Source: an uncultured Clostridia bacterium
GTDB taxonomy: Bacteria > Bacillota > Clostridia > Christensenellales > Borkfalkiaceae
Reading direction: 5' to 3'
Assembly: GCA_944341075.1 (NCBI GenBank)
Contig: CALVLV010000001.1
Span: 1-64,000, forward strand
Length of the DNA stretch: 64,000 nt
Below the pieces are notes generated by a model. The model did not search any database and was not told the DNA's origin. It was given only the letters and a program-made list of their open reading frames with translations. The translations under genes and the position numbers were made by a program. Numbering within the stretch: position 1 is the stretch's first letter; the number at the start of each line of letters is the position of its first letter. Positions 1 to 64,000 of the stretch are shown here, in pieces.

Positions 1-773
<773 letters not shown>

Positions 774-1040
774 TTTTCTCCGTACAGTCTCTCAACCATA
801 CGTCTACTCGCCCTTCGCTTTACAAAAATTCTACAACTTTAACTCGACTAATTTTCTTTACTACAGCTTCAAAACCAAACAAAATTGTCCGCTTTCTTAC
901 TCGTATTAACCAAAATCAATCTGTAAATTGCCTTTTGTACTTGTTTTCTCTACTATGCAGTTGTCAATCTTCATACTGCCTGCAAAAGCAGGTTTTCAGT
1001 CTTTCTTTTCAGAAAAACTATGCTGTCCTCAGCGACAGCT
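774..1040 (-). promoter_or_regulatory. 23S rRNA leader with two hairpins
   Basis: About 265 nucleotides lie between the predicted transcription start and the 23S 5' end. Two short stem-loops are visible: GCTGTC/GACAGC at about 1022-1039 and CCTGC-TTTT-GCAGG at about 979-993. Between them and 23S lies the stretch ATTGACAACTGCATAG (about 953-970), which resembles sequences in clostridial 16S-23S spacers. I infer an antitermination or processing leader inherited from a former spacer. No tRNA is present. Confidence 0.6.
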
Positions 1041-1045
1041 TTTAC

Positions 1046-1074
1046 ATATTAGCAAAATATATTATTAAAGTCAA
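1046..1074 (-). promoter_or_regulatory. sigma-A promoter of the 23S rRNA gene
   Basis: On the minus strand, TTGACT (1069-1074) and TAATAT (1046-1051) are separated by exactly 17 bp, with an AT-rich spacer. This is a strong housekeeping promoter pointing at the 23S gene, with an expected start near 1039. Beyond it (1080-1268) I see no gene or repeat. Confidence 0.8.
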
Positions 1075-1268
1075 GCAAAAATTAAAAAAAATCTGAAAAC
1101 TTTGACGATTTTTTTGCGTGCCGCAATAGCATGAAAAAATACCACAAAATACGGGAAATACGCACACTATATATTGTATGCGCGCGTTTACATATTATAT
1201 AATGCCCCGCCGCACGCAAAAAAATACGCATTGCCGCCGCAGACATTGCTGCTGCGGGAAACGGCATT

Positions 1269-1697
1269 TCAGGCATGATCGCCATAGAAACAGCGGGCAA
1301 GTCTGTAGATTATTTCACCGTCGGCAATGCCTGCCACGGGATCGAGGGCAAAATCAGGGCCGTGTGCCCTGCCGTCCCCTGCGGAGCGGGCGCTCTGCGC
1401 GACCTGCTCGCCTGCCGGGCCCTCCCCCTCATCCGCACTGCCGTCGGCACCTGCCTCTGCGCGGGGTACGCCATCGCCGGCCGCGGCATATGCAGGGGCG
1501 TCTTGCTTTTTTTCGCCTTCGGCACTTAAATTGCCGAACGCAGAAATTATCTCTTCAAGTTCATCGGCGCTTTTCAGCGCCTGCTTCACCTCGTCGCCGC
1601 CGAACTTTTCCAAAAGCGGCCTGAATTGCTTTAAGGGGCCGCCCGCATTATTGTTGCCGCCGTATAAAAGCAGCGCCAGCAAAAGCAGAAGTTGCAT
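1269..1697 (-). CDS. small protein of unknown function with hydrophobic N-terminus
   Basis: This is a 142-residue protein that I do not recognise. It begins with a hydrophobic run (residues 2-12, MQLLLLLALLLYGG), which could be a short membrane anchor. A charged helix-like segment follows (about 23-60, with KQFRPLLEKFGGDEVKQAL), then an Ala/Gly/Glu-rich low-complexity middle, and a C-terminus with DPVAGIADGEIIYRLARCF. The last motif looks conserved rather than random, which favours a real gene. The ribosome binding site upstream of 1697 is weak. It is divergent from the small plus-strand gene at 1806. Confidence 0.5.
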   Translation of the reverse strand: MQLLLLLALLLYGGNNNAGGPLKQFRPLLEKFGGDEVKQALKSADELEEIISAFGNLSAEGEKKQDAPAYAAAGDGVPRAEAGADGSADEGEGPAGEQVAQSARSAGDGRAHGPDFALDPVAGIADGEIIYRLARCFYGDHA

Positions 1698-1805
1698 AAT
1701 TTTTTACCGCCGCATAAATTGATATTGCAGTGCATGCGCACCCCGCGGTGATAAAGGGCCGCAGAGCGGCATGCGTTGCACAATACAGTATATGCGGAGG
1801 AGCGT

Positions 1806-2105
1806 ATGAAAGATTTTAAAAGTTATTCGGCGGGCCGCGGCAACGGGCAGGAAGGCGGCAAGGACAGCGCCGCCTTTGAAAACGACAAGGGCGTTGAAAT
1901 GGTGAAGAAGGTGGCCGCGAGCATGAAGGGGCGGAGCGAAGGCGACATATTGCGCGCCGTGATAGCCGAGGCCGAGCGCGGCAAGCGCGACGGCACGCTG
2001 ACAAACGCCGACCTTGATAATTTTTATAACCTGATGGCGCCCACGCTGGACGGGTTCAGAAGGCACAAGCTGAAGGGCATAATAGATAAGCTTAAAAAGC
2101 TGTAG
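1806..2105 (+). CDS. small charged protein of unknown function
   Basis: A 99-residue protein starting MKDFKSYSAGRG. The start at 1806 is chosen because GGAGGA lies at 1797-1802, a good distance upstream; an earlier in-frame ATG at 1776 has no such site. The N-terminal third is Gly/Ser/Lys-rich and probably disordered. The rest is predicted helical and strongly charged (GVEMVKKVAASMKG, AVIAEAERGKRDG, ending KGIIDKLKKL). No catalytic motif, signal peptide or membrane segment is visible, and I do not recognise the family. It is divergent from the equally unknown gene at 1269-1697. Confidence 0.6.
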   Translation: MKDFKSYSAGRGNGQEGGKDSAAFENDKGVEMVKKVAASMKGRSEGDILRAVIAEAERGKRDGTLTNADLDNFYNLMAPTLDGFRRHKLKGIIDKLKKL

Positions 2106-2174
2106 CCACGGTGCAGGCATGCATTGGTTGCGGCATATATGCCGTGCAATTCGAAAATATTAAATGCTGCAATA

Positions 2175-3296
2175 TTACATATGCGCTATACCTCTTATGG
2201 CGGAAACGAACAGTTCGATCTCCTTTTCGGTATTGAACGGCGAGAGCGACGCACGCACGAGGCCTTCATCCTTTGTGCCGAGCGCCTCGTGCATGAGCGG
2301 GGCGCAGTGCAGGCCGCCGCGCACGCACACCAAGTACTCCTCCGAAAGGCGGTATGCCGCCTGTTCCGAGCCCATCCCCTGCACGGAGAACGCCACTATG
2401 CCGACGTAATTGGGGCGTGAATATAGCCTGACGAACGGCAATTTACCGAGAGATTCGTGCATGAGCGAAACGAGGTGAAACAGCTTGTCGCGCTCCTCGT
2501 TGAAGTGCGATTTGAGGTACAGAACGCCTTCGGCAAGCGATACTATGGCGGGGTAATTTATGGTGCCGCTCTCCAGCCTGTCGGGGTAAAATTCGGGCAT
2601 GTTCAGGTTGCTGCTTTCGCTGCCCGTTCCGCCATATATCAGGGGCAACGGGTCTAACCTGTCTGAAAACAGCAGGGCGCCGCTGCCCTGTATGCCATAC
2701 ATTCCCTTGTGCCCCGCCACGGCGAGCGCGTCTATGCCCCACTCCTTCATATGTACGGGGATATGGCCGCACGCCTGGGCGCCGTCGCATATGAGCAGCG
2801 TGCGCGGCGGAATGGCCGAGCGAAGGCGGGATATATCCGGGCAGGCGCCCGTAACGTTGGACGCGAGCGAGATTATAACGGCCTTTGTGTCGGCATGCAC
2901 CATTGAGGCGAGCACGGCGAGGTCTACCTCTCCCCTGCGGTTGAGCGGGGCGAGTTCGACTATAACGCCGTTGTTTTCAAGGTACTGCAGCGGCCGCAGA
3001 ACGGAGTTGTGTTCGGAGAAGGTGGTAACAACCTTGTCCCCGCGGCGCAGCGTGCCGAGGAGCGCGATATTGAGCGCTTCGGTACAGTTTTTGGTAAAGA
3101 TGGTGCGGTCGCACGACCAGCCGCCGAAAAATTCCATAAGGGCGCGGCGGCAGGCATACACCCGTTCCGAACAGGCGACGGCCAGCCTGTGGCCGCTGCG
3201 GCCGGGGTTGGCACACATTTTAAGTGCGGCGGTTACGGCAGAGAGCACCGACGCAGGTTTAAAGCCGCCCGTGGCGGCGTTATCGAAATAGATCAT
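2175..3296 (-). CDS. cysteine desulfurase family aminotransferase (class V)
   Basis: A 373-residue PLP-dependent enzyme of the NifS/SufS-like branch found in clostridia. It starts IYFDNAATGG, the usual substrate-binding beginning of the fold. The PLP lysine is in AVAGHKGMYGIQG (about residue 200), and the PLP aspartate/glutamine region is LICDGAQACGH. The candidate catalytic cysteine, which would carry the persulfide, is in GGLHCAPLMHEALGT (about residue 330). The likely reaction is L-cysteine to alanine plus enzyme-bound sulfur. The divergent neighbour at 3538 encodes a DUF3343 protein, a family often found next to this desulfurase type, so sulfur or selenium delivery to that partner is plausible but inferred. 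Confidence 0.85.
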   Translation of the reverse strand: MIYFDNAATGGFKPASVLSAVTAALKMCANPGRSGHRLAVACSERVYACRRALMEFFGGWSCDRTIFTKNCTEALNIALLGTLRRGDKVVTTFSEHNSVLRPLQYLENNGVIVELAPLNRRGEVDLAVLASMVHADTKAVIISLASNVTGACPDISRLRSAIPPRTLLICDGAQACGHIPVHMKEWGIDALAVAGHKGMYGIQGSGALLFSDRLDPLPLIYGGTGSESSNLNMPEFYPDRLESGTINYPAIVSLAEGVLYLKSHFNEERDKLFHLVSLMHESLGKLPFVRLYSRPNYVGIVAFSVQGMGSEQAAYRLSEEYLVCVRGGLHCAPLMHEALGTKDEGLVRASLSPFNTEKEIELFVSAIRGIAHM

Positions 3297-3537
3297 GGAA
3301 ACCCCCTGTTAAAATAAATATTATGTAATATATAATATATTTTAACGGCGGCGCAAAATTCGGAAAGTTATGGCGAAAATGCGTGCAAACAGGTAATTTT
3401 TAAGGGGGTAACGCCGCCGCGCGATAACAAGGGGCAGCTCCGGGCAAAAGCGGCAACGCCGCCGCGCCGCCTGTTCCCGCAAACGTCGCCGCGCAAAGGC
3501 GGCGAAAATAACACATACCGCTTAAAAGGTGAATGAC

Positions 3538-3762
3538 ATGGCAGACATTATAGCTGTTTTCCGCTCGCGGACGCAGGCGCTGGACTGCAGGGAAATGCTT
3601 AAAAAGTATAAAATACCCGCGGCAATAATAGCCACGCCCACACATTTGGGCTGCGGGTGCGGGTATTCGGTTAAGTACTCCGCCACGGCACAGCGCACGG
3701 TAAAAAATATCATATCACGGGCAGGCTATACCTCCTTTTATGGCTATGCCGAATACCGCTGA
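3538..3762 (+). CDS. DUF3343 small putative sulfur/selenium carrier
   Basis: A 74-residue protein starting MADIIAVFRSRTQALDC. The ATG at 3538 is preferred because AAAAGGTGA ends a few bases upstream; a GTG at 3529 is in frame but overlaps that site. The family pattern is clear: an N-terminal FRSRTQA block, a central KKYKIPAAIIATP block, and a Cys pair in LGCGCGYSVKY (about residues 40-50). DUF3343 proteins commonly accompany class V cysteine desulfurases, as here (divergent gene at 2175-3296). The cysteines could carry sulfur or selenium, but this is not shown. Between the two genes (3297-3537) I see only AT-rich, promoter-like sequence. Confidence 0.75.
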   Translation: MADIIAVFRSRTQALDCREMLKKYKIPAAIIATPTHLGCGCGYSVKYSATAQRTVKNIISRAGYTSFYGYAEYR

Positions 3763-3828
3763 AACCGCAATATCGCCGCGCCAGACTGAAAAACGGCGGC
3801 TAAATTTTTGCGCCGCGGGCGCGCATGG

Positions 3829-3857
3829 TTGCCATTTTGCCGCAAAAGTGGTAAACT
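3829..3857 (+). promoter_or_regulatory. promoter of nth, possibly giving a leaderless mRNA
   Basis: TTGCCA (3829-3834) and TAAACT (3852-3857) are 17 bp apart. The -10 element ends only six bases before the nth ATG at 3864, so transcription should start on or within a base or two of the start codon. No Shine-Dalgarno sequence lies at the usual distance. Confidence 0.6.
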
Positions 3858-3863
3858 TTTTGT

Positions 3864-4526
3864 ATGGAAAGAGATACGGCAGATAAAATACTTGAAGAGC
3901 TTGCGCGGCTGTACCCCGACGCACGCCCCGCGCTTGAATATAAGAGCCCCTACGAACTGCTGGTTGCGGTGATACTTTCCGCCCAGTGCACGGACGAGAG
4001 GGTGAACAAGGTGACGGATGTGCTGTTTAAAGAGCACAACACCCCCGAAAGCATGCTTAAGCTTACGCAAGGCGAGCTGGAGAGGTACATATATTCCTGC
4101 GGGTTTTACCACAACAAGGCGGCGCACATACTTTCGGCCAGCCGCGACATAGTGGAAAAGTTCGGCGGCGAAGTGCCCTCCGCGCACGAAGACCTTAAAA
4201 AACTTGCCGGCGTGGGACAGAAGACGGCAAACGTGGTGTATGCCGTGGCATTCGGCGGCGACGCCATAGCCGTGGACACGCACGTGTTCCGCGTTTCAAA
4301 CAGGCTGGGGCTGGCGCATGCCAACACCCCCGAAAAGACCGAACAGCAGCTGAAAGAGATAATACCGCAGTCCGACTGGTCTAAGGCGCACCACTGGCTT
4401 ATATATCACGGAAGAAGGGTGTGCCATTCGCAGCGGCCCGACTGCCCCGACTGTACCTTAAAAGGCATGTGCGAATTTTATGGCAAAACGGCGCCCGCAC
4501 AAAACAGCCAGGCGCCGCAGAAATAA
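3864..4526 (+). CDS. nth: endonuclease III (base-excision repair)
   Basis: A 220-residue bifunctional DNA glycosylase/AP lyase that removes oxidised pyrimidines. The helix-hairpin-helix is LAGVGQKTANVVYAVAF; its lysine (in GQKTA) and the aspartate in AVDTHVFRV are the catalytic pair of the family. The C-terminal 4Fe-4S cluster loop is complete, with C-X6-C-X2-C-X5-C spacing in CHSQRPDCPDCTLKGMC. Length is normal. The last ten or so residues are an Ala/Gln-rich tail. The gene stands alone between the DUF3343 gene and a bidirectional terminator, and its promoter suggests a leaderless transcript. Confidence 0.96.
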   Translation: MERDTADKILEELARLYPDARPALEYKSPYELLVAVILSAQCTDERVNKVTDVLFKEHNTPESMLKLTQGELERYIYSCGFYHNKAAHILSASRDIVEKFGGEVPSAHEDLKKLAGVGQKTANVVYAVAFGGDAIAVDTHVFRVSNRLGLAHANTPEKTEQQLKEIIPQSDWSKAHHWLIYHGRRVCHSQRPDCPDCTLKGMCEFYGKTAPAQNSQAPQK

Positions 4527-4575
4527 TTTATTACAAGTTTTATTTATAAAATATTATTATTATGCAAACTTTTAT

Positions 4576-4614
4576 AAAAAATCGGGACACTGCTTAGCCG
4601 TGTCCCGATTTTTT
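4576..4614. terminator. bidirectional intrinsic terminator
   Basis: A perfect 15-bp stem, AAAAAATCGGGACAC with GTGTCCCGATTTTTT, encloses a 9-base loop. It has a T run on both strands. It lies between the convergent genes nth (ends 4526) and the GNAT gene (ends 4621), and would serve both. Confidence 0.95.
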
Positions 4615-4620
4615 GAATTA

Positions 4621-5118
4621 CTACAATTTTTTTTCGTATATGTAGAACAGGCCCCTGTCGCACACGGCGCTGCCTACCCTGCCGTAGCCGAATTTTTCAT
4701 AGATATGTATTGCAGCGGCATTGGTACCGAACACATCTATGCGCACGCATTGCTTGCCTGCGGCGGCAGCCTGCCTTTCGAACTCAGCAAGTATCTTCTG
4801 CCCCAAACCGTGCGACTGAAGGTCAGGCTCCACACACAGCCTGTGCAGGATCAGGTATGGCGCATCGGGATACTTCCATACAATGTGGCCGTGAACGTCA
4901 TCCTCACAGATATCGTTGGTTATAAAAAAACCGACGCATTTTCCGCCTTCATGCACAAGGTAAGTATAACCGTTTATAATGTCTCCCCTTATCATTCCGG
5001 CAGTGGGATAAGATTGGTTCCACTGGAAGATTCCGTTTTTGATGAGCTTGGCGCGGGCACGGCACATCATATCGTAAATAAAGGCATAATCGTCATCTTT
5101 TGCAAGCACAAACTGCAT
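4621..5118 (-). CDS. GNAT family N-acetyltransferase
   Basis: A 165-residue acetyl-CoA-dependent acetyltransferase. The acetyl-CoA loop is in VEPDLQSHGLGQKILAEFE, matching the R/Q-x-x-G-x-G/A motif A of the family. The C-terminal GTNAAAIHIYEKFGY is the typical motif B helix. The start at 5118 (MQFVLAKDDDY) is chosen because AAGGTGG precedes it and the longer reading frame would run back into luxS. It begins ten bases after the luxS stop, so it is the last gene of the TIR-methyltransferase/luxS/GNAT operon. The substrate cannot be told from sequence. Confidence 0.85.
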   Translation of the reverse strand: MQFVLAKDDDYAFIYDMMCRARAKLIKNGIFQWNQSYPTAGMIRGDIINGYTYLVHEGGKCVGFFITNDICEDDVHGHIVWKYPDAPYLILHRLCVEPDLQSHGLGQKILAEFERQAAAAGKQCVRIDVFGTNAAAIHIYEKFGYGRVGSAVCDRGLFYIYEKKL

Positions 5119-5128
5119 AAGCGCCACC

Positions 5129-5596
5129 TTATTCGGGATAGACGAAGCGCTTTGCAGAGGTGAGCTCTTCAAGGTAGCGCCCTATGTAGAACTTTGCCAT
5201 ATTCAGGTTCTGTTCGGAATAATTGCCGCACTCTTCGGGCTTTGCACCGGGGATATCGCCCTCAAAGCCCACTATGAACCTGCACATATCGGTGACAAGG
5301 GTATATACGTCCTCGCTTTCAAGATCGCCGAACATTACCAGATAGCAGCCCGTTCGGCAGCCCATTGGGCCGAAATAGACCACGTCGTCCTTGCGGGCGC
5401 TGTTGCGAAGATAGGTTGCGCCGAGGTGTTCTATGGTGTGCAATGCCGGCATATCTATTACCGGTTCGCGGTTGGGCGCGGTCATTCTTAAATCGAAGGT
5501 GGATACCGTGCAGCCGTTTGAACTGTCTTTGCGCGAAAGATACAGCCCGGGCAATAATTTAAGATGATTGACAGTAAAACTTGCTATTTTTTTCAT
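5129..5596 (-). CDS. luxS: S-ribosylhomocysteine lyase LuxS
   Basis: A 155-residue enzyme of the activated methyl cycle. It splits S-ribosylhomocysteine to homocysteine and DPD, the precursor of autoinducer-2. The metal site is intact: H53 and H57 in HTIEHLG and a cysteine at about 123 in EECGNYSEQNL. The catalytic glutamate lies between the two histidines, and a second cysteine is in GCRTGCY (C84). The start MKKIASF at 5596 gives normal length; the longer frame overlaps the upstream gene. It sits 17 bases behind the TIR-methyltransferase gene and ten bases ahead of the GNAT gene. LuxS recycles the by-product of methylation once a nucleosidase has removed adenine, which fits a methyltransferase neighbour. 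Confidence 0.96.
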   Translation of the reverse strand: MKKIASFTVNHLKLLPGLYLSRKDSSNGCTVSTFDLRMTAPNREPVIDMPALHTIEHLGATYLRNSARKDDVVYFGPMGCRTGCYLVMFGDLESEDVYTLVTDMCRFIVGFEGDIPGAKPEECGNYSEQNLNMAKFYIGRYLEELTSAKRFVYPE

Positions 5597-5613
5597 TTTG
5601 TTTATTATCTTCC

Positions 5614-6930
5614 TCACTTTTTGGCAACATATATTTGAAACCCGAGCGAAAAAACAAAATCTTCGCACATAAACATTTCGCTTATCCGCTCGTAATTTTC
5701 CTTATACCAGTTATACTCTTCTTCGATATCCCTATTATCGGGGTACTTTTCGTGCATCCACCGCACATCGCCGAGGATCATGCGGAAATACATATTGAAA
5801 AAGTCTTCCTTTTCGTCGTAGTTCATGCCGATAGAGGTCATACCCTCTTTTTCAAGTATTATGTTTCTATATCCCGCACGGTAAAGATTTGTATAGATCC
5901 TGCGACCGTTCTTCCTCAGGCCGGATGTTTCGTTGTTGTCGCATATGCGGTATATGCGGTCGAATACCCCTTCTTCATCAGGAAAGGCAAAATTGAGCCC
6001 GTCGTCTATATCCTTTATGATGACAACGCCGTCATCTTTGAGCATGCGCCGCAATACCCTTAACAATGCACACTTTGATTTTATATGCAACAGGAGCATA
6101 GAGATATTGATGACGTCGTACTTCTCGTACCCGCATTCGCGGCTGAACTCTGCCAGTTTATCTTCAAACTCCTCGTCTGAAATATCAAGCCTTAAAAATT
6201 TTGCCCTGCCTTCCCGCGAAAACCTTTCCGTTGCCTCGGCTATCTTCTGCCCGTCACGGTCTATGCCTGCCAGCCTGTAGTCGCGGCATACAGAAGCAAG
6301 CCTGTCCATAATCTGCGCGCCGTTGCCGCAGCCTACATCGAGAACAACGGGACACTCATAGCCTGAAAGATATTTTCTGTACACATCTATATCGAAAGTC
6401 CTGACCAGCCTGTTCTGTATCTCGAGGCGGTTGTCTTCGCGGCGACTTGAGTAATATTCACTGGTAGCGTCAGGCTTGGGCTTATTGATTTTGGATATAT
6501 GCAGGATACTTTTGTTAGCGTCTATAAACTGCTCGGCAAGATTCAGCGGAGATACAAAACTGTCGGCCTGAATAAAATTTATTCGGCGAATATAGTACAT
6601 TATTTCGTCAAACTCAGGACTGTCGGTATCCAGCTGTTCAAGGCAAAGCGTCTGTATTACAAGATTGCCGTTAGAGGCACGGCGCTTGTTGTACGCCATT
6701 TCGACCTCGTTGAGCACATGTTCAGACACTGCGGAATGTTTGCTGAGCATAAGCAGGAAAATCCTGGCCGATTCTATAGCGTCGCATATCGCTTTGGCAT
6801 AGCGGCGCGCCCCCACATCGCGCGGGGCATACCAGCAGTATACACCCTGACCTTCAAGGCAATCGACTATCTCCTTTACTTTTTCAAGATCTTCGTGGGC
6901 GTAGCTTACAAAAACCTCTTTATTTCCCAT
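5614..6930 (-). CDS. TIR domain fused to a SAM-dependent methyltransferase
   Basis: A 438-residue two-domain protein. Residues 1 to about 135 are a TIR domain: VFVSYAHEDLEKVKEI at the start, the CWYAPRDVGARRYAKAI block, then IFLLMLSKHSAVSEHVLNEVEMA. In the last motif E75 sits where the catalytic glutamate of NAD-cleaving bacterial TIR domains is expected. After a linker, residues from about 165 form a class I methyltransferase: motif I VVLDVGCGNG (about 195-204), the SAM-ribose acidic motif in LAGIDRDGQKIAEA, and a later VINISMLLLHIKSK block. No helicase, NTPase or DNA-recognition domain is visible, so the methyl acceptor is unknown. It is the first gene of an apparent operon with luxS and a GNAT gene. 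A role in stress or phage defence is inference from the TIR domain only. Confidence 0.85.
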   Translation of the reverse strand: MGNKEVFVSYAHEDLEKVKEIVDCLEGQGVYCWYAPRDVGARRYAKAICDAIESARIFLLMLSKHSAVSEHVLNEVEMAYNKRRASNGNLVIQTLCLEQLDTDSPEFDEIMYYIRRINFIQADSFVSPLNLAEQFIDANKSILHISKINKPKPDATSEYYSSRREDNRLEIQNRLVRTFDIDVYRKYLSGYECPVVLDVGCGNGAQIMDRLASVCRDYRLAGIDRDGQKIAEATERFSREGRAKFLRLDISDEEFEDKLAEFSRECGYEKYDVINISMLLLHIKSKCALLRVLRRMLKDDGVVIIKDIDDGLNFAFPDEEGVFDRIYRICDNNETSGLRKNGRRIYTNLYRAGYRNIILEKEGMTSIGMNYDEKEDFFNMYFRMILGDVRWMHEKYPDNRDIEEEYNWYKENYERISEMFMCEDFVFSLGFQIYVAKK

Positions 6931-7028
6931 ATACTACCACGTGATTATAAGTTTATATATTTATTTTACATCAAAAAGATGTAAAAGTCAATGTTGAATA
7001 ACACATAGCGCATTTTGCATATAACCAC

Positions 7029-7073
7029 AAAAAAAATTGCCCGTCCGCAGCACTTTATTCCGCGGACAGGCAA
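7029..7073 (-). terminator. terminator of the str operon (after tuf)
   Basis: The stem TTGCC-x-GTCCGC/GCGGAC-x-GGCAA has one mismatch and is followed on the minus strand by a run of eight T (complement of 7029-7036). It lies about 220 bases beyond the tuf stop; the space between is filled by an intergenic repeat. Confidence 0.85.
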
Positions 7074-7162
7074 CACCATAACATGCTTTTATCAAAATTG
7101 AAAAAGGTAAAAGATACGGCGGGATTGCTCCCGCCGTCAACTATTCAATTTGCCGATAATGA

Positions 7163-7287
7163 CCTCGTAGATGCGAGCAAGACAAGGAGCGCGCGGAATG
7201 TTGCGAAGGAGCTTACTTAGAGGTAAGTGACTGAGCAAACCCGTAAGCGCGACACAGTATTGCGAAGTATATACGAGGGCTGGCGGA
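7163..7287 (-). repeat. type-B stop-anchored intergenic repeat, copy after tuf
   Basis: A 125-bp element bounded by the inverted repeat CCTCGTA (7163-7169)/TACGAGG (7272-7278), with a nested GGAGCTTACTT...GTAAGTGACTGAG core. It shares most of its length with 60652-60777 behind nrdD. A truncated copy of the left half is at about 16536-16575, and a fragment of the end is at 22741-22760. In the transcript of tuf it starts seven bases after the stop codon with TCCGCCA and precedes the terminator, so it would be part of the tuf 3' UTR. Confidence 0.75.
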
Positions 7288-7294
7288 CGTTCTA

Positions 7295-8515
<1,221 letters not shown>

Positions 8516-8556
8516 TTTTGTTTTCTCCTTTAAATATTATTTAAACGATAACTTTT

Positions 8557-8573
8557 GCCCTTTTATAAAGGGC
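8557..8573 (-). other. small hairpin in the tuf leader
   Basis: GCCCTTT-ATA-AAAGGGC forms a perfect seven-bp stem about 45 bases upstream of the tuf ATG. There is no T run after it, so it is more likely an mRNA-stabilising or translational element than a terminator. Confidence 0.4.
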
Positions 8574-8630
8574 GTCGCAGCTATCTATCATTTCAATTTG
8601 CTGCATTTTTACCCTTTGGGGTACTTTAAC

Positions 8631-8659
8631 ATTATATATTAAAAATTTTAAAAATACAA
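8631..8659 (-). promoter_or_regulatory. tuf promoter
   Basis: TTGTAT (8654-8659) and TATAAT (8631-8636) are separated by 17 bp on the minus strand. Predicted start near 8624, giving a leader of about 110 bases before tuf. Confidence 0.7.
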
Positions 8660-8682
8660 TCAAATAAGCGTTGTATTTGAAA

Positions 8683-8718
8683 AAATTTTGCCGTACGCCG
8701 CCGCAAGCGGCGGCGTAC
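8683..8718 (-). terminator. terminator between fusA and tuf
   Basis: A 12-bp perfect GC-rich stem, GTACGCCGCCGC with GCGGCGGCGTAC, is followed on the minus strand by GGCAAAATTTTTT. It lies 38 bases after the fusA stop and could partly separate tuf from the rest of the str operon. Confidence 0.8.
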
Positions 8719-8755
8719 TTTAAATAAGCTTTTTTATTTGAGCAAACCTTTCGGC

Positions 8756-10867
8756 TCAGTCCTTGTTGCGCTTTGCGCGCTCGCCTATTACCTTCTCGGC
8801 AACGGACTTAGGCACTTCGGCATAGTGGTCGAACTGCATTGTGAACTGGCCGCGGCCCTGCGTGCGCGAACGGAGGTCGGTGGCATAGCCGAACATTTCC
8901 GAAAGGGGAACTTCGGCGTCTACGACCTTTGCGCCTGCGCGGTCGTCTGTAGAAACTATCGTGCCGCGGCGGGCGGTTACGTTGCCCATTATGTCGCCGA
9001 AGTAGTCGTCGGGGGTGATTATCTCGACCTTCATTATCGGTTCAAGAAGAACTGCCTTCGCCTTTTCCATACCGTTCTTGAACGCCATGGAGCCGGCGAT
9101 CTGGAAGGCCATTTCGGAGGAGTCCACCTCGTGGTAGCTTCCGTCGTATACCTGAACCTTAAAGTCAACCACTTCATAGCCAGCAAGGAAGCCGTTCTTG
9201 GCGGCGCCCTGAATACCCTTGTCGATTGCAGGGATGTATTCCTTGGGGATGGAACCGCCGACGGTGAGGTCTTCGAACACATAGCCCGAGCCGGGTTCGC
9301 CGGGGATGAGGTGGATTTTGCAGTGGCCGTACTGGCCCTTGCCGCCCGACTGCCTCTTGTAAAGGCCTTCGGCATCGACGGCCTGCTTGAAGGTTTCGCG
9401 GTAGGCAACCTGGGGAGCACCCACGTTTGCCTCTACCTTGAACTCGCGCAGAAGTCGGTCTACTATTATATCGAGGTGGAGTTCGCCCATGCCTGCGATT
9501 ATCGTCTGGCCGGTCTCCTGGTCGGTATAAGTCTTGAAGGTGGGGTCTTCCTCTGCAAGCTTGATGAGCGCCATGGTCATCTTTTCCTGGCCGGCCTTGG
9601 TCTTGGGCTCTATTGAGAGCTGAATAACGGGGTCGGAGAAAGTCATCTGCTCGAGAACGATGGGATGATTTTCGTCGCAGAGGGTATCGCCTGTAGTCGT
9701 GTCCTTGAGTCCGACTATGGCGCATATATCGCCCGAGTAAACCTTGGGTATTTCGGTACGGGTGTTGGCGTGCATCTGAACGAGACGGCCAACGCGCTCC
9801 CTCTTGCCCTTGGTAGAGTTATATACATAAGAGCCGCTTTCGAGCACGCCCGAATAAGCCCTGAAGTATGCCAGCCTGCCCACATAGGGGTCGGTAGCTA
9901 TCTTGAACGCAAGGCCTGAGAAGGGTTCGTCGTCCGAAGTCTTGCGCTCCTCCTCCTGCTCCGTCTTGGGGTTGATGCCCTTTACATGGTCAACGTCTAC
10001 GGGGGAGGGAAGGAAGTCTATAACGGCGTCCAAAAGCATCTGAACGCCCTTGTTCTTATAGGAAGAACCGCACAGCACGGGGGTGCACTTCATAGATATG
10101 GTAGCAGCGCGGAGGCCCTTGCGGATCTCGTCGGGGGTAAGTTCCATGGTTTCAAGGAACTTTTCCATGAGCTCGTCGTCGCCCTCGGCAGCCGCCTCCA
10201 TGACCTTCATGTGCATCTCTTCGGCTTCGGCGCGCATATCTTCGGGAATTTCGTCCCTGTGATACTGCTTGCCGTCGTCGGAATCATAGATCTCGGCATT
10301 CATTTCGATGAGGTCTACTATTCCGCGGAAGGTGGCCTCCTTGCCGATGGGAAGTTCGATGGGAACGGGGTTGGCGTTCAGCCTCTCCCTCATCATCCTT
10401 ACGGCGCGCTCATAATTTGCGCCGTTGATGTCCATCTTGTTGACGTAGGCAATGCGGGGAACCTTGTACTTATCTGCCTGGCGCCAAACGGTCTCGGACT
10501 GGGGTTCAACGCCGCCCTTTGCACAGAAAGTTGCAATGGCGCCGTCGAGTACGCGGAGCGAACGCTCTACCTCTACGGTGAAGTCAACGTGGCCCGGGGT
10601 GTCTATTATGTTTATGCGGCACTCGTCTGCCTTGGTCTTGCCGGTGCGGATCCAATGGCAGGTGGTTGCGGCGGATGTAATCGTTATGCCGCGCTCCTGT
10701 TCCTGAACCATCCAGTCCATGGTGGCAGTACCGTCGTGCGTTTCACCTATCTTATGATTGATGCCGGTGTAGTAAAGTATACGCTCGGTGGTGGTTGTCT
10801 TGCCCGCGTCTATATGGGCCATTATGCCGATATTGCGGGTATGAAGTAAATCGTATTCTCTTGCCAT
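8756..10867 (-). CDS. fusA: elongation factor G
   Basis: A 703-residue translocation GTPase. The P-loop is [14 protein letters not shown], switch [17 protein letters not shown], and the NKMD guanine motif is in [13 protein letters not shown]. Domain II carries the [13 protein letters not shown] block and domain IV the [10 protein letters not shown] block. Length is typical. It starts 18 bases behind rpsG in the str operon and is followed by an intrinsic terminator before tuf. Confidence 0.98.
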
Positions 10868-10885
10868 ATATAACTCCCGACTTTA

Positions 10886-11356
10886 TCAGAATCTGAAGTG
10901 AGCGAACGCCTTGTTGGCCTCGGCCATCCTGTGCGTATCTTCCTTCTTCTTCACGGTACCGCCGGTGTTGTTGAAAGCGTCCATAAGTTCAGCGGCGAGC
11001 TTTGCGCTCATGCCCCTTTCGGAGCGCTTTCTGGTATTGATGACCAGCCAGCGGATTGCAAGCGTCTGCCTTCTTTCGGGCCTTATTTCCATAGGCACCT
11101 GATAGTTGGCGCCGCCTACGCGCCTTGCTTTAACTTCCAATACGGGCATGATGTTGTTCATTGCCTGATTGAATATATCCATTGCGTCCTGGCCAAGCTT
11201 TTCAGACATGATCTTGAACGCATCGTACACAATATTCTGTGCCGTACCCTTGTTGCCGTCGTACATTATCTGGTTGATGAGCTTTGTTACAACCTTTGAA
11301 TTATACACGGGATCGGGCAGCACGTCCCTCTTGGGAACGTTACCTCTTCTGGGCAT
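10886..11356 (-). CDS. rpsG: 30S ribosomal protein S7
   Basis: A 156-residue 16S rRNA-binding protein ([20 protein letters not shown]...). The start at 11356 is supported by AAAGGAG eight bases upstream; the longer frame upstream runs into a repeat. The conserved [19 protein letters not shown] and [17 protein letters not shown] blocks are intact. Second gene of the str operon. An unusual 370-base repeat-bearing spacer separates it from rpsL. Confidence 0.97.
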
Positions 11357-11399
11357 AACATTTCTCCTTTTATTATTTTTTGTAAGGGTTGTCCCTTGG

Positions 11400-11720
11400 T
11401 GGGAACGCCGCAAACGGGTTCCCTAAATAAGCTGTCGCTTGCTGCAAATGATACTTCACGAAAAATCAAGCAGTGCTATTCAAAGCAAATTACACCGAAA
11501 AACCGTAAGGCGGAATCTACTTTCGCCGTTAAACGGTTTTACGACCGCTTACCTCACGGAAAAAGATTTTGCCAAAGGCAAAAGATTTTTCGTGAACACA
11601 TTTTACTCAGTAGCGATCCTTCTCCGCAATTATGCTTTTTGCATTTTGCGAATACTGCCTACTCTATCGGTTAAGGGGAAGATATATTCCGAAACAAGTA
11701 GGGTGTAAATTTAAGTTATT
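11400..11720 (-). repeat. intergenic repeat mosaic inside the str operon
   Basis: This fills the space between rpsL and rpsG. The recognisable part (about 11505-11605) matches the family seen at 36133-36245 and 44130-44226: TTTCGCCGTTAAACGGTTTTACGACC, then TTACCTCACGG, then the hairpin AAAAGATTTTGCC/GGCAAAAGATTTTT, then CGTGAACA. Here the hairpin is not directly at a stop codon; about 110 bases of unassigned sequence lie between it and the rpsL stop. No gene or clear terminator is seen. Confidence 0.6.
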
Positions 11721-11726
11721 GTGTGA

Positions 11727-12101
11727 TTAAGCCTTGGGCTTTTTAGCGCCGTAGCGTGAACGCGCCTGCTTGCGCTTTGCTACGCCTGCCGTATCGAGCG
11801 CGCCGCGGATGATGTGATAACGAACGCCGGGCAGATCCCTAACCCTGCCGCCGCGGATGAGCACCGAAGAGTGTTCCTGAAGGTTATGGCCTTCGCCGGG
11901 AATGTAAACGGTACCTTCCTGCTTGTTGGTAAGGCGCACACGGGCAATCTTTCTTATAGCGGAGTTAGGCTTTTTAGGAGTCGTGGTGGTAACCGAAAGG
12001 CACACGCCGCGCTTCTGGGGGCAGTTGTCAAGTATGGGTGACTTTGACTTGTAAACCTGCTTTTCCCTGCCGTGCTTGATAAGCTGATTGATGGTGGGCA
12101 T
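11727..12101 (-). CDS. rpsL: 30S ribosomal protein S12
   Basis: A 124-residue decoding-centre protein and the first gene of the str operon. Conserved blocks are [31 protein letters not shown] and [13 protein letters not shown]. Lys43 (TPKKPNS) is the usual residue. Position 88 (GGRVRDLPG) is arginine, encoded AGG, where most bacteria have lysine; the K88R change (K87R in E. coli numbering) is known to give streptomycin resistance in other bacteria. GGAGG precedes the ATG. It is transcribed from the promoter at 12296-12324 through a leader of about 190 bases. Confidence 0.98.
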
Positions 12102-12248
12102 TGTAGTTCCTCCTTGTTGAACTCGGCCTTGCGGCCTGTGGAATATATCTCTTTCCCCTTGCGCCCCTTACGCAAACGGGTAAAAAAGGAAACAAATTTA
12201 ATTTCACGAAATTCGCTCTTCTTGAATTTACGCAAAACACTGTTTAAA

Positions 12249-12270
12249 GGTCGTTATAAGCATAACGACC
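12249..12270 (-). other. hairpin in the rpsL leader
   Basis: A perfect nine-bp stem with a four-base loop (GGTCGTTAT-AAGC-ATAACGACC) lies about 25 bases after the predicted transcription start of the str operon. It has no T run. It may stabilise the mRNA or bind a regulator such as S7 or S12; that is inference. Confidence 0.55.
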
Positions 12271-12295
12271 CAATTTGACTATAACAGCAAAAGTT

Positions 12296-12324
12296 ATTTT
12301 AACAGAGGAACCCCCGTTTGTCAA
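12296..12324 (-). promoter_or_regulatory. str operon promoter
   Basis: On the minus strand TTGACA (12319-12324) and TAAAAT (12296-12301) are 17 bp apart. This is a near-consensus sigma-A promoter with a predicted start near 12289. Confidence 0.85.
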
Positions 12325-12468
12325 CCGAATTGCGCAAATTTTATTTTAATTATGCCACTTTGCCCCCTTTTAAACACACTTTTGCCATATTTTGCTTTAC
12401 CCTGCTGAATTGTTTTACACCATATAATATATAAGCGGCTTTATTGCCGCCGCGCCTGAAAACGGCAT

Positions 12469-12497
12469 TTGACATTTTATGAGCGGTGTGATAAACT
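12469..12497 (+). promoter_or_regulatory. promoter of the aldolase-like gene
   Basis: TTGACA (12469-12474) and TAAACT (12492-12497) are 17 bp apart. The predicted start near 12504 lies downstream of the in-frame GTG at 12501, which supports the ATG at 12573 as the real start. Confidence 0.7.
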
Positions 12498-12572
12498 GTA
12501 GTGAATAAACTTAAGATTTATGCGCCGCGGAGAGAGCGACTGCAGATTTTACGGCGGCGCGCGGAGATTTTT

Positions 12573-13544
12573 ATGGAAAACGTAGGCAACCTTCAATCAT
12601 ACAGAAAGGGCGTAAAGATACTCGACGCCACGCTGCGCGACGGCGGGATCGTGAACAGCTTTTATTTTAAAGACGACTTTGTAAAGGCGCTGTATAAGGC
12701 CAACATTGCCGCAGGCGTAGACATTATGGAGTTCGGCTACAAGGTATCAAAAAAGATGTTCGATACCACCAAGTTCGGCAAGTGGAAGTTCTGCGAAGAA
12801 AAGGACATACGCGCCATAGTGGGCGAAAACAAGAGCGACATGCTTATAAGCGTTATGTCCGACGTGGGCAGGGTAGACCTTAAAGAGGAAGTGCTGCCCA
12901 AAAAAGAATCGGTGATAGACATGTACCGAATAGCCACCTACGTGCACCAGGTGCCCGCCGCCGTTGAAATGGTGGAATACTGCGCAAAGATGGGCTACCG
13001 CACCAGCTGCAACGTTATGGCCGTTTCAAAGGTGCAGGAGAGCAGCCTTAAGCAGGCGCTGGAGATAATAGCCCAGTCGCCCGCCGAAATAATGGTAATA
13101 GTGGACAGCTACGGCGCGCTCTACCCCGAGCAGATACGCCCCATATGCGACACCTACCTTGAAGTTGCCGCAAAATATAACAAGCAGGTGGGCATACACG
13201 CGCACAACAACCAGCAGCTGGCGTTTGCCAACACCATAGAGGCGTGCGCCAAGGGCGTGAACTACCTCGACGGAACGGTGTGCGGCATGGGCCGCGGCGC
13301 GGGCAACTGCTTTACCGAGGCACTTTTGGGCTTTTTGAAGAACCCCAAGTACAAGATGGAGCCGATTTTAAAGTTCATACGCGAATACATGAACCCCCTT
13401 GCAAAAGAGGTGAGGTGGGGCTACGACACGGCATACCTTTTAACGGGGCTTTATAACGTGCACCCCTACGCCGCCATAGACTTTATCAAGGCAAACAGGG
13501 ATGACTACGAACAGTTCATTCAGGAGATAATGGGAGTGGACTGA
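12573..13544 (+). CDS. HMGL-like DRE-TIM metallolyase (aldolase catalytic domain protein)
   Basis: A 323-residue TIM-barrel enzyme related to isopropylmalate/homocitrate synthases and 4-hydroxy-2-oxovalerate aldolase. The signature ILDATLRDGG gives the Arg-Asp pair that binds the divalent metal and the ketoacid; the HAHNNQQLAFANT block supplies the two metal histidines and an asparagine; GTVCGMGRGAGNCFTE is the usual glycine-rich end of the barrel. GCGGAGA precedes ATG 12573. There is no regulatory leucine-binding domain, so it is not a full LeuA. The substrate is unknown. The gene stands alone with its own promoter and is followed by a stop-anchored repeat. Confidence 0.8.
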   Translation: MENVGNLQSYRKGVKILDATLRDGGIVNSFYFKDDFVKALYKANIAAGVDIMEFGYKVSKKMFDTTKFGKWKFCEEKDIRAIVGENKSDMLISVMSDVGRVDLKEEVLPKKESVIDMYRIATYVHQVPAAVEMVEYCAKMGYRTSCNVMAVSKVQESSLKQALEIIAQSPAEIMVIVDSYGALYPEQIRPICDTYLEVAAKYNKQVGIHAHNNQQLAFANTIEACAKGVNYLDGTVCGMGRGAGNCFTEALLGFLKNPKYKMEPILKFIREYMNPLAKEVRWGYDTAYLLTGLYNVHPYAAIDFIKANRDDYEQFIQEIMGVD

Positions 13545-13550
13545 GAAAGA

Positions 13551-13805
13551 GTTCACAAATTTTTCGTGCGGGCCGCGCACGAAAAATTTCGTGATTTTGA
13601 GAAACCAAGGTCTCGTGCGGCGTGCGGTAAATTACCGCCGCACTCGGTCACCGCTCGCATCTTGCACTTTGTGCTTGCTCATTTCACAACACGCAAACAG
13701 CGCGTATGTGCTGTTTGCAGAAATGTGTTGTTCAACTCTTCGTGCGACCCTATAAGGGCCCTCGATTATATAGTCGCGCGAATTCACTTCCGGTGCGCGA
13801 GGGCT
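13551..13805 (+). repeat. type-A stop-anchored repeat, full copy 1
   Basis: It starts six bases after the aldolase stop with GTTCAC, then a hairpin with arms AAATTTTTCGTGCG (13557-13570) and CGCACGAAAAATTT (13576-13589) around GGCCG, then GTGA. The following body (GAGAAACCAAGGTCTCGTGC..., a GCAAACAGC/GCTGTTTGC inverted repeat near 13692-13720, and CGCGCGAATTCACTTCCGGTG at the end) is nearly identical to the complement of 16630-16882. Short reading frames inside it are repeat-derived and are not called as genes. Confidence 0.85.
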
Positions 13806-13925
13806 TTTGCCCGCTGCCCTGCCGCGCGCGTTAATGACAAAATCGCGTTTGTCCGTCAGGGCAAAGCCCGCTCGTCACCGGTAGCGTTTGCTCACCCGTT
13901 ATATTTTTGATACAACAATAATTTT

Positions 13926-13954
13926 GCCTCCCCGACATGGGGAGGCCTTTTTTG
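13926..13954 (+). terminator. intrinsic terminator after the aldolase-like gene and repeat
   Basis: GCCTCCCC-GACAT-GGGGAGGC followed by CTTTTTT on the plus strand. It lies about 380 bases after the aldolase stop, beyond the repeat. Confidence 0.9.
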
Positions 13955-13956
13955 TA

Positions 13957-13999
13957 AAAATACCAAAAGTCAGCGCGGCGCGCCGTTGAGGCGCGCCGC
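13957..13999 (-). terminator. probable terminator after recG
   Basis: A ten-bp perfect stem GCGGCGCGCC/GGCGCGCCGC with a five-base loop lies about 33 bases past the recG stop. On the minus strand it is followed by the interrupted T-rich stretch GCTGACTTTTGGTATTTTT. Confidence 0.6.
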
Positions 14000-14031
14000 A
14001 GACGAATATACCGAATATGCAATAAATGTAC

Positions 14032-16038
14032 TCAGTTGAGCACAACGTTTTCCAGCTTTTTGTACTTTTCCACCGCCGCGCTGCGCAGGGCGGAAATTTC
14101 GAACCCTCCGCCGAAGGCCTCGTCGGATATGGCCTTTGCAGTAAAAATTACGCTTGCGGGAAATTTTAAGTTGCGGATCTCCGAAAGTACCCTGCCGCTC
14201 TGGCGGGTACCCATAAAGTCGCCGCCTCCGCGCAGTTCAAGGTCGGCTTCGGCAATTTTGAAGCCGTCGGAATTGTGCTTTATTACCGACAGCCTTTCGC
14301 GCGCCTGTGGCGTATCGCTGCCCATGAGCAGGAAGCAATAGCTCTTCTGCGAACCGCGGCCCACGCGCCCGCGCAGCTGGTGCAGCTGCGAAAGGCCGAA
14401 CCGCTCGGCATTGTAAATGACCATTATGGTGGCGTTGGGCACGTCCACCCCCACCTCTATCACCGTTGTAGAGACCAGGCAGTCGTATTCCCCCGCCTTG
14501 AAGGCGGCCATGACGGTGTTCTTTTCCGCCTCCTTCATTCTGCCGTGCAGTAGCGCCAGCCGCACGCCGCGCATCTTCTGCGACAGCTCTTCGTACAGCT
14601 CGGTGACGGACATCACGGTGCCCTCGTCGTCGCCCTCTATCTTGGGGCACACGAAGTATGCCTGCCTGCCGCGTTGCGCCTCGTCGGCGATATAGCGCAG
14701 CATGTCGTTATACTTTGAATGGGAAATTATGGCAGTAGTTATCTCCTGCCGCGAGGCAGGCTTATCTTTTATGGTGGTTATGTCCAGGTCGCCGTAGAAT
14801 ATCAGCGACAGCGTGCGCGGTATGGGCGTGGCGGACATTATGAGCACGTCGCACCCCTCCCCTTTTTCTGCAAGCGAGGCGCGCTGTGCCACGCCGAAGC
14901 GCTGCTGCTCGTCGCACACCACGAACGAGAGGTTTTTGAAGGCGACGTCCTTCTGTATGACGGCGTGCGTGCCGCAGACTATGCTCACCTCCCCCTTTTT
15001 AAGCGCAGCCTTTACCTCGCGCTTTTCGGCGGCGGGCGTGGAACCGACAAGGAGCGCCGAGGCAAAATCGGGGAAATAGCGCTGTATGAGCGCGTAACTC
15101 TGGCGGGCGAGCACCTCCGTGGGGGCGAGCATGGCCGCCTGATAGCCCGACCGAACAGCCATGTATATGCCCGTGAGCGCCACGGCCGTTTTGCCGCTGC
15201 CCACGTCGCCCTGCAGCAGCCTGTTCATCTGCGAGGGGGAATGGAGATTGTCGTATATCTCGCGCACGGCGGCGCGCTGGCCTGCGGTAAACTGAAACGG
15301 AAAGCGGGACATGAAGTCGGCCACGTCGCGTTCGGTGACCGAATAGTTGTTGAGGCGCACCCTGTCGCCATACCCCTTTATTACGCGGAAGGCGGATATG
15401 AGCAGAAAATACTCCTCAAGCGCTATGCGCGAAGAGGCGCCCTTTATATCTTCCTGCGACTGTGGGGAGTGTATTTTATAATAACTTTCGCGCAAGGGGA
15501 CGAGCCCGTATTTGCGGCAGAGCTGTTCGGGTATGAGCGTGTGCGGCGGCACCTTTGCAAGCGCCTGCCTTACGCTGTCGCGCACCACGCGCTGGGTAAG
15601 CCCGCCCGCGAGCGGGTATATGGGCACTATGCCCTTTAAATTTTTGTTGTCGGAGGCGGGCTCGAACGAGGGATTTACCATGGAGGCGCCCATGCCGTAG
15701 CGGTTCTGCACCCTGCCGTAAAACAGATAGTTGCCCGGCTTGAGCTTTTGCAGAACGTAAGGCTGGTTGAACCATACCGCGGAGAAAATGCAGCCCTGCT
15801 GCTGACAGAGCGCCTTTACGTACGGGCGGCGGGCAAAGCGGTTGAATTCGGCATTTAGCACCTCGCACGAGATGAGCGCCTGGGCGTTGTGTTCGGCCTC
15901 GGAGATGAGCGTGACGTGCGTTAAGTCGGCATAGTCGCGCGGGTAGAGGCGCACGAGATCTTCGGCCGTGAACACGCCCAGCCTGTTGAAATCTTTTTCA
16001 CGTTTTTCCGAAATGTACTTGAGTTCGGTAAGTTTCAT
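14032..16038 (-). CDS. recG: ATP-dependent DNA helicase RecG
   Basis: A 668-residue branched-DNA helicase that remodels stalled forks and Holliday junctions. The N-terminal wedge/OB domain covers about residues 1-230. Helicase motifs follow: Walker A GDVGSGKTAVAL, motif II CDEQQRFGVAQR (the more familiar form is DEQH), motif III MSATPIPRTL, motif V STTVIEVGVDVPNAT and motif VI QLHQLRGRVGRGSQ. Length is normal. As in B. subtilis it belongs to the fakA-recG neighbourhood, but here an 850-base repeat-filled gap separates it from fakA. Confidence 0.97.
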   Translation of the reverse strand: MKLTELKYISEKREKDFNRLGVFTAEDLVRLYPRDYADLTHVTLISEAEHNAQALISCEVLNAEFNRFARRPYVKALCQQQGCIFSAVWFNQPYVLQKLKPGNYLFYGRVQNRYGMGASMVNPSFEPASDNKNLKGIVPIYPLAGGLTQRVVRDSVRQALAKVPPHTLIPEQLCRKYGLVPLRESYYKIHSPQSQEDIKGASSRIALEEYFLLISAFRVIKGYGDRVRLNNYSVTERDVADFMSRFPFQFTAGQRAAVREIYDNLHSPSQMNRLLQGDVGSGKTAVALTGIYMAVRSGYQAAMLAPTEVLARQSYALIQRYFPDFASALLVGSTPAAEKREVKAALKKGEVSIVCGTHAVIQKDVAFKNLSFVVCDEQQRFGVAQRASLAEKGEGCDVLIMSATPIPRTLSLIFYGDLDITTIKDKPASRQEITTAIISHSKYNDMLRYIADEAQRGRQAYFVCPKIEGDDEGTVMSVTELYEELSQKMRGVRLALLHGRMKEAEKNTVMAAFKAGEYDCLVSTTVIEVGVDVPNATIMVIYNAERFGLSQLHQLRGRVGRGSQKSYCFLLMGSDTPQARERLSVIKHNSDGFKIAEADLELRGGGDFMGTRQSGRVLSEIRNLKFPASVIFTAKAISDEAFGGGFEISALRSAAVEKYKKLENVVLN

Positions 16039-16184
16039 CGTGCGACCCCGTTTTTACTATGTGCGCCGCCCTTGCGCGGCGCCTGCGCCCGTGCCCATAA
16101 ACAAACGGGGAAAGACAGCGCTTTCCCCTGAGTAAATTTATACAAATTGATTTATATTTTTGCCGCATTAAGGACACCCCCGAA

Positions 16185-16310
16185 TGCGGAACAATCCCTC
16201 AGAGCAAACCTTCGGTTTGCCCAGCTCCCTTTACACAAGGGAGCCTGTATTGTGGTGACAATCCCTCAGGCAGGTTGTCGCTGACGCTCTAACCTGCCAG
16301 CTCCCTTATA
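16185..16310. repeat. tandem type-C intergenic repeats (CCCTCAG...AGCTCCCTT)
   Basis: Two adjacent copies of a short palindromic unit: CAATCCCTCAG, a variable stem (GCAAACC TTC GGTTTGC in the first copy, GGCAGGTT/AACCTGCC in the second), then CAGCTCCCTT. The first ends in the hairpin GCTCCCTTTACACAAGGGAGC. Similar units occur near 26745-26870, 27000-27055, 34240-34267, 43713-43770 and 50010-50065. The block lies in the 848-base gap between recG and fakA; no gene is seen in that gap. Confidence 0.7.
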
Positions 16311-16535
16311 ACTTTGCTACGCAAAGTGATAAAGGCGCTCCAAATGTGGAAAGATTTTTACAAATCCCACCGACACGCTCTCGCTACGCTCGTGCGTATC
16401 ACCTCCCTTTGGCAAAGGAGGCACGATTATGGAAAAATTTTTCTGAAATAAATTATGTCGCAAGGCGGGTTTCCCGCCGCAGAAATACCACAGCATTCCC
16501 TGTACAGATAACCCTTGGAGAAACGAGCATAACGC

Positions 16536-16575
16536 GAAGCGTGCGGAATGTTGCGAAGGAGCTTACTTAAAAATA
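16536..16575 (+). repeat. truncated type-B repeat
   Basis: Contains GCGTGCGGAATGTTGCGAAGG followed by AGCTTACTTA, the left half of the element found whole at 7163-7287 and 60652-60777. It stops abruptly at the junction with the type-A copy that begins about 16580. Confidence 0.65.
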
Positions 16576-16579
16576 ATAA

Positions 16580-16882
16580 ACGTACGCAAGCAGGGTTTCC
16601 CTGCGTTAGCGCGACTCAATTTGTCGCGTAAGCGAGCTCACCGGAAGTGAATTCGCGCGACTATATATTCGTGGGCCCTTAAGGGTCGCGCGAAGAGTTG
16701 AACAACACATTTCTGCAAACAGCACATACGCGCTGTTTGCGTGTTGTGAAATGAGCAAGCACAAAGTGCAAGGTGCGAGCGGTGACCGAGTGCGGCGGTA
16801 ATTTACCGCACGCCGCACGAGACCTTGGTTTCTCAAACTCACGGAAATTTTACGGCTCGGCCAGGCGTAAAATTTCGTGAAC
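16580..16882 (-). repeat. type-A stop-anchored repeat, full copy 2 (after fakA)
   Basis: On the minus strand it begins four bases after the fakA stop with GTTCAC, then a hairpin with arms GAAATTTTACG and CGTAAAATTTC around a GGCC-containing loop. The body is nearly identical to 13594-13805. It then continues with a CGCAGGGAAACCCTGC hairpin and ACGTTTATTATTTTTA. It is inverted relative to copy 1, so the pair flanks recG. Confidence 0.85.
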
Positions 16883-16886
16883 CCAC

Positions 16887-18536
16887 TTACTCCAAAGAGA
16901 CAAGATAGTAATATACCGGCTGCCCGCCGTAGTGGAAGTCTACCTCGCAGTCGGGGAACTCCTCCGAAACCTTTGCGGCAAGCGCCTCGGCGTCCTCTTC
17001 GGTGACGTCTGCGCCGTAATAGAGGGTGATCATCTCGTGGTCGTCCGTCTTGAGCGCCTTTATAAGCTTGAGCGTAGTCTCCTCTATGTCGCTGCCCTTG
17101 GCAAGTATCTTTTTGTTGTCAAGGCCGATTATGTCGCCTTCCTTGAGCTTGAAGCCGTTCATGGTGGTGTTGCGCACGGCGTAAGTAACCATGCCCGCGG
17201 CAACGTTGTCTATGGCGTGCGTCATGTTGGTCTTGTTTACGGCAACAGAACTTTCGGGGTTGAAAGCAAGCGCCGCGGCAAAGCCCTGGGGCACGTTTTT
17301 GGTGGGGATGACGTGTATTGTGCGGTTGGTGACAAGGTCTTTGGCCTGTTCTGCCGCGAGGATTATGTTTGAGTTGTTGGGGAATACGAACACGTTTGCG
17401 GCGTTTATCTTCTGCACGGCGCCGGCTATGTCCTGCGCCGAAGGGTTCATGGTCTGGCCGCCCTCTATCACGCGGTCGCACATCAGGTCTTTGAATATAT
17501 CGGCAAGCCCCTCGCCCGAGCAGATGGCAAGCATGCCCATCTCCTTCTTTTCGGCCTCTAACTTTGCCTTGAGCTGGCGGTTTTCCTCCAGCATGTTCTC
17601 TATCTTTATCCTGTCAAGCTCGCCAAGCTCCAGCGCGTACGAAAGCGCTATGCCGGGCGTGTTGGTGTGAACGTGCACCTTTACCAGCTCCAGGTCGCCT
17701 ATGCAGATAACACTGTCGCCTATCTGCATCAGCTTTTCCTTAAGCCTGTCTATGTCGGCAAGGGTGGTCATCTGCTTTAAATGGATGATAAAATATTCGG
17801 TGCAATAGGCAAACTCTATTTCGCCGAGGTCGAGGTTGATTATATCCGAGTTGTCGCCGAAGTCGGCCTCCTTTTTGGGCTGCTGGGCGTCTGTGGGGAT
17901 GTCGTCCGTGCCGATATCCTCGCCCGAGACCGCGGCAAGGAAGCCGCGCATTATTGTCATCAGGCCTACGCCGCCGCTGTCTACAACACCCGCCTTTTTG
18001 AGTACGGGCAAAAGTTCGGGCGTCTGGGCAAGCGCCTCGTCGCCGACGGCTATCAGCGCGTTGAAAAAGTCTACAAAATCCTTGTTTTTGCCTGCAAGCT
18101 TGGGCGCAGCCTCGCTCATCAGCCTGACTACCGTTAAAATGGTGCCCTCCTTGGGCTTGGAAACGGCGTTATAGGCAACTTTGGTGCCCGCTTCGAGCGC
18201 CTTGGCAAAGGTCTTTGTGTCAAAGCCCTGCTTGCACTCCCTTACCACCGAGCAGATGCCGCGGAAGATCTGGCTGGTTATAACGCCCGAATTGCCGCGC
18301 GCGCCGCGCAGGGCGCCCTTTGAAACGGCGTCGCAAATCTCTTCGAAGCGGTTGGAAGAGCAGGCGTTCATTTCGTTTATAGCCGACTGCATGGTCAGCG
18401 ACATATTGGTGCCCGTGTCGCCGTCCGGCACGGGGAAAACGTTCAGGGCGTCGACTTTGGCCCTGTTTATCTCTAACATTCTGGCACCGGACGTGACCAT
18501 CTTTCTGAAGTCGGTGCTGTTGATGACTTTCTGCAT
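16887..18536 (-). CDS. fakA: fatty acid kinase catalytic subunit FakA (DAK2-domain protein)
   Basis: A 549-residue DhaL-fold kinase that phosphorylates exogenous fatty acids held by a FakB (DegV-family) partner. The ATP/Mg site is DGDTGTNMSLTM with RGARGNSGVI and VVDSGGVGLMTI (residues about 35-210). A middle domain has EFAYCTEYFI, and a C-terminal DegV-like domain has FVFPNNSNIILAAEQAKDL. The ATG at 18536 follows GAGGAG; a TTG four codons earlier overlaps that site. It lies behind asp23 in the same order as B. subtilis yloU-yloV. A candidate FakB partner is at 53207-54097. Confidence 0.93.
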   Translation of the reverse strand: MQKVINSTDFRKMVTSGARMLEINRAKVDALNVFPVPDGDTGTNMSLTMQSAINEMNACSSNRFEEICDAVSKGALRGARGNSGVITSQIFRGICSVVRECKQGFDTKTFAKALEAGTKVAYNAVSKPKEGTILTVVRLMSEAAPKLAGKNKDFVDFFNALIAVGDEALAQTPELLPVLKKAGVVDSGGVGLMTIMRGFLAAVSGEDIGTDDIPTDAQQPKKEADFGDNSDIINLDLGEIEFAYCTEYFIIHLKQMTTLADIDRLKEKLMQIGDSVICIGDLELVKVHVHTNTPGIALSYALELGELDRIKIENMLEENRQLKAKLEAEKKEMGMLAICSGEGLADIFKDLMCDRVIEGGQTMNPSAQDIAGAVQKINAANVFVFPNNSNIILAAEQAKDLVTNRTIHVIPTKNVPQGFAAALAFNPESSVAVNKTNMTHAIDNVAAGMVTYAVRNTTMNGFKLKEGDIIGLDNKKILAKGSDIEETTLKLIKALKTDDHEMITLYYGADVTEEDAEALAAKVSEEFPDCEVDFHYGGQPVYYYLVSLE

Positions 18537-18595
18537 ATAACTCCTCAAAGTTCAAAACGCGCCCCTGCTTGCAAAGGCGCGCAAAAACACGGAGG

Positions 18596-18949
18596 TCAGA
18601 GCTTGACCCCCATGATATTAACGTTTACCGTATCCACTATCATACCCGAAAAACGCTCCACTTTGTACTTTACACCCTCTTTGAGCGCTTCAGCGACGGC
18701 GTTTATGGAAACGCCGTACTTTATGATGACGTAAACGTCTATATAGATCCTGTCTCCGCTGGTTGCGACTTTTATCCCCTTGCCGCCCGCGCTCTTCTTT
18801 TTGAAGAGTTCGAAGAGGGAATCTTTGAAGCGGCGGGATACCAGTTCAACGATGCCGTAACAATCCAACGCGGCGAATGCCGCAACTTTGGCGAGAACCT
18901 GATCGGATATTGAAATTTTACCGTAAACGTTGCTTGTGTTGACTGACAT
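18596..18949 (-). CDS. Asp23/Gls24 family protein
   Basis: A 117-residue member of the Asp23/Gls24 envelope-stress family (B. subtilis YloU type). The typical opening GKISISDQVLAKVAAFAALDCYGI is followed by a conserved GDRIYIDVYVIIKYGVSI block and an amphipathic VAEALKEGVKYKVERFSGM helix. It has no catalytic motif. It sits about 60 bases upstream of fakA and divergent from rpmB, the classical arrangement in Firmicutes. The exact role is not settled in most bacteria. Confidence 0.92.
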   Translation of the reverse strand: MSVNTSNVYGKISISDQVLAKVAAFAALDCYGIVELVSRRFKDSLFELFKKKSAGGKGIKVATSGDRIYIDVYVIIKYGVSINAVAEALKEGVKYKVERFSGMIVDTVNVNIMGVKL

Positions 18950-18968
18950 AATATCTCCTGTCTATGTT

Positions 18969-18997
18969 ATTTTATACTATTTGCTTAAGATTTGCAA
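18969..18997 (-). promoter_or_regulatory. promoter of asp23-fakA
   Basis: TTGCAA (18992-18997) and TAAAAT (18969-18974) are 17 bp apart on the minus strand, 20 bases upstream of the asp23 start. AGGAG lies just before the ATG at 18949. Confidence 0.65.
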
Positions 18998-19090
18998 GCC
19001 TTTCCCCAAAAATTGTTGCACAAATTGCCGCCCGCCGCCCCATTATTTTTGCACGGAGGCAAAAAAAATTGCATTTTGGCACGTTTTTGA

Positions 19091-19119
19091 TTGATTTTTT
19101 TTAAAACAGGTGCTATATT
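19091..19119 (+). promoter_or_regulatory. rpmB promoter
   Basis: TTGATT (19091-19096), a 17-bp spacer ending in TGC, and TATATT (19114-19119). It is divergent from the asp23 promoter. Confidence 0.7.
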
Positions 19120-19193
19120 TATATAGCCGTTTTTGAAAGCGGCTTTTATTTACAAATTTTTTGTAGAATTCCACCACGGAGGTGTTAAATACT

Positions 19194-19379
19194 ATGTCAA
19201 GAGTTTGCAGCGTATGCGGTAAGGGACAGACGTCCGGCAACAACGTAAGCCACTCCAAGAGGAGAACCAGGAGAACTTTTAAAGCCAACGTGCAGAAAAT
19301 AAGCTATATCGACGCGAACGGCAAGGCTGTTACCGGTTACGTGTGCACCAGGTGCATGAAGACCGTTGAAAGGGCGTAA
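19194..19379 (+). CDS. rpmB: 50S ribosomal protein L28
   Basis: A 61-residue ribosomal protein of the zinc-binding (four-cysteine) type: CSVCGKG near the N-terminus and CTRCMKT near the C-terminus, around the basic SHSKRRTRRTFKANVQK block. The ATG at 19194 is nine bases after GGAGGTG; the GTG at 19182 is inside that site. It is a single-gene transcript, divergent from asp23-fakA and convergent with the LRR lipoprotein gene. Confidence 0.97.
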   Translation: MSRVCSVCGKGQTSGNNVSHSKRRTRRTFKANVQKISYIDANGKAVTGYVCTRCMKTVERA

Positions 19380-19408
19380 CCCCTTGATCTGAAACCAGGC
19401 AGCTTGTA

Positions 19409-19436
19409 TGGCGGGCGGCGTTTATGCCGCCCGCCA
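19409..19436 (+). terminator. rpmB terminator
   Basis: A perfect GC-rich stem TGGCGGGCGGC/GCCGCCCGCCA with loop GTTTAT is followed by TTTTGCG. The T run is short. Confidence 0.65.
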
Positions 19437-19600
19437 TTTTGCGTTGCGCAAAAATGCCGCCAAGGTTCGTAAAAACATTGTCAAGGTATGCCGCAATGCG
19501 GCTGAGGGCGTGAGGAGATGCGGCGGCGTTGCACAAAAATGTGGCGCGGCGGCTGTTTGACAATAAAACTTTGTACTATCTGCTGCCCGCAATAATACAC

Positions 19601-19631
19601 GGCCCGCCGCGCACAGGGTGCGCGGCGGGCC
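19601..19631. terminator. strong hairpin between convergent genes
   Basis: GGCCCGCCGCGCA with TGCGCGGCGGGCC, a 13-bp perfect stem, followed by TTAATTT on the plus strand. It lies between rpmB (ends 19379) and the LRR gene (ends 19717) and could block transcription from either side. The rest of this 337-base gap holds nothing I recognise. Confidence 0.55.
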
Positions 19632-19716
19632 TTAATTTGCAATTATGCATATAAAACTATACAATATTCCGGCAACTGCGCACCGTGCACGCTAAAGCGG
19701 AGTTAAAAGCGCAAGG

Positions 19717-20883
19717 TCACTGCGGGGTGACAAAGTACCAATATGCAGCAAGGCAGTCGCCCTTTAAATATTCCGCCGCCCTGGCGCCATCTGCAAGCTC
19801 TGCCGAGGGCAGGTAGCCGCGGGAGGAATATTCGTCGTTATAGGAATAGTCGAACAGCCACTCCTCCGCCCCGTCGGTGCCGGGGAGCACGGCCTCGTTT
19901 TCCCCGGTTTCGGGGTCGTCTTCGGCGAGCTTCTGCGTATACAGCCATGCGCCCTTGCCTGCGGGCACGCTTACCGAAGACACGGAAGAGCCTTCGAAGG
20001 CGCTTGCTCCGAGGAACCCGACCCCTGCGGGAAGAGCGATGCTTTCAAGCGAGGTGCAGTACAAAAAGGCGCCGTCCCCCACCGACGTGACGCTGGCGGG
20101 CAAGGTGATTTCCGTCATGGCCGAACAGCCCGAGAACGAGGCATAGCCTATGGAAGTGACCTCGCCCAGCAGCCGCACCGACGTTATGCCGCTGCACGCG
20201 GCAAATACCGTGCCCTCTATCTCCGTTACGCCCGCGGGGACGGTAAGTCCGCCCGCAAGCGACGAGCAGCCGTAAAAGGCGTTCCGCTCTATAGCGGTGA
20301 GCGTTGAGGGAAGATTTATGGCGCACTCTTCAGTGCCGTTAACGCTCTCCAGAGCGGAGCATGCATAAAAATCCCTGTCGCCGACGGCGGCAAACCCTTC
20401 GGCGATGGTCACCGTTTTAAGCGCCGTACAGTAGGCGAACGTGCTGTAGGCGGTATCGAGAGTGGACGGTAGCGACGCCTGCGCCAGCGCGCGGCAGAAC
20501 GCAAAGGCCGCGCCGCCGGTGTATTCCACCCCTTCCTCTATGGTGACGGACTGCAGGTACCTGCACTGAATGAAGGCCTGTTCGGCCACGCCGCGCACGG
20601 GCGCGCCGTACAGTTGAGCGGGGATGACCACGCCCGAAGGCTTGCCGCTGAAGCCCGTTACAATAAAATAAGAGCCTTCGCCTATATCGGGGGTCTGCAC
20701 GTCTTGCTCCGTCTCTTCCGCCGAATACGGGTCGGGGGCGACCCGTAAAGTTTCCACCGCCTCGTCTTCGGAGTTATACAGGGTGTATTCTATGTATGTA
20801 TCCTGCGAGCAGGCGGCAAGCGCCGGCAGGCAGAGAGAGGCGGCACATACGGCCGCCGCAACCAATAATCTTATCTTCATCAT
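19717..20883 (-). CDS. leucine-rich repeat (BspA-type) lipoprotein
   Basis: A 388-residue secreted protein. The N-terminus is a signal peptide ending in the lipobox LAAC (about residues 21-24), so it should be lipid-anchored to the membrane. From about residue 85 to 310 it consists of BspA-type (LRR_5) repeats of roughly 23 residues with the pattern I-G-x-x-A-F-x-x-C-x-x-L-x-x-V-x-L-P (for example AIERNAFYGCSSL and SIGYASFSGCSAM). The C-terminal 70 residues are non-repetitive and acidic. Such proteins usually mediate surface binding; no ligand can be assigned. It is not in an operon. Confidence 0.85.
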   Translation of the reverse strand: MMKIRLLVAAAVCAASLCLPALAACSQDTYIEYTLYNSEDEAVETLRVAPDPYSAEETEQDVQTPDIGEGSYFIVTGFSGKPSGVVIPAQLYGAPVRGVAEQAFIQCRYLQSVTIEEGVEYTGGAAFAFCRALAQASLPSTLDTAYSTFAYCTALKTVTIAEGFAAVGDRDFYACSALESVNGTEECAINLPSTLTAIERNAFYGCSSLAGGLTVPAGVTEIEGTVFAACSGITSVRLLGEVTSIGYASFSGCSAMTEITLPASVTSVGDGAFLYCTSLESIALPAGVGFLGASAFEGSSVSSVSVPAGKGAWLYTQKLAEDDPETGENEAVLPGTDGAEEWLFDYSYNDEYSSRGYLPSAELADGARAAEYLKGDCLAAYWYFVTPQ

Positions 20884-20924
20884 ATATTATTTTACCACAC
20901 GGCAATCTGACCGTGACACAGGTA

Positions 20925-21118
20925 TGCTCAACCTGTCATTTCCGTGATGAGCGCAGCGGCGCTACTTTGCGGAGGACTCCCTTTGGGAAACCGCAAACCA
21001 AGTGAACCGCAGGCATACTCAACCTGTCATTTCGACCAAGTGAACCGCAGGCATACCCAACCTGTCATTTCGACCAAGTGAACCGTAGGTGAACGCGCGG
21101 AGAAATCTCTTTACATAC
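20925..21118. repeat. type-D repeats (TGTCATTTCGACCAAGTGAACC)
   Basis: Three tandem partial copies of a unit containing CAACCTGTCATTTC(GACCAAGTGAACCG), the last ending GCGGAGAAATCTCTTT. The same family appears at about 26866-26975, 34127-34180, 43775-43880, 49968-50005, 56503-56540 and 56685-56735. No coding potential. Confidence 0.7.
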
Positions 21119-21186
21119 TATTTTACCACACGGCGGCGGCAGGCGCAAGGCTGTGCGGCAAAATATATTGTGAAATATGCGGGCAG

Positions 21187-21233
21187 AAAAAAGGCGGCGG
21201 GCGCGGCAAATTTTGCCGCGCCCGCCGCCTTTA
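21187..21233 (-). terminator. terminator of the priA-spoVM gene cluster
   Basis: A 20-bp near-perfect stem (AAAGGCGGCGGGCGCGGCAAA with its complement) is followed on the minus strand by TTTTTTCTGCCC. It lies 28 bases after the spoVM stop and closes the long minus-strand cluster. Confidence 0.93.
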
Positions 21234-21260
21234 CAGACAAATGCAAACCGTAAACGCACT

Positions 21261-21347
21261 TTATTTGCGGCATATGGCCGCAAGCACTTTGCGCACGGGC
21301 TTGGGGGGTTTTACGCACACGACTATTATTTTTGACCTTTTGAACAC
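21261..21347 (-). CDS. spoVM: SpoVM-like sporulation peptide
   Basis: A 28-codon gene directly behind thiN; its GTG start abuts the thiN TAG stop, and AAGGGG lies nine bases upstream. The peptide reads MFKRSKIIVVCVKPPKPVRK and then VLAAICRK. SpoVM of B. subtilis is a 26-residue amphipathic peptide (KLPKFLGGIVRAMLG core) that recognises the curved forespore membrane and recruits SpoIVA. Here the KPPKPVRKVLAAI part aligns with that core and keeps the central proline. The position, rpe-thiN-spoVM then divergent rpmB, is exactly that of B. subtilis. Identification rests on both. The alternative is a chance short frame, which synteny makes unlikely. Confidence 0.78.
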   Translation of the reverse strand: MFKRSKIIVVCVKPPKPVRKVLAAICRK

Positions 21348-21953
21348 CTAAACATTCCCCTTATTGATTATTACAAGGGCGATATCTTCCCTGCCGAACA
21401 CAACGCGCGCCGACTGCGACAGCACTATGTTTGAAACGCCGCGGCACTCGCCGAAGCCTATCTGCGGCGGGTAAGAATACTTAAGCCCCTCGCTCTCCAT
21501 TATATGCAGGGGGACCGAAAAGGGAAACACAGATATGGTTTTGCCCTGAAGTCCGTTGAACGTAACGCCGCCGCGGGCGGCAAAAATTTCGGTATCTTCA
21601 GATATCATCTTTGCGGGCACGCCGCGCTCCGCGCAGTAATAGAGCAGCTGAAGGTTGCCTATAAAATGGTCTTCGCGCCCGCCGAAGCCGCCGTAAATTT
21701 CAATATCGTCCACGCCGTCGGCAAGCATCTTGCGCAACGCTATCTCGCCGTCGGTAAAGTTCTTTTCCGAAGGGTAGATCTCCTCGGGCGGGGGCACGGG
21801 GGACTCTTCAAGGCTGTCGAAGTCGCCTATGTTTTTATATATCTGCGCCCTGCCCTTTGCCCAGTGATAGGCGCCGTCGCAGCAGTATATGCGCACGCCC
21901 TGCGGCAACCTGCCCGTGTACGGCGTGCCGTTTAAAAGCAGAACGCCCTTCAT
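21348..21953 (-). CDS. thiN: thiamine pyrophosphokinase
   Basis: A 201-residue enzyme that converts thiamine plus ATP to thiamine diphosphate and AMP. Active-site motifs are YCCDGAYHWAKG near the N-terminus, NIGDFDSLEES and GGREDHFIGNLQLL; the C-terminal beta domain has SEGLKYSYP and SNIVLSQSARV. Length is typical. It overlaps rpe by four bases (ATGA) and is followed immediately by spoVM, so the three are translationally linked. Confidence 0.94.
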   Translation of the reverse strand: MKGVLLLNGTPYTGRLPQGVRIYCCDGAYHWAKGRAQIYKNIGDFDSLEESPVPPPEEIYPSEKNFTDGEIALRKMLADGVDDIEIYGGFGGREDHFIGNLQLLYYCAERGVPAKMISEDTEIFAARGGVTFNGLQGKTISVFPFSVPLHIMESEGLKYSYPPQIGFGECRGVSNIVLSQSARVVFGREDIALVIINKGNV

Positions 21954-22618
21954 TGCCCGCGCACTTCCCTTACGGCGGCAGCAAAGTCGGGCGCGCCGAA
22001 GATGGCCGAGCCTGCAACCAGCACGTTTGCGCCCGCCTCGCGGCAGAGTTTTGCGGTGGCGGCGTTCACACCGCCGTCGACCTCTATATCCATATCGGGT
22101 TTGCCGATAGTTACGGCATATGCGCGCGCCGATTTGATTTTATCGAGGGCACCCTGTATAAATTTCTGCCCGCCGTAGCCGGGGAATACCGACATTATCA
22201 GCACCATGTCGCACAGGGTAAATACGGGGAATATCTTTTCCACGGGCACGTCGGGGTTGACCACCGCGCCGCACTTTACGCCGTATGACTTTATGAGTTT
22301 TAACGTCTCTTCAAGGTATGTCTGGGAGATCTTGGCGCACGCCTCGTAGTGCACGGTTATTATGTCCGCACCCGCCTCTGCAAAAAATTTTATCTGCGTT
22401 TTGGGGTGCTCTATCATCAGGTGCACGTCGAGCGGAAGCCTTGTTAGCGGGCGTATATTCTTCACCATCTGCCCGCCGAAGGTTATAGGTTCCACAAAGG
22501 TACCGTCCATTACGTCGCAGTGAATGAGGTCGGCGCCGCCCTCTTCGCAGAGTTTTACCGCCTCGCCCATGCGCGAAAAGTCGGCCGAAAGTATTGAAGG
22601 CGCAATTTTTGTGTACAT
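21950..22618 (-). CDS. rpe: ribulose-phosphate 3-epimerase
   Basis: A 222-residue TIM-barrel enzyme of the pentose phosphate pathway, interconverting ribulose-5-phosphate and xylulose-5-phosphate. Signature blocks are APSILSADF, DLIHCDVMDGTFV, LDVHLMIEHP, MSVFPGYGGQKFI and IEVDGGVN; the two catalytic aspartates are in DVMDG and EVDGG. AGGAGAG lies seven bases before ATG 22618. In B. subtilis prpC-prkC-rsgA precede it; here the upstream gene is rlmN, beyond a repeat-filled gap. Confidence 0.96.
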   Translation of the reverse strand: MYTKIAPSILSADFSRMGEAVKLCEEGGADLIHCDVMDGTFVEPITFGGQMVKNIRPLTRLPLDVHLMIEHPKTQIKFFAEAGADIITVHYEACAKISQTYLEETLKLIKSYGVKCGAVVNPDVPVEKIFPVFTLCDMVLIMSVFPGYGGQKFIQGALDKIKSARAYAVTIGKPDMDIEVDGGVNAATAKLCREAGANVLVAGSAIFGAPDFAAAVREVRGQ

Positions 22619-22740
22619 AAGATACTCTCCTGTAAAATCTATCATTTCCCCGCATGATTTTATACTGTATTTATATAGTTTGTATAGCTTTTATGCCGTT
22701 TGCCCGCATTCTAACCTTATCCAAAAGCAATTTATAACTT

Positions 22741-23017
22741 CATAGAAGCAAGCGAAAATCCCCCCTGACTTGCCTTTGGCAAGCCTTCCCCCCCTTTGGC
22801 AAGGGAGGCAAGGAAACGTGCAGAAGTTGTGAAGGTATATTTTAATAATTAACGTGCGCAAGGCGAATTTAGTTCGCCGTTAAGCGCGTCACAATTTGCC
22901 GCGAGAGCGGGCTCACCGGAAGTGAATTCGCGCGACTACATATTTGTGGGCCCTTAAGGGTCGCGCGAAGAGAAACATGGTTTCTCAAACTCATCAAAAA
23001 TTAACTCTGGCCGAGAG
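22741..23017 (-). repeat. composite intergenic repeat between rpe and rlmN
   Basis: From left to right: a fragment of the type-B end (ACTTCATAGAAGCAAGCGA near 22738-22756), a purine/pyrimidine-rich CCCCCC...AAGGGAGG stretch, then a type-A copy read on the minus strand. The type-A copy begins at the 3' end of rlmN with a perfect 17-bp hairpin (22992-23030) and continues with GAGAAACCATG, CGCGCGACCCTTAAGGGCCC and CGCGAATTCACTTCCGGTGAG. The middle ~150 bases of the full-length type-A copies are missing. Confidence 0.75.
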
Positions 23018-24055
23018 TTAATTTTTGATGAAATTTATTCTCAGTTGGCCGCAGGCGCCACCAATATCTGCCCCCATCCTTCTGCGCAGCGTGGCGGATA
23101 TGCCGCCTTCGGTGAGCGTTTTTAAAAAGGCCTGCGCACCGCGTTCAGAGGCGGCCATAAGCTTGCGCTCCTTTACCTCGTTCAGGCGTATAAGGTTGAC
23201 GTGGCAGGGCCTGCCCTTTAAAAGTGCGATGAGCGCCTTTGCGTGCGCCTCGTCGCTGTTTTCGCCCTCTATGAGCGAATATTCGAATATATACCGCCTG
23301 CCCGTCTTTTGGAAATAGTTGGAGCAGGCGTCTAAAATTTCTGAAATTTTATACCGCTTTGCTATGGGCATGGTACGGGCGCGCTCTTCATCGGTGACGT
23401 TGTGGAGCGACACGGTGAGGTTGAGCGGCAGGCCCTCTTCGGCCAGGTCGTACATCTTTGGCACCAGCCCGCACGTGGACAGGCTTACGTTGCGCGGGGA
23501 TATGTTTATGCCCCCTTCCGCCGCCATGTCGCGCACAAATTTTACTACGTTTTCGTAGTTATCCAGCGGTTCGCCGCTGCCCATTAGCACTACGTTTGTA
23601 ACCTGCCTTTTTGCGGCAGTGCCGCCGTGCAGCGCGTTTACCTTTAACACCTGCGATAAAATTTCGCCCGAGCTTAAATTGCGAACCAGCCCGCCGAGCG
23701 TGCTTGCGCAGAACTTACAACCCATGCGGCAGCCCACCTGGGTGGACACGCACTGCGTGTTGCCGTACTTGTACTTCATTAAAACGCCCTCTATTATGTT
23801 GCCGTCGGCAAGGCGGAACAGGTACTTTTCGGTGCCGTCGGCAGAGGTGAGCGTCTTGACGATCTCCAGCGGGCAGTCCTCAAACCGTTCCAGAAGTTGC
23901 GCTATAAAGGCCTTGGGCAGCGCGGGGATATCGCTTAAGTTGTGCCCGCGCATTATGCCGTCGTACAGCTGCTTTGCACGGAAGGGCTTTTCGCCCATCT
24001 CCGAAACGAGCGCAGAAAGCTGTTTTAAGTTGTAGTCCTGAATTATCTCTTTCAT
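23018..24055 (-). CDS. rlmN: 23S rRNA (adenine2503-C2)/tRNA methyltransferase RlmN
   Basis: A 345-residue radical-SAM enzyme that methylates A2503 of 23S rRNA and A37 of some tRNAs. The 4Fe-4S motif is CRMGCKFCAST (about residue 110). The methyl-carrying cysteine near the C-terminus is in GGACGQLRINF, and the GSGEPLDNYENV and SLSTCGLVP blocks are typical. Length is normal. Its last codons and stop form one arm of a perfect hairpin that continues into a type-A repeat (22992-23030). It follows rsmB after 41 bases, in the B. subtilis order. Confidence 0.96.
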   Translation of the reverse strand: MKEIIQDYNLKQLSALVSEMGEKPFRAKQLYDGIMRGHNLSDIPALPKAFIAQLLERFEDCPLEIVKTLTSADGTEKYLFRLADGNIIEGVLMKYKYGNTQCVSTQVGCRMGCKFCASTLGGLVRNLSSGEILSQVLKVNALHGGTAAKRQVTNVVLMGSGEPLDNYENVVKFVRDMAAEGGINISPRNVSLSTCGLVPKMYDLAEEGLPLNLTVSLHNVTDEERARTMPIAKRYKISEILDACSNYFQKTGRRYIFEYSLIEGENSDEAHAKALIALLKGRPCHVNLIRLNEVKERKLMAASERGAQAFLKTLTEGGISATLRRRMGADIGGACGQLRINFIKN

Positions 24056-24096
24056 GTCTGAAAAACGTATTTATTGCGGTATATGTTTGGGTGAAT

Positions 24097-25332
24097 TCAG
24101 TTTTTGCGCACAAGCTTTGTAACAAAAAAGCCCGCGCCCAGCGATATGTGGGGAAGAAACTGCAGCCCGAACTTTGTTTTGCGCGAAGGCAGTGCGCAGT
24201 CCGGTATGCACAGCTCAAATTCCGGGTGTGCCGAGAGGAAATTGAAAACTATGCTGTCGTTCTCCTCGGGCAGAATGGAGCAGGTGGAATAGTAGAGTGC
24301 ACCGCCCGGTTTTACATAGCGGGAGCTGTTGCCGATTATTGCAAGCTGCGTTTGGGTGAGAGAGGCTATGTCCTCCTCCCGCCTGAACAGCTTTATATCG
24401 GGGTTTTCGTTTATTACGCCCGTGCCCGAACAGGGCACGTCGCACAGCACGCTGTCGAAGGCGCCCTCCCATTCGGGGTTGAACACGGCGGCGTCGCCCC
24501 GGCATATCTCCACATTGTGCGCGCCCATGCGGGAGGCATAGCTTTGAATGAGCTGAACGCGGTGGGGGTGCAGCTCCTGCGAAGTGACGCGGCCGCACTT
24601 TTTGGCGAGAAGAACGCTCTTGCCGCCGGGCGCCGCGCAGGCGTCCAGCAGGCTTTCACACGGGGATATTACCGAACAGATGGCTACCGAGCCCACCGAC
24701 TGGAAGGTGTAGTCGCCGGCGTCGTAATTTTCGTCGCGCACAAAATTTTTGAAGATATACACGTGCTCGAAGGGCGTGGCAATGTGTTCGCGGGAAAGGT
24801 ACTCCCCCTCACCCCGCTCAAAACGCACGCATACGCCCTGCGATGGCGCGGAGAGGATATCGTATGCCTCCGACTTGTAGCTGCGGCGCACCCGCTTTGC
24901 CAGCCACAGCGGAGCGCTTGCCTGCACTGACAGCAGTTCCGCACCGCCCTGCGGGAGCGGCGGCAGCTTATACGAGCGCAGAAAGGCGTTTACAAACCCT
25001 GCGGCGCCGCCCTTGCCCAGCTTTTTTGCAAGCTCTACGGCGCAGTCGGCGACCATATAGCCGTGCTTGCCCATAAATTCCAGCATATACAGCGCTATTT
25101 TGAGCACCAGCCGCACGGCCGATTTTGGCGCCTTTTGGCAATTTGCCCCTATGATATAGCTTAAATACACGTCCTTTTCAAGCACACCGTAGCATATGAG
25201 CGAGGTGCGCGCACGCGCGGAAGGTTCCACCGGCACCGAGGCAAGCGCCTGCTTTAAATAGGTGCCCTTTGAATACACTTCCGAAAGGACGAGATAGGGG
25301 TCTGTGAGGGGATTATTCAAGAATATCACCAA
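24097..25332 (-). CDS. rsmB: 16S rRNA (cytosine967-C5)-methyltransferase RsmB
   Basis: A 411-residue enzyme with an N-terminal NusB-like RNA-binding domain (about 1-140) and a C-terminal class I methyltransferase domain. The SAM site is LLDACAAPGGKSVLLAKK; the two catalytic cysteines are in DVPCSGTGV and STCSILPEEN. Its start overlaps the fmt stop by 20 bases, indicating translational coupling. The N-terminal domain is a little shorter than in E. coli RsmB. Confidence 0.93.
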   Translation of the reverse strand: MVIFLNNPLTDPYLVLSEVYSKGTYLKQALASVPVEPSARARTSLICYGVLEKDVYLSYIIGANCQKAPKSAVRLVLKIALYMLEFMGKHGYMVADCAVELAKKLGKGGAAGFVNAFLRSYKLPPLPQGGAELLSVQASAPLWLAKRVRRSYKSEAYDILSAPSQGVCVRFERGEGEYLSREHIATPFEHVYIFKNFVRDENYDAGDYTFQSVGSVAICSVISPCESLLDACAAPGGKSVLLAKKCGRVTSQELHPHRVQLIQSYASRMGAHNVEICRGDAAVFNPEWEGAFDSVLCDVPCSGTGVINENPDIKLFRREEDIASLTQTQLAIIGNSSRYVKPGGALYYSTCSILPEENDSIVFNFLSAHPEFELCIPDCALPSRKTKFGLQFLPHISLGAGFFVTKLVRKN

Positions 25333-26233
25333 CCGAAAGTTTTCTGCCGTTTACAATATCCGCCGCCGAAAGCCGCTTTCCGCCCGCAAACTGCGCCTCG
25401 GTGACGCGCACGCAGCCATCGCCGCACCTTATTACTATGCCCTGCTTTGTTACGGACAGCACCTGCCCGCACGCTCCGCCCTCGCCCTCGCACGCAAACG
25501 CACGGTAAAAGTTGAGCGGCTGACCCTTGAAAGAGCAAAAGGCCGCGGGCGAGGGGCTCATGCCGTTTATAAGATTGCGCACGTCTGCCGCCGCTGCGGC
25601 AAAATTGATGCGCGCGTGTTCCTTTTTTATCTTTTTGCAGTAAGTGGCGCGGCCCTCGTCCTGCAAAAGCAGATTTTCGTCGCCCGCCTCTATAAGTTTA
25701 TACGCATCGCAGAGCGCCTCGGCAGAGAGCGCGGAAAGGCGCTCCGAGAGCTCGCCCGCCGTCTCCCCTTCGGCAATGGCGCACCGCTTTACAAGCAGAA
25801 TGTCGCCGCTGTCTAAGGCGAGTTCGGTCTTCATCACGGTCACGCCCGTCTGTGTTTTGCCCTCTAATATGGCCGATTGAACGGGCGAAGCGCCGCGCAG
25901 TTCGGGCAGCAGAGAGGCATGGGCGTTCCACACGCCCTTAGGAAAAACTTCAAGCACTTCCTGCGTGAGCAGCTGGCCGTAGGCGCAGGTGAACATTGCG
26001 TCGGCGCCGATGGCGGAAAGCTTATCCACGCAGTCGCGTATTTTATGAAATTGGTACACGGGTATGCCGCGTTCAACGGCATACTGCTTTACGGGCGGGG
26101 GCGTTAAGATCCCCTTTCGCCCCACGGGCTTATCTTCCTGAGTGACAACGGCTGCCACCTCCGCACCCATTTCCACAAGTGCGGCAAGGGGCGCCACCGC
26201 ATACTGCGGCGTGCCTGCGTATACTATCTTCAT
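25313..26233 (-). CDS. fmt: methionyl-tRNA formyltransferase
   Basis: A 306-residue enzyme that formylates initiator Met-tRNA. The formyl-THF/catalytic motif is NAHASLLPELRGASP, with the partner aspartate in ELALDSGDILL. An N-terminal Rossmann part (MKIVYAGTPQYAV) and a C-terminal OB fold (about 205-306) are both present. Its ATG follows the def stop without any gap, so the pair that adds and removes the formyl group is co-translated. Confidence 0.96.
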   Translation of the reverse strand: MKIVYAGTPQYAVAPLAALVEMGAEVAAVVTQEDKPVGRKGILTPPPVKQYAVERGIPVYQFHKIRDCVDKLSAIGADAMFTCAYGQLLTQEVLEVFPKGVWNAHASLLPELRGASPVQSAILEGKTQTGVTVMKTELALDSGDILLVKRCAIAEGETAGELSERLSALSAEALCDAYKLIEAGDENLLLQDEGRATYCKKIKKEHARINFAAAAADVRNLINGMSPSPAAFCSFKGQPLNFYRAFACEGEGGACGQVLSVTKQGIVIRCGDGCVRVTEAQFAGGKRLSAADIVNGRKLSVGDILE

Positions 26234-26701
26234 TCAGTTTTCCTCTTCGGAAAGGTCGAATATGTTTTCGGCCTTGTCTATATAGAGTATGCCATCGAGA
26301 TGGTCAAGCTCGTGGCAGACTGCGCGGGCAAAAAAACCTTCGGCCGTGAGCTTGTGTTTGCGGCCGTTCCTGTCGCGGTAAACCACCTTTACCTTTTCGG
26401 GACGGGTGACTATGCCCTGCTTGCCCTTTACCGAAAGGCAGCCTTCGGGGCCTGTCTGTTCGCCCTTTACATAGTAGATCTCGGGGTTGACAAGCTCGAA
26501 AAAGCCCTCCTCCACGTCTATTACCACCGCGCGGGCGTCTACGCCCACCTGGGGGGCGGCAAGCCCCGCGCCGTCCTCCGCGCGCACCGTCTGCTTCATG
26601 TCGTCGAGCAGTGTGCCGAGCGCGGCGTCGAAATTTTTAACCTCTTTGCATACCTTGCGCAGAATGGGGTCGCCCACCTGCACAACATACCTTTGTGCCA
26701 T
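26234..26701 (-). CDS. def: peptide deformylase
   Basis: A 155-residue metallohydrolase that removes the N-terminal formyl group from nascent proteins. The three family motifs are intact: GAGLAAPQVG, EGCLSV (metal cysteine) and HELDH (two metal histidines plus the catalytic glutamate). Length is that of the short type-1 enzymes. It is directly joined to fmt; an 840-base repeat-filled gap separates it from priA upstream. Confidence 0.96.
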   Translation of the reverse strand: MAQRYVVQVGDPILRKVCKEVKNFDAALGTLLDDMKQTVRAEDGAGLAAPQVGVDARAVVIDVEEGFFELVNPEIYYVKGEQTGPEGCLSVKGKQGIVTRPEKVKVVYRDRNGRKHKLTAEGFFARAVCHELDHLDGILYIDKAENIFDLSEEEN

Positions 26702-26739
26702 ATTTATACCTCTGTTATATGATAGTTGTGAATTTATGT

Positions 26740-27537
26740 TGTTCTATCCCTCAGTCAGCCGTCGCCCGCCGGCTTCCTTAATGCCTGCGCATTAAAGGCA
26801 AATCCCACCGGTATATTCTCACAAGTTCGAATATACCACCTCCCTTAATAAGGGAGGCACGATTGAGGAATAGATTTCTCCGCTCGCTACCGCTCGGTCG
26901 TAAGGAGCAAAGCGACGGAATAGCTATTGTTCGCCGCAGGCGCAATAGAGTCAATGACAATTATTTTATAAAATAATAAATGTGCGCAAGACAATAACCG
27001 AACCCCTCAGTCAACTGCGTTGCCAGCTCCCCTTAGGCAGAGGAGCCTATATTATGGAACATTTAAAATAATGAATGTGCGCAAGGCGGGTTTCCCGCCG
27101 CAGCAGGACACAATTTGCTGCGGTCAGCAGGCTCACCGGAGGTGAATGGCGGCATTCCTATAATCGGGGGCGCTACAAGCCGAGTGCCAATAGCTTGAAT
27201 TAGATTTAAAGCGGGCATATCACAACATCTGCTGTGTTAAAGCCCTTGAACGTGCTACCTGGCACGCTCTGCGGGCTTTGCCTTGCAATCTGCCGCAATT
27301 TGCCCGCTTTAAATTGCTACGCACCCTTAAAGAGCGTATTTTGCGGTGAATTGGTGCGACAGACGAAGCAGCAATACCCACTGAGGTATTGCAATGAGGA
27401 TGAGCGGCAAAGCATGCAAAAGCCGCCTTTAAGGGCTGGTTAAAACTATTTGCACTCGGCTTAATGCCGCCAGAGGAACTTGGTTCCTCAAACTCACGAA
27501 TTTTTTCGCACTCGGCCAGGGCGAAAAAATTGTGAAC
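26740..27537. repeat. large repeat mosaic between priA and def
   Basis: It includes type-C units near 26745-26870 and 27000-27055, a type-D segment (GATTTCTCCGCTCGC... to AATAGAGTCAATGACAATTATT) at 26866-26975, and a type-A copy on the minus strand whose hairpin (27496-27531, arms AATTTTTTCGC and GCGAAAAAATT) begins four bases after the priA stop. Inside the type-A copy, 27155-27440 is a different filler flanked by an inverted pair (AATGGCGGCATTCC... CTACAAGCCGAGTGCCAATAG versus TTTGCACTCGGCTTAATGCCGCCA). No gene is supported. Confidence 0.7.
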
Positions 27538-27541
27538 CCTT

Positions 27542-29713
27542 TTACGACAAATTCACCGGGTTTTCTTCCACATACACCAACGCTTTGGCGGTGGTGTACT
27601 TGACCGCGAGCGAATATATCTGCGGCAACAGAGCCTCGCCCTCCAGCCGCATGAGCACCTGATAGCGCACGCGGCCCTGTATTTTTTTTATGGGCGAATG
27701 CATTTTGTTTAAGAATATGAACTCCTGCGGGTACTTTTGCCGCAGTTCCTCCGTGCCGAAGTATACGCCCTTGAGCGCCTCAAGCGCGGGGGCGTCCTCC
27801 TCTGCGGTGACCATTACGCGGCAGATGAGCGAAAAGGGCGGAAAGCGCGTGGCTTTGCGCAGGTTGATCTCGTTGTTGAAAAAGCCGAGGTAGTCGTAGT
27901 TCACCGCATAGCGTAGTATGTAATTTTCGGGCGAGTAGGTCTGCAGCACCACCTTGCCCGCCTCGCCGGCGCGGCCGCTGCGCCCCGCCACCTGTGTTAT
28001 GAGCTGAAAGGTGCGTTCGCCCGAGCGGTAGTCGGAAAAATGCAGGCTCATGTCGGCGTCGAGTATGCCCACGAGCGTGACCGAGGGGAAGTCGTGCCCC
28101 TTGGCTATCATCTGCGTGCCCACGAGTATGTCGGCGTTTTTATCGGCAAACTGCTTGAGTATTTTATAGTGCCCCTCCTTGCCCGACGTGGTGTCTACAT
28201 CCATGCGCAGTATGCGGGCGGCGGGGAACAGTTTTTTCAGTTCGGATACCACGCGCTGCGTGCCCGTGCCGCCGTAGCGCAGGTGCAGGCCGCCACATTC
28301 GGGGCAGGCGCGCGGAAGGCGGTACTTTGCCCCGCAGTAGTGGCACTTTAAACAGTTTTCTTCGGAATGGTAGGCAAGCGGCACGTCGCAGTGCTCGCAC
28401 TTGAGCGAATACCCGCAGTCCTGGCAGATGACGGTGTGCGAATACCCCCGCCTGTTTAAAAATATTATGGCCTGGTTGCCGCCCGAAAGCGTGGCGGCAA
28501 GCTCTTCGCGCAGGGCTGCGGAGAAGGGGGAGTTGTTGCCCCGCTTTACCTCCCTGCGCATGTCGGCTATGGTTATGTGCGGCAGCGGCCTGCCGTTTAT
28601 GCGCTGCGTGAGCGTGATGAGGTTATATTCGCCGCTGACCGCCCTTTGGTAAGTTTCCACCGAGGGGGTGGCGCTGCCGAGTATGAGTTTGCAGCCGTTG
28701 TGCGCGGCGCGCATTTTGGCAACTTCTATCGTAGAGTAGCGGGGAGCGGATTCCGAAAAATACGAGCTGTCGTGCTCCTCGTCTATTATTATCACGCCTA
28801 TGTTTTCCAGCGGCGAAAATATGGCGCTGCGCGCGCCTATGGCTATCTTCGACTCTCCCGTGCGCAGCCTCCACCATTCGTCGAACCGTTCGCCCGCCGA
28901 AAGCCCGCTGTGCAGTATGGCGGCCTGTTCGCCGAAACGGCGTTTAAGCTGCGAAAACATCTGCGGGGTCAGCGAAATTTCGGGCACCAGAAATATGGCG
29001 GTCTTGCCCTGCTGCAGGGCGCGGCTTATCAGGTTCAGGTATATCTCCGTTTTGCCGCTGCCCGTTACGCCGTGAATGAGCTGCACCGTTTTTTGCGACT
29101 TTTCAATGCTGTCAAGAGCGGCGGCCTGCGCGGGGGTGAGCACCTTGCCCGCCTCGCTTCCGCCTTCGTACCCGCCGGGCGCGCGGTTTACCTTTACCTT
29201 ATACACCTGCGCGCCGCCCTTTTCCACAACGCCGTTTACGGCGCCGCGGCCGAACTTTTCGCAGCAGAAAGTATATTCGGCGGGGCTGTGCCCCTTGAGG
29301 TATTCAAAAAACTCCACCTGTTTTTTTGCCGACTTGGGCAGTACTATGCCGCAATCTGCCAGCTTTACGTACTTTTTATACACCTCGTGCACGCGGCCCG
29401 AGCGCATTTCCGCAGGCAAAAACAGCCGCAGCGCCACGGCCTTGGGCACGCGGTAGCGCTCCGAAAGCCCGTTCATCAGGGCGAAGCACTCCTCCACCAG
29501 GGCGGGAGGCTCGTCATACACATACGAAAGCGGCTTTATTTTTTCGGGCGGGTAGCTGCTGCTTTTTGAAACGCCCACAACAAAGCCGTCTATCACCCTG
29601 CCGCCGAAGGGCACCTTTACCCTGCACCCCGCACGCAACGATTCGCCGCAGGAATATTCAAATATCTTGTCCACCTGACTGTGGGCTATATCTACTATGA
29701 CCTGTGCAAACAT
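27542..29713 (-). CDS. priA: primosomal replication restart helicase PriA
   Basis: A 723-residue 3'-5' helicase that reloads the replisome at stalled forks. Walker A is GVTGSGKTEIYL, Walker B IIIDEEHDSSY, and motif III LGSATPSVET. The zinc-binding insertion has eight cysteines (CQDCGYSLKCEHC... CLKCHYCGAKYRLPRACPEC). The C-terminal QVAGRSGRAGEAG block is motif VI. The N-terminal fork-binding domain begins FAQVIVDIAHSQVDKIFEYS. In B. subtilis coaBC precedes priA; it is absent here. Confidence 0.96.
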   Translation of the reverse strand: MFAQVIVDIAHSQVDKIFEYSCGESLRAGCRVKVPFGGRVIDGFVVGVSKSSSYPPEKIKPLSYVYDEPPALVEECFALMNGLSERYRVPKAVALRLFLPAEMRSGRVHEVYKKYVKLADCGIVLPKSAKKQVEFFEYLKGHSPAEYTFCCEKFGRGAVNGVVEKGGAQVYKVKVNRAPGGYEGGSEAGKVLTPAQAAALDSIEKSQKTVQLIHGVTGSGKTEIYLNLISRALQQGKTAIFLVPEISLTPQMFSQLKRRFGEQAAILHSGLSAGERFDEWWRLRTGESKIAIGARSAIFSPLENIGVIIIDEEHDSSYFSESAPRYSTIEVAKMRAAHNGCKLILGSATPSVETYQRAVSGEYNLITLTQRINGRPLPHITIADMRREVKRGNNSPFSAALREELAATLSGGNQAIIFLNRRGYSHTVICQDCGYSLKCEHCDVPLAYHSEENCLKCHYCGAKYRLPRACPECGGLHLRYGGTGTQRVVSELKKLFPAARILRMDVDTTSGKEGHYKILKQFADKNADILVGTQMIAKGHDFPSVTLVGILDADMSLHFSDYRSGERTFQLITQVAGRSGRAGEAGKVVLQTYSPENYILRYAVNYDYLGFFNNEINLRKATRFPPFSLICRVMVTAEEDAPALEALKGVYFGTEELRQKYPQEFIFLNKMHSPIKKIQGRVRYQVLMRLEGEALLPQIYSLAVKYTTAKALVYVEENPVNLS

Positions 29714-29839
29714 ACCATACCTTTACCGCCACGGCGGCGGCAACGTGCGCAATAGGGGCGGCAATATGCCGCAATCAATGCATTTTTTACCGTACAAAAC
29801 GGCAAAATGCCGCAGACAACATATATTACATACAGGCAA

Positions 29840-29893
29840 ATAAGCAAATAAGCAAATAAGCCCCGCGCACAAACAGCGCGGGGCCGGCTTTTG
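29840..29893 (-). terminator. possible terminator after rpoZ, with tandem octamer
   Basis: GCCCCGCGC-TGTTTGT-GCGCGGGGC forms a nine-bp stem just after the rpoZ stop. Instead of a plain T run it is followed by three tandem copies of GCTTATTT (minus strand). Termination is likely but may be leaky, since priA follows. Confidence 0.6.
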
Positions 29894-30106
29894 TTAATCC
29901 TTGGCGCTTATCACCTTGCCGCTTGCTATCTCGTTGCAGGCAACGGTGATCTCCTTCATCTTGTTGGGCAGCTCCCTGCCGTTGTTCTGCTCGATTATCT
30001 GGCGCGCACGCTTTGCAACGACCACGCACAGTTCGTAGCGCGAGGCGTCGTGTCCGTCCGCAGAAAGTTTTGCTAAAAGTTCGTCTACCGCAGGTTTGTT
30101 TATCAT
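29894..30106 (-). CDS. rpoZ: RNA polymerase omega subunit
   Basis: A 70-residue protein starting MINKPAVDELLAKL, with the omega hallmark SRYELCVVVAKRARQI (RNAP beta'-binding) and the acidic/helical tail. Start 30106 overlaps the gmk stop (ATGA) and AAGGAGG lies inside gmk just upstream. Gene order gmk-rpoZ is the standard one in Firmicutes. Confidence 0.93.
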   Translation of the reverse strand: MINKPAVDELLAKLSADGHDASRYELCVVVAKRARQIIEQNNGRELPNKMKEITVACNEIASGKVISAKD

Positions 30107-30678
30107 TTTAAAGCCTCCTTTTGCTCTTCTATGATCTCCAGAATTTTCCGCGCCGCAACTTCGGCGTCGTCGTTTACGACGCAATAGTCGTACATATCCT
30201 TTTTTGAAAGTTCGTACTCCGCGCGCTGCATGCGCTGGGCTATCTTTTCCCCGCTTTCGGTGCCCCTGCCGCACAATCTTGCGGCAAGCTCTTCCATGCT
30301 TGGAGGAAGAAGCATTATAAGCACCGCCGAGGGGTGCGCGCGCTTTACCTGAAGGGCGCCGTCTACCTCTATCTCCAGTATTACGTCGCTTGTTTCAAGC
30401 GACTTTTCCACAAACGCCCGGGGAGTGCCGTAATAGTTGGAAAAGTGCTGCGAATACTCCAAAAGCTGACCGCCCTGTATCATATTTTCAAACTTTTCTT
30501 TTGTGACGAAAAAGTATTCAATGCCCTCCCTCTCCCCTTCGCGCGGGGCACGGGTGGTGCACGAAACGCTCTCCTTTAAATCGGGGCGGAGGGCGAACAT
30601 GATTTTTATCACCGTGCCCTTGCCTACGCCCGAAGGGCCGCTTATTACGGCGAGCACGTGTTTTTTGCCGTTATTCAA
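30103..30678 (-). CDS. gmk: guanylate kinase
   Basis: A 191-residue enzyme phosphorylating GMP to GDP. The P-loop is ISGPSGVGKGTV; the GMP-binding motif is SCTTRAPREGEREGIEYFFV; and DVILEIEVDGALQVK is the conserved core strand. It overlaps yicC by eight bases upstream and rpoZ by four downstream, so the three are translationally coupled. remA (DUF370), which lies between yicC and gmk in B. subtilis, is missing. Confidence 0.96.
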   Translation of the reverse strand: MNNGKKHVLAVISGPSGVGKGTVIKIMFALRPDLKESVSCTTRAPREGEREGIEYFFVTKEKFENMIQGGQLLEYSQHFSNYYGTPRAFVEKSLETSDVILEIEVDGALQVKRAHPSAVLIMLLPPSMEELAARLCGRGTESGEKIAQRMQRAEYELSKKDMYDYCVVNDDAEVAARKILEIIEEQKEALK

Positions 30679-31543
30679 TGTTCTGTACCTGTTCGCGTAT
30701 TTTTTCTATCTCGTTCTTCAGGTCAAGCCCGCAGCGGGTGATTATTATATCGTTGCTCTTGGAGCAGATGGTGTTGGTCTCCCTGTTGAACTCCTGCACG
30801 AGGAAGTCGAGTTTGCGGCCGACTATGGGCGAGAGGCATATCTCCCTGAACTGGTCTATGTGCGAGCCGAGGCGGGTGAGCTCTTCATCTATGTTCGACT
30901 TGTCGGCAAACACCGCCACCTCTGAAAGCAGCCTGCCCTGGTCGACCTCTGCGCCGGCAAGGTACTTTTCCACCTTGTCCTTAAGGCGCGAGCGGTAATC
31001 TTCGGCCACCAGCGGGGCGCGTTCGGCTATTTTAGCCACAAGCCCCTCTATTCTATGCATGCGGGCAAGCATGTCCGCCTTAAGCTTTTCTCCCTCTTTA
31101 AGGCGCATGGCGTTCAGGTTTTCAAGCGCGGCAGAAAGGGCGCTGTTCAAAGCGGAGAGTATTTCGTCGTCGGCACACTGGCTTTCGTCGCGCAGCACCA
31201 CGTCGGGCATGCGCAGAAGGGCGGTTGCGGTGAGGTCGAATTCCACGCCCGCAACTTCGGCAAGCCTTTTTGCGGCGGAGGCGTATGCCAGAGCGGCGCC
31301 CTCGTCAAGGCTCAGGCTTTTGGCCTTTTCGCGCTTGTCCGAAAGGGTGACGTATACGTCGGCGTGGCCACGGGTGAGCTTTTCGCGTATTTTTCCGCGC
31401 AACACCTCTTCGTATGCGGCGAAGATTTTGGGGCACTTGAGCGAGACGTCAAGGTAGCGGTTGTTGACCGTTTTTACTTCTACCGTGAGCTCTATGCCCC
31501 CGCTTTTATATTCTCCCCTTCCGTAGCCGGTCATGCTGAGCAT
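30671..31543 (-). CDS. yicC: YicC-type endoribonuclease
   Basis: A 290-residue protein of the YicC/YloC family, shown in other bacteria to be an RNA endonuclease. The family start LSMTGYGRGEY and the VEVKTVNNRYLDVSLKCP block are clear, as are the C-terminal RKLDFLVQEFNRETNTICSK and the DLKNEIEKIREQVQNIE end. The ATG at 31543 follows GGGGG; the longer frame has no ribosome binding site. First gene of the yicC-gmk-rpoZ unit, with a consensus-like promoter upstream. Confidence 0.93.
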   Translation of the reverse strand: MLSMTGYGRGEYKSGGIELTVEVKTVNNRYLDVSLKCPKIFAAYEEVLRGKIREKLTRGHADVYVTLSDKREKAKSLSLDEGAALAYASAAKRLAEVAGVEFDLTATALLRMPDVVLRDESQCADDEILSALNSALSAALENLNAMRLKEGEKLKADMLARMHRIEGLVAKIAERAPLVAEDYRSRLKDKVEKYLAGAEVDQGRLLSEVAVFADKSNIDEELTRLGSHIDQFREICLSPIVGRKLDFLVQEFNRETNTICSKSNDIIITRCGLDLKNEIEKIREQVQNIE

Positions 31544-31612
31544 GGTTGCGCCCCCTTTTATTCTGATCTGTTGCGGCGCCTTTGAGCCGCGCAAAACATT
31601 GTTTCAGGTTAT

Positions 31613-31641
31613 ATTATAGCAAACCGCGGCGAAAAATACAA
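31613..31641 (-). promoter_or_regulatory. promoter of yicC-gmk-rpoZ
   Basis: TTGTAT (31636-31641) and a perfect TATAAT (31613-31618) are 17 bp apart on the minus strand. Predicted start near 31606, about 60 bases before yicC. Confidence 0.8.
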
Positions 31642-31729
31642 GCGGTTTATAATATTACGGAAAATTTTGCACGCTTTTTTGCCCTTTTATTTGCCTTTGT
31701 AAGCGGCGGTGCGCCATGCGGGCGGCCGC

Positions 31730-32380
31730 CTAAAAGTCGGGGCGGTCGTTTTCCTCCAGCCCGCGCCTGCGGGTAGTGACAAGGCGGTAGGTGTTCTGCG
31801 GGTTGGTTTCGAACAGCGTTACGGAGCGGTTTGAGGTAGCCAGCCCGCCCGAAGTTTCGGCAAAGAACGCCGTTTTGCCCGCGCACATCACCACGGGCAC
31901 GCCGTACAGGTAGGCATATGCCCGCGCGAGCACGGCGGGAACTACGTCGCGGGCCTGTTCCATTACCACGGCAAACAGGTTGCAGCCGCACGCGGCCAGG
32001 GCGCGCATGCCTTCGGGGAAATACATGTCGTTTTCTATGCACACGCCCACCTTATAGCCGCACACCGTATAAAGCCCCAGGCAGGCGCCGCTCTTATAGT
32101 CCTCCCCTCCGAACACGTGGGTCATGTCGCTTATTCCCAGCAGTTTGCCCCTGTCCGCCACGGCGGCGGACTTGCGCAGCACCCCGCGCGAGCAGGTTAT
32201 GCACCCGCACACTACGCCGCAGCCGCACGCGCGGGAGAGGCGGGCGACCTCTTCAAACTTATCGGTCTTGCCGTCGAGCTCGCTGCCGTAGTCCACCCTG
32301 CCAAGCCAATCGAAGCCGTAAATTGCCAGGTCGCAGCGCGGCAGTTTTTGCGCAGACCCCGTAACCACACATACCTTCAT
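31730..32380 (-). CDS. nitrilase-fold protein lacking the catalytic triad
   Basis: A 216-residue protein resembling carbon-nitrogen hydrolases. The best match is YKVGVCIENDMYFPEGMRAL, which lines up with the family's catalytic segment (G-V-x-I-C-Y-D-x-R-F-P-E). The position of the catalytic cysteine is a glutamate here. The usual Glu (in a PE motif) and Lys (in an RK-x-H-L motif) are also not seen at the expected places. At 216 residues it is shorter than the usual 260-280. It is probably a non-catalytic member, or an enzyme with changed chemistry. It is cysteine-rich. Divergent from the M1 peptidase gene; the downstream neighbour is yicC. Confidence 0.6.
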   Translation of the reverse strand: MKVCVVTGSAQKLPRCDLAIYGFDWLGRVDYGSELDGKTDKFEEVARLSRACGCGVVCGCITCSRGVLRKSAAVADRGKLLGISDMTHVFGGEDYKSGACLGLYTVCGYKVGVCIENDMYFPEGMRALAACGCNLFAVVMEQARDVVPAVLARAYAYLYGVPVVMCAGKTAFFAETSGGLATSNRSVTLFETNPQNTYRLVTTRRRGLEENDRPDF

Positions 32381-32493
32381 ACCCTACATTTTATTAAACG
32401 GGCGGGCAGTTTTGTGAAAAAATTTTTGCCGCGACCTGAAAAATTTATTAAAAAAAGCAATAGCGCGGCGGCAAGGGCATACAATATTGTGCT

Positions 32494-33924
32494 ATGAAAA
32501 AATTATTTATCTGCATAATCATCGCGACGGCGCTGGCGCTGCCCTTAGGTGCTGCGGCATGCACGAGCAAGCCCGACAGAACGGCGTACAGCATAACGGC
32601 CGAATACGACGACGAGAGCGGCACTCTTACCGCCGAGTGCACGGTGGACTATTACAATGGCGGCGAAGATACCGACGTTATAAAGTTCAACCTGTACGGC
32701 AACGCATACCGCAAGGGCGCGCTGTATAAGCCCGTTTCGGGCGAGTTCGCCACACGCGCGTACTACGGCGGCGCAAGCTACGGCGCCATGGAGATAGAGA
32801 ACGTGAGCGGCGCAGAGAGCTGGCAGGTGTGCGGCGAAGACAGCAACATACTCGAAGTCACTCTGCCCGAAAGGCTGCCGGGCGGCGGGCGCGCGCAGGT
32901 GAGCATAAGCTACACGCTTGAACTTGCAAACATAAACCACCGCACGGGCATAACGCGCCACACGGTAAACTTAGGCAACTTTTACCCCATAGCCTGCGTG
33001 CGCAGCGGCGGGGGCTTTATTGAAGTGCCATATTACAGCGACGGCGACCCCTTTATGAGCGATTGCGCCGACTATATGGTGGAAATAACCGTGCCAGACG
33101 GGTATACCGTTGCCGCGGGCGGCACATGCGAAAGGCAGGGGAACACCGTGCACTGCACGCTGGAAAATGCGCGCGATTTTGCCATGGTGCTCTCTAACGA
33201 GTTCAAAAAACTTGAATGCGACGCAGACGGCACCGCGGTGACCTATTACTATTACGACGACGACAACGCCGAAACCGCGCTCGACGCCGCCGCACAGAGC
33301 CTTTTATACTTTGAGGAGAAGTTCGGTGAGTACGAATACCCCTCCTACACCGTAGTGCAGACGGGCTTTGCCGCGGGCGGAATGGAATACCCCGCATTTG
33401 CCATGATAAGCGACGGGCTGGAGCCGGCCGACGCCATATATGCCACCGTGCACGAAACGGCGCACCAGTGGTGGTACGCCATGGCGGGCAGCGACCAGAT
33501 TAACAACGCATGGCAGGACGAAGGGCTTGCCGAATACAGCGCGCTGTGCTTTTTTGAAGAGCACCCGAACTACGGCTTTACGCGCACAGGGCTGATAAAT
33601 TCCGCAACCGAGGCATACAGGGCATACTATAGCGTATATAACCAGATTTTCGGCGACGCCGACACCACCATGGGCAGGCACCTTAAGGACTTTGTGAGCG
33701 ACTACGAATATGTGAACATAGCCTATAACAAGGGACTGATAATGTTCGACAGCCTGCGCACGTCTATCGGCGACGACAGGTTTTTCAAGGGCCTGAAAGA
33801 CTATTTTGAAAGGGCAAACGGAAAGATAGCCACCCCCGAACAGCTGATAGAAAGTTTTACCGCCACGGGCGTGGATATAGCCGGCTTTTTTGACAGCTTT
33901 TTAGAGGGGAAGATAATCATCTGA
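32494..33924 (+). CDS. M1-family zinc metallopeptidase, lipoprotein
   Basis: A 476-residue secreted aminopeptidase-like protein. It begins with a signal peptide ending in LGAAAC, a lipobox. An N-terminal beta domain (about 30-240) precedes the peptidase core. The zinc site is HETAHQWWYAMAG with the third ligand E 19 residues later (AWQDEGLAEY), the M1 signature HExxH-x18-E. GGMEYP replaces the usual GAMEN exopeptidase motif. Length is short for M1 because C-terminal domains are absent. No Shine-Dalgarno sequence is visible, and TACAAT lies eight bases upstream, so the mRNA may be leaderless. The stop is followed after three bases by a type-A repeat. Confidence 0.88.
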   Translation: MKKLFICIIIATALALPLGAAACTSKPDRTAYSITAEYDDESGTLTAECTVDYYNGGEDTDVIKFNLYGNAYRKGALYKPVSGEFATRAYYGGASYGAMEIENVSGAESWQVCGEDSNILEVTLPERLPGGGRAQVSISYTLELANINHRTGITRHTVNLGNFYPIACVRSGGGFIEVPYYSDGDPFMSDCADYMVEITVPDGYTVAAGGTCERQGNTVHCTLENARDFAMVLSNEFKKLECDADGTAVTYYYYDDDNAETALDAAAQSLLYFEEKFGEYEYPSYTVVQTGFAAGGMEYPAFAMISDGLEPADAIYATVHETAHQWWYAMAGSDQINNAWQDEGLAEYSALCFFEEHPNYGFTRTGLINSATEAYRAYYSVYNQIFGDADTTMGRHLKDFVSDYEYVNIAYNKGLIMFDSLRTSIGDDRFFKGLKDYFERANGKIATPEQLIESFTATGVDIAGFFDSFLEGKIII

Positions 33925-33927
33925 CAT

Positions 33928-34115
33928 GTTCACAATTTTTTCGTGCTGGCCGAGCGCGAAAAAATTCGTGATTTTGAGAAACCAGGTTTCTCTTCGCGCG
34001 ACTTTTAAGGGCCCACTATTGCATAGTCGCGCGAATTCACTTCCGGTGAGCCGGCTTGCGCCGCAAATGCAGTCGCGCTTAACGGCGAACTAAATTCGCC
34101 TTGCGCACGTTAATT
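33928..34115 (+). repeat. type-A stop-anchored repeat after the M1 peptidase gene
   Basis: GTTCAC starts three bases after the stop, followed by a hairpin with arms AATTTTTTCG(T)GC and GC(G)CGAAAAAATT around TGGCCGA, then CGTGATTTTGAGAAACC, CGCGCGACTTTTAAGGGCCC, CGCGAATTCACTTCCGGTGAG and GTTAATTATTAAAAATAA. It is the short form, lacking the middle module of 13551-13805. A type-D fragment (about 34127-34180) and a type-C end (about 34240-34267) follow. Confidence 0.8.
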
Positions 34116-34272
34116 ATTAAAAATAATTGTCATTTCGCGTGAGGAGCGTGAGCGACGCTACTTTGCGGAGAGCTCCCTTTGGGAAACCGCAAACCTGCGA
34201 CCATACACTACACGCACGGCGAGACACTGGCTTGCGGGAACTTAAGCGACAGCCTGACTGAGGGATAGTAAA

Positions 34273-34303
34273 GCAGCGGGGCGCCATTAAGGCGCCCCGC
34301 TGC
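34273..34303. terminator. hairpin, possible terminator
   Basis: GCAGCGGGGCGCC with GGCGCCCCGCTGC forms a perfect 13-bp stem with a short loop. The following TTTAAAT is a weak T run. It lies between the M1 gene and the small convergent frame at 34408-34562. Confidence 0.5.
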
Positions 34304-34407
34304 TTTAAATAAATTACAAAAAACAACGCTATATTTAAAAACACAAAGCCATGTTTATAACATAAAAACTTACACAAATTGCCCGTTGTATACCGCATAT
34401 GTGGCGG

Positions 34408-34562
34408 TCAATTACGCTTTTTTACAAGCACAACGGCCAGTATCACCCCCGCAAACAACAAGCAGCAGCCGTATGACCGGCCGCGGCAAACAGGGATATG
34501 GCGGCAGACGCAACAGCCGCCGCGGCTATAAAATAGCGGCTTTTTGCAAAATTTTTACCCAT
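34408..34562 (-). pseudogene. two-transmembrane small protein with a frameshift
   Basis: Frame one starts at ATG 34562 behind GGGGGT and reads MGKNFAKSRYFIAAAAVASA and on through a hydrophobic stretch, but stops at 34443. From about 34478 another frame continues with SYGCCLLFAGVILAVVLVKK and RN, stopping at 34408. Joined, they give a credible small membrane protein of about 50 residues with two transmembrane segments and a basic tail. Either a real frameshift, a sequencing error, or coincidence. No homopolymer slip site is obvious at the joint. Confidence 0.4.
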
Positions 34563-34647
34563 AATTTTACCCCCGCAGTTTATTCTGCACATACATTTTA
34601 ACATATTCCGCACGCGAGTGCAAGAGTAATTTTTTTACACTTATTGC

Positions 34648-34676
34648 TTGCCAAACGGAATATAATGCATTATAAT
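34648..34676 (+). promoter_or_regulatory. corA promoter
   Basis: TTGCCA (34648-34653), a 17-bp spacer and a perfect TATAAT (34671-34676). Predicted start near 34683, giving a leader of about 240 bases before corA. Confidence 0.85.
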
Positions 34677-34777
34677 AGGGTTGAACGGACGCAGGCAGCC
34701 GTGCATGGCCGCCCTTGTGCCCGATACAAGACGCATGGCATACGCAACAAAAACTTTACCTTGCGTACGGAGTTTTT

Positions 34778-34837
34778 ATGGACCCATATTACAGTTGTAA
34801 CTGTAAAAAACACAACTTTTCCACAAAACAATATTAA
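34778..34837 (+). CDS. 19-residue leader peptide upstream of corA
   Basis: The frame reads MDPYYSCNCKKHNFSTKQY and stops at TAA. GTACGGAG lies six bases before the ATG, a good ribosome binding site. It ends 32 bases before the terminator stem. The opening MDP resembles the start of the MgtL leader peptide of Salmonella mgtA (MDPDPTP), where an acidic/proline N-terminus makes ribosomes unstable at low Mg. The resemblance is three residues and may be chance, but position, ribosome binding site and terminator together favour a translated regulatory frame. Confidence 0.5.
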   Translation: MDPYYSCNCKKHNFSTKQY

Positions 34838-34869
34838 GGATAAAACTTCCGTACCGCGGCTTTACCTTG

Positions 34870-34897
34870 GCACGGGTTTTATCCCGTGCATTTTTTT
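34870..34897 (+). terminator. intrinsic terminator in the corA leader
   Basis: GCACGGG-TTTTAT-CCCGTGC followed by A and seven T. It sits 27 bases upstream of the corA start codon and in the same orientation, so it can only act as an attenuator of corA itself; no complete larger gene lies between promoter and terminator. Confidence 0.9.
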
Positions 34898-34924
34898 ACT
34901 AATTTTTTCAGGCGGTAGAGCAAA

Positions 34925-35929
34925 ATGGTACAGTTCTTTTGCACATCAGAAAAACACCCGCTGCAGCAGCTTGACAAGTTCGAGCCGAACTGCTGGGTAG
35001 ACATGATAAACCCCACCGACGACGAGATGGAGGACATAGCCGCGCTTTCGGGCATATCTGAAGACATGCTCGCCTCCGCGCTGGACGACCAGGAGCGCGC
35101 CCGTGCGGAGATAGACGACGGCAACTATATGTTCCTGCTGGACTGCCCCGTTATAGAGGAGGGCGACAGCGGCGACGTATACTCCACCCTGCCCCTTGCG
35201 GTGATATACAATTCAAAGTGCGTTGTGACCGTATGCCTGAAGGGCAACCCCGTTTTAAAGGACTTTATTACGGGCAGGCAGCAAGTTTTAACGCAAAAGC
35301 CCGTGCTGTTCACGCTGAACTTTATGCTGGGCAATGCAAAGCGCTTTTTGAACGTGCTTACGCAGATAGACAGGAAGTCGCGACGCGTTCAGGCAGAGCT
35401 GGGCAAGACCATGCGCAACGAAGAGATCATGCAGCTGCTCGATCTTGAAAACTCGCTGGTATACATCTCCACCTCACTCAATTCAAACTACGGCGTACAG
35501 GAAAAGCTTTCCAAGGCGGAGGCCGTTACCACGCGCGAGGACTATCAGGACTTGTACGACGACGTGGCGATAGAGAGCAAGCAGGCCATGGAGATGTGCA
35601 ACATATATAAAGACATACTCACCGTGACCATGGACGCGTACGGTTCGATGATCTCCAACAACGCCAACGACAGCATGAAAAAGTTGACCGTTATAACCGT
35701 GCTGCTGGCAATACCAACCATGATAGCAGGCTTTTGGGGCATGAACGTGGTGGTGCCCGGGCAGATAGGCGAAAGCGGGTCTTCGATAATATGGTTCTGG
35801 ATAATACTTGCCTGCACGCTTGTGCTCACTGTGGGCGTGGGCGTGTTCCTCGGCAAATTCATGCGCTCGGGCGGCGCCATAAAGCGCGCGCGCAGGGCAA
35901 AAAAACGCAGAGATAAGGAAAAGAAGTAA
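34925..35929 (+). CDS. corA: CorA-type magnesium/divalent cation channel
   Basis: A 334-residue member of the CorA/MIT family. A long cytoplasmic alpha/beta plus helical domain is followed by two C-terminal transmembrane helices; the first ends in the pore signature GFWGMNV (GMN, about residue 275) and the second is IIWFWIILACTLVLTVGVGV. The C-terminus is strongly basic (RARRAKKRRDKEKK), as usual for the ring that gates the pore. The short start MVQFFCTSEKHPLQQL is preceded by GGCGGTAGAG. Expression is probably controlled by the leader and terminator upstream. The FmdB-type gene follows directly. Confidence 0.93.
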   Translation: MVQFFCTSEKHPLQQLDKFEPNCWVDMINPTDDEMEDIAALSGISEDMLASALDDQERARAEIDDGNYMFLLDCPVIEEGDSGDVYSTLPLAVIYNSKCVVTVCLKGNPVLKDFITGRQQVLTQKPVLFTLNFMLGNAKRFLNVLTQIDRKSRRVQAELGKTMRNEEIMQLLDLENSLVYISTSLNSNYGVQEKLSKAEAVTTREDYQDLYDDVAIESKQAMEMCNIYKDILTVTMDAYGSMISNNANDSMKKLTVITVLLAIPTMIAGFWGMNVVVPGQIGESGSSIIWFWIILACTLVLTVGVGVFLGKFMRSGGAIKRARRAKKRRDKEKK

Positions 35930-36127
35930 ATGCCTGTTTTGCAGTACAGATGCCCTTCCTGCGGGAAGGAGTTTGAAGAACTTGTTAAAAAGTACGACGA
36001 AAAAGTTACCTGCCCCGACTGCGGCACCGCCGCCGAGAGAAGTTACAGCGGCAAGATGTTTTCGGCCACGGGCGCGCAGGTAAAAAAGTGCAGCGGACAC
36101 TGCAGCACCTGCGGGGGATGCCACTGA
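35930..36127 (+). CDS. FmdB-type zinc ribbon protein
   Basis: A 65-residue protein starting MPVLQYRCPSCGKEFEE, with CPSC and CPDC forming a zinc ribbon typical of the FmdB/CxxC regulatory family. A Cys/His-rich tail (CSGHCSTCGGCH) may bind a second metal. Its ATG comes immediately after the corA stop, so it is co-translated with corA. The function of the family is unknown; the link to a metal channel is notable but unproven. Confidence 0.8.
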   Translation: MPVLQYRCPSCGKEFEELVKKYDEKVTCPDCGTAAERSYSGKMFSATGAQVKKCSGHCSTCGGCH

Positions 36128-36132
36128 AAGAA

Positions 36133-36245
36133 GTTCACGCGAAATCTTTTTGCGATGCAAAAATCTTCCGCCGTGAGGTTTACGGTAAGTCGTAAAAGTG
36201 CTTAACGGTTGAACTAAATTCCGCCTTGCAACAACCGTATAAAAC
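36133..36245 (+). repeat. type-A-related stop-anchored repeat after the zinc ribbon gene
   Basis: It starts five bases after the stop with GTTCACGCG, then AAATCTTTTTGC-GAT-GCAAAAATCTT, CCGCCGTGAGGTTTACGGTAAG, and a TTAACGGTTGAACTAAATTC tail. The same module occurs complemented at 44130-44226 and at 11505-11605. Confidence 0.7.
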
Positions 36246-36296
36246 AAAAAATTATTGTGCATAACTTCCCCTGAAACTGAAAGGGGGAGTTTTTTT

Positions 36297-36716
36297 ATGC
36301 GCTTTTTGCGACTTCTGCTTATAATACTCTGCGCCGCGGCGCTGTGCGTGACAATACCCGCCTTTAATGCGGATACCTGCTTTGAAGAGGGCGAAAGCTA
36401 CACCTTTTTTTGCGGGGATACCTCGAAAGACTGCCGCATAGTTACGGTAAAAAGGGGCGCGGCGCTTAAAAAGCTTGCGCTGGACGAGGTGTGCGGCGAA
36501 AGCACTACCTACCCGTCGCTTGACGTAAATCAATTTTTAGAAAACGCCCACGGGCAGGTGATATTCTGCGAGCAGCTTTCAGACAGCGTGAATTACTACT
36601 GCACCGCAGACCTCCCCTACTCTGTAGAACTTTACGGAACGCGGATAAACCTGCACATATGCGTGAAAGAGGGCGGAGTGACCGTCGCCTCGCCGATAAT
36701 TTTCGGCGGCTACTGA
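36297..36716 (+). CDS. small secreted protein of unknown function
   Basis: A 139-residue protein with a clear N-terminal signal or anchor helix (MRFLRLLLIILCAAALCVTI). The exported part has four to six cysteines (CFEEGESYTFFCG, DVNQFLENAHGQVIFCEQL, SVNYYCTADLP) and ends in TRINLHICVKEGGVTVASPI then IFGGY. The start at 36297 follows GGGGGAG; an earlier in-frame ATG is not used because it lies before that site. The family is not one I can name. In clostridia, secreted proteins of similar kind (YwmB) occur near spoIID/spoIIQ, and a SpoIIQ-like gene is next, but this match is not shown. Confidence 0.65.
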   Translation: MRFLRLLLIILCAAALCVTIPAFNADTCFEEGESYTFFCGDTSKDCRIVTVKRGAALKKLALDEVCGESTTYPSLDVNQFLENAHGQVIFCEQLSDSVNYYCTADLPYSVELYGTRINLHICVKEGGVTVASPIIFGGY

Positions 36717-36857
36717 CGTGGCGCGCAGGGCGGCGCGAAAAAAATTTTTGTGGCGACGTATAAACGGCCGCGGCGGGGTCAATAAACACTGTGCAGGGGC
36801 GAACGGCAGCCGTTCCCCCTTACATATCGGCAGATACATAAAAAGGAGATTTTTAAC

Positions 36858-37496
36858 ATGAACGACCAGGAGAAGAAAACCAAAAACAAAAAACTGCTTA
36901 CCTACTATCTGATACTCGGCGCGTGCATACTCGTCCTCGCCGCCATTGCCGTGGCGGTGACCCTTTCGATAACGCTTAACAAGGACGAGGTGATAGACGA
37001 CGGAAACGACCAGGTGATCGACGACGGCGGCAACGACGACAATGACGACGGAAACGACGACTCGACAGACACTTCGGGCGATACAACGTTCGGCATGCCC
37101 GTTGAAACGGTGAACGCGCTCAACAGCTACGGCTTTTACCACAACACCACGCTTGACAAGTACTATCTGCACACGGGCATAGACTTTGCGGGCGCGGCTG
37201 GCGACGAGGTGTACGCCGTTCAGGGCGGCACGGTGGAAAGCATTGTCACCGACCCCAGGCTGATGGGCACCACCGTTACCATTGCGCACGAAAACGGGCT
37301 TAAAACGGTGTATTCGTTTGTAGACGCCGCCGAAGGACTTGCCGCAGGCGACAAGGTGGAGAAGGGCGACGTTATAGCCACCGTTGCCGAGCCGATGGGC
37401 CAGGAATACAAGGACGGCGCACATCTGCACTTTGAAATATTTTTGAACGACAAGGCGGTAGACCCCGAGGAATACCTCGACATAGACGAAAAGTAA
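36858..37496 (+). CDS. M23 (LytM) endopeptidase, SpoIIQ-like
   Basis: A 212-residue membrane-anchored protein: cytoplasmic basic start, one transmembrane helix (about 15-37), a highly acidic Asp/Asn linker (about 43-75), then a LytM domain. The zinc site is intact: HTGIDF (HxxxD) and HLHFE (HxH). Clostridial SpoIIQ has this layout and keeps both motifs, whereas B. subtilis SpoIIQ has lost one histidine. A role in the engulfment channel with SpoIIIAH, or in cell-wall hydrolysis, is likely. AAAAGGAG precedes the ATG. spoIID, the usual neighbour, is not in the window. Confidence 0.85.
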   Translation: MNDQEKKTKNKKLLTYYLILGACILVLAAIAVAVTLSITLNKDEVIDDGNDQVIDDGGNDDNDDGNDDSTDTSGDTTFGMPVETVNALNSYGFYHNTTLDKYYLHTGIDFAGAAGDEVYAVQGGTVESIVTDPRLMGTTVTIAHENGLKTVYSFVDAAEGLAAGDKVEKGDVIATVAEPMGQEYKDGAHLHFEIFLNDKAVDPEEYLDIDEK

Positions 37497-37514
37497 ATTT
37501 GACCCCATAAAAGC

Positions 37515-37551
37515 AAGGGGTGCGGAAAGAAATTCTTTCCGCACCCCTTTG
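37515..37551. terminator. terminator between the M23 and TPR genes
   Basis: AAGGGGTGCGGAAAG with CTTTCCGCACCCCTT is a perfect 15-bp stem with a short AAATT loop, followed by TGCCGTATTT. It lies between convergent genes and probably serves the M23 gene. Confidence 0.75.
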
Positions 37552-37611
37552 CCGTATTTCATTATTGCTCCGCACCCTTATTTTGTTTAAATATTTTAAC
37601 TTAAATCGAGA

Positions 37612-40560
37612 TCACATATTTAATTTTTTTAACGCTTCTTTACAGCTTTCTGCCAAATCCTGACATTCTTCAGATAAACGATCTTTACATTGTTTAAGCT
37701 GTGGCATTACTTTTAAAATATATTCCTTTGCCAAATCAATTTTTTCAAGATTCCAATAACATATGCTTATATTATAATATGCAAAAGCAAGCAGACTTTT
37801 GAATGCCGTCATACCACAAGGAATGTGGCGCTCATAGATATCGGCAGCTTTTAATGCATAGTGCAAACATTGTTCGCTCTGATTCATATCATCATAAAAT
37901 GCAATCAGATTAGTAAGCGGTAGTACAGAAGATAATTCAAAGGATGGAGCTATCTTAACATACCGTTCATAAATATTCATCGCCTTCAAATAATAATATT
38001 CTTCCTGAAACTCAGCACACGTTGCTACTTTTCCAACTAATTCACCAAGATTATTATATACCTGCGCAAGGAGCAATTCGTATTGATCAGACTCGCTATT
38101 GGCATGATTTTCACAAATCTCCATTGCTTTTATATAACTTTGTCCAGCTTCATAATAAGATTCCCCAATTTTGCCAAAAAGCGCACACCCAAGATAATAA
38201 TAAATTTTTGCACGAGATAAATCTTCCAATGAATCACACTCTGTCAAAATATGTCTACAAAGCTCTATAGTTTTACCATAGATATCCTCAGCTTCATCAA
38301 TACAGTACGTAATATTATAAATCATTCCAAGGTAGTAATAGCACTCAACCAAATCAAGGCCGTACAATGCGACACTATTCTTTATAAGCCGTCCAAAAAT
38401 GTCGTATGCCTTCAAGCAATATTCCTCCGCTTTGTTCAATAATCTAAAGCCCCAATATACACCAACAAGAGCATTGTAACTTAAAGCCACTTTATATTCA
38501 TAAGCAAGGTTTACTTCCGCTAATCGCTTAAATATTTTCAATGCTTTTTTAAGGAAATCTTCCGCTTCTTTATAGCGCTGCATCCTAAGATATAGCATGC
38601 CAAGATCATAATTACTAGTCGCAAGGTCAGGTTCATAGACCTTAGAGTTCATTGCTGTTAACCTTTCACGTATTTCCAATGCCTTCTTAGAATAATCTTC
38701 AGCCTCTGCATAACGACGTATGTTGATATATAATGAACCAAGATTGCTATAACCTAAAGCAAGCTTAGGATCATACGCCGCGGAATTAATCGTTGCTAAT
38801 TTTTTATATTTTTCAAGTGCCTTTGTATAACACTTCTCAGCCTCTGTATAGCGATGCATATTGCTATACGTTAACCCAAAATTTGTAAAACATGATGCTA
38901 ACTCGGAATCATACGCTTCGGGGTTCACAGCAGCCAACCTTTTACTTATTTCCAACGCCTGTGCATGACATTTCTCAGCCTCTGTATAGCGATGCGTATA
39001 GTTATATAATAGTCCAAGATTGTTATAAACACTTACAAGGCTTGGCGCATACGCCGCACACGCCGCAGAGTTAGCTCCTGCCAACCTTATACGTATTTTC
39101 AGCGCTTCTGTATAACACTTCTCAGCCTCTGTATAACGATGTGTACTGTTATACAATGCTCCAAGATTATTATAAATGGTTGTAATATTGATTACCCCTG
39201 TTATGGAGTTAGCAAATCCCGACCTTTTACATATTTCCAATGCCTGCACATAGTATTTTTCCGCCTCTTTATTTCGCTGTTTAGCATCATATAATAGACC
39301 TAAAAGGTTATATAAATCCAAGACTTTTCCGCTATCCGTTTCTTTAGTACCCTTATAAAGCCCCCTAAGTTTTTGGGCATAGCTTATAGCTGCCTGATAT
39401 TGATTTTGATTATATAAATAATTAGCATAATCATACAACACATCAAGCTCAACATTATCTTCCTCAGCAAGTGTAACGGCTTCTTTATAAAGCTCATCTA
39501 TCACCACGAACCTGTCTTTTTTTGAATACATGGTTTTAAGTGTAGATATTGCAAGTCTAAGTGCTGTGATATAATCAATGGAACGCTTTTTGACGATTTC
39601 CTGCATCTTTCTGGTAAATTCCTGCGCTTTATTTATTTGTTCTTGATCACGCGCACGCTGGGCATAATAATCATTTTTAAACTGCTTGTCGGTGAGCAAG
39701 TCTATACAGCCCTGCTTATTACCCTTTTCAAGCAGTCGGTATGCCGCTGCCATGCGGGCGCTCATTTCGCCGCTTGCCAATGCCTTGCTTAAGCTGAGCG
39801 AAAGGGCAAATGTGTTTTTGCGCAGCTCGTCTATATCTTTCCCGACCTGGTCGCGCTCGGTGCACAGCTTTGCATATTTTTTATAAAATTCCGCGTCGCC
39901 TTCGCCCGACTTATATATAGGCAAAAGTCTTTCATATTCCGCATTGAGTTCGTTGTAATGCGCCAGCAAATTTTTAAGGTCTTCGCTGTTAAAAAACTCA
40001 TTCACCTTTGAAAGGTCGAGCATGTCCTTTGAAAGGTCTTCTCCGTCTACGCAACACTTATCGCCGTTTATTTCAACGCTCAAAAAGTCCATCTCCTCAT
40101 ACTTGAGCGCAAGCAAAATGCGGAGTTTTAAAGTATCCACATGGTCGAATGTACCGTAGTAATGCTTGTATTTTCCGTCCACCTCGTTAATAAAATCTTT
40201 AAGCGACTGTTCGGCCTGAACATCGCCGTGAATATTTTTGAAATATACATATATCTTGGGCTTGCCGCCATCCATAAACCTTTCCACCGCCTTGTGGAAT
40301 TCTTCCAAAGTGGCCTCCCCTGCGCGCGTATAAAACAAAAACAAACAAAGGTCGCTTTCCTGCGCAAGTTTGTTGAATTCGTCCTGCTTGCGGCCGGCAA
40401 CCATGGCGGTATCCTGAGCCTCGCATACATTGGGCACCAGCTGCACCTGATAACGGTCTATAAAAATATTGCTTAAGCGATGGATAAAGTTTTCAAGATC
40501 CATGCGTTCTTCGCGGAACTGCTCTATGGAAGAACCTATAAAAATGCTTATCTTTTTCAT
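37612..40560 (-). CDS. 982-residue protein: DUF4062/TIR-like N-terminus plus long TPR array
   Basis: The N-terminus (about 1-135) reads KKISIFIGSSIEQFREERMD, then DLCLFLFYTRAGEATLEEFHKAVERF and PKIYVYFKNI. This is the Rossmann-like layout of DUF4062/TIR-related sensor or effector domains. A charged helical spacer (about 180-330) follows, then about thirteen TPR units to the end. Several central units have a regular 46-residue period (LGLLYNYTHRYTEAEKCHAQ ... AVNPEAYD), the pattern common in bacterial proteins joined to NACHT, CHAT or TIR modules. Start MKKISIF follows GAGGT. The TPR part (37612-39550) is clearly more AT-rich than its surroundings, suggesting transfer or repeat expansion. A defence role is inference. 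Confidence 0.75.
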   Translation of the reverse strand: MKKISIFIGSSIEQFREERMDLENFIHRLSNIFIDRYQVQLVPNVCEAQDTAMVAGRKQDEFNKLAQESDLCLFLFYTRAGEATLEEFHKAVERFMDGGKPKIYVYFKNIHGDVQAEQSLKDFINEVDGKYKHYYGTFDHVDTLKLRILLALKYEEMDFLSVEINGDKCCVDGEDLSKDMLDLSKVNEFFNSEDLKNLLAHYNELNAEYERLLPIYKSGEGDAEFYKKYAKLCTERDQVGKDIDELRKNTFALSLSLSKALASGEMSARMAAAYRLLEKGNKQGCIDLLTDKQFKNDYYAQRARDQEQINKAQEFTRKMQEIVKKRSIDYITALRLAISTLKTMYSKKDRFVVIDELYKEAVTLAEEDNVELDVLYDYANYLYNQNQYQAAISYAQKLRGLYKGTKETDSGKVLDLYNLLGLLYDAKQRNKEAEKYYVQALEICKRSGFANSITGVINITTIYNNLGALYNSTHRYTEAEKCYTEALKIRIRLAGANSAACAAYAPSLVSVYNNLGLLYNYTHRYTEAEKCHAQALEISKRLAAVNPEAYDSELASCFTNFGLTYSNMHRYTEAEKCYTKALEKYKKLATINSAAYDPKLALGYSNLGSLYINIRRYAEAEDYSKKALEIRERLTAMNSKVYEPDLATSNYDLGMLYLRMQRYKEAEDFLKKALKIFKRLAEVNLAYEYKVALSYNALVGVYWGFRLLNKAEEYCLKAYDIFGRLIKNSVALYGLDLVECYYYLGMIYNITYCIDEAEDIYGKTIELCRHILTECDSLEDLSRAKIYYYLGCALFGKIGESYYEAGQSYIKAMEICENHANSESDQYELLLAQVYNNLGELVGKVATCAEFQEEYYYLKAMNIYERYVKIAPSFELSSVLPLTNLIAFYDDMNQSEQCLHYALKAADIYERHIPCGMTAFKSLLAFAYYNISICYWNLEKIDLAKEYILKVMPQLKQCKDRLSEECQDLAESCKEALKKLNM

Positions 40561-40689
40561 TTGCAAACCTCGTTTTAATTTCGTCTGAATAAATTTTACC
40601 ATTTAAATAGTTGGTTGTAAATATCTGCAGGTCTATTATTTTACAAGAAACAATTAAGGAATACAAAACTATACACGCCAATTATAAAA

Positions 40690-40718
40690 TTGAATTTTTT
40701 GGTTTTACGGTATATAAT
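40690..40718 (+). promoter_or_regulatory. promoter of the nitroreductase gene
   Basis: TTGAAT (40690-40695), 17 bp, TATAAT (40713-40718). The predicted start lies about 27 bases before the ATG at 40752. Confidence 0.75.
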
Positions 40719-40751
40719 ATAAACAAGCATTAAATTTACGGAGGTGTTTTT

Positions 40752-41261
40752 ATGGACGTCTACGAGGCAATACGCGAAAGGCGGAGCATAAGGAGATTCA
40801 AAGAGGGCGAAGTTTCGCCCGAAGATCTTGAAAAGATTTTAGAGGCAGCGATGATGGCGCCCAGCGCGCGCAACATGCGCCCCTACGAGTTTTATGTAGT
40901 GAAAAACGGGGCAAAGCGCGCGGAAATTGCCGCCATAAGTCCCAACTTCCGCATGGTGAAGGACGCCGCCGCGGCGATAGTCGTATGCGGCAGGCTTGAC
41001 ATTGCCGCGCCGCTGGGGCACGACTTCTGGGTGCAGGACTGCGCCGCCGCCACCGAAAACATACTGCTGCAGGCAAAAGAGCTGGGCTACGGCACGTGCT
41101 GGTGCGGCACATACCCCGTTGAAGAGCGCGTTGAAAAGGTGAGCGCCGCGCTTGAAGCCACGAAAGACACCGTACCCTTTGCGGTGATAGCCATAGGCGT
41201 GCCCGACGAGAAACCCGCGGCAAAGGGCTTTTACGACAAGACAAGGGTACATATTATATAA
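40752..41261 (+). CDS. nitroreductase family FMN oxidoreductase
   Basis: A 169-residue flavoprotein. The FMN phosphate-binding start AIRERRSIRRFKEGEVS and SARNMRPYEFYVV block are typical, as are AAATENILLQAKELGYGTCW and the C-terminal IAIGVPDE. The short length fits the clostridial nitroreductase subgroup. It would reduce nitro groups, quinones or related substrates with NAD(P)H; the substrate cannot be told. GGAGGTG precedes the ATG. It is a single gene with its own promoter. Confidence 0.92.
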   Translation: MDVYEAIRERRSIRRFKEGEVSPEDLEKILEAAMMAPSARNMRPYEFYVVKNGAKRAEIAAISPNFRMVKDAAAAIVVCGRLDIAAPLGHDFWVQDCAAATENILLQAKELGYGTCWCGTYPVEERVEKVSAALEATKDTVPFAVIAIGVPDEKPAAKGFYDKTRVHII

Positions 41262-41386
41262 TTGCCCCATACATATATAGCCCGAACATTAAAATTGACC
41301 GCCATATATGCCGCGAATAGTTCAATATGGCGCGCATATTTGATTGCCCCGCACATATGGCAAAACTAATGCTATAATATAAAACA

Positions 41387-41415
41387 GCCGCCGCGCAAAA
41401 ATTTTGCGCGGCGGC
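41387..41415 (-). terminator. glgB terminator
   Basis: A perfect stem GCCGCCGCGCAAAA/TTTTGCGCGGCGGC followed on the minus strand by TGTTTTATATT. It lies about 20 bases past the glgB stop. Confidence 0.75.
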
Positions 41416-41434
41416 ATATTATTTTATATAAAAT

Positions 41435-43561
41435 TTAATCTTTTGCGGGCTTTGCAGCAGCCTTTGCCGACCTGCGCACGCGCGCCTTTGCTATGGTGAT
41501 GCCCTTCTTTTTTGCGGGCTGTGCCGCAGGTTCTGCGGCGGGGGCTGCGGCATTTCCGTCGGCAGCCTTTGCCTCGTCGGGCTTGGGCACATACTTGTTG
41601 TCGCTTACGGCGTCAAGCTGTTCCTGCTTTACACGGCGGCGCACACAGCGCTCCTTCTCCTTCTCTTCGTCGGTGCTCTCGTGATAGGGAACGGCGAATA
41701 TCAGCGATTCGTACGGCCTGAGTTTGAACACCAGGCGGTACGGCCTGCCGTCGCACTCCTCCCTTATTGCGGTGAGCGAATATTCGGGCTCGTCGGCGTA
41801 GGTGGAGAACACCTTTACATAGTCGCCCGAAACAGGCACACCTATCTCCATGGGGTCGCGCTCTACGGGCGCAAAGTTGCACACGAACACAAGCGCGTCG
41901 TTATAGTTCCAGGGGTTGCGCCTTATAAAGCTGAATATGTCGCGCATGTAGTCGGCGTTGTTTATCCACTCGAACACGTTTTCTTTGCCGGCGTCGTTGT
42001 AGAGCACCGTGCGGGAGGTGTAAAGGGCAAGCAGCCTGCGGTAACAGTCCATTATGTCGCGGTGGCCCGGGTCGTCGCACAGGTGCCACTGAAGTTCGCC
42101 CTTATAGTCCCACTCCGCCTCCTGGCCGAAGTCCTGGCCCATGAACAGCAGCTTTTTGCCGGGGTGGCCCATCATCATGGTATACGCCGTTTTAAGCGCG
42201 CCGAACTTATCCTGATGGCTGCCCGCCATTTTGTTGAACATAGAGCCCTTACCGTGCACCACCTCGTCGTGCGAGAGCACGAGCATGTAGTTTTCAAGGA
42301 ACACGTAGTCGAACGTGCCCGTCATCAGGTAGTGTTTATAGCGGCGGAAAACGGGGTCTTCGTTATAGTATCGGATGGTGTCGTTCATCCAGCCCATGTC
42401 CCACTTGAGGCCGAAGCCGAGGCCGTCGTTTTTGGCGGGCGCGGTGACGCCGGAGACTATGGAGCTGTCTTCCGCGATGATGAACGCCGAGGTGCGCCGG
42501 CGCAGCACGGTGTTGAGGTGGCGGAAAAATTCAAAACTTTCAAGGTTGAAGTCTGTGCCGTATTTGTTGGGGCGCCACTGTTCGCGCGCGAAGCTGTTAT
42601 ACAGCATTGCGGCTACGGCGTCTGCGCGGAGCGCGTCCACGTGGTATACGTTCACCCAGAAGAACGCCGAGGCGATGAGGAAGTTTGAAACTTCAGGCTT
42701 GCCCAGATCGAACGCCTTTGTGCCCCACTGGGGGTATTCTGCGCGCAGGGGGTCGGCGTATTCGTACAGAGGGGTGCCGTCGAACCAGTCGAGGCCGAAT
42801 TCATCCTTGGGGAAGTGCGCGGGCACCCAGTCGAGGATTACGCCTATGCCGTTTTTGTGCATGTAGTCGACAAAATACATGAAGTCTTCGGGGGAGCCGT
42901 AGCGCGCCGTGGGCGAAAAGTAGCCCGTTACCTGATAGCCCCACGAGCCGTCGAAGGGATATTCGCATATGCCCATCAGCTCTACATGCGTATAGCCCAT
43001 GTATTTTACGTATTCGCACAGCTCGTGCGCAAGGCGGCGGTAGTCTAAAAACTTATCTTCGTCCCACCACTTGTCCCAGTCCTTCTTCCAGCTGCCAAGG
43101 TGCACCTCGTACACGGCCATGGGCTTTTCAAGGAAGTTTTCCTGCTTTTTCTGCTCCCTCCACTCGCTGTCGCCCCACTCGTATTTTGTAAGGTCGGCAA
43201 CCACCGAGGCGTTTGCCGGGCGCAGTTCGCTGCGGTAGGCGTAGGGGTCGGCCTTCATTACCTCCGACCCGTCGGCGCGGACGATGAGGTATTTATACTT
43301 TACCCCCTCGCACATGCCGGGCACGAACAGTTCCCATATGCAGTCGTCCACCTTTTCCATGTTGTCGCGCCAGGGAGTCCAGCCGTTGCCGTCCGAAACG
43401 ACGCACACCGCGCGCGCCGAGGGCGCCCAGAGCACGAAGTGAACGCCGCGTACGCCGTCCTCTTCAACGATGTGCGCGCCCATCTTGTTGTACAGCTCGT
43501 AATGAACGCCGTGGTGGAAATAGTATCTGTCCAAATCGGTAAAGAATCTTTTGACCATCAT
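41435..43561 (-). CDS. glgB: 1,4-alpha-glucan branching enzyme
   Basis: A 708-residue GH13 enzyme that introduces alpha-1,6 branches into glycogen. An N-terminal CBM48-type domain is followed by the barrel, with region I DWVPAHF, region II DALRADAVAAM (nucleophile aspartate), region III IAEDSS (acid/base glutamate) and region IV LSHDEVVHGKGSM. The all-beta C-terminal domain ends near residue 635. About 70 extra residues follow: a charged stretch (EKEKERCVRRRVKQEQ) and an Ala/Pro/Lys-rich tail (PAAEPAAQPAKKKG ... AKAAAKPAKD) resembling nucleic-acid- or envelope-interacting tails, not normal for GlgB. GAGGAAA precedes the start. Confidence 0.95.
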   Translation of the reverse strand: MMVKRFFTDLDRYYFHHGVHYELYNKMGAHIVEEDGVRGVHFVLWAPSARAVCVVSDGNGWTPWRDNMEKVDDCIWELFVPGMCEGVKYKYLIVRADGSEVMKADPYAYRSELRPANASVVADLTKYEWGDSEWREQKKQENFLEKPMAVYEVHLGSWKKDWDKWWDEDKFLDYRRLAHELCEYVKYMGYTHVELMGICEYPFDGSWGYQVTGYFSPTARYGSPEDFMYFVDYMHKNGIGVILDWVPAHFPKDEFGLDWFDGTPLYEYADPLRAEYPQWGTKAFDLGKPEVSNFLIASAFFWVNVYHVDALRADAVAAMLYNSFAREQWRPNKYGTDFNLESFEFFRHLNTVLRRRTSAFIIAEDSSIVSGVTAPAKNDGLGFGLKWDMGWMNDTIRYYNEDPVFRRYKHYLMTGTFDYVFLENYMLVLSHDEVVHGKGSMFNKMAGSHQDKFGALKTAYTMMMGHPGKKLLFMGQDFGQEAEWDYKGELQWHLCDDPGHRDIMDCYRRLLALYTSRTVLYNDAGKENVFEWINNADYMRDIFSFIRRNPWNYNDALVFVCNFAPVERDPMEIGVPVSGDYVKVFSTYADEPEYSLTAIREECDGRPYRLVFKLRPYESLIFAVPYHESTDEEKEKERCVRRRVKQEQLDAVSDNKYVPKPDEAKAADGNAAAPAAEPAAQPAKKKGITIAKARVRRSAKAAAKPAKD

Positions 43562-43709
43562 TTTCCTCTTTAAAATTATTTTATTTTAAGGTACGCCCTG
43601 CGGGCGCGCCATTTTGACGTATTCTGCATTATTTGCGGCATATTGCGGGGGCAATTTGCTAAGTTATGAGTTTGCCTGCGGCAAACGCGGTAAATGCACG
43701 CTCTATGTA

Positions 43710-44413
43710 GCACAATCCCTCAGACCAAACCATTGATTTGGCCAGCTCCCTTTATACAAGGGAGCCCATACTGCGGAATAGATTTCTCCGCGCGGGCTTC
43801 GCCCTTGGTCGTAAGGAGCGAAGCGACGGAATAGCTATTGTTCGCCGTAGGCGCAATAGCGTCAATGACAATTATTTTTTATAATAAACGTTTCAAGCAA
43901 GGCTTTCCGCAGGAAAATTTAGCGAGCCGGCGCGAGCGTTAAAAACTTTACAAGGAATAAATTTTTTGCAATAGCAAATTTAAAATACTTACGCCGAAAA
44001 AATGCAAGGACGAGCAACACACTTCTGCAAACAGCACACACGCGCTGTTTGCGTGTTGCGAGATGAGCGAGGATAAATGTAAACCCGAGCGGTGACCGAA
44101 TGCGGCGGCAATACGCCGCTCGCCGCATGAGAAAAATTTACTTTCGCCGTTAAGCATTTTTACGACTTACCGTAAACCTCACGGCGGAAGATTTTTGCGT
44201 AGCAAAAAGATTTCGCGTGAACTCAAACAATTAACGTTTCAAGCAAGGTTCCCTTGCGCAGAAAGACCCTATTTGCTGCGGTCAGCAGGCTCACCAAAGA
44301 GGGAATGACTGCAATTATATAATAAGTGAGCACTTAAAAATTGCAGTCAGGGGGAGCTGGCTCCCCTAAATCACGAAGATTTTTTGCTGTCACCAAGCAA
44401 AAAATCTGTGAGC
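43710..44413. repeat. repeat mosaic between glgB and the GH13 gene
   Basis: From left: a type-C unit (about 43713-43770), a type-D unit (about 43775-43880), the middle module of the type-A family (about 44010-44130, with AAACAGCACACACGCGCTGTTTG), the 36133-like module complemented (44130-44226), and a type-A-like stop-anchored hairpin (about 44375-44408, arms AGATTTTTTGC and GCAAAAAATCT) ending three bases from the GH13 stop. No gene is supported; short frames here are repeat-derived. Confidence 0.7.
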
Positions 44414-44416
44414 TTT

Positions 44417-46480
44417 TTAAAGAAACATACTCATCTGCTGCGAATGGCCCCTTCCGCCGAACTTGCCGCTGAATATGCACACAGACTTTGCAGGCATGGC
44501 AAGGTGCAGCCTGCCGTACTTTACCCTGTATTCTTCGCCGGCGGGCATCTCTGCGGCGGTGCTCACCTCAAGCTTCATCTTGTCGGATGCAGGCACGCCC
44601 GCCTCCCACACGGGGACGGACAGCTTTATTTCGCTGTCGGCGACGTTTACCACCGTGACGACGCAGTCTTCGCTGTCAAAACGCGCATAGGCTATAAAAC
44701 CGTGGCCGGCATCCAGCTTTTTGAGCGAACCCATTTTAAGGCAGTGCACGCGCCGCCTTAAGGCTGTGAGCTGTTTGTGGAAATCTATAAGCGACTTATC
44801 TTCCTGCCCCCACGGGTAGGTGCGGCGGCTGTCGGGATCAGTCCAGCCCACCTGGCCTGCCTCGTCGGCGTAATATATGCCGGGGCTTCCGGGCCATGTC
44901 ATCTGAATGGCTACGGCAAGTTTGAACACGCGCTTATCTGTGCCCTCGCCCGCGGCTTGCGCGCCCATGGTCTGAGTTCTGCCCACCACGCGATTGGTGC
45001 GCGTTAAAAAGCGGGAGTGATCGTGATTGGAAAGCTGGTTGAGCGCCGAGTCCAGCGCGGGACGGGGAAAACGGCTCATGCCCCTGAACATGCTGTCGAA
45101 GAAGTAGTTGCCGTCGCCGAGAAGCCTGTCATCGCGGCTGTCGGAGTGCTTTTCCATGCCCGTAAGAAACCATGTGACAGGTTCCATGAAGGCGTCGTAA
45201 TTCATTACCGTGTCCCACTGCTTGCCGTCGAACCAGTCGGCGGGGTCGCCGTAGTGTTCGGCAAATATAAACGTCTGCGGGTTGGCCTTGCGCACCCTTT
45301 TGCGGAACTTTGCCCAGAACCAGTGGTTGAACAGCGGGCTGTGACCCAGGTCGGCGGCCACGTCCAGCCGCCAGCCGTCTACGTTGTACGGCTCCGACAC
45401 CCACTTTTCGCCTATCTTCATTATATTTTCTATCAGTTCGGGCGACTGCTCGTAGTTGAGCTTGGGCAGCGTGTCGTGCCCCCACCAGCCCTCGTAGTCG
45501 GAATAGTTTTCGTTGGGCCTGTCGAACTTGAAATAGTCGCGGTAGGGGCTGATGACCGACTGATAGGCGCCGTCTTCATACCCCTCTTTGTTGAGGTATA
45601 TGCCCTCCCTGTCCAGCCACTTGTTGAACGAGCCGCAGTGGTTGAAAACGCCGTCTATTATTATCTTCATGCCGCGGCGGTGCACTTCCTTTACAAGGCC
45701 GGCAAAATATTGGTTGCTCTTTTCAAGGTTGACGCGCGAGGTCACGCGCTTTATATACCTGCGCGCAAAGCCGTCGTGCTTTTCCCAGTCGGCCATGGCG
45801 TAGGGCTCGTCCTCCTCTATCACGGCAAGGTGCGGGTCGATATACTCGTAGTCCTGCGTGTCGTACTTATGGTTGGAGGGGGAGACGAAGATGGGGTTGA
45901 AGTATATGGCGTCTACGCCCAGATCCTGCAGGTAGTCAAGCTTTTTCATGACGCCCTGAAGGTCGCCGCCGTAAAAGTTGGCTACGTCGAACCCCTCCGG
46001 GGGCTGCCCCCAGTATTTTACCCTGCGGCTGTGCTGCTGAATGTAGTAATATTCGTTGTCCTGCACGTCGTTAGAGGGGTCGCCGTTGCAGAACCTGTCC
46101 ACAAATATCTGGTATACCACCGCGCCCTTTGCCCAATCGGGCACCTTGAAACCGGGAATGAACGAAAAGTTGTACTCCGCCTGGTTGTTTTCCACCCAGC
46201 CCAGCTTGTTGTAGCACACCTTGTCGTCTTCGTCGTATATTACGAAATAGTAGTTCACCGGGTCGTCTGTACAGCTTATCTGCACGCTGTACCAGTCGAA
46301 CGTGCCGTCGGTGCGCTCCTTTGCCATCTCCTTTTTCAGGCCGTTTATAACGGCATACGCCCTTAAAACGTCGCCCGCAAGGGTGCGCAGCCTTATTGTT
46401 ACTTTATCGCCCTTTACGGGCTCGTACGGGGTGCGGTAGCACTCCGTTTCGTCGCTGAACAGCGCCATTCTGTTTATCAT
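44417..46480 (-). CDS. GH13 alpha-glycosidase (cyclomaltodextrinase/neopullulanase type)
   Basis: A 687-residue alpha-glucan hydrolase. An N-terminal starch-binding beta domain (about 1-115) is followed by the barrel starting GAVVYQIFVDRFCNGD. Catalytic regions are DGVFNHCG (I), GWRLDVAADLG (II, nucleophile D), FIFAEHYGD (III, acid/base E) and LSNHDHSRF (IV). No signal peptide is present, so it should act in the cytoplasm on maltodextrins or cyclodextrins. It lies next to glgB but is separated by a long repeat mosaic and has its own promoter. The last 15 residues (GGRGHSQQMSMFL) are unusual. Confidence 0.9.
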   Translation of the reverse strand: MINRMALFSDETECYRTPYEPVKGDKVTIRLRTLAGDVLRAYAVINGLKKEMAKERTDGTFDWYSVQISCTDDPVNYYFVIYDEDDKVCYNKLGWVENNQAEYNFSFIPGFKVPDWAKGAVVYQIFVDRFCNGDPSNDVQDNEYYYIQQHSRRVKYWGQPPEGFDVANFYGGDLQGVMKKLDYLQDLGVDAIYFNPIFVSPSNHKYDTQDYEYIDPHLAVIEEDEPYAMADWEKHDGFARRYIKRVTSRVNLEKSNQYFAGLVKEVHRRGMKIIIDGVFNHCGSFNKWLDREGIYLNKEGYEDGAYQSVISPYRDYFKFDRPNENYSDYEGWWGHDTLPKLNYEQSPELIENIMKIGEKWVSEPYNVDGWRLDVAADLGHSPLFNHWFWAKFRKRVRKANPQTFIFAEHYGDPADWFDGKQWDTVMNYDAFMEPVTWFLTGMEKHSDSRDDRLLGDGNYFFDSMFRGMSRFPRPALDSALNQLSNHDHSRFLTRTNRVVGRTQTMGAQAAGEGTDKRVFKLAVAIQMTWPGSPGIYYADEAGQVGWTDPDSRRTYPWGQEDKSLIDFHKQLTALRRRVHCLKMGSLKKLDAGHGFIAYARFDSEDCVVTVVNVADSEIKLSVPVWEAGVPASDKMKLEVSTAAEMPAGEEYRVKYGRLHLAMPAKSVCIFSGKFGGRGHSQQMSMFL

Positions 46481-46550
46481 CGCGTCCGTCCTTCACGTCT
46501 GCCGCACTGCACGGCGGCGCTGACAGTTGATATGTATAATTCCGATATAA

Positions 46551-46579
46551 ATTTTACCATATGCGGGCGGCAAAGTCAA
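46551..46579 (-). promoter_or_regulatory. promoter of the GH13 gene
   Basis: TTGACT (46574-46579) and TAAAAT (46551-46556) are 17 bp apart on the minus strand, with a leader of about 65 bases to the GH13 start. Confidence 0.75.
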
Positions 46580-46612
46580 TACGCAAATTTGCCGCAAAAC
46601 GGGCTTATATTG

Positions 46613-46650
46613 CAAAAATATGGCGCCGCCGCGCCATGGCGCGGCGGCGC
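46613..46650 (-). terminator. terminator after the GT39-like gene
   Basis: A 14-bp perfect palindrome of GCGCCGCCGCGCCA/TGGCGCGGCGGCGC is followed on the minus strand by CATATTTTTGC. It lies about 28 bases after the stop at 46678. Confidence 0.7.
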
Positions 46651-46677
46651 GCAAAAATTATGCCGTGCGGCAACGAT

Positions 46678-48429
46678 TCACAGTATATCGCCGCCCGTTC
46701 CGCCATACTCCCGCCCGAGCGCCAGAAGGCACAGTTCAAGGCGGTTGGGATCTAAATTGTTCCTTATATAGTCGTATTCCAAAGACATGACGTATTCGTA
46801 CTTTGCAAGCGGCTTGCCCTCGGCATGCTCTTCGCGCCAATACCTCTCCTCGGTGACGACAAAGTCGGCTTCGCCGTTTATGACATAGCTCTCCTGTCCT
46901 TCGTACAGTTCAGGATAGCTTTCGCGCGAGATCAGATTCTGTGCAAAATAATAAAATTCCGGCGTCTGATCGAGGGCGGTATAGAAGCCGCGGTCGAATA
47001 TTTTATAGCTGAGCAGGCTGCCCTGCGGATTGGGACTGTTTTTTATTGCCTGCGCCGCGGCAAACTGGGGGTAATACGAGCGGGAATTGAGCAGATCGAG
47101 CGTATTGTTGCCGAAGATAAGGCACAAACCCGCCATAACGGCAAACACGACTGCAAGCACGCGCACCCTTATGCCGCCGCCCACTACCGACTTTACGCGC
47201 GCGAAGGCCGCGGCCGAACGTGCCTGCATGCTGTCCAGTGCCGCGGCATACCTATCGGCAATTTTTACACCCTTATGCCTGCGGCCGTTGAACAGCGCCG
47301 CAACGCCCGCGCATAACCTGGGCAGGCAGTATGCGCCGCCGGCAATGCCGAGGGGCATGAACGCCGCCATTACAAGGTGATAATAGCCTATATCGCCCAA
47401 CACTATACACTGAACAATGAAGGTGAATACGAGGATGACGATATAATATATCTTACAGCGCCTGCCCTCCGCCCCAGAGGGGAACGCCACGGACAGCGCA
47501 TATACTACGCCGAATATTACAAACAGATATAAGAAGGGGTTGAGCACTACCTCTAACAGGGCGCCGAAGAAGCCGACGATTTTTTGCACTAAGCCGCCGT
47601 CGCCCGCGTACCCAAACAAATTGATGCCTATATATACGCGAAGCATGTCGCCGAACGCGCCGTTTACGCACAGGTATATCACCCACGGCAGGCCGACTGC
47701 GGCAAACGCGCCTATAAAGGCGCCCGCACAGGCAAAGCCCCCGCCCGGTTTACGCCTTAAGCAGTATTCAACGAACACGCATACGGCAAACGCGGCATAA
47801 AATGCCAGCATGGAATATTTTACCCAGAGTATACACGCCGCACACGCCCCGCATATTGCGGACTGCGCGTAAGTTACGCCCTTACCCGACGCGGCCGCCT
47901 TTAAAAAGACGTATACGCCGTAGGCTATGAGCGGAAGGCAGTACTCTTCAGCCTCGCCGCCTCCGCACCAGAAAGCGCGGCAGGTAAAGTATACCGCGGC
48001 CGCAAGCACGGTGCCTGCCACGGCGCCCCTGTATGTGAGCCACAGCCTGAGAATTTTATATGAAATATACAAAAACGCCGCGCCGCACAGCACCTCCGCA
48101 ACATATATAACGTGCAATTGGGTGCCGCATATGGCGTAATTAAGGGCAAACAGCATGTATAGCAACACGCCCTTTTGCTCGAACAGGTCTTTATACGGCA
48201 CAAGCCCGTCCGCAATGCCGTGACCGACGGTAAGAAACCAGTTTACGTCGTTGCCATCATGAAAGGCATATATAAACGAGCACTTTGAAACTATGGTGAC
48301 GCACACAAACGCGAGCAGCAGGCACAGCGCCGCAACAAAAACGCATGCAAGGCAGGACGAACGGTCGTAAAAAGGCACACCATTGTTTTTTACGCCGTCT
48401 GCACGCGGAGACGCATTGACATTTTTCAT
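46678..48429 (-). CDS. multi-pass membrane glycosyltransferase (GT39/GT-C type)
   Basis: A 583-residue integral membrane protein with about ten or eleven hydrophobic segments in the first 450 residues and a C-terminal soluble part (about 470-583). The first external loop carries HDGNDVNWFLTVGHGIADGL followed by VPYKDLFEQKG, the layout of GT-C transferases that use polyprenyl-phosphate sugars. The ATG at 48429 follows AAGGGGG and overlaps the GT2 stop (ATGA), so it is coupled to the GT2 gene. A donor sugar or acceptor cannot be assigned. The C-terminal GEADFVVTEERYW segment is typical of the periplasmic domain in this family. Confidence 0.75.
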   Translation of the reverse strand: MKNVNASPRADGVKNNGVPFYDRSSCLACVFVAALCLLLAFVCVTIVSKCSFIYAFHDGNDVNWFLTVGHGIADGLVPYKDLFEQKGVLLYMLFALNYAICGTQLHVIYVAEVLCGAAFLYISYKILRLWLTYRGAVAGTVLAAAVYFTCRAFWCGGGEAEEYCLPLIAYGVYVFLKAAASGKGVTYAQSAICGACAACILWVKYSMLAFYAAFAVCVFVEYCLRRKPGGGFACAGAFIGAFAAVGLPWVIYLCVNGAFGDMLRVYIGINLFGYAGDGGLVQKIVGFFGALLEVVLNPFLYLFVIFGVVYALSVAFPSGAEGRRCKIYYIVILVFTFIVQCIVLGDIGYYHLVMAAFMPLGIAGGAYCLPRLCAGVAALFNGRRHKGVKIADRYAAALDSMQARSAAAFARVKSVVGGGIRVRVLAVVFAVMAGLCLIFGNNTLDLLNSRSYYPQFAAAQAIKNSPNPQGSLLSYKIFDRGFYTALDQTPEFYYFAQNLISRESYPELYEGQESYVINGEADFVVTEERYWREEHAEGKPLAKYEYVMSLEYDYIRNNLDPNRLELCLLALGREYGGTGGDIL

Positions 48430-49829
48430 GCCGCACCCCCTTCTGCCATAATGGCAAAGGCGGGCGCATATAGGCAAATTAATACATTTTCAGCGCGTCT
48501 GCGGGCAGGTTCAGTCGGAGAGCGTGTTACCCCCCCTTTTGACACGATCTGTTTATAGTCAAAGGCTTTATCGTGCGGGATTGGCTTCCAGCGCACGCGC
48601 ATGAACAGCGACACAAGGCTGATGGGTACGTTTACAAGGTCGAACCAGAAAAAGGTGAACACATACAGCACCTTTTTGGCGGGCGAGCAGTGGATGCGCT
48701 TTCTTTCGCGTATCATTACCACGGCGGCCTGCAGCGTAAAGCCGAGGTATGCAAGCGCCGCCGCTATGAGTATCTGCTTATAGAAGTCCCACCCGGATAC
48801 GGCGTCGAGCGCGTCGTTTACGGCCGTACCGGCTATAATGCCCGCAACCAGCCCCGCCACTGCGGAGATGATGGAGAGCACCGCGGCATACAGCCCGCCG
48901 GGAAACATATACCAGAACATATCATAGTTTGTCCATGCTTCGGCGGCCTTTTTGCGCGTGAATATGCCTTTTAAATTCATCCAGCCATGCTTTAAAAACA
49001 CGAACAGCCTGCCCTTTGCCCAGCGCAGGCGCTGGCGGAACATGACCTTGAAATTTGTGGGCTGCTCGTCAAAGAACTCGGCGTCTTCACAGAAAGCTAT
49101 GCGCCTGCCTTGCGCGGCGATGTTCCGGGTAAGTTCAGTATCTTCGGTCAGTTCGGTAAAATTCCAGCCGTCCTTTAAAAGCGGGCTTTTTATGCAATAG
49201 CCCGTGCCTGCAATGTGCGTGCATAGGCCCATGAGCTGGCGGGGGCGGTGATAGCTTACAGTACTGCGGTAAAAGTGTATGCCGTAGGCTGCCGAGATGA
49301 AGTTAGTGTCAAAGTTCTTTGTATTGCGGTATGTAGTAACTATGTCGGCATCCGTATCAAAGGCGTTGTTCATCTTTTCAAACCAGTCCGGGGCGAGCAC
49401 GTTGTCGGCGTCGAAAAAGGCAAAGCCTTCAAAACTGCATATATCGTAGTCGACGCGGATATGTTCGAACAGCCACTTGAGCGCATAGCCCTTGCGGGCG
49501 AAGTTGGGGTCGCTGTTGAACCGCTCGTATACCACGCAGCCCATGCCGCGGCAAATCTGGGCAGTTTTGTCGCTGCAGCTGTCCGCGCACACGAACACAG
49601 TTATTTTATCTGCGGGGTAAGTCTGATTTTTTATGCTTTCTATAAGCTTGCCTATAACCTTTTCCTCGTTGCGGGCGGTAACTACCACCGCATAGCGGTG
49701 CTTTTTTGCGGCGGGGGCAAACTTTATTTTGGGGGAGAACACGCCGATAAGCAGATAGACCACCTGATACGCCGTGAAAACCGTGGCTATTGTTGTCAGC
49801 ACGGAAATTACCGTATTTAAAACCTGCAT
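48426..49829 (-). CDS. processive-type family 2 glycosyltransferase, membrane-bound
   Basis: A 467-residue protein with one N-terminal and about three C-terminal transmembrane segments around a GT-A domain (about 45-300). Catalytic features are VVVTARNEEKVIG, the metal-binding AFFDADNVL (DxD-like), LTEDTELTRN (catalytic aspartate region) and FRQRLRWAKGR (QxxRW), as in polysaccharide synthases such as IcaA or cellulose synthase. It probably extends a surface or membrane glycan. First gene of a two-gene unit with the GT39-like gene, which overlaps it by four bases. Confidence 0.85.
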   Translation of the reverse strand: MQVLNTVISVLTTIATVFTAYQVVYLLIGVFSPKIKFAPAAKKHRYAVVVTARNEEKVIGKLIESIKNQTYPADKITVFVCADSCSDKTAQICRGMGCVVYERFNSDPNFARKGYALKWLFEHIRVDYDICSFEGFAFFDADNVLAPDWFEKMNNAFDTDADIVTTYRNTKNFDTNFISAAYGIHFYRSTVSYHRPRQLMGLCTHIAGTGYCIKSPLLKDGWNFTELTEDTELTRNIAAQGRRIAFCEDAEFFDEQPTNFKVMFRQRLRWAKGRLFVFLKHGWMNLKGIFTRKKAAEAWTNYDMFWYMFPGGLYAAVLSIISAVAGLVAGIIAGTAVNDALDAVSGWDFYKQILIAAALAYLGFTLQAAVVMIRERKRIHCSPAKKVLYVFTFFWFDLVNVPISLVSLFMRVRWKPIPHDKAFDYKQIVSKGGVTRSPTEPARRRAENVLICLYAPAFAIMAEGGAA

Positions 49830-49884
49830 TGTAAGCTCTCTTCAGTTTTTTGCGCGGCAAAACGCGCGCGATAGCACGGATATA

Positions 49885-49914
49885 ATTATAGTATAATACC
49901 CGCCGCCTTGTCAA
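49885..49914 (-). promoter_or_regulatory. promoter of the GT2-GT39 unit
   Basis: TTGACA (49909-49914) and TATAAT (49885-49890), both perfect, with an 18-bp spacer. Predicted start about 50 bases before the GT2 ATG. Confidence 0.8.
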
Positions 49915-49964
49915 CAAAGGCGACGGGTAGCGGAGCGCATGAAAAGTGTATAATTTAGCGACAT

Positions 49965-50248
49965 TGTCATTTCGACCGGGCGTAGCGAGCGGAAAAATCT
50001 ATTCCGCATTGCAGGCTCCCTTTACACAAGGGAGCTGGCAGTGGAACTGACTGAGGGATTGTCATATTACTACGGCGCTTTGCGCCTACAATCCCCCCTT
50101 AATCCCCCCCCCTTTACACAAGGGGGGCACGGTGTGGGGTATCCCATTTACACAGGGGGGGGGGACTTGTCCGCTTATTGCTCATACAGCCTTTTTTACT
50201 CATCGGCAAAAGCCTATTACTGAATCCCCGGACTATCCGGGGGTTTTC
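49965..50248. repeat. type-C/D repeats and C-rich tract
   Basis: A type-D unit (GTCATTTCGACCGGGCGTAG..., about 49968-50005) is joined to an inverted type-C unit (GCAGGCTCCCTTTACACAAG ... CTGACTGAGGGATTGTCAT, 50010-50065), then runs of CCCCCC and GGGGGG around TTTACACAAGG. The end (50226-50248) is a CCCCGGA-CTAT-CCGGGG hairpin followed by TTTTCTT, terminator-like on the plus strand. No gene is supported in this 470-base gap. Confidence 0.65.
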
Positions 50249-50255
50249 TTTATAC

Positions 50256-50287
50256 AAAAAGCCGCGCGGCGAACCGCGCGGCTTTTT
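50256..50287 (-). terminator. terminator of the flippase-GT4 unit
   Basis: AAAAAGCCGCGCGG with CCGCGCGGCTTTTT, a 14-bp perfect stem around TTCG. T-rich on the minus strand, 12 bases after the GT4 stop. Confidence 0.92.
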
Positions 50288-50298
50288 ATGTGACTGCT

Positions 50299-51447
50299 TC
50301 AGCGCAGCAACTTGTCGTACTCAGCCTCTGCTTCTGCGACCACGTCCTTCCAGCTGCGGTATACGTAGCGGCGGCAGTTTTCGCGCACGGCGGCAAGGGC
50401 GGACTTATCTGAAAGTATGTATTTAAGCCTTTCCGCCCACTCGTCCGCGTCGGCGGGCACGGCGTAGCCGCTGAACCCGTCCCTTATTATCTCCGAAGTG
50501 GGACTGTCCTTCACCAGCAGCGTGGGCAGCCCGAAGGCTGCGGCCTCTATGGGGCAGAGCGAGGCGGTATCGAACACCGAGGGGAACACGAACAGGTCGG
50601 CGCGCAGATAGAACGCCTTTAAAAACTGCCTGTCGGTAACTTCGCCCACAAACAGCACCCTGTCGCCCAGGCCGTATTCCAAAACCATCTGCCTGTACTC
50701 CTTCATGCCCTCGCCGTCGCCGACGACCACCATTTTGAAGGGCACGCTGCCGTTCAGCTTTTTGAGGGCGGAGAACACAAGTTTGAGGTTTTTGGTCTGC
50801 ACCACCCTGCCTACGAACAGCAGCACGTTCTCTTCGTCCGCAAGGCCGTATTTTTCGTTGACCCTGTCTACAAGCTCGCGGGCATTTTCTGGCACGGTCA
50901 TATCGGTGCCGTTGCGTATTATGGTTATGTCGCCCTTGTACCCGTATTCGCGCAACGTCTGCGCGGCGCCGTTGGACACCGTCCACACATAGTCGGTCTT
51001 GTTTATCACCGACATTATGCGGTGCATCATTATTGCCGTGCAGACCTTAGAGTGGGTATAGCGCATGAATTCGTCTTTGAACTTTGTATGGAAGGTGAGC
51101 ACAGAGGGCTTATCGTATTTTTTTGCGGCGTTTGCAAAGTAGTTGCCCAGCGCAAACGGCGAATGGGCATGGAATATATCGGCCTGTTTTGCCCTTTGGC
51201 GCAGGGCGCCGTCCAGCCCGGGCACGCAGTTGCGGAAGCCGCCTATGGGGATATATACCGAGCGGACGTGCATTACGGGCACGCCCGTTTCTCTGTCCAC
51301 GCGCTCGTCGGTCTCTCTGCCGTAAGAGGGAACTGCCGCAGTCACCTCGTTGTTTTCTGAAAGATATTTATAGTAGTTTGCCAGCACCACGTTGGGGCCG
51401 CCCATCTGCGGGTACCATGCGTCCACCGCAAGGAGAATGTTCTTCAT
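50299..51447 (-). CDS. family 4 glycosyltransferase
   Basis: A 382-residue GT-B enzyme. The N-terminal domain has NILLAVDAWYPQMGGPNVV and FHAHSPFALGNY; the C-terminal nucleotide-sugar site has LLFVGRVVQTKNL, VVVGDGEGMKEY and FVFPSVFDTASLCPIEAAAF (the E-x7-E element, first Glu replaced by Asp). This resembles diacylglycerol- and phosphatidylinositol-type glycosyltransferases, so a glycolipid product is possible. ATG 51447 follows GGGGAGGG. It lies 106 bases behind the flippase-like gene, probably in the same transcript. Confidence 0.9.
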   Translation of the reverse strand: MKNILLAVDAWYPQMGGPNVVLANYYKYLSENNEVTAAVPSYGRETDERVDRETGVPVMHVRSVYIPIGGFRNCVPGLDGALRQRAKQADIFHAHSPFALGNYFANAAKKYDKPSVLTFHTKFKDEFMRYTHSKVCTAIMMHRIMSVINKTDYVWTVSNGAAQTLREYGYKGDITIIRNGTDMTVPENARELVDRVNEKYGLADEENVLLFVGRVVQTKNLKLVFSALKKLNGSVPFKMVVVGDGEGMKEYRQMVLEYGLGDRVLFVGEVTDRQFLKAFYLRADLFVFPSVFDTASLCPIEAAAFGLPTLLVKDSPTSEIIRDGFSGYAVPADADEWAERLKYILSDKSALAAVRENCRRYVYRSWKDVVAEAEAEYDKLLR

Positions 51448-51553
51448 GCCGCCCTCCCCGCCGCAGGCAATGATTCGGCCATATGCGGCATGCAATTGTT
51501 TAAGCGCGCAGGCGCGCGTCTGCCGTATGTGCCCGGCATAACTGTGTTGTTCA

Positions 51554-52846
51554 TCAGTTTCCCTGCTTTCTGTCCTTGATATTTTTTATGATCAGGTCGA
51601 CAACCGTCATCACAATGCCTATAATGATATAGATATAGTAGGCCGCAAAGCGCCAGAAGAGCACCGACCACGCGAGCGCGGCGCCCGCCGCAACCGAGAA
51701 CGCGAGCACGCCCATGCCCTCTATAACGCCCGAATTGCCGGGGGTGGGTATGAACGAAACGCCGAAGGTAGCGTATACGTTCAGGCACATTATGGCAAAG
51801 AACATTCCGTCTACATCGCACGAAAAGGCGTTCATAACAAACCAGGGCATTGCAAAGGTGAGGAAGTTTTCGGCAAAACAGCAGACGAGGAACAGCACAA
51901 GCCACAGCGGCTTTTTTACTATTATTTTAAAAGAGACAACAAAGTCGTCCACTATTTTGTGCGCCTTTGCCATCACCTTTTCTTTATTTTTTACGATACG
52001 CAGCTTTACGCCCATATTTATGAACCACGTGGTGCACCTGCCCGCAAGCTTGGGGAAGAACACAAAGAAGGCTATGAATATGGGGAGAATGAGGTTGACC
52101 GCCAGGCCCACCCAGCCGCAGACAAGCAGCAGCGTTCTGCCCGAAACGCCGTCTAAAACGCCGCACGCCGCGCCGCATATCATGCACACGGCGCCTATTA
52201 ATGTAAAGCCGAATATGCTGCCGAAGTAGCGTATGAGCACCACCGCGGAGGAGTTGGAAACATCTACGCCCTTGGTGGTCATGTAATATATCTGCATGGG
52301 CTGGCCGCCCGTGGCAAAGGGCGTTATATTATCGTAGAACTTGCCCAGAAAGCTTGTCTTTATTGCCACGCCGGGGCGCACCCTGCCGATGACCGCCTTA
52401 TTTACAAAGCAGAACTTGAGGCTGTCCACCACCATTACGGCGAGCACCGCGCACACAAGGCCGATAACGCCGCCCACGCTCAGGCTGTTCATGGCTTCGG
52501 CAAAGGTCATGCCGTCGCCGTCGGTCACTTCGCCGGCTATGCTGAACAAGCTCCACAGTCCGAGCGCTATCACGGCTATGAGCACTATGTTCCATATCCA
52601 CCTGCGCTTCTTTTTGGGGGGAGCGGCAACCGTTGCCATCTGCCCCTGCGCGGCCTCTGCGGGCTGTTCTTCGGGGCCTGCCCCACCTTCTGCGGGCTGT
52701 ATTTGCCCGCCCGTCTGTGCCGCGTTATGCAAGGCCTGCCCCTGCGGGGAGGCCTCCTCTTCGGCGGGCGGTGTTTCGGGCTGTTCGGGCAGGGATATAT
52801 CTTTTTCTTCCGCGCCTTTGTCGGGGTTCTGACTTTTAAACGTCAC
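51554..52846 (-). CDS. LPG-synthase-type transmembrane (flippase-like) protein
   Basis: A 430-residue protein. The first ~85 residues are disordered and rich in Pro, Glu and Gln (QPETPPAEEEASPQGQ), ending in a basic KKKRRW stop. Then six to eight transmembrane segments carry the YbhN/UPF0104 core: KTSFLGKFYDNITPFATGGQP and SFIPTPGNSGVIEGMG. This is the membrane half of MprF, without its aminoacyl-transferase half, and such proteins are thought to flip lipids. A GTG start at 52846 is preferred because GCGGAG precedes it at the right distance. Next to GT4, it may flip the glycolipid that GT4 makes; that link is inference. Confidence 0.8.
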   Translation of the reverse strand: MTFKSQNPDKGAEEKDISLPEQPETPPAEEEASPQGQALHNAAQTGGQIQPAEGGAGPEEQPAEAAQGQMATVAAPPKKKRRWIWNIVLIAVIALGLWSLFSIAGEVTDGDGMTFAEAMNSLSVGGVIGLVCAVLAVMVVDSLKFCFVNKAVIGRVRPGVAIKTSFLGKFYDNITPFATGGQPMQIYYMTTKGVDVSNSSAVVLIRYFGSIFGFTLIGAVCMICGAACGVLDGVSGRTLLLVCGWVGLAVNLILPIFIAFFVFFPKLAGRCTTWFINMGVKLRIVKNKEKVMAKAHKIVDDFVVSFKIIVKKPLWLVLFLVCCFAENFLTFAMPWFVMNAFSCDVDGMFFAIMCLNVYATFGVSFIPTPGNSGVIEGMGVLAFSVAAGAALAWSVLFWRFAAYYIYIIIGIVMTVVDLIIKNIKDRKQGN

Positions 52847-52961
52847 GCTGAAAAACTCCGCGTGCGCACGCAAAGCGCGCACATAAAAAAATAATTATCG
52901 TTTTAAGCATGCGCGCATTAGGGCCGAAAGGCTGAAACCGGCCGGCGCGCATACCGAATAG

Positions 52962-52991
52962 ATTATATATTATATTGCTCGCGCTTGTCAA
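52962..52991 (-). promoter_or_regulatory. promoter of the flippase-GT4 unit
   Basis: TTGACA (52986-52991) and TATAAT (52962-52967), both perfect, 18-bp spacer, minus strand. The rest of 52847-53164 holds nothing recognisable. Confidence 0.75.
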
Positions 52992-53164
52992 TTTTAACTG
53001 AAGTTGAATAAAAAATTAAGCCGATATTTTTTGGGCGGTATTTACCGCAAGAGGCACGAATGCAGGCAAAATATCCACTGCTTAACGTGAAAAGGGGCGG
53101 CAATATAGCTTAACCAACGCATTGCCGCATGCGGCGGAGGCATAAATTTAATTACCCGAAAAAT

Positions 53165-53192
53165 ATTCAGAGCGGCGCAATGCGCCGCCCGA
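53165..53192 (-). terminator. probable terminator after degV
   Basis: GCGGCGC-AAT-GCGCCGC stem just past the degV stop, followed on the minus strand by TCTGAATATTTTTCGGG. Confidence 0.6.
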
Positions 53193-53206
53193 ATAAATTT
53201 ACGCAA

Positions 53207-54097
53207 TTAAAGCCCGCGCTTTTCCGTTCCGAAAAAGAAGAGCGCCACCGTGCCGGGGCCCGTGTGCGAGCCTATTACCGTTCCTATGGGGTTGATCTCC
53301 ACTTCGCCATTCAGTTCGGGGAAGGCCTTTTCTATCATATCCTTGAGCTGAAGTGCCTCGGTATCCATCATAGAGTGGCTTATATAGCACTTGCCGGAAT
53401 AGTTCAGCCCCCCTTCGGCCTGCGCGCACATGCAGTTGAAAATGTCGTTTACCGCCTTTTTGCGGCCGAGCGCCTTTCTGCGCACGATGAGCTTGCCCTC
53501 GTTGTTGACGTCCATTACGGGGCAGATCTTGAGCATGCTGCCTATGGCAGCGGCGGGGCCGGATATTCTGCCGCCGCGCTTGAAGTGCGCAAGGTTTGTG
53601 GCAAAGAACCAGTGCCTTACGCGCAATCTGTTGTCCTCCACCCACTTTTTAAGCTCGTCTATGCCCATGCCGCCCGCCTTGAGCTCCGCGGCTCTGTCTA
53701 CAAGCAGGCCGTAGCCTGAAGAGGCGGCGAGTGAATCTACCACATACACCTTGCGGTCGGGGTAGCGCGCCTGCATTGTCTGCTGCGCGGCGAGCGCCGA
53801 CTGCCAGCCGCCCGAAAGGCCGGAGGAAAATTCTATGTGCAGCACGTCTTCGCCCGCGGCGAGGATGGGTTCAAACACCTCGCACAGCTCTTCGGGCGTG
53901 ACCTGCGAGGTGGTGGGCATTGCGCCCGCGTCTATCATGCCGTAAAATTCGGGAGGAGTCATGGTGGCGTAGAGGTCGTCGGCAAAGTCCTTGCCGTCTA
54001 TGATGTAGTGGTATTTGCCGAACGCCACGCCGAGCTTTGCAAGGTGCTGCGAAGAAATATCTGCCGTGGAACAACATGTAATTTTGTAATCAGCCAT
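53207..54097 (-). CDS. DegV family fatty-acid-binding protein (FakB-like)
   Basis: A 296-residue protein of the EDD/DegV fold that holds a fatty acid for phosphorylation by FakA. Key blocks are CCSTADISSQ (N-terminal Ser/Thr-Asp), MPTTSQVTPEE, IEFSSGLSGGWQSA (carboxylate binding) and VYVVDSLAASSGYG; the C-terminal half has NLAHFKRGGRISG and IGTVIGSHTGPG (conserved His). The catalytic partner fakA lies 35 kb away in this window. GGAG precedes the ATG, and a long leader with two hairpins precedes that. Confidence 0.92.
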   Translation of the reverse strand: MADYKITCCSTADISSQHLAKLGVAFGKYHYIIDGKDFADDLYATMTPPEFYGMIDAGAMPTTSQVTPEELCEVFEPILAAGEDVLHIEFSSGLSGGWQSALAAQQTMQARYPDRKVYVVDSLAASSGYGLLVDRAAELKAGGMGIDELKKWVEDNRLRVRHWFFATNLAHFKRGGRISGPAAAIGSMLKICPVMDVNNEGKLIVRRKALGRKKAVNDIFNCMCAQAEGGLNYSGKCYISHSMMDTEALQLKDMIEKAFPELNGEVEINPIGTVIGSHTGPGTVALFFFGTEKRGL

Positions 54098-54214
54098 TTT
54101 TTATCTCCTTTATATTTTTATCTACCTGCGGAAAAACCTCCCGCCCGAGGCGGGGCATCGAACAGCTCTGCCGCTTTTGCCCAGCGCGGGCGGCCATAGC
54201 AGCCGCTGTTTGCC

Positions 54215-54290
54215 GCAGGCGTAAAAAGTGCCGCCTTTAAAAAAGCAGGCGGCCGCACGCGGATTAAAGCCCCGCGGCCAATTTATTTAT
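54215..54290 (-). promoter_or_regulatory. degV leader with two stem-loops
   Basis: On the minus strand GGCCGC...GCGGCC encloses about 17 bases, then GCCGCC-TGCTTTTTTAAA-GGCGGC is followed by ACTTTTTACG. The second looks like a weak intrinsic terminator upstream of degV. The total leader is about 190 bases. Attenuation is possible but no ligand motif is recognised. Confidence 0.4.
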
Positions 54291-54297
54291 CACGGTT

Positions 54298-54326
54298 ATT
54301 TTATTACACGGCAAGGCAAAAATCAA
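54298..54326 (-). promoter_or_regulatory. degV promoter
   Basis: TTGATT (54321-54326) and TAAAAT (54298-54303) are 17 bp apart on the minus strand. Confidence 0.7.
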
Positions 54327-54373
54327 TGTTTTTAAAAAGAAAATTGCCCCGCCGCCTTCTACGCTTTAAAAAG

Positions 54374-54416
54374 GGCACTCTACCGCACAAAAATGGCACT
54401 CTACCGTGAGTAGAGT
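54374..54416 (-). repeat. 21-bp direct repeat ending in a hairpin
   Basis: GGCACTCTACCG occurs at 54374-54385 and again at 54395-54406. The second copy pairs with the following GTGAGTAGAGT to form ACTCTAC-TCAC-GGTAGAGT, and on the minus strand this is followed by GCCATTTTT. It may be the terminator of rex. The rest of the rex-degV gap holds no recognised gene. Confidence 0.4.
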
Positions 54417-54650
54417 TGCAGTATTCATGCGGCTTTGCCGCCCGCCTTGAGCTGCACGGCGCTTGCCGCAAAATAAAAACCGCGCACACCGACGGGAACA
54501 GGTTCCCGCCGCGCACGCGGCAAAAAATACATATCATTCGGCTTTTTGCATAAGCTTTTTGCCCGCCCGCGCCGCATATTCACGCGCATACTCGGCGCAT
54601 ACGGCACTGCCCGCAGGCGAAAATAAACGGCAAAAAACCATTTAATATTA

Positions 54651-55265
54651 TCAGAGCATGCTGGCTATTATGGCAAGGTTGGCGGCAACGTCTATGTTGC
54701 GCACCACCACGCCCTGTTCGGCCTTGAGCTGAACGGGGGCAAAGTTGAGTATGCCCTTTACCCCTGCCTTTACAAGCATGTCGCACACGCTCTGCGCGGC
54801 GGCCGCGGGAACGGCAACTATTGCCAGGGTGGGGTTGCAGCGCACTATGCCTGCGCCAAGCTCCTCCACGGCATACACCTTTTTGCCCGAAACTTGCGTA
54901 CCTATCTTGGCGGGGTCGTTATCGAATGCCTCCACTATATCTGTGCCGTAATTGGCAAAGCCGCCATAGCCGAGCAGGGCGCGGCCCAGCCCGCCCACGC
55001 CGACAAGCACGGCATTCTTTTTTGCGTTGCAGCCCAGGTACTCCTCTATCGCGGCGATAAGTTCGGTGCGCACATAGCCCACTTTGGGCCTGCCCGCGCT
55101 GCTTGTGTAGGCAAGATCCTTTCTGACGAGCACTTCGCCCATGCCGAGCGCAACGGCTATGGCTCCGGAAGATATATACTTATTTTCGTCGCCCGAGAGC
55201 GATTTGAGATAGTTGAGGTAAACGGGCAATCTCTGAAGGGAAATTTCCGGAATGTCTCTCGTCAT
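54651..55265 (-). CDS. rex: redox-sensing transcriptional repressor Rex
   Basis: A 204-residue NADH-sensing repressor. An N-terminal winged helix (about 1-75, ISLQRLPVYLNYLKSL ... SSGAIAVALGMGEVLVRKDL) binds DNA. The Rossmann domain has VLVGVGGLGRALLGYGGF (NADH-binding GxGxxG), VEAFDNDPAKIG, and the dimer-swapping C-terminal helix. Rex represses fermentation and NADH-oxidising genes when NADH is low. It is downstream of the ROK kinase gene by 16 bases and probably co-transcribed from the promoter at 56301. Confidence 0.96.
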   Translation of the reverse strand: MTRDIPEISLQRLPVYLNYLKSLSGDENKYISSGAIAVALGMGEVLVRKDLAYTSSAGRPKVGYVRTELIAAIEEYLGCNAKKNAVLVGVGGLGRALLGYGGFANYGTDIVEAFDNDPAKIGTQVSGKKVYAVEELGAGIVRCNPTLAIVAVPAAAAQSVCDMLVKAGVKGILNFAPVQLKAEQGVVVRNIDVAANLAIIASML

Positions 55266-55281
55266 AAATCCTCCTTTTGCA

Positions 55282-56232
55282 TCACACTGTATAATTCATG
55301 GCCAGCGCGGCAGCGCCGTAGGCGCCCGCCTTGCTGCCGAGCGAGGCCTTTACTATTTTTACGGGAGCGTAAGAGGTGCCGCCGAACAGCTCTTTATCTA
55401 CATAGGTCTGAAGGGGCACGGTAAGGTTGTCGCCCTGTTCGCTCACGCCGCCGCCTATCATTATTATTTCGGGGCGGAATATGTTTGCAAGGTTGGCAAG
55501 GCCGCAGGCGAGGTACTTTATGTACCAGTCAACCACTTCCTTTGCGTCTATATCGTCGTGATAGAAGTCGAAGGCCGTTTTACCGTTTGCCGTTTCGGAA
55601 GTGTATTTTGTCCACATTGCCGAGCGGGGGTTATCTTCCATCTGCCTGCGCGTACGGCGCACAAGGGCAGTTGCCGAGCAGTAAGCTTCAAAGCAGCCGC
55701 GCCTGCCGCAGGTGCACACGTCGCCGTGGCGCTCTATTACCATGTGGCCTATTTCCGCGCCCGCGGACTTGTGGCCTTCGAACAGTTTGCCGTCTATTAT
55801 TATGCCGCCGCCTACGCCCGTGCCCAACGTTACAAGTATGCTGTTTTTATAATTTTTGCCGGCGCCGAACTTGGCTTCGCCCAGGGCTGCGGCGTTTGCG
55901 TCGTTGGTTATCTTGATGGGCACGTTTATACGCTCCCTTATCTTCTGCGCAAGGGGATAGTCCCTCAGGCTCAGGTTGCCCGAAAACACCAGCACGCCGT
56001 TTTTGCTGTCTATAACGCCGGGGCAGCCGACGCCGACGGAGATATTTTCCTTGCTTATGCCGCACTTGGCAAGCATTGAGTTGATAAGCTCGGCAATTAC
56101 GTCGCACATGAAGTCGCCGCCCCTTTCAGAGCCGGTCACCGCCACGTCCTCCACAAGGGCGGCGCCCTTGGAATCGAGCACTATGCCCTTTATGGTCATT
56201 CCGCCGATATCTATGCCGACAAAGTATTCCAT
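55282..56232 (-). CDS. ROK family glucokinase
   Basis: A 316-residue sugar kinase. The ATP phosphate loop is FVGIDIGGMTIKG. The sugar site and catalytic aspartate are in KITNDANAAALGE, and GTGVGGGIIIDGKL follows. The ROK zinc motif is CTCGRRGCFEAY with the upstream histidine in GAEIGHMVIERHG. This is the layout of Firmicute glucokinases; glucose is the likely substrate but other hexoses or ManNAc cannot be excluded. First gene of an operon with rex, with a palindromic operator at the transcription start. Confidence 0.9.
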   Translation of the reverse strand: MEYFVGIDIGGMTIKGIVLDSKGAALVEDVAVTGSERGGDFMCDVIAELINSMLAKCGISKENISVGVGCPGVIDSKNGVLVFSGNLSLRDYPLAQKIRERINVPIKITNDANAAALGEAKFGAGKNYKNSILVTLGTGVGGGIIIDGKLFEGHKSAGAEIGHMVIERHGDVCTCGRRGCFEAYCSATALVRRTRRQMEDNPRSAMWTKYTSETANGKTAFDFYHDDIDAKEVVDWYIKYLACGLANLANIFRPEIIMIGGGVSEQGDNLTVPLQTYVDKELFGGTSYAPVKIVKASLGSKAGAYGAAALAMNYTV

Positions 56233-56278
56233 ATATCACTCCCCGCGGCGGCGCTTTGCCGCGATCCCGCCGCAAAAA

Positions 56279-56300
56279 ATAAGTAATTTATTACTTATTA
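56279..56300 (-). promoter_or_regulatory. palindromic operator at the ROK-rex transcription start
   Basis: AATAAGTAAT-AA-ATTACTTATT, a perfect inverted repeat of ten bases per arm with a two-base centre, directly downstream of the -10 element and covering the predicted start site. It does not match the Rex operator (TTGTTAA-n4-TTAACAA), so another repressor, possibly MarR- or GntR-like, is implied. The regulator is not identified here. Confidence 0.7.
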
Positions 56301-56329
56301 AGTTTACTATTTTACGCCGCCGTTGTCAA
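56301..56329 (-). promoter_or_regulatory. promoter of the ROK-rex operon
   Basis: TTGACA (56324-56329) and TAAACT (56301-56306) are 17 bp apart on the minus strand; the palindrome follows immediately. Confidence 0.75.
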
Positions 56330-56384
56330 GTGTTATCTGAAAAATTCAAACAAAATATGTTATTTTGCGCGTAAAGAAAAAAAT

Positions 56385-56420
56385 ACAGGCGCCCTGCCGC
56401 ACAACATTGTGCGGCGGGGC
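56385..56420. terminator. hairpin between ABC and ROK genes
   Basis: GGCGCCCTGCCGCAC with GTGCGGCGGGGCGCC forms a long GC-rich stem around AACATT, followed by TTAAATAT on the plus strand. It lies in the intergenic gap upstream of ROK; its use is unclear. Confidence 0.4.
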
Positions 56421-56499
56421 GCCTTAAATATCAATATATATGCGGCAATCTGCAATTTTTTGAGGTGTTCCCAAGAAATTTGTTTATCGGCTGCCGGCT

Positions 56500-56850
56500 G
56501 TCATCTTGAGCGAAGCCGAAAGATCTCTCTTTATAACTGCTTTTTAGAGATTTATCTGCCGTTTCCCATAGGGGCCCTCGGCAGGGCAGCGGCTGCGCCT
56601 CGCGCGACTGCGCTTCGCTCCGCCCGAAATAACATAAATGGCACCCGCGGCTCCTTACGGCCGAGCGGCATTATTCTTATCTTGTCATTTCGACTAAGTG
56701 AGCGCAGCGAACGCATGGAGAAATCTCTTTGCACCGCAACACAGCCTTCCTTATTAAGGGAGGTGACATATTCGAATTTATGAGAATATGGCGGTGGGAT
56801 TACAATCCCCCTTTAATTCCCCCTTTACACAAGGGGGACATGGTATATGG
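56500..56850. repeat. type-D and related repeats upstream of ROK
   Basis: GTCATCTTGAGCGAAGCCGA...AGATCTCTCTT (about 56500-56540), GTCATTTCGACTAAGTGAGCG...GAGAAATCTCTTT (about 56685-56733), then TCCTTATTAAGGGAGGTG and CCCCCTTTACACAAGGGGG stretches. These are imperfect relatives of the units at 20925, 26866 and 43775. No gene is supported. Confidence 0.6.
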
Positions 56851-56871
56851 CAGAGATTTCTCCGCTCGCTA

Positions 56872-59160
56872 TCAACTCTCCCTTAAAAAGCGCGCCGAGC
56901 TTTTTGCCACCGCGCAGAGATATACAAAGAGCGCGCCGAAACCGAATGCCACCGCTGCCGTGCCCAGCGAAACGAGCAGACAGAGCGGGACAAAATACAC
57001 CGTCATGGCGCCTGCCGCCGCGAACGCGGCGGAATTCCACGCAGATACCGAGGCAATGCCGACTGCCGCCCCGATGACAAGCGCCGCCGCCACCGCTGCG
57101 CACAGCTGACAGAAGAACACCAGCGACGCCCTGACAGAGGACAGCCCGAACGAACGCAGGATGCCCACTTCGCGCCCGCACCTTGCAAAGGCAAACGCCG
57201 CATAGAATATCAGCGCGGCAAGGGCGCATATGCCCGATATGCCGCATACTACGGCAAGAACACTGCCAAGCGAATCGAACCAATCGAGCGCTTCCGCAAT
57301 ATTTTCGGTGATGTAAGAGTTTTCTGAAAAGCCCGCCGCCTTGAGTTCGCGCACATTGCCTTCGCTGTATTCGGGCAGGCATATGCCGGTGTTGCCGTTC
57401 ATTCTCCACTCGCCGTATTTAAGAGCAAGGTCTAAGGCGTCGCCATCGGAAAGTATAAAGTATTCGGTGTAGGCGGTATCAAAAATGCCGCTCACGGTGA
57501 ACGTGTTAGGCGCAAATTTGCCGTCCGGCCCGGCAAACAAAAACGTCTGCTCTGTGCCGAGAATTGCCTCCGCGCCGCCGTTTTGCGAGGCATACCGTTC
57601 GGAGACGTATATCTCCCCCGCGGCGGGGCCGTCTTCACCATACACGGGCGTGAAATACATAGGCTCGTCTTTCACACGCGAAAAGGTGCCGAAGCGAAAG
57701 GTGCCCTCTATGTCTGTACCCGTTATGCTTTTGCGCAAGTTGCAAACCTGACCGCATGCATCTGCAATGCGTTGCAAAAACGCCTCTTCAGACATCACCA
57801 CCCTGCCTTCCAGGCCTTCGATGTCCTCATAGGGGAGCGCCTTACTATCGTACGCGGCGCTTTCTACCGAATATATGCAGCTTATGGTAAAGCCGCCCGC
57901 CTGCAGGCCTATCATGTCGCCGATATCATCTATGCCATAGGCAGATTTGACCCTTTCGGCCGAAACCGAACTTATGGCGATGCCGCCGTCCAGATCTGCC
58001 GAACCGTACTGCACGGGCAAAAAGCAACTGTCGGAAACGTATATGCGGCTTACCGGAATGCCGTTTATAGTGGCGTCCGGAACGCTGAGATCGAAATTTC
58101 CGTCATAAAAGAAAACTGCGCCGTAGTCCTCTTTGAACTGCTCCAGCTCTTCGTCGGTGACGGGGGAAGTATCGCCGCCGTTTATTATCATGTTCAGCCC
58201 ATAGGAACCGTAGCTTATGTGATCTTTCTTCAGCTCGAATACCGCAGAGCCGTCGTTTCTGACGGCGGCTATCGTAGAGGTGATATCGTCTGAAAAATAC
58301 AGGTTAGAAAAGGTGGTCAGCGAAAATACGCACACTGCCAGAAATACGACGGTGAGTGCCACGGCGACCGCCGTGCGGCGCAGCGTTTTGCCCGCCAGCC
58401 AGAACGCCGTTTTGGCCCCGAGCACGGGCGCGCATATATTTATTCCGCTGTCCGCCCTGCCGTTTACTTCGCCGTCTGTCCCGCCCTCGGGCAGAGGTTC
58501 TGCGGCGGTGTTTTCTTCTGCCGAAGGCGCTTCGCCCCCTGCCTTGCTGCTGTCCGAAATTATTTTGCCGCGCTTTAAAAATATGATACGGTCGGCAATA
58601 TCATCGAAATACTCCCGCTCGTGAGTGGAGACGATGACCAACCTTTCGCGCGAAATTTCTTTGAGCAGCTCTGCCACCATGCGGCAGTTTTCTTCATCGA
58701 GGTTGGCGGTGGGTTCGTCGGCAAACAGCACGGGGCGCCCCGCCATGGCCGTGCGGATGATGGCCGCGCGCTGCACCTCGCCAAACGAAAGTTCCGAAGG
58801 CTTGCGGTTTAAAAGCGGGGTAAGCCCGAACCTTTCGGCGTCTTCGCGGAAGTCTTTGCACTTTTCGGGGAACATTCTTTTAACAAGCTGAAAATTTTCT
58901 TCCACGGTGAGGCTGTCTGAAAGCCTGCCGCCCTGAAACACAAACGAGCCATAGTATTTGCCGAAGGAACACTCTACCGTTCCCGAAGAGGGGGTGTCTG
59001 TGCCGGCAAGTATATTTAAAAGGGTGGTTTTGCCGCCGCCGCTTTCGCCGCAGACGAGCACAAGGCCGCTTTCGCCGAATTCAAGCGAACAGGGCGCAAG
59101 CGCCGCAACCTCGCCGCGCTTTGTTTTAAATATTTTGCTTATGCCTGTTGCTTTAAGCAT
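56872..59160 (-). CDS. ABC transporter with ATPase and FtsX-type permease in one chain
   Basis: A 762-residue protein. Residues about 1-205 are an ATP-binding cassette of the MacB/LolD type: Walker A VCGESGGGKTTLL, Q-loop VFQGGRLSD, signature LSFGEVQR (degenerate LSGGQ), Walker B VLFADEPTANLD and H-loop STHERE. A linker with an acidic stretch precedes the first transmembrane helix (about 265-290), a large extracellular domain follows, then three C-terminal helices (about 640-750) of the FtsX fold. A MacB-like MFP or second subunit gene is not adjacent, so it may work as a homodimer. Cargo is unknown; peptide or lipoprotein export, or antibiotic resistance, are possible. Confidence 0.85.
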   Translation of the reverse strand: MLKATGISKIFKTKRGEVAALAPCSLEFGESGLVLVCGESGGGKTTLLNILAGTDTPSSGTVECSFGKYYGSFVFQGGRLSDSLTVEENFQLVKRMFPEKCKDFREDAERFGLTPLLNRKPSELSFGEVQRAAIIRTAMAGRPVLFADEPTANLDEENCRMVAELLKEISRERLVIVSTHEREYFDDIADRIIFLKRGKIISDSSKAGGEAPSAEENTAAEPLPEGGTDGEVNGRADSGINICAPVLGAKTAFWLAGKTLRRTAVAVALTVVFLAVCVFSLTTFSNLYFSDDITSTIAAVRNDGSAVFELKKDHISYGSYGLNMIINGGDTSPVTDEELEQFKEDYGAVFFYDGNFDLSVPDATINGIPVSRIYVSDSCFLPVQYGSADLDGGIAISSVSAERVKSAYGIDDIGDMIGLQAGGFTISCIYSVESAAYDSKALPYEDIEGLEGRVVMSEEAFLQRIADACGQVCNLRKSITGTDIEGTFRFGTFSRVKDEPMYFTPVYGEDGPAAGEIYVSERYASQNGGAEAILGTEQTFLFAGPDGKFAPNTFTVSGIFDTAYTEYFILSDGDALDLALKYGEWRMNGNTGICLPEYSEGNVRELKAAGFSENSYITENIAEALDWFDSLGSVLAVVCGISGICALAALIFYAAFAFARCGREVGILRSFGLSSVRASLVFFCQLCAAVAAALVIGAAVGIASVSAWNSAAFAAAGAMTVYFVPLCLLVSLGTAAVAFGFGALFVYLCAVAKSSARFLRES

Positions 59161-59174
59161 ACTATGCCCCCAAT

Positions 59175-59201
59175 TTACAATGCAGTGATGTTTTTTCGCA
59201 T
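59175..59201 (-). CDS. 8-codon upstream frame before the ABC gene
   Basis: Reads MRKNITAL and stops 14 bases before the ABC start codon. AGGAG lies ten bases before its ATG, inside the predicted 5' UTR. Short leader frames precede some inducible transporter genes, but no terminator or stall motif is seen, so this is tentative. Confidence 0.3.
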   Translation of the reverse strand: MRKNITAL

Positions 59202-59229
59202 GAGATCTGCTCTCCTGCTTTCACGGTAT

Positions 59230-59257
59230 ATTATACACCTTTCCGCAGACAGGGCAA
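59230..59257 (-). promoter_or_regulatory. promoter of the ABC transporter gene
   Basis: TTGCCC (59252-59257) and TATAAT (59230-59235) with a 16-bp spacer on the minus strand; leader of about 65 bases. Confidence 0.65.
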
Positions 59258-59311
59258 ATTGCATAAGGCTTTTGTAAAGTAATAAATATGTAATATTTTT
59301 GTAACATAATT

Positions 59312-59345
59312 TATACAAAAAAACGGGCGCCCGAAGGGCACCCGC
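59312..59345 (-). terminator. dut terminator
   Basis: GGGTGCCC-TTC-GGGCGCCC followed on the minus strand by GTTTTTTTG, 25 bases after the dut stop. Confidence 0.85.
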
Positions 59346-59370
59346 CAATATATGGTTATTATTTAAACTG

Positions 59371-59808
59371 TTACTTGCTGCCGGTGCTGCCGAAGCCGCC
59401 CGCGCCGCGCGCCGTGGACGAAAGCTCCTTTTTCTCCTGGAACACGGCGGTTATATAGGGCGTTATTACAAGCTGGGCTATGCGGTCGCCCGAATTTACT
59501 GTGCGCGACTCCGAAGAGTGGTTGTGCAGCGCCACCATGACCTCGCCGCGGTAATCGCAGTCCACCACGCCCACCTTGTTTGCGGGCGCAAGCCCCTGCT
59601 TGGTGGCAAGGCCGCTGCGGGCATATATCAGCCCCGCATAGCCTACGGGCAGTTCCAGCGCGATGCCCGTTGGTATCACCTTGGTGCGCCCGGGCGCGAT
59701 GACCACGGGGAAATCGAGGCAGGCATACAGGTCTGCCCCCGCGGCAAATTCGCTGCCGTAGACGGGAATTTTTGCATTTTTGTTGAGCTTTTTGATTCCT
59801 ATGTTCAT
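59371..59808 (-). CDS. dut: dUTP diphosphatase
   Basis: A 145-residue trimeric dUTPase that hydrolyses dUTP to dUMP and keeps uracil out of DNA. All five motifs are present: EFAAGADLYA, GLIYARSGLATK, NKVGVVDCDYRGEV (catalytic aspartate), GDRIAQLVI and the C-terminal RGAGGFGSTG. Start 59808 follows AGGGGA; the longer frame has no such site. It lies near nrdG-nrdD, consistent with a nucleotide-pool group, though about 170 bases separate it from nrdG. Confidence 0.96.
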   Translation of the reverse strand: MNIGIKKLNKNAKIPVYGSEFAAGADLYACLDFPVVIAPGRTKVIPTGIALELPVGYAGLIYARSGLATKQGLAPANKVGVVDCDYRGEVMVALHNHSSESRTVNSGDRIAQLVITPYITAVFQEKKELSSTARGAGGFGSTGSK

Positions 59809-59978
59809 ATGTTTTCCCCTTTTATATACTGTAATTGCCCGCCACATATGGCGGAATTAACCTGTATTTATGCAGCCGCGGCAAAACACTTTGCAAGGCA
59901 GTTTTTTATGTGGCAGCCTGTGCAGCGAAATTTCTCCGCGCGGGCTTCGCCATTGGCATAAATGACAACGCGCAAGCC

Positions 59979-60512
59979 TTATACCACCGTCTTTTCGTCC
60001 CAAAGCACCACTTCGTCGCTCTCAAGCGAGGGCTTTACGAGAATGACGCGCTGGTTTGAAGAGCCGCGGAACAACAGGTCGGGGTTTTTAAGCTCCTCCA
60101 CAAACCTGCCGTCTACAAGCACGTCTATGCACTTTAAAAGGCGCATAGTCACGTCCGGATCGCCCTTTTTGCCGGTGAGAAGGTCGGCCTCGAAGTCGTA
60201 GCCCGTCCATGCCCACACAGACTTTTCGGGAAACTTAAGTTTAAGCTGTTCCATAAAATCGACGAGCGCGAGCTGGTTTTCCGGTTCGAACGGGTCGCCG
60301 CCGAGCAGCGAAAAGCCCTTTATGTACGAAGGTTCAAGCCCCTTGAAAATTTTTTCCTCCACTTCGGGCGTGAACGGTTCGCCGTATTTGAAGTCCCACG
60401 TTTCGGCGTTGAAGCAGCCCTTGCAGTGGTTGCGGCAGCCGCTTACATACAGCGACACGCGCACCCCGGGGCCATTGGCTATATCATAGTATTTTATGGT
60501 AGCATAGTTCAT
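59979..60512 (-). CDS. nrdG: anaerobic ribonucleotide reductase activating protein
   Basis: A 177-residue radical-SAM activase that generates the glycyl radical on NrdD. The cluster motif is CRNHCKGCFN, after YYDIANGPGVRVSLYVSG; the GGDPFEPEN block is the glycine-rich SAM-binding strand. ATG 60512 follows AGGGG. It lies behind nrdD across a 270-base gap containing a type-B repeat. Confidence 0.96.
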   Translation of the reverse strand: MNYATIKYYDIANGPGVRVSLYVSGCRNHCKGCFNAETWDFKYGEPFTPEVEEKIFKGLEPSYIKGFSLLGGDPFEPENQLALVDFMEQLKLKFPEKSVWAWTGYDFEADLLTGKKGDPDVTMRLLKCIDVLVDGRFVEELKNPDLLFRGSSNQRVILVKPSLESDEVVLWDEKTVV

Positions 60513-60651
60513 AAAAAACCCCTCATGCCGACGCACATACCCCTGCGCGCGGCAAATTGACAAATGCGGCGCGCATATCGTTGCATATGCGCGCCGCGCG
60601 TTTAAAACCTTTTTAAATAATTTTTACCTTAATTAAAAACCCAAATTACTA

Positions 60652-60777
60652 ACTTCATAGAAGCGAGCAGAACGCGAAGCCGGCGGAACGCCGCGAGGGA
60701 GCTTACTAAGGCGTAAGTGACTGAGCGGAACCGTAACGGCGACAAAGTTATGCGAAGCTTATATGAAGTTTGGCGGA
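60652..60777 (-). repeat. type-B stop-anchored intergenic repeat, copy after nrdD
   Basis: A 126-bp element bounded by ACTTCATA (60652-60659)/TATGAAGT (60762-60769), followed by TTGGCGGA. Read on the minus strand it begins four bases after the nrdD stop with TCCGCCA. The core GGGAGCTTACTAAGGCGTAAG and GTGACTGAGC matches the copy after tuf. It lies in the nrdD-nrdG spacer. Confidence 0.8.
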
Positions 60778-60781
60778 GTAA

Positions 60782-62908
60782 TCAGAGATGTAGAACGCGT
60801 GCTTTTATTTCCTTGGTCTTCCCCACATTCCAGAAGTTTTCGCCAAGGTAGCCGCAGGTACGGCGGGTGACGTTCATTTTGCGCTGGTCCTTGTTATGGC
60901 AGATGGGGCACTCCCACTCGTAGTTGTCGTTTATCATTATCTCGCCGTCGTAGCCGCAAACCTGGCAGTAGTCTGACTTGGTGTTGAATTCGGCATACTG
61001 GATGTTGTCGTATATAAACTTTACAACATCTTCCATGGCGGTGAGGTTGTGGCGCATGTTGGGTATTTCAACATACGATATTGCGCCGCCCGAAGATATC
61101 TTTTGGAACTGGCTTTCGAACTTGAACTTGGAGAATGCGTCTATGTGCTCGCGCACGTCCACGTGGTAGCTGTTTGTATAGTAGCCCTTATCGGTCACAT
61201 CCTTTATGGTGCCGAAGCGCTGCTTGTCTATGCGGGCAAAGCGGTAGCACAGCGACTCTGCGGGTGTGCCATACAGGGCAAAACCTATGTTGGTCTGCTC
61301 CTTCCACTTATCGCAATGGTCACGCAGGCAATTCATTACCTTCAAGGCAAATTCCTGTCCCTTTTCTGTGGTCTGCGACTCGCCCGTCATAAGTTTTGTA
61401 ACTTCATACAGGCCTATATAGCCGAGCGAGATTGACGAATATCCGCCGAACAGATACTTATCTATCTTTTCGCCCTTGTCAAGGCGGGCTATGGCGCCGT
61501 ACTGCCAGTGTATGGGCGATACGTCGGACGAAACCCCCATAAGCGCGTTATGGCGAACCATGAGCGCGTCGAAGCACAGCTGAATCCTTTCCTCCATGAG
61601 TTCCCAGAACTTCTTTTCGTCGCCGCGGGCAAGTATGCCTATCTGGGGAAGGTTAATGGAAACAACACCCTGATTGAAGCGGCCTTCGAACTTATAGTTG
61701 CCGTTTTCATCCTTCCAGGGGGACAGGAACGAGCGGCAGCCCATGGGCGAGAACACGTTGCCTTCGTAATTTTCGCGCATCTTTTTTGCGGAGATATAGT
61801 CGGGGTAAAGGCGCTTGGAAGAGCACTTTACGGCAAGCTTTGTAAGGTAGTCGTACTTGCCGCCCTTGAGGCAGTTGTTTTCGTCGAGCACATAAACAAG
61901 CTTGGGGAAGGCGGGCGTTACGTATACGCCGACTTCGTTTTTGATGCCCTGATAACGCTGGCGGAGTATCTCCTCTATTATCATGGCATTCTCTTCGATA
62001 TAGGGATCGTCCTCCTTAAGATAAAGGAAAAGCGTTACAAAGGGCGACTGTCCGTTTGTAGTCATGAGCGTGTTGATCTGGTACTGTATGGTCTGCACGC
62101 CGGCCTTGAGCTCGTCCTTAAGGCGCATATCCACGAACTTATCCTTTTCTTCGCGGCTGATAGTATCGCCGAACTGCTCGTCGCACTGCTTCATGTACTT
62201 TTTCTTGGTGCGGCGCAGATATTTGCCGAGATGGGCCATATTTACCGACTGGCCGCCGTACTGTGAAGAGGCAACGGAGGCAATTATCTGCGTAACCACC
62301 GTGCAGGCAACCTGGAACGACTTGGGACTTTCTATCATCTTGCCGTTCATAACCGTGCCGTTATCAAGCATATCCTGTATGTTTATAAGGCAGCAGTTGA
62401 ATATGGGCTGCAGGAAGTAGTCGGCGTCGTGGAAGTGTATGGCGCCTTCGTCGTGCGCCTTTGAAATATATTCGGGCAGCAATATCCTGCGGGTGAGGTC
62501 TTTTGAAACTTCGCCCGCGATAAGGTCGCGCTGGGTGGACGCCGTGCGGGCGTTTTTGTTGGAATTTTCTTCCATTACGTCCTTGTTGGCGTTGCGTATA
62601 AGCGAAAGTATGCTCTCGTCGGTGGTGTTGGCCTTGCGCACGAGGGCACGCTCGTAGCGGTAGAGAATGTAGGACTTCATAAGCTGATACTTCTGAAGTT
62701 CCATCAGCTTTTCCTCTACCATGTCCTGAATATCCTCCACCAGCAGGCGCGCCCTGTGGCGGGAAGATATGTCGTCCACTATGGCGGTTATCTGCTCGTC
62801 GGCGATCCTATCCTCGGGGTCGACGGACTCGTTGGCTTTTTTGATGGCGGTAAAAATCTTGCTTCCGTCGAAATCGCAGGTCGTACCGTCTCTTTTTATG
62901 ACTTTCAT
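60782..62908 (-). CDS. nrdD: anaerobic ribonucleoside-triphosphate reductase
   Basis: A 708-residue class III ribonucleotide reductase that makes dNTPs without oxygen. An N-terminal ATP-cone (about 1-90, MKVIKRDGTTCDFDGSKI) is the allosteric activity site. The catalytic barrel follows. Near the C-terminus a zinc site has CQVCGYDG ... CPICHNK, and the glycyl-radical motif is RRTCGYLG. Length is typical. Two promoters with paired NrdR-like boxes and a DnaA box group lie upstream; nrdG follows. Confidence 0.97.
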   Translation of the reverse strand: MKVIKRDGTTCDFDGSKIFTAIKKANESVDPEDRIADEQITAIVDDISSRHRARLLVEDIQDMVEEKLMELQKYQLMKSYILYRYERALVRKANTTDESILSLIRNANKDVMEENSNKNARTASTQRDLIAGEVSKDLTRRILLPEYISKAHDEGAIHFHDADYFLQPIFNCCLINIQDMLDNGTVMNGKMIESPKSFQVACTVVTQIIASVASSQYGGQSVNMAHLGKYLRRTKKKYMKQCDEQFGDTISREEKDKFVDMRLKDELKAGVQTIQYQINTLMTTNGQSPFVTLFLYLKEDDPYIEENAMIIEEILRQRYQGIKNEVGVYVTPAFPKLVYVLDENNCLKGGKYDYLTKLAVKCSSKRLYPDYISAKKMRENYEGNVFSPMGCRSFLSPWKDENGNYKFEGRFNQGVVSINLPQIGILARGDEKKFWELMEERIQLCFDALMVRHNALMGVSSDVSPIHWQYGAIARLDKGEKIDKYLFGGYSSISLGYIGLYEVTKLMTGESQTTEKGQEFALKVMNCLRDHCDKWKEQTNIGFALYGTPAESLCYRFARIDKQRFGTIKDVTDKGYYTNSYHVDVREHIDAFSKFKFESQFQKISSGGAISYVEIPNMRHNLTAMEDVVKFIYDNIQYAEFNTKSDYCQVCGYDGEIMINDNYEWECPICHNKDQRKMNVTRRTCGYLGENFWNVGKTKEIKARVLHL

Positions 62909-63019
62909 GAAATTCCTCCTTAAAGTTCCGCGGAAAAAAGCCGTCCGCGGGCACCCCGTTTACATTATAAAAGCCGCACAAGCGGCAGTAAATTTACTCC
63001 GTTTTGAGTGAACACTTAT

Positions 63020-63048
63020 ATTATACAGCACATATTGTAGAATGTCAA
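63020..63048 (-). promoter_or_regulatory. proximal nrdD promoter
   Basis: TTGACA (63043-63048) and TATAAT (63020-63025) are both perfect with a 17-bp spacer. Predicted start near 63013, about 105 bases before nrdD. Confidence 0.9.
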
Positions 63049-63072
63049 TACCAAAAACACAATATCTTGTAT
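63025..63072 (-). promoter_or_regulatory. tandem NrdR boxes, proximal pair
   Basis: Two 16-bp sites, ACAGCACATATTGTAG (63025-63040) and ACACAATATCTTGTAT (63057-63072), lie 32 bp apart, three helical turns, as known for NrdR box pairs. They resemble the NrdR consensus (ACACWATATATTGTGT-like) and overlap the proximal promoter. The first is the weaker match. Confidence 0.65.
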
Positions 63073-63163
63073 TAGAAAAAGTTATAGAAGCTATACACAC
63101 ATGCGTCGTGCTCTGTTTGCGCAGGTTGGCCGCGCCGCCGCACGCAACATACGGTCGACTACC

Positions 63164-63192
63164 AGTATATTAAATATATTGTGCAAAGTCAA
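63164..63192 (-). promoter_or_regulatory. distal nrdD promoter
   Basis: TTGACT (63187-63192) and TATACT (63164-63169) are 17 bp apart on the minus strand. Predicted start near 63157. Confidence 0.75.
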
Positions 63193-63216
63193 GTACAGTG
63201 GCACAATATATTGTAT
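63169..63216 (-). promoter_or_regulatory. tandem NrdR boxes, distal pair
   Basis: GCACAATATATTGTAT (63201-63216, close to consensus) and ATTAAATATATTGTGC (63169-63184) are again 32 bp apart. They overlap the distal promoter in nearly the same way as the proximal pair overlaps its promoter. Confidence 0.7.
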
Positions 63217-63320
63217 GTTTTTTTATAACAAACGGCGCCGCACACAAAACTGTGCGGTGCCGCAGCAAATGCCTGTCTGCAGGGCAAAAAGGCGCGTTTT
63301 TGTCCCGCTTTGCCCCGTTA

Positions 63321-63362
63321 TGTTGAAAACTTTTAACAGCATTGTGGATAAATTGTGGAAAA
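63321..63362 (-). promoter_or_regulatory. DnaA box group upstream of nrdD
   Basis: On the minus strand a perfect DnaA box TTATCCACA (63343-63351), a relaxed box TTTTCCACA (63354-63362) 11 bp away, and a weaker TTTTCAACA (63321-63329) 22 bp on the other side. The 11-bp phase puts them on one face of the helix. DnaA is known to control class I ribonucleotide reductase genes in other bacteria; here the target would be nrdD. Confidence 0.5.
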
Positions 63363-63464
63363 CTTTTTGTATGACCCTGCAAACACTCAGCGCCGCGCCG
63401 CATGCCGACGGCGCCGCGCAAGGGCGCGCCGTTTTGCATAACGGCGCACCACTGTTGCATAACA

Positions 63465-63911
63465 TTATTTTATATATTGGTACAGCGCCGCTATATCCAG
63501 CTTCCATTCGGGCAAGGCATTGCGGCGGATGTGGTCGGCATTGGCCTTGCCAAGGGCGGCGCGCATTTCGGCATAGCTGCAGCCGTTTACCTGCATGAAG
63601 TGATCTTCGGCGGCGCGGGCGTCGCCCTTCAGCTGCGTGCGGCCTATGTGTATCACGGCGTGACAGGCGGGGCAGACGGCGACTATGCGGACAAGGCACT
63701 GTGTGCAAGAACCTTCGTCGTACTCCCACTGCTCGTGCGCCTCAAGTCTTTTTGAGGGCGCGCCGCATATCATGCACCTGCCGTTCGCCTCTGCGCACAC
63801 CTTTCTGCGCACCGCGCCCCACTGCGAAGGCGAAAGTATGCTGCGCAGGTTGGAATACCAGCAGCTATCGGGCACAAGCTCGAAATTTAATTTATATTTT
63901 TTATTTTGCAT
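63465..63911 (-). CDS. HNH-like zinc-binding protein
   Basis: A 148-residue protein with a zinc-finger nuclease-like core: CMICGAPSKRLEAHEQWEYD, then VAVCPACHAVIHIGR. The two CxxC pairs and the HE/CH histidines fit the HNH/McrA-type beta-beta-metal fold. The N-terminus (NFELVPDSCWYSNLRSILS) and C-terminus (LPEWKLDIAALYQYI) are found in a small family whose role I do not know. It could be a nuclease or only a structural zinc protein. It is a single gene upstream of nrdD on the same strand. Beyond it (63912-64000) I see only AT-rich sequence. Confidence 0.65.
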   Translation of the reverse strand: MQNKKYKLNFELVPDSCWYSNLRSILSPSQWGAVRRKVCAEANGRCMICGAPSKRLEAHEQWEYDEGSCTQCLVRIVAVCPACHAVIHIGRTQLKGDARAAEDHFMQVNGCSYAEMRAALGKANADHIRRNALPEWKLDIAALYQYIK

Positions 63912-64000
63912 AAAATTATATTTTTTATTTAAATTTATTTTAACGGAAATATTTTTGCCGGTATACGCCGCCCGGCGGCAAAAACAGCGCCATATATACC

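Follow-up and report, generated by a model that had tools for sequence, protein, structure and literature searches.

The TIR-methyltransferase locus

The window, the whole stretch of 64,000 nucleotides analysed here, begins with the first base of contig C1 in a genome of 1.87 Mb and 44 contigs. On its minus strand lies a gene that joins a TIR domain to a class I SAM methyltransferase domain and is followed by luxS and a gene for a GNAT acetyltransferase. The features of the locus are:

5614..6930, minus strand: TIR-methyltransferase fusion, 438 aa, no internal stop on translation
6526..6930, minus strand: TIR domain, residues 1-135 of the fusion, carrying E75
5617..6465, minus strand: class I SAM methyltransferase domain, residues 156-438 of the fusion
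5129..5596, minus strand: luxS, 155 aa (PF02664, E 1.8e-55)
4621..5118, minus strand: GNAT acetyltransferase, 165 aa (PF00583, E 3.7e-12)
6963..6991, minus strand: sigma-70-like promoter match 5' of the fusion, consensus match only
7116..7137, minus strand: terminator-like hairpin downstream of tuf, separating it from the TIR-methyltransferase unit, consensus match only

The initial annotation, whose span 5129..6930 comprises the fusion and luxS, had placed luxS 17 nt past the fusion and GNAT 10 nt further, and both open reading frames and Pfam confirm this order and spacing. The neighbours of the fusion are nth, GNAT, luxS, tuf and fusA (nth, tuf and fusA were named from their translations); tuf precedes the fusion, and luxS and GNAT lie after it on the same strand. 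As the hairpin and the promoter-like sequence flank the 5' side of the fusion, the fusion, luxS and GNAT may form a single transcript, as far as consensus matches can indicate. The GC content of the fusion gene is 46% vs 53% for the window. A dispersed repeat of about 145 nt lies beside tuf at 7150-7294, with 31 matches in the genome including itself, and a related copy occupies the equivalent position in locus L097. Elsewhere in the window, positions 38001-40000 stand out from the rest by a GC content of 0.386 and a strongly negative GC skew of -0.188.

A family of fusion genes

Many contigs from other genomes carry the fusion architecture as well, so the window gene is no product of chance or of assembly. 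Homologue sampling was centred on the order of the window genome, and the members that carry names are mostly Clostridia. A first alignment of 35 rows was built from profile searches of fetched neighbourhoods; with an order-wide search and named genomes a total of 85 distinct homologues was collected, of which L184 (weak and partial) and L182 (TIR-less) were removed. Relatives keep the two domains together, whereas the initial annotation had named the lack of any such homologue as a refutation; among the 83 homologues analysed the in-frame TIR is absent or incomplete in L164, L087 and L088. In the order-wide search the methyltransferase profile matched 35 of 396 genomes, a few of these matches being TIR-less or fragments. 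Of 301 genomes of the window's family, 68 gave matches, many hits being to a TIR alone or to generic methyltransferases; this search also revealed paralogues of the fusion within genomes. Such a second fusion is found on contig C11 of the window's own genome (L002/L081) and is 27% identical to the window fusion. In a phylum sample of 398 genomes the sole matching genome was the window's own, while named genomes added relatives from Bacilli MAGs, Acholeplasma granularum and one Ruminococcaceae isolate. The plasmid search for relatives gave no match, the phage search a single TIR-only match covering 19% of the query, and a search of viral contigs with alignment A5, which reaches closer relatives only, 101 pattern matches with 0 confirmed relatives. 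Truncated forms were also seen: in L182 (8267-9148) and L183 (8655-9599) the family methyltransferase lies in reading frames too short for a TIR, and in L088 (9757-11048) the TIR start and the methyltransferase are split over two reading frames, so that the gene appears broken.

Conservation of the two domains

TIR domains of bacteria, plants and animals produce immune signals out of NAD+. Pfam TIR_2 (PF13676) matches residues 6-111 of the fusion with E 6.5e-17 (62.6 bits vs a cut-off of 28), and the structure predicted for the fusion has a mean pLDDT of 88.2 and a pTM of 0.64. The initial annotation had singled out E75 and would have counted as refuted had it not been conserved; the residue proved invariant, in 81 of 81 rows having a residue there (82 TIR rows, one with a gap; L164 was not entered), and a profile alignment sets its column against the glutamate of the SARM1 and Cat1 TIRs. 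SARM1 and Cat1 were reached with the profile only; the single TIR sequence matched just one PDB sequence (6wt6, E 0.005). The nearest folds are those of SPARTA TIR-APAZ, AbTir and SARM1. The conserved glutamate of the helix that follows strand C, E75 in the window protein, we take to be the catalytic glutamate of TIR NADases, and its invariance suggests catalysis rather than scaffolding. The window TIR most likely acts on NAD+ via E75. Closest to it are the TIRs of L191 and L188 (80%); that of L162 is of the window's TIR type and 68% identical in the alignment.

The C-terminal domain matches Pfam Methyltransf_31 at residues 195-334 (E 1.6e-14), has a Rossmann-like class I fold and carries motif I, VLDVGCGNG, intact at 196-204, in agreement with its first assignment as a class I SAM methyltransferase. 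E165 and D309 are present in 83 of 83 homologues and D198, R339 and R343 each in 82. The glycine motif is retained by most members, with G200 in 75 and G204 in 70 of the 83 rows; 13 deviate from it, including the nearest methyltransferase, that of L162 (54%), in which Cys replaces the last Gly, and nine look degenerate. Methylation is thus not required in every member. Eight of these nine also lack the acidic residue at position 224, L160 retaining Glu, and all nine retain E165, R168 and D309. The closest fold and profile match is 3mgg, a methyltransferase of Methanosarcina mazei with no substrate named, and most of the structural matches listed are small-molecule or peptide methyltransferases, the tRNA methyltransferases METTL6 and CmoM being weaker matches. 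The C-terminal domain is best read as a putative class I methyltransferase of the small-molecule type.

TIR subtypes were named after inspection of the sequences and of an earlier tree, and the subtype of three rows was reassigned manually ahead of clade testing. The methyltransferase data rejected the SYRR TIR type as a single clade (p 8.1e-10) and did not reject the WYAPRD type (p 0.36). These were quick trees with no mixture model, and the TIR tree came with long-branch warnings; within that frame, the tests point to an exchange of modules.

luxS is a likely bystander

The position of luxS had suggested that the fusion supplies SAH to LuxS and so ties NAD signalling to methyl-cycle flux. 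This link was not borne out. In the family luxS is found at one of 82 loci (L182 and L184 counted), which is the window itself; flanks of at least 3 kb on both sides were available for 65 of 85 genes, and the median smaller flank was 7.1 kb. Conversely, luxS is present in 69 of 81 genomes of the genus, far more than carry the fusion. Neighbourhoods were fetched for the 20 closest luxS matches. Alignments showed that three of them share the window order, with nth, luxS and tuf adjoining and neither fusion nor GNAT between them, and so represent empty sites; out of 12 window genes the remaining 17 neighbourhoods showed luxS alone, some loci being ended by a contig edge. Furthermore, near-full methyltransferase matches with E below 1e-20 occur in eight genus-mates: in three (G184, G214 and G219) no luxS match was found, and in the remaining five luxS lies on a different contig. 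The same-strand adjacency with short gaps in the window strain and a match to MTA/SAH nucleosidase elsewhere in its genome (E 2.7e-16, below the family cut-off) speak for a LuxS coupling; against the single linked locus, the three empty sites, the three genomes with a fusion and no luxS match and the wide occurrence of luxS in the genus, we rejected it as extremely improbable. At the window locus luxS is likely a bystander, and the case illustrates that an insertion peculiar to one strain can be mistaken for a partnership within an operon.

GNAT and other neighbours of the fusion

Operon neighbours were defined as same-strand genes reached in steps of at most 100 nt, up to two per side, and were called by a home-made codon score in three GC bins. 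After the ATP-grasp gene of L090 had been added by hand and two partners of at least 1200 aa excluded, 76 proteins were scanned with Pfam. As controls served 138 of 566 eligible genes more than 2.5 kb away (140 were randomly drawn, two remained unused). GNAT (PF00583) was found in 21 of the 76 operon neighbours vs at most one of the 138 controls, the latter bound following from its absence among the 25 commonest control families listed, whose lowest count is 1. Taking 1/138 for the controls, Fisher's test gives 7.6e-10, a value overstated because several GNAT-bearing fusions are closely related. Of the 81 fusions, 18 account for the 21 proteins; on the tree the GNAT label requires eight changes, six of which are forced by starred branches. 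The tree labels were taken from individual Pfam scans, and for L069, L070, L074, L076, L147 and L168 from sequence clusters or by eye; they sum to 21, equal to the Pfam-scan count. GNAT thus recurs beside fusions above background, while luxS adjacency is confined to the window, an outcome that the initial annotation had named as refuting its proposal. With 63 of 81 fusions having no detected GNAT neighbour, the partner is not obligatory.

The window genome has 11 PF00583 matches in all. The GNAT at the window locus is 59% identical to that of L162 (genome G435), which overlaps the end of its fusion gene by 4 nt at a locus where no luxS was found. This GNAT type occurs in two of 396 genomes of the order, the window's and G435, with 16 others matching at 27-36% identity. 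Counting against a partnership are the luxS gene that separates the fusion from GNAT in the window, and the dependence of the window GNAT type on one other genome. On balance, the gene neighbourhoods argue that the window GNAT is a likely partner of the fusion.

Other partners recur at lower counts. A RimK ATP-grasp was found in four of the 76 operon neighbours (three of 75 without the one added by hand); on C11 the end of the fusion overlaps a RimK-type ATP-grasp gene by 4 nt. Pairs of fusion and ATP-grasp similar to that on C11 were seen in L080 and L090, and in L164, whose methyltransferase frame has no TIR. In L191 and L188 an esterase-like gene lies 6-7 nt past the fusion (the L188 copy, scanned individually, is just above the Pfam cut-off), and the partner in L079 is an S9-type hydrolase. 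RyR domains were found in two of the 76 neighbours; these proteins of about 750 aa are encoded within the operon in L063 and L080 and about 2 kb off on the opposite strand in L064. The L063 locus (8185-14235) is a run of five genes for an RyR-domain protein, the fusion, two GNATs and a TIR whose methyltransferase has a degenerate motif I. In L073 (7362-8717) a GNAT fused to a Trp/Tyr-type tRNA-synthetase-like domain lies 13 nt ahead of the fusion gene. The partner type partly tracks the methyltransferase clade, GNAT accompanying five of seven CYRG rows and ATP-grasp three of six SYSH rows. No SIR2 or macro effector was present among the 25 of 75 partner families listed. PADLOC matched 82 models in the 76 operon neighbours (of the 25 listed, almost every model hit a single member, and many were helicase models) and 23 models in the 138 controls (mad3 in four, mad8 in three), giving no consistent defence signal in neighbours vs controls.

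A possible role of the fusion

We tentatively prefer, at somewhat less than even probability, a reading in which luxS is a bystander and a TIR acting on NAD+ is coupled with a methyltransferase of small-molecule type and with a modifying partner. The fusion would be a two-headed enzyme, whose N-terminal TIR would process NAD+ via E75 by cleavage, cyclisation or ADP-ribose transfer, and whose C-terminal domain would act as a class I methyltransferase of the small-molecule type. In the window strain it would work with the GNAT acetyltransferase encoded two genes downstream. GNAT, RimK-type ATP-grasp and esterase or peptidase all handle small amine- or peptide-like molecules, by acylation, ligation or hydrolysis, and their repeated pairing with the fusion suggests a shared small-molecule substrate. 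A single small molecule might thus be modified by both methyltransferase and partner; the TIR product or its co-substrate is a plausible candidate, and the modified molecule could be a signal in stress or phage response, or a toxin. luxS would have been resident at the site first and uninvolved, with the fusion and GNAT gained around it. NADase activity, substrate, coupling of the domains and a role in defence are the parts of this reading that we infer. Its most specific form, in which the fused domain adds a methyl group to an NAD-derived messenger and an interchangeable partner (GNAT or RimK-type ATP-grasp) acylates or ligates it, yielding strain-specific immune messengers that could evade phage sponges or RyR-type signal-cleaving enzymes, seems unlikely to us.

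Other divisions of labour between the two domains have to be weighed. Possible, if doubtful, is a TIR that acts as an NAD-depleting effector, with a methyltransferase-like domain that is not a needed catalyst but binds SAM, SAH or a ligand made by phage, as a sensor or brake, and with GNAT regulating by acylation. The nine relatives whose glycine loop is degenerate, of which eight have lost the acidic residue at 224 too, fit such a sensor, the more so as E165, R168 and D309 persist in all nine, as though ligand binding outlasts SAM binding, and as TIR modules appear exchangeable; retention of the SAM motif by most members is what catalysis would predict, however, and the partner type partly follows the methyltransferase clade. 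The reverse arrangement, a methyltransferase effector acting on tRNA, a translation factor or another macromolecule of the cell and a TIR as trigger or oligomerisation part, we regard as very unlikely: it draws on the METTL6 and CmoM matches and on the GNAT-tRNA-synthetase-like fusion adjoining L073, but the listed structural matches are mostly to small-molecule and peptide enzymes, the best, 3mgg, naming no substrate, and the invariant TIR glutamate suggests catalysis over scaffolding. Finally, the enzymes might serve metabolism or the tailoring of antibiotics, with the TIR as a nucleosidase that has no tie to immunity; this would account for generic modifying enzymes as partners and for the lack of a consistent PADLOC signal. 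We hold this reading to be quite unlikely, given that the patchy distribution in the order, the paralogues within genomes, the module exchange and the empty sites all resemble conflict genes.

Comparison with known TIR systems

Several described systems share parts with the fusion. As in Thoeris, composed of the TIR protein ThsB and the effector ThsA, the TIR has an invariant glutamate that aligns with NADase TIRs, and an NAD-derived signal is possible; His-ADPR is reported as the product of type II Thoeris TIRs (PMC12948488). Unlike Thoeris, the TIR is fused to a methyltransferase and accompanied by GNAT, ATP-grasp or esterase partners, and no ThsA-like effector (SIR2, macro or TM) was found in the window operon, where the genes past the fusion are luxS and GNAT. 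The NADases SPARTA TIR-APAZ, AbTir and SARM1 have the nearest TIR folds, but the fusion has no Argonaute, APAZ or ARM parts and carries a methyltransferase after the TIR; a short Argonaute with APAZ is absent from the neighbours luxS, GNAT and tuf. For the C-terminal domain, 3mgg and the small-molecule class I methyltransferases are the closest matches in fold and profile, and the matched chain has no TIR. PADLOC additionally reported a weak match of MADS Mad2 to residues 132-310 of the fusion (E 1.9e-9), which is likely generic, since the same model also matches one of the 138 control genes. With no mad gene set around the window fusion, membership in MADS was rejected.

Phage proteins of the RyR family are reported to cleave or bind 2'/3'cADPR in a study of phage RyDEP (PMC13232231), and RyR-domain genes lie in or near the fusion operons of L063, L080 and L064. 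These genes neighbour the fusions of relatives and not that of the window; they are compatible with an ADPR signal made by the TIR, without demonstrating one. Targeted searches of open-licence PMC text returned no description of a TIR-methyltransferase fusion, which broader matches may mention. The fusion family would be a variant of TIR-based NAD systems, apparently undescribed within the literature searched. If our reading is true, a TIR tied covalently to a methyltransferase, with repeated acyl- and ligase-type neighbours, would extend these systems towards chemically modified NAD signals.
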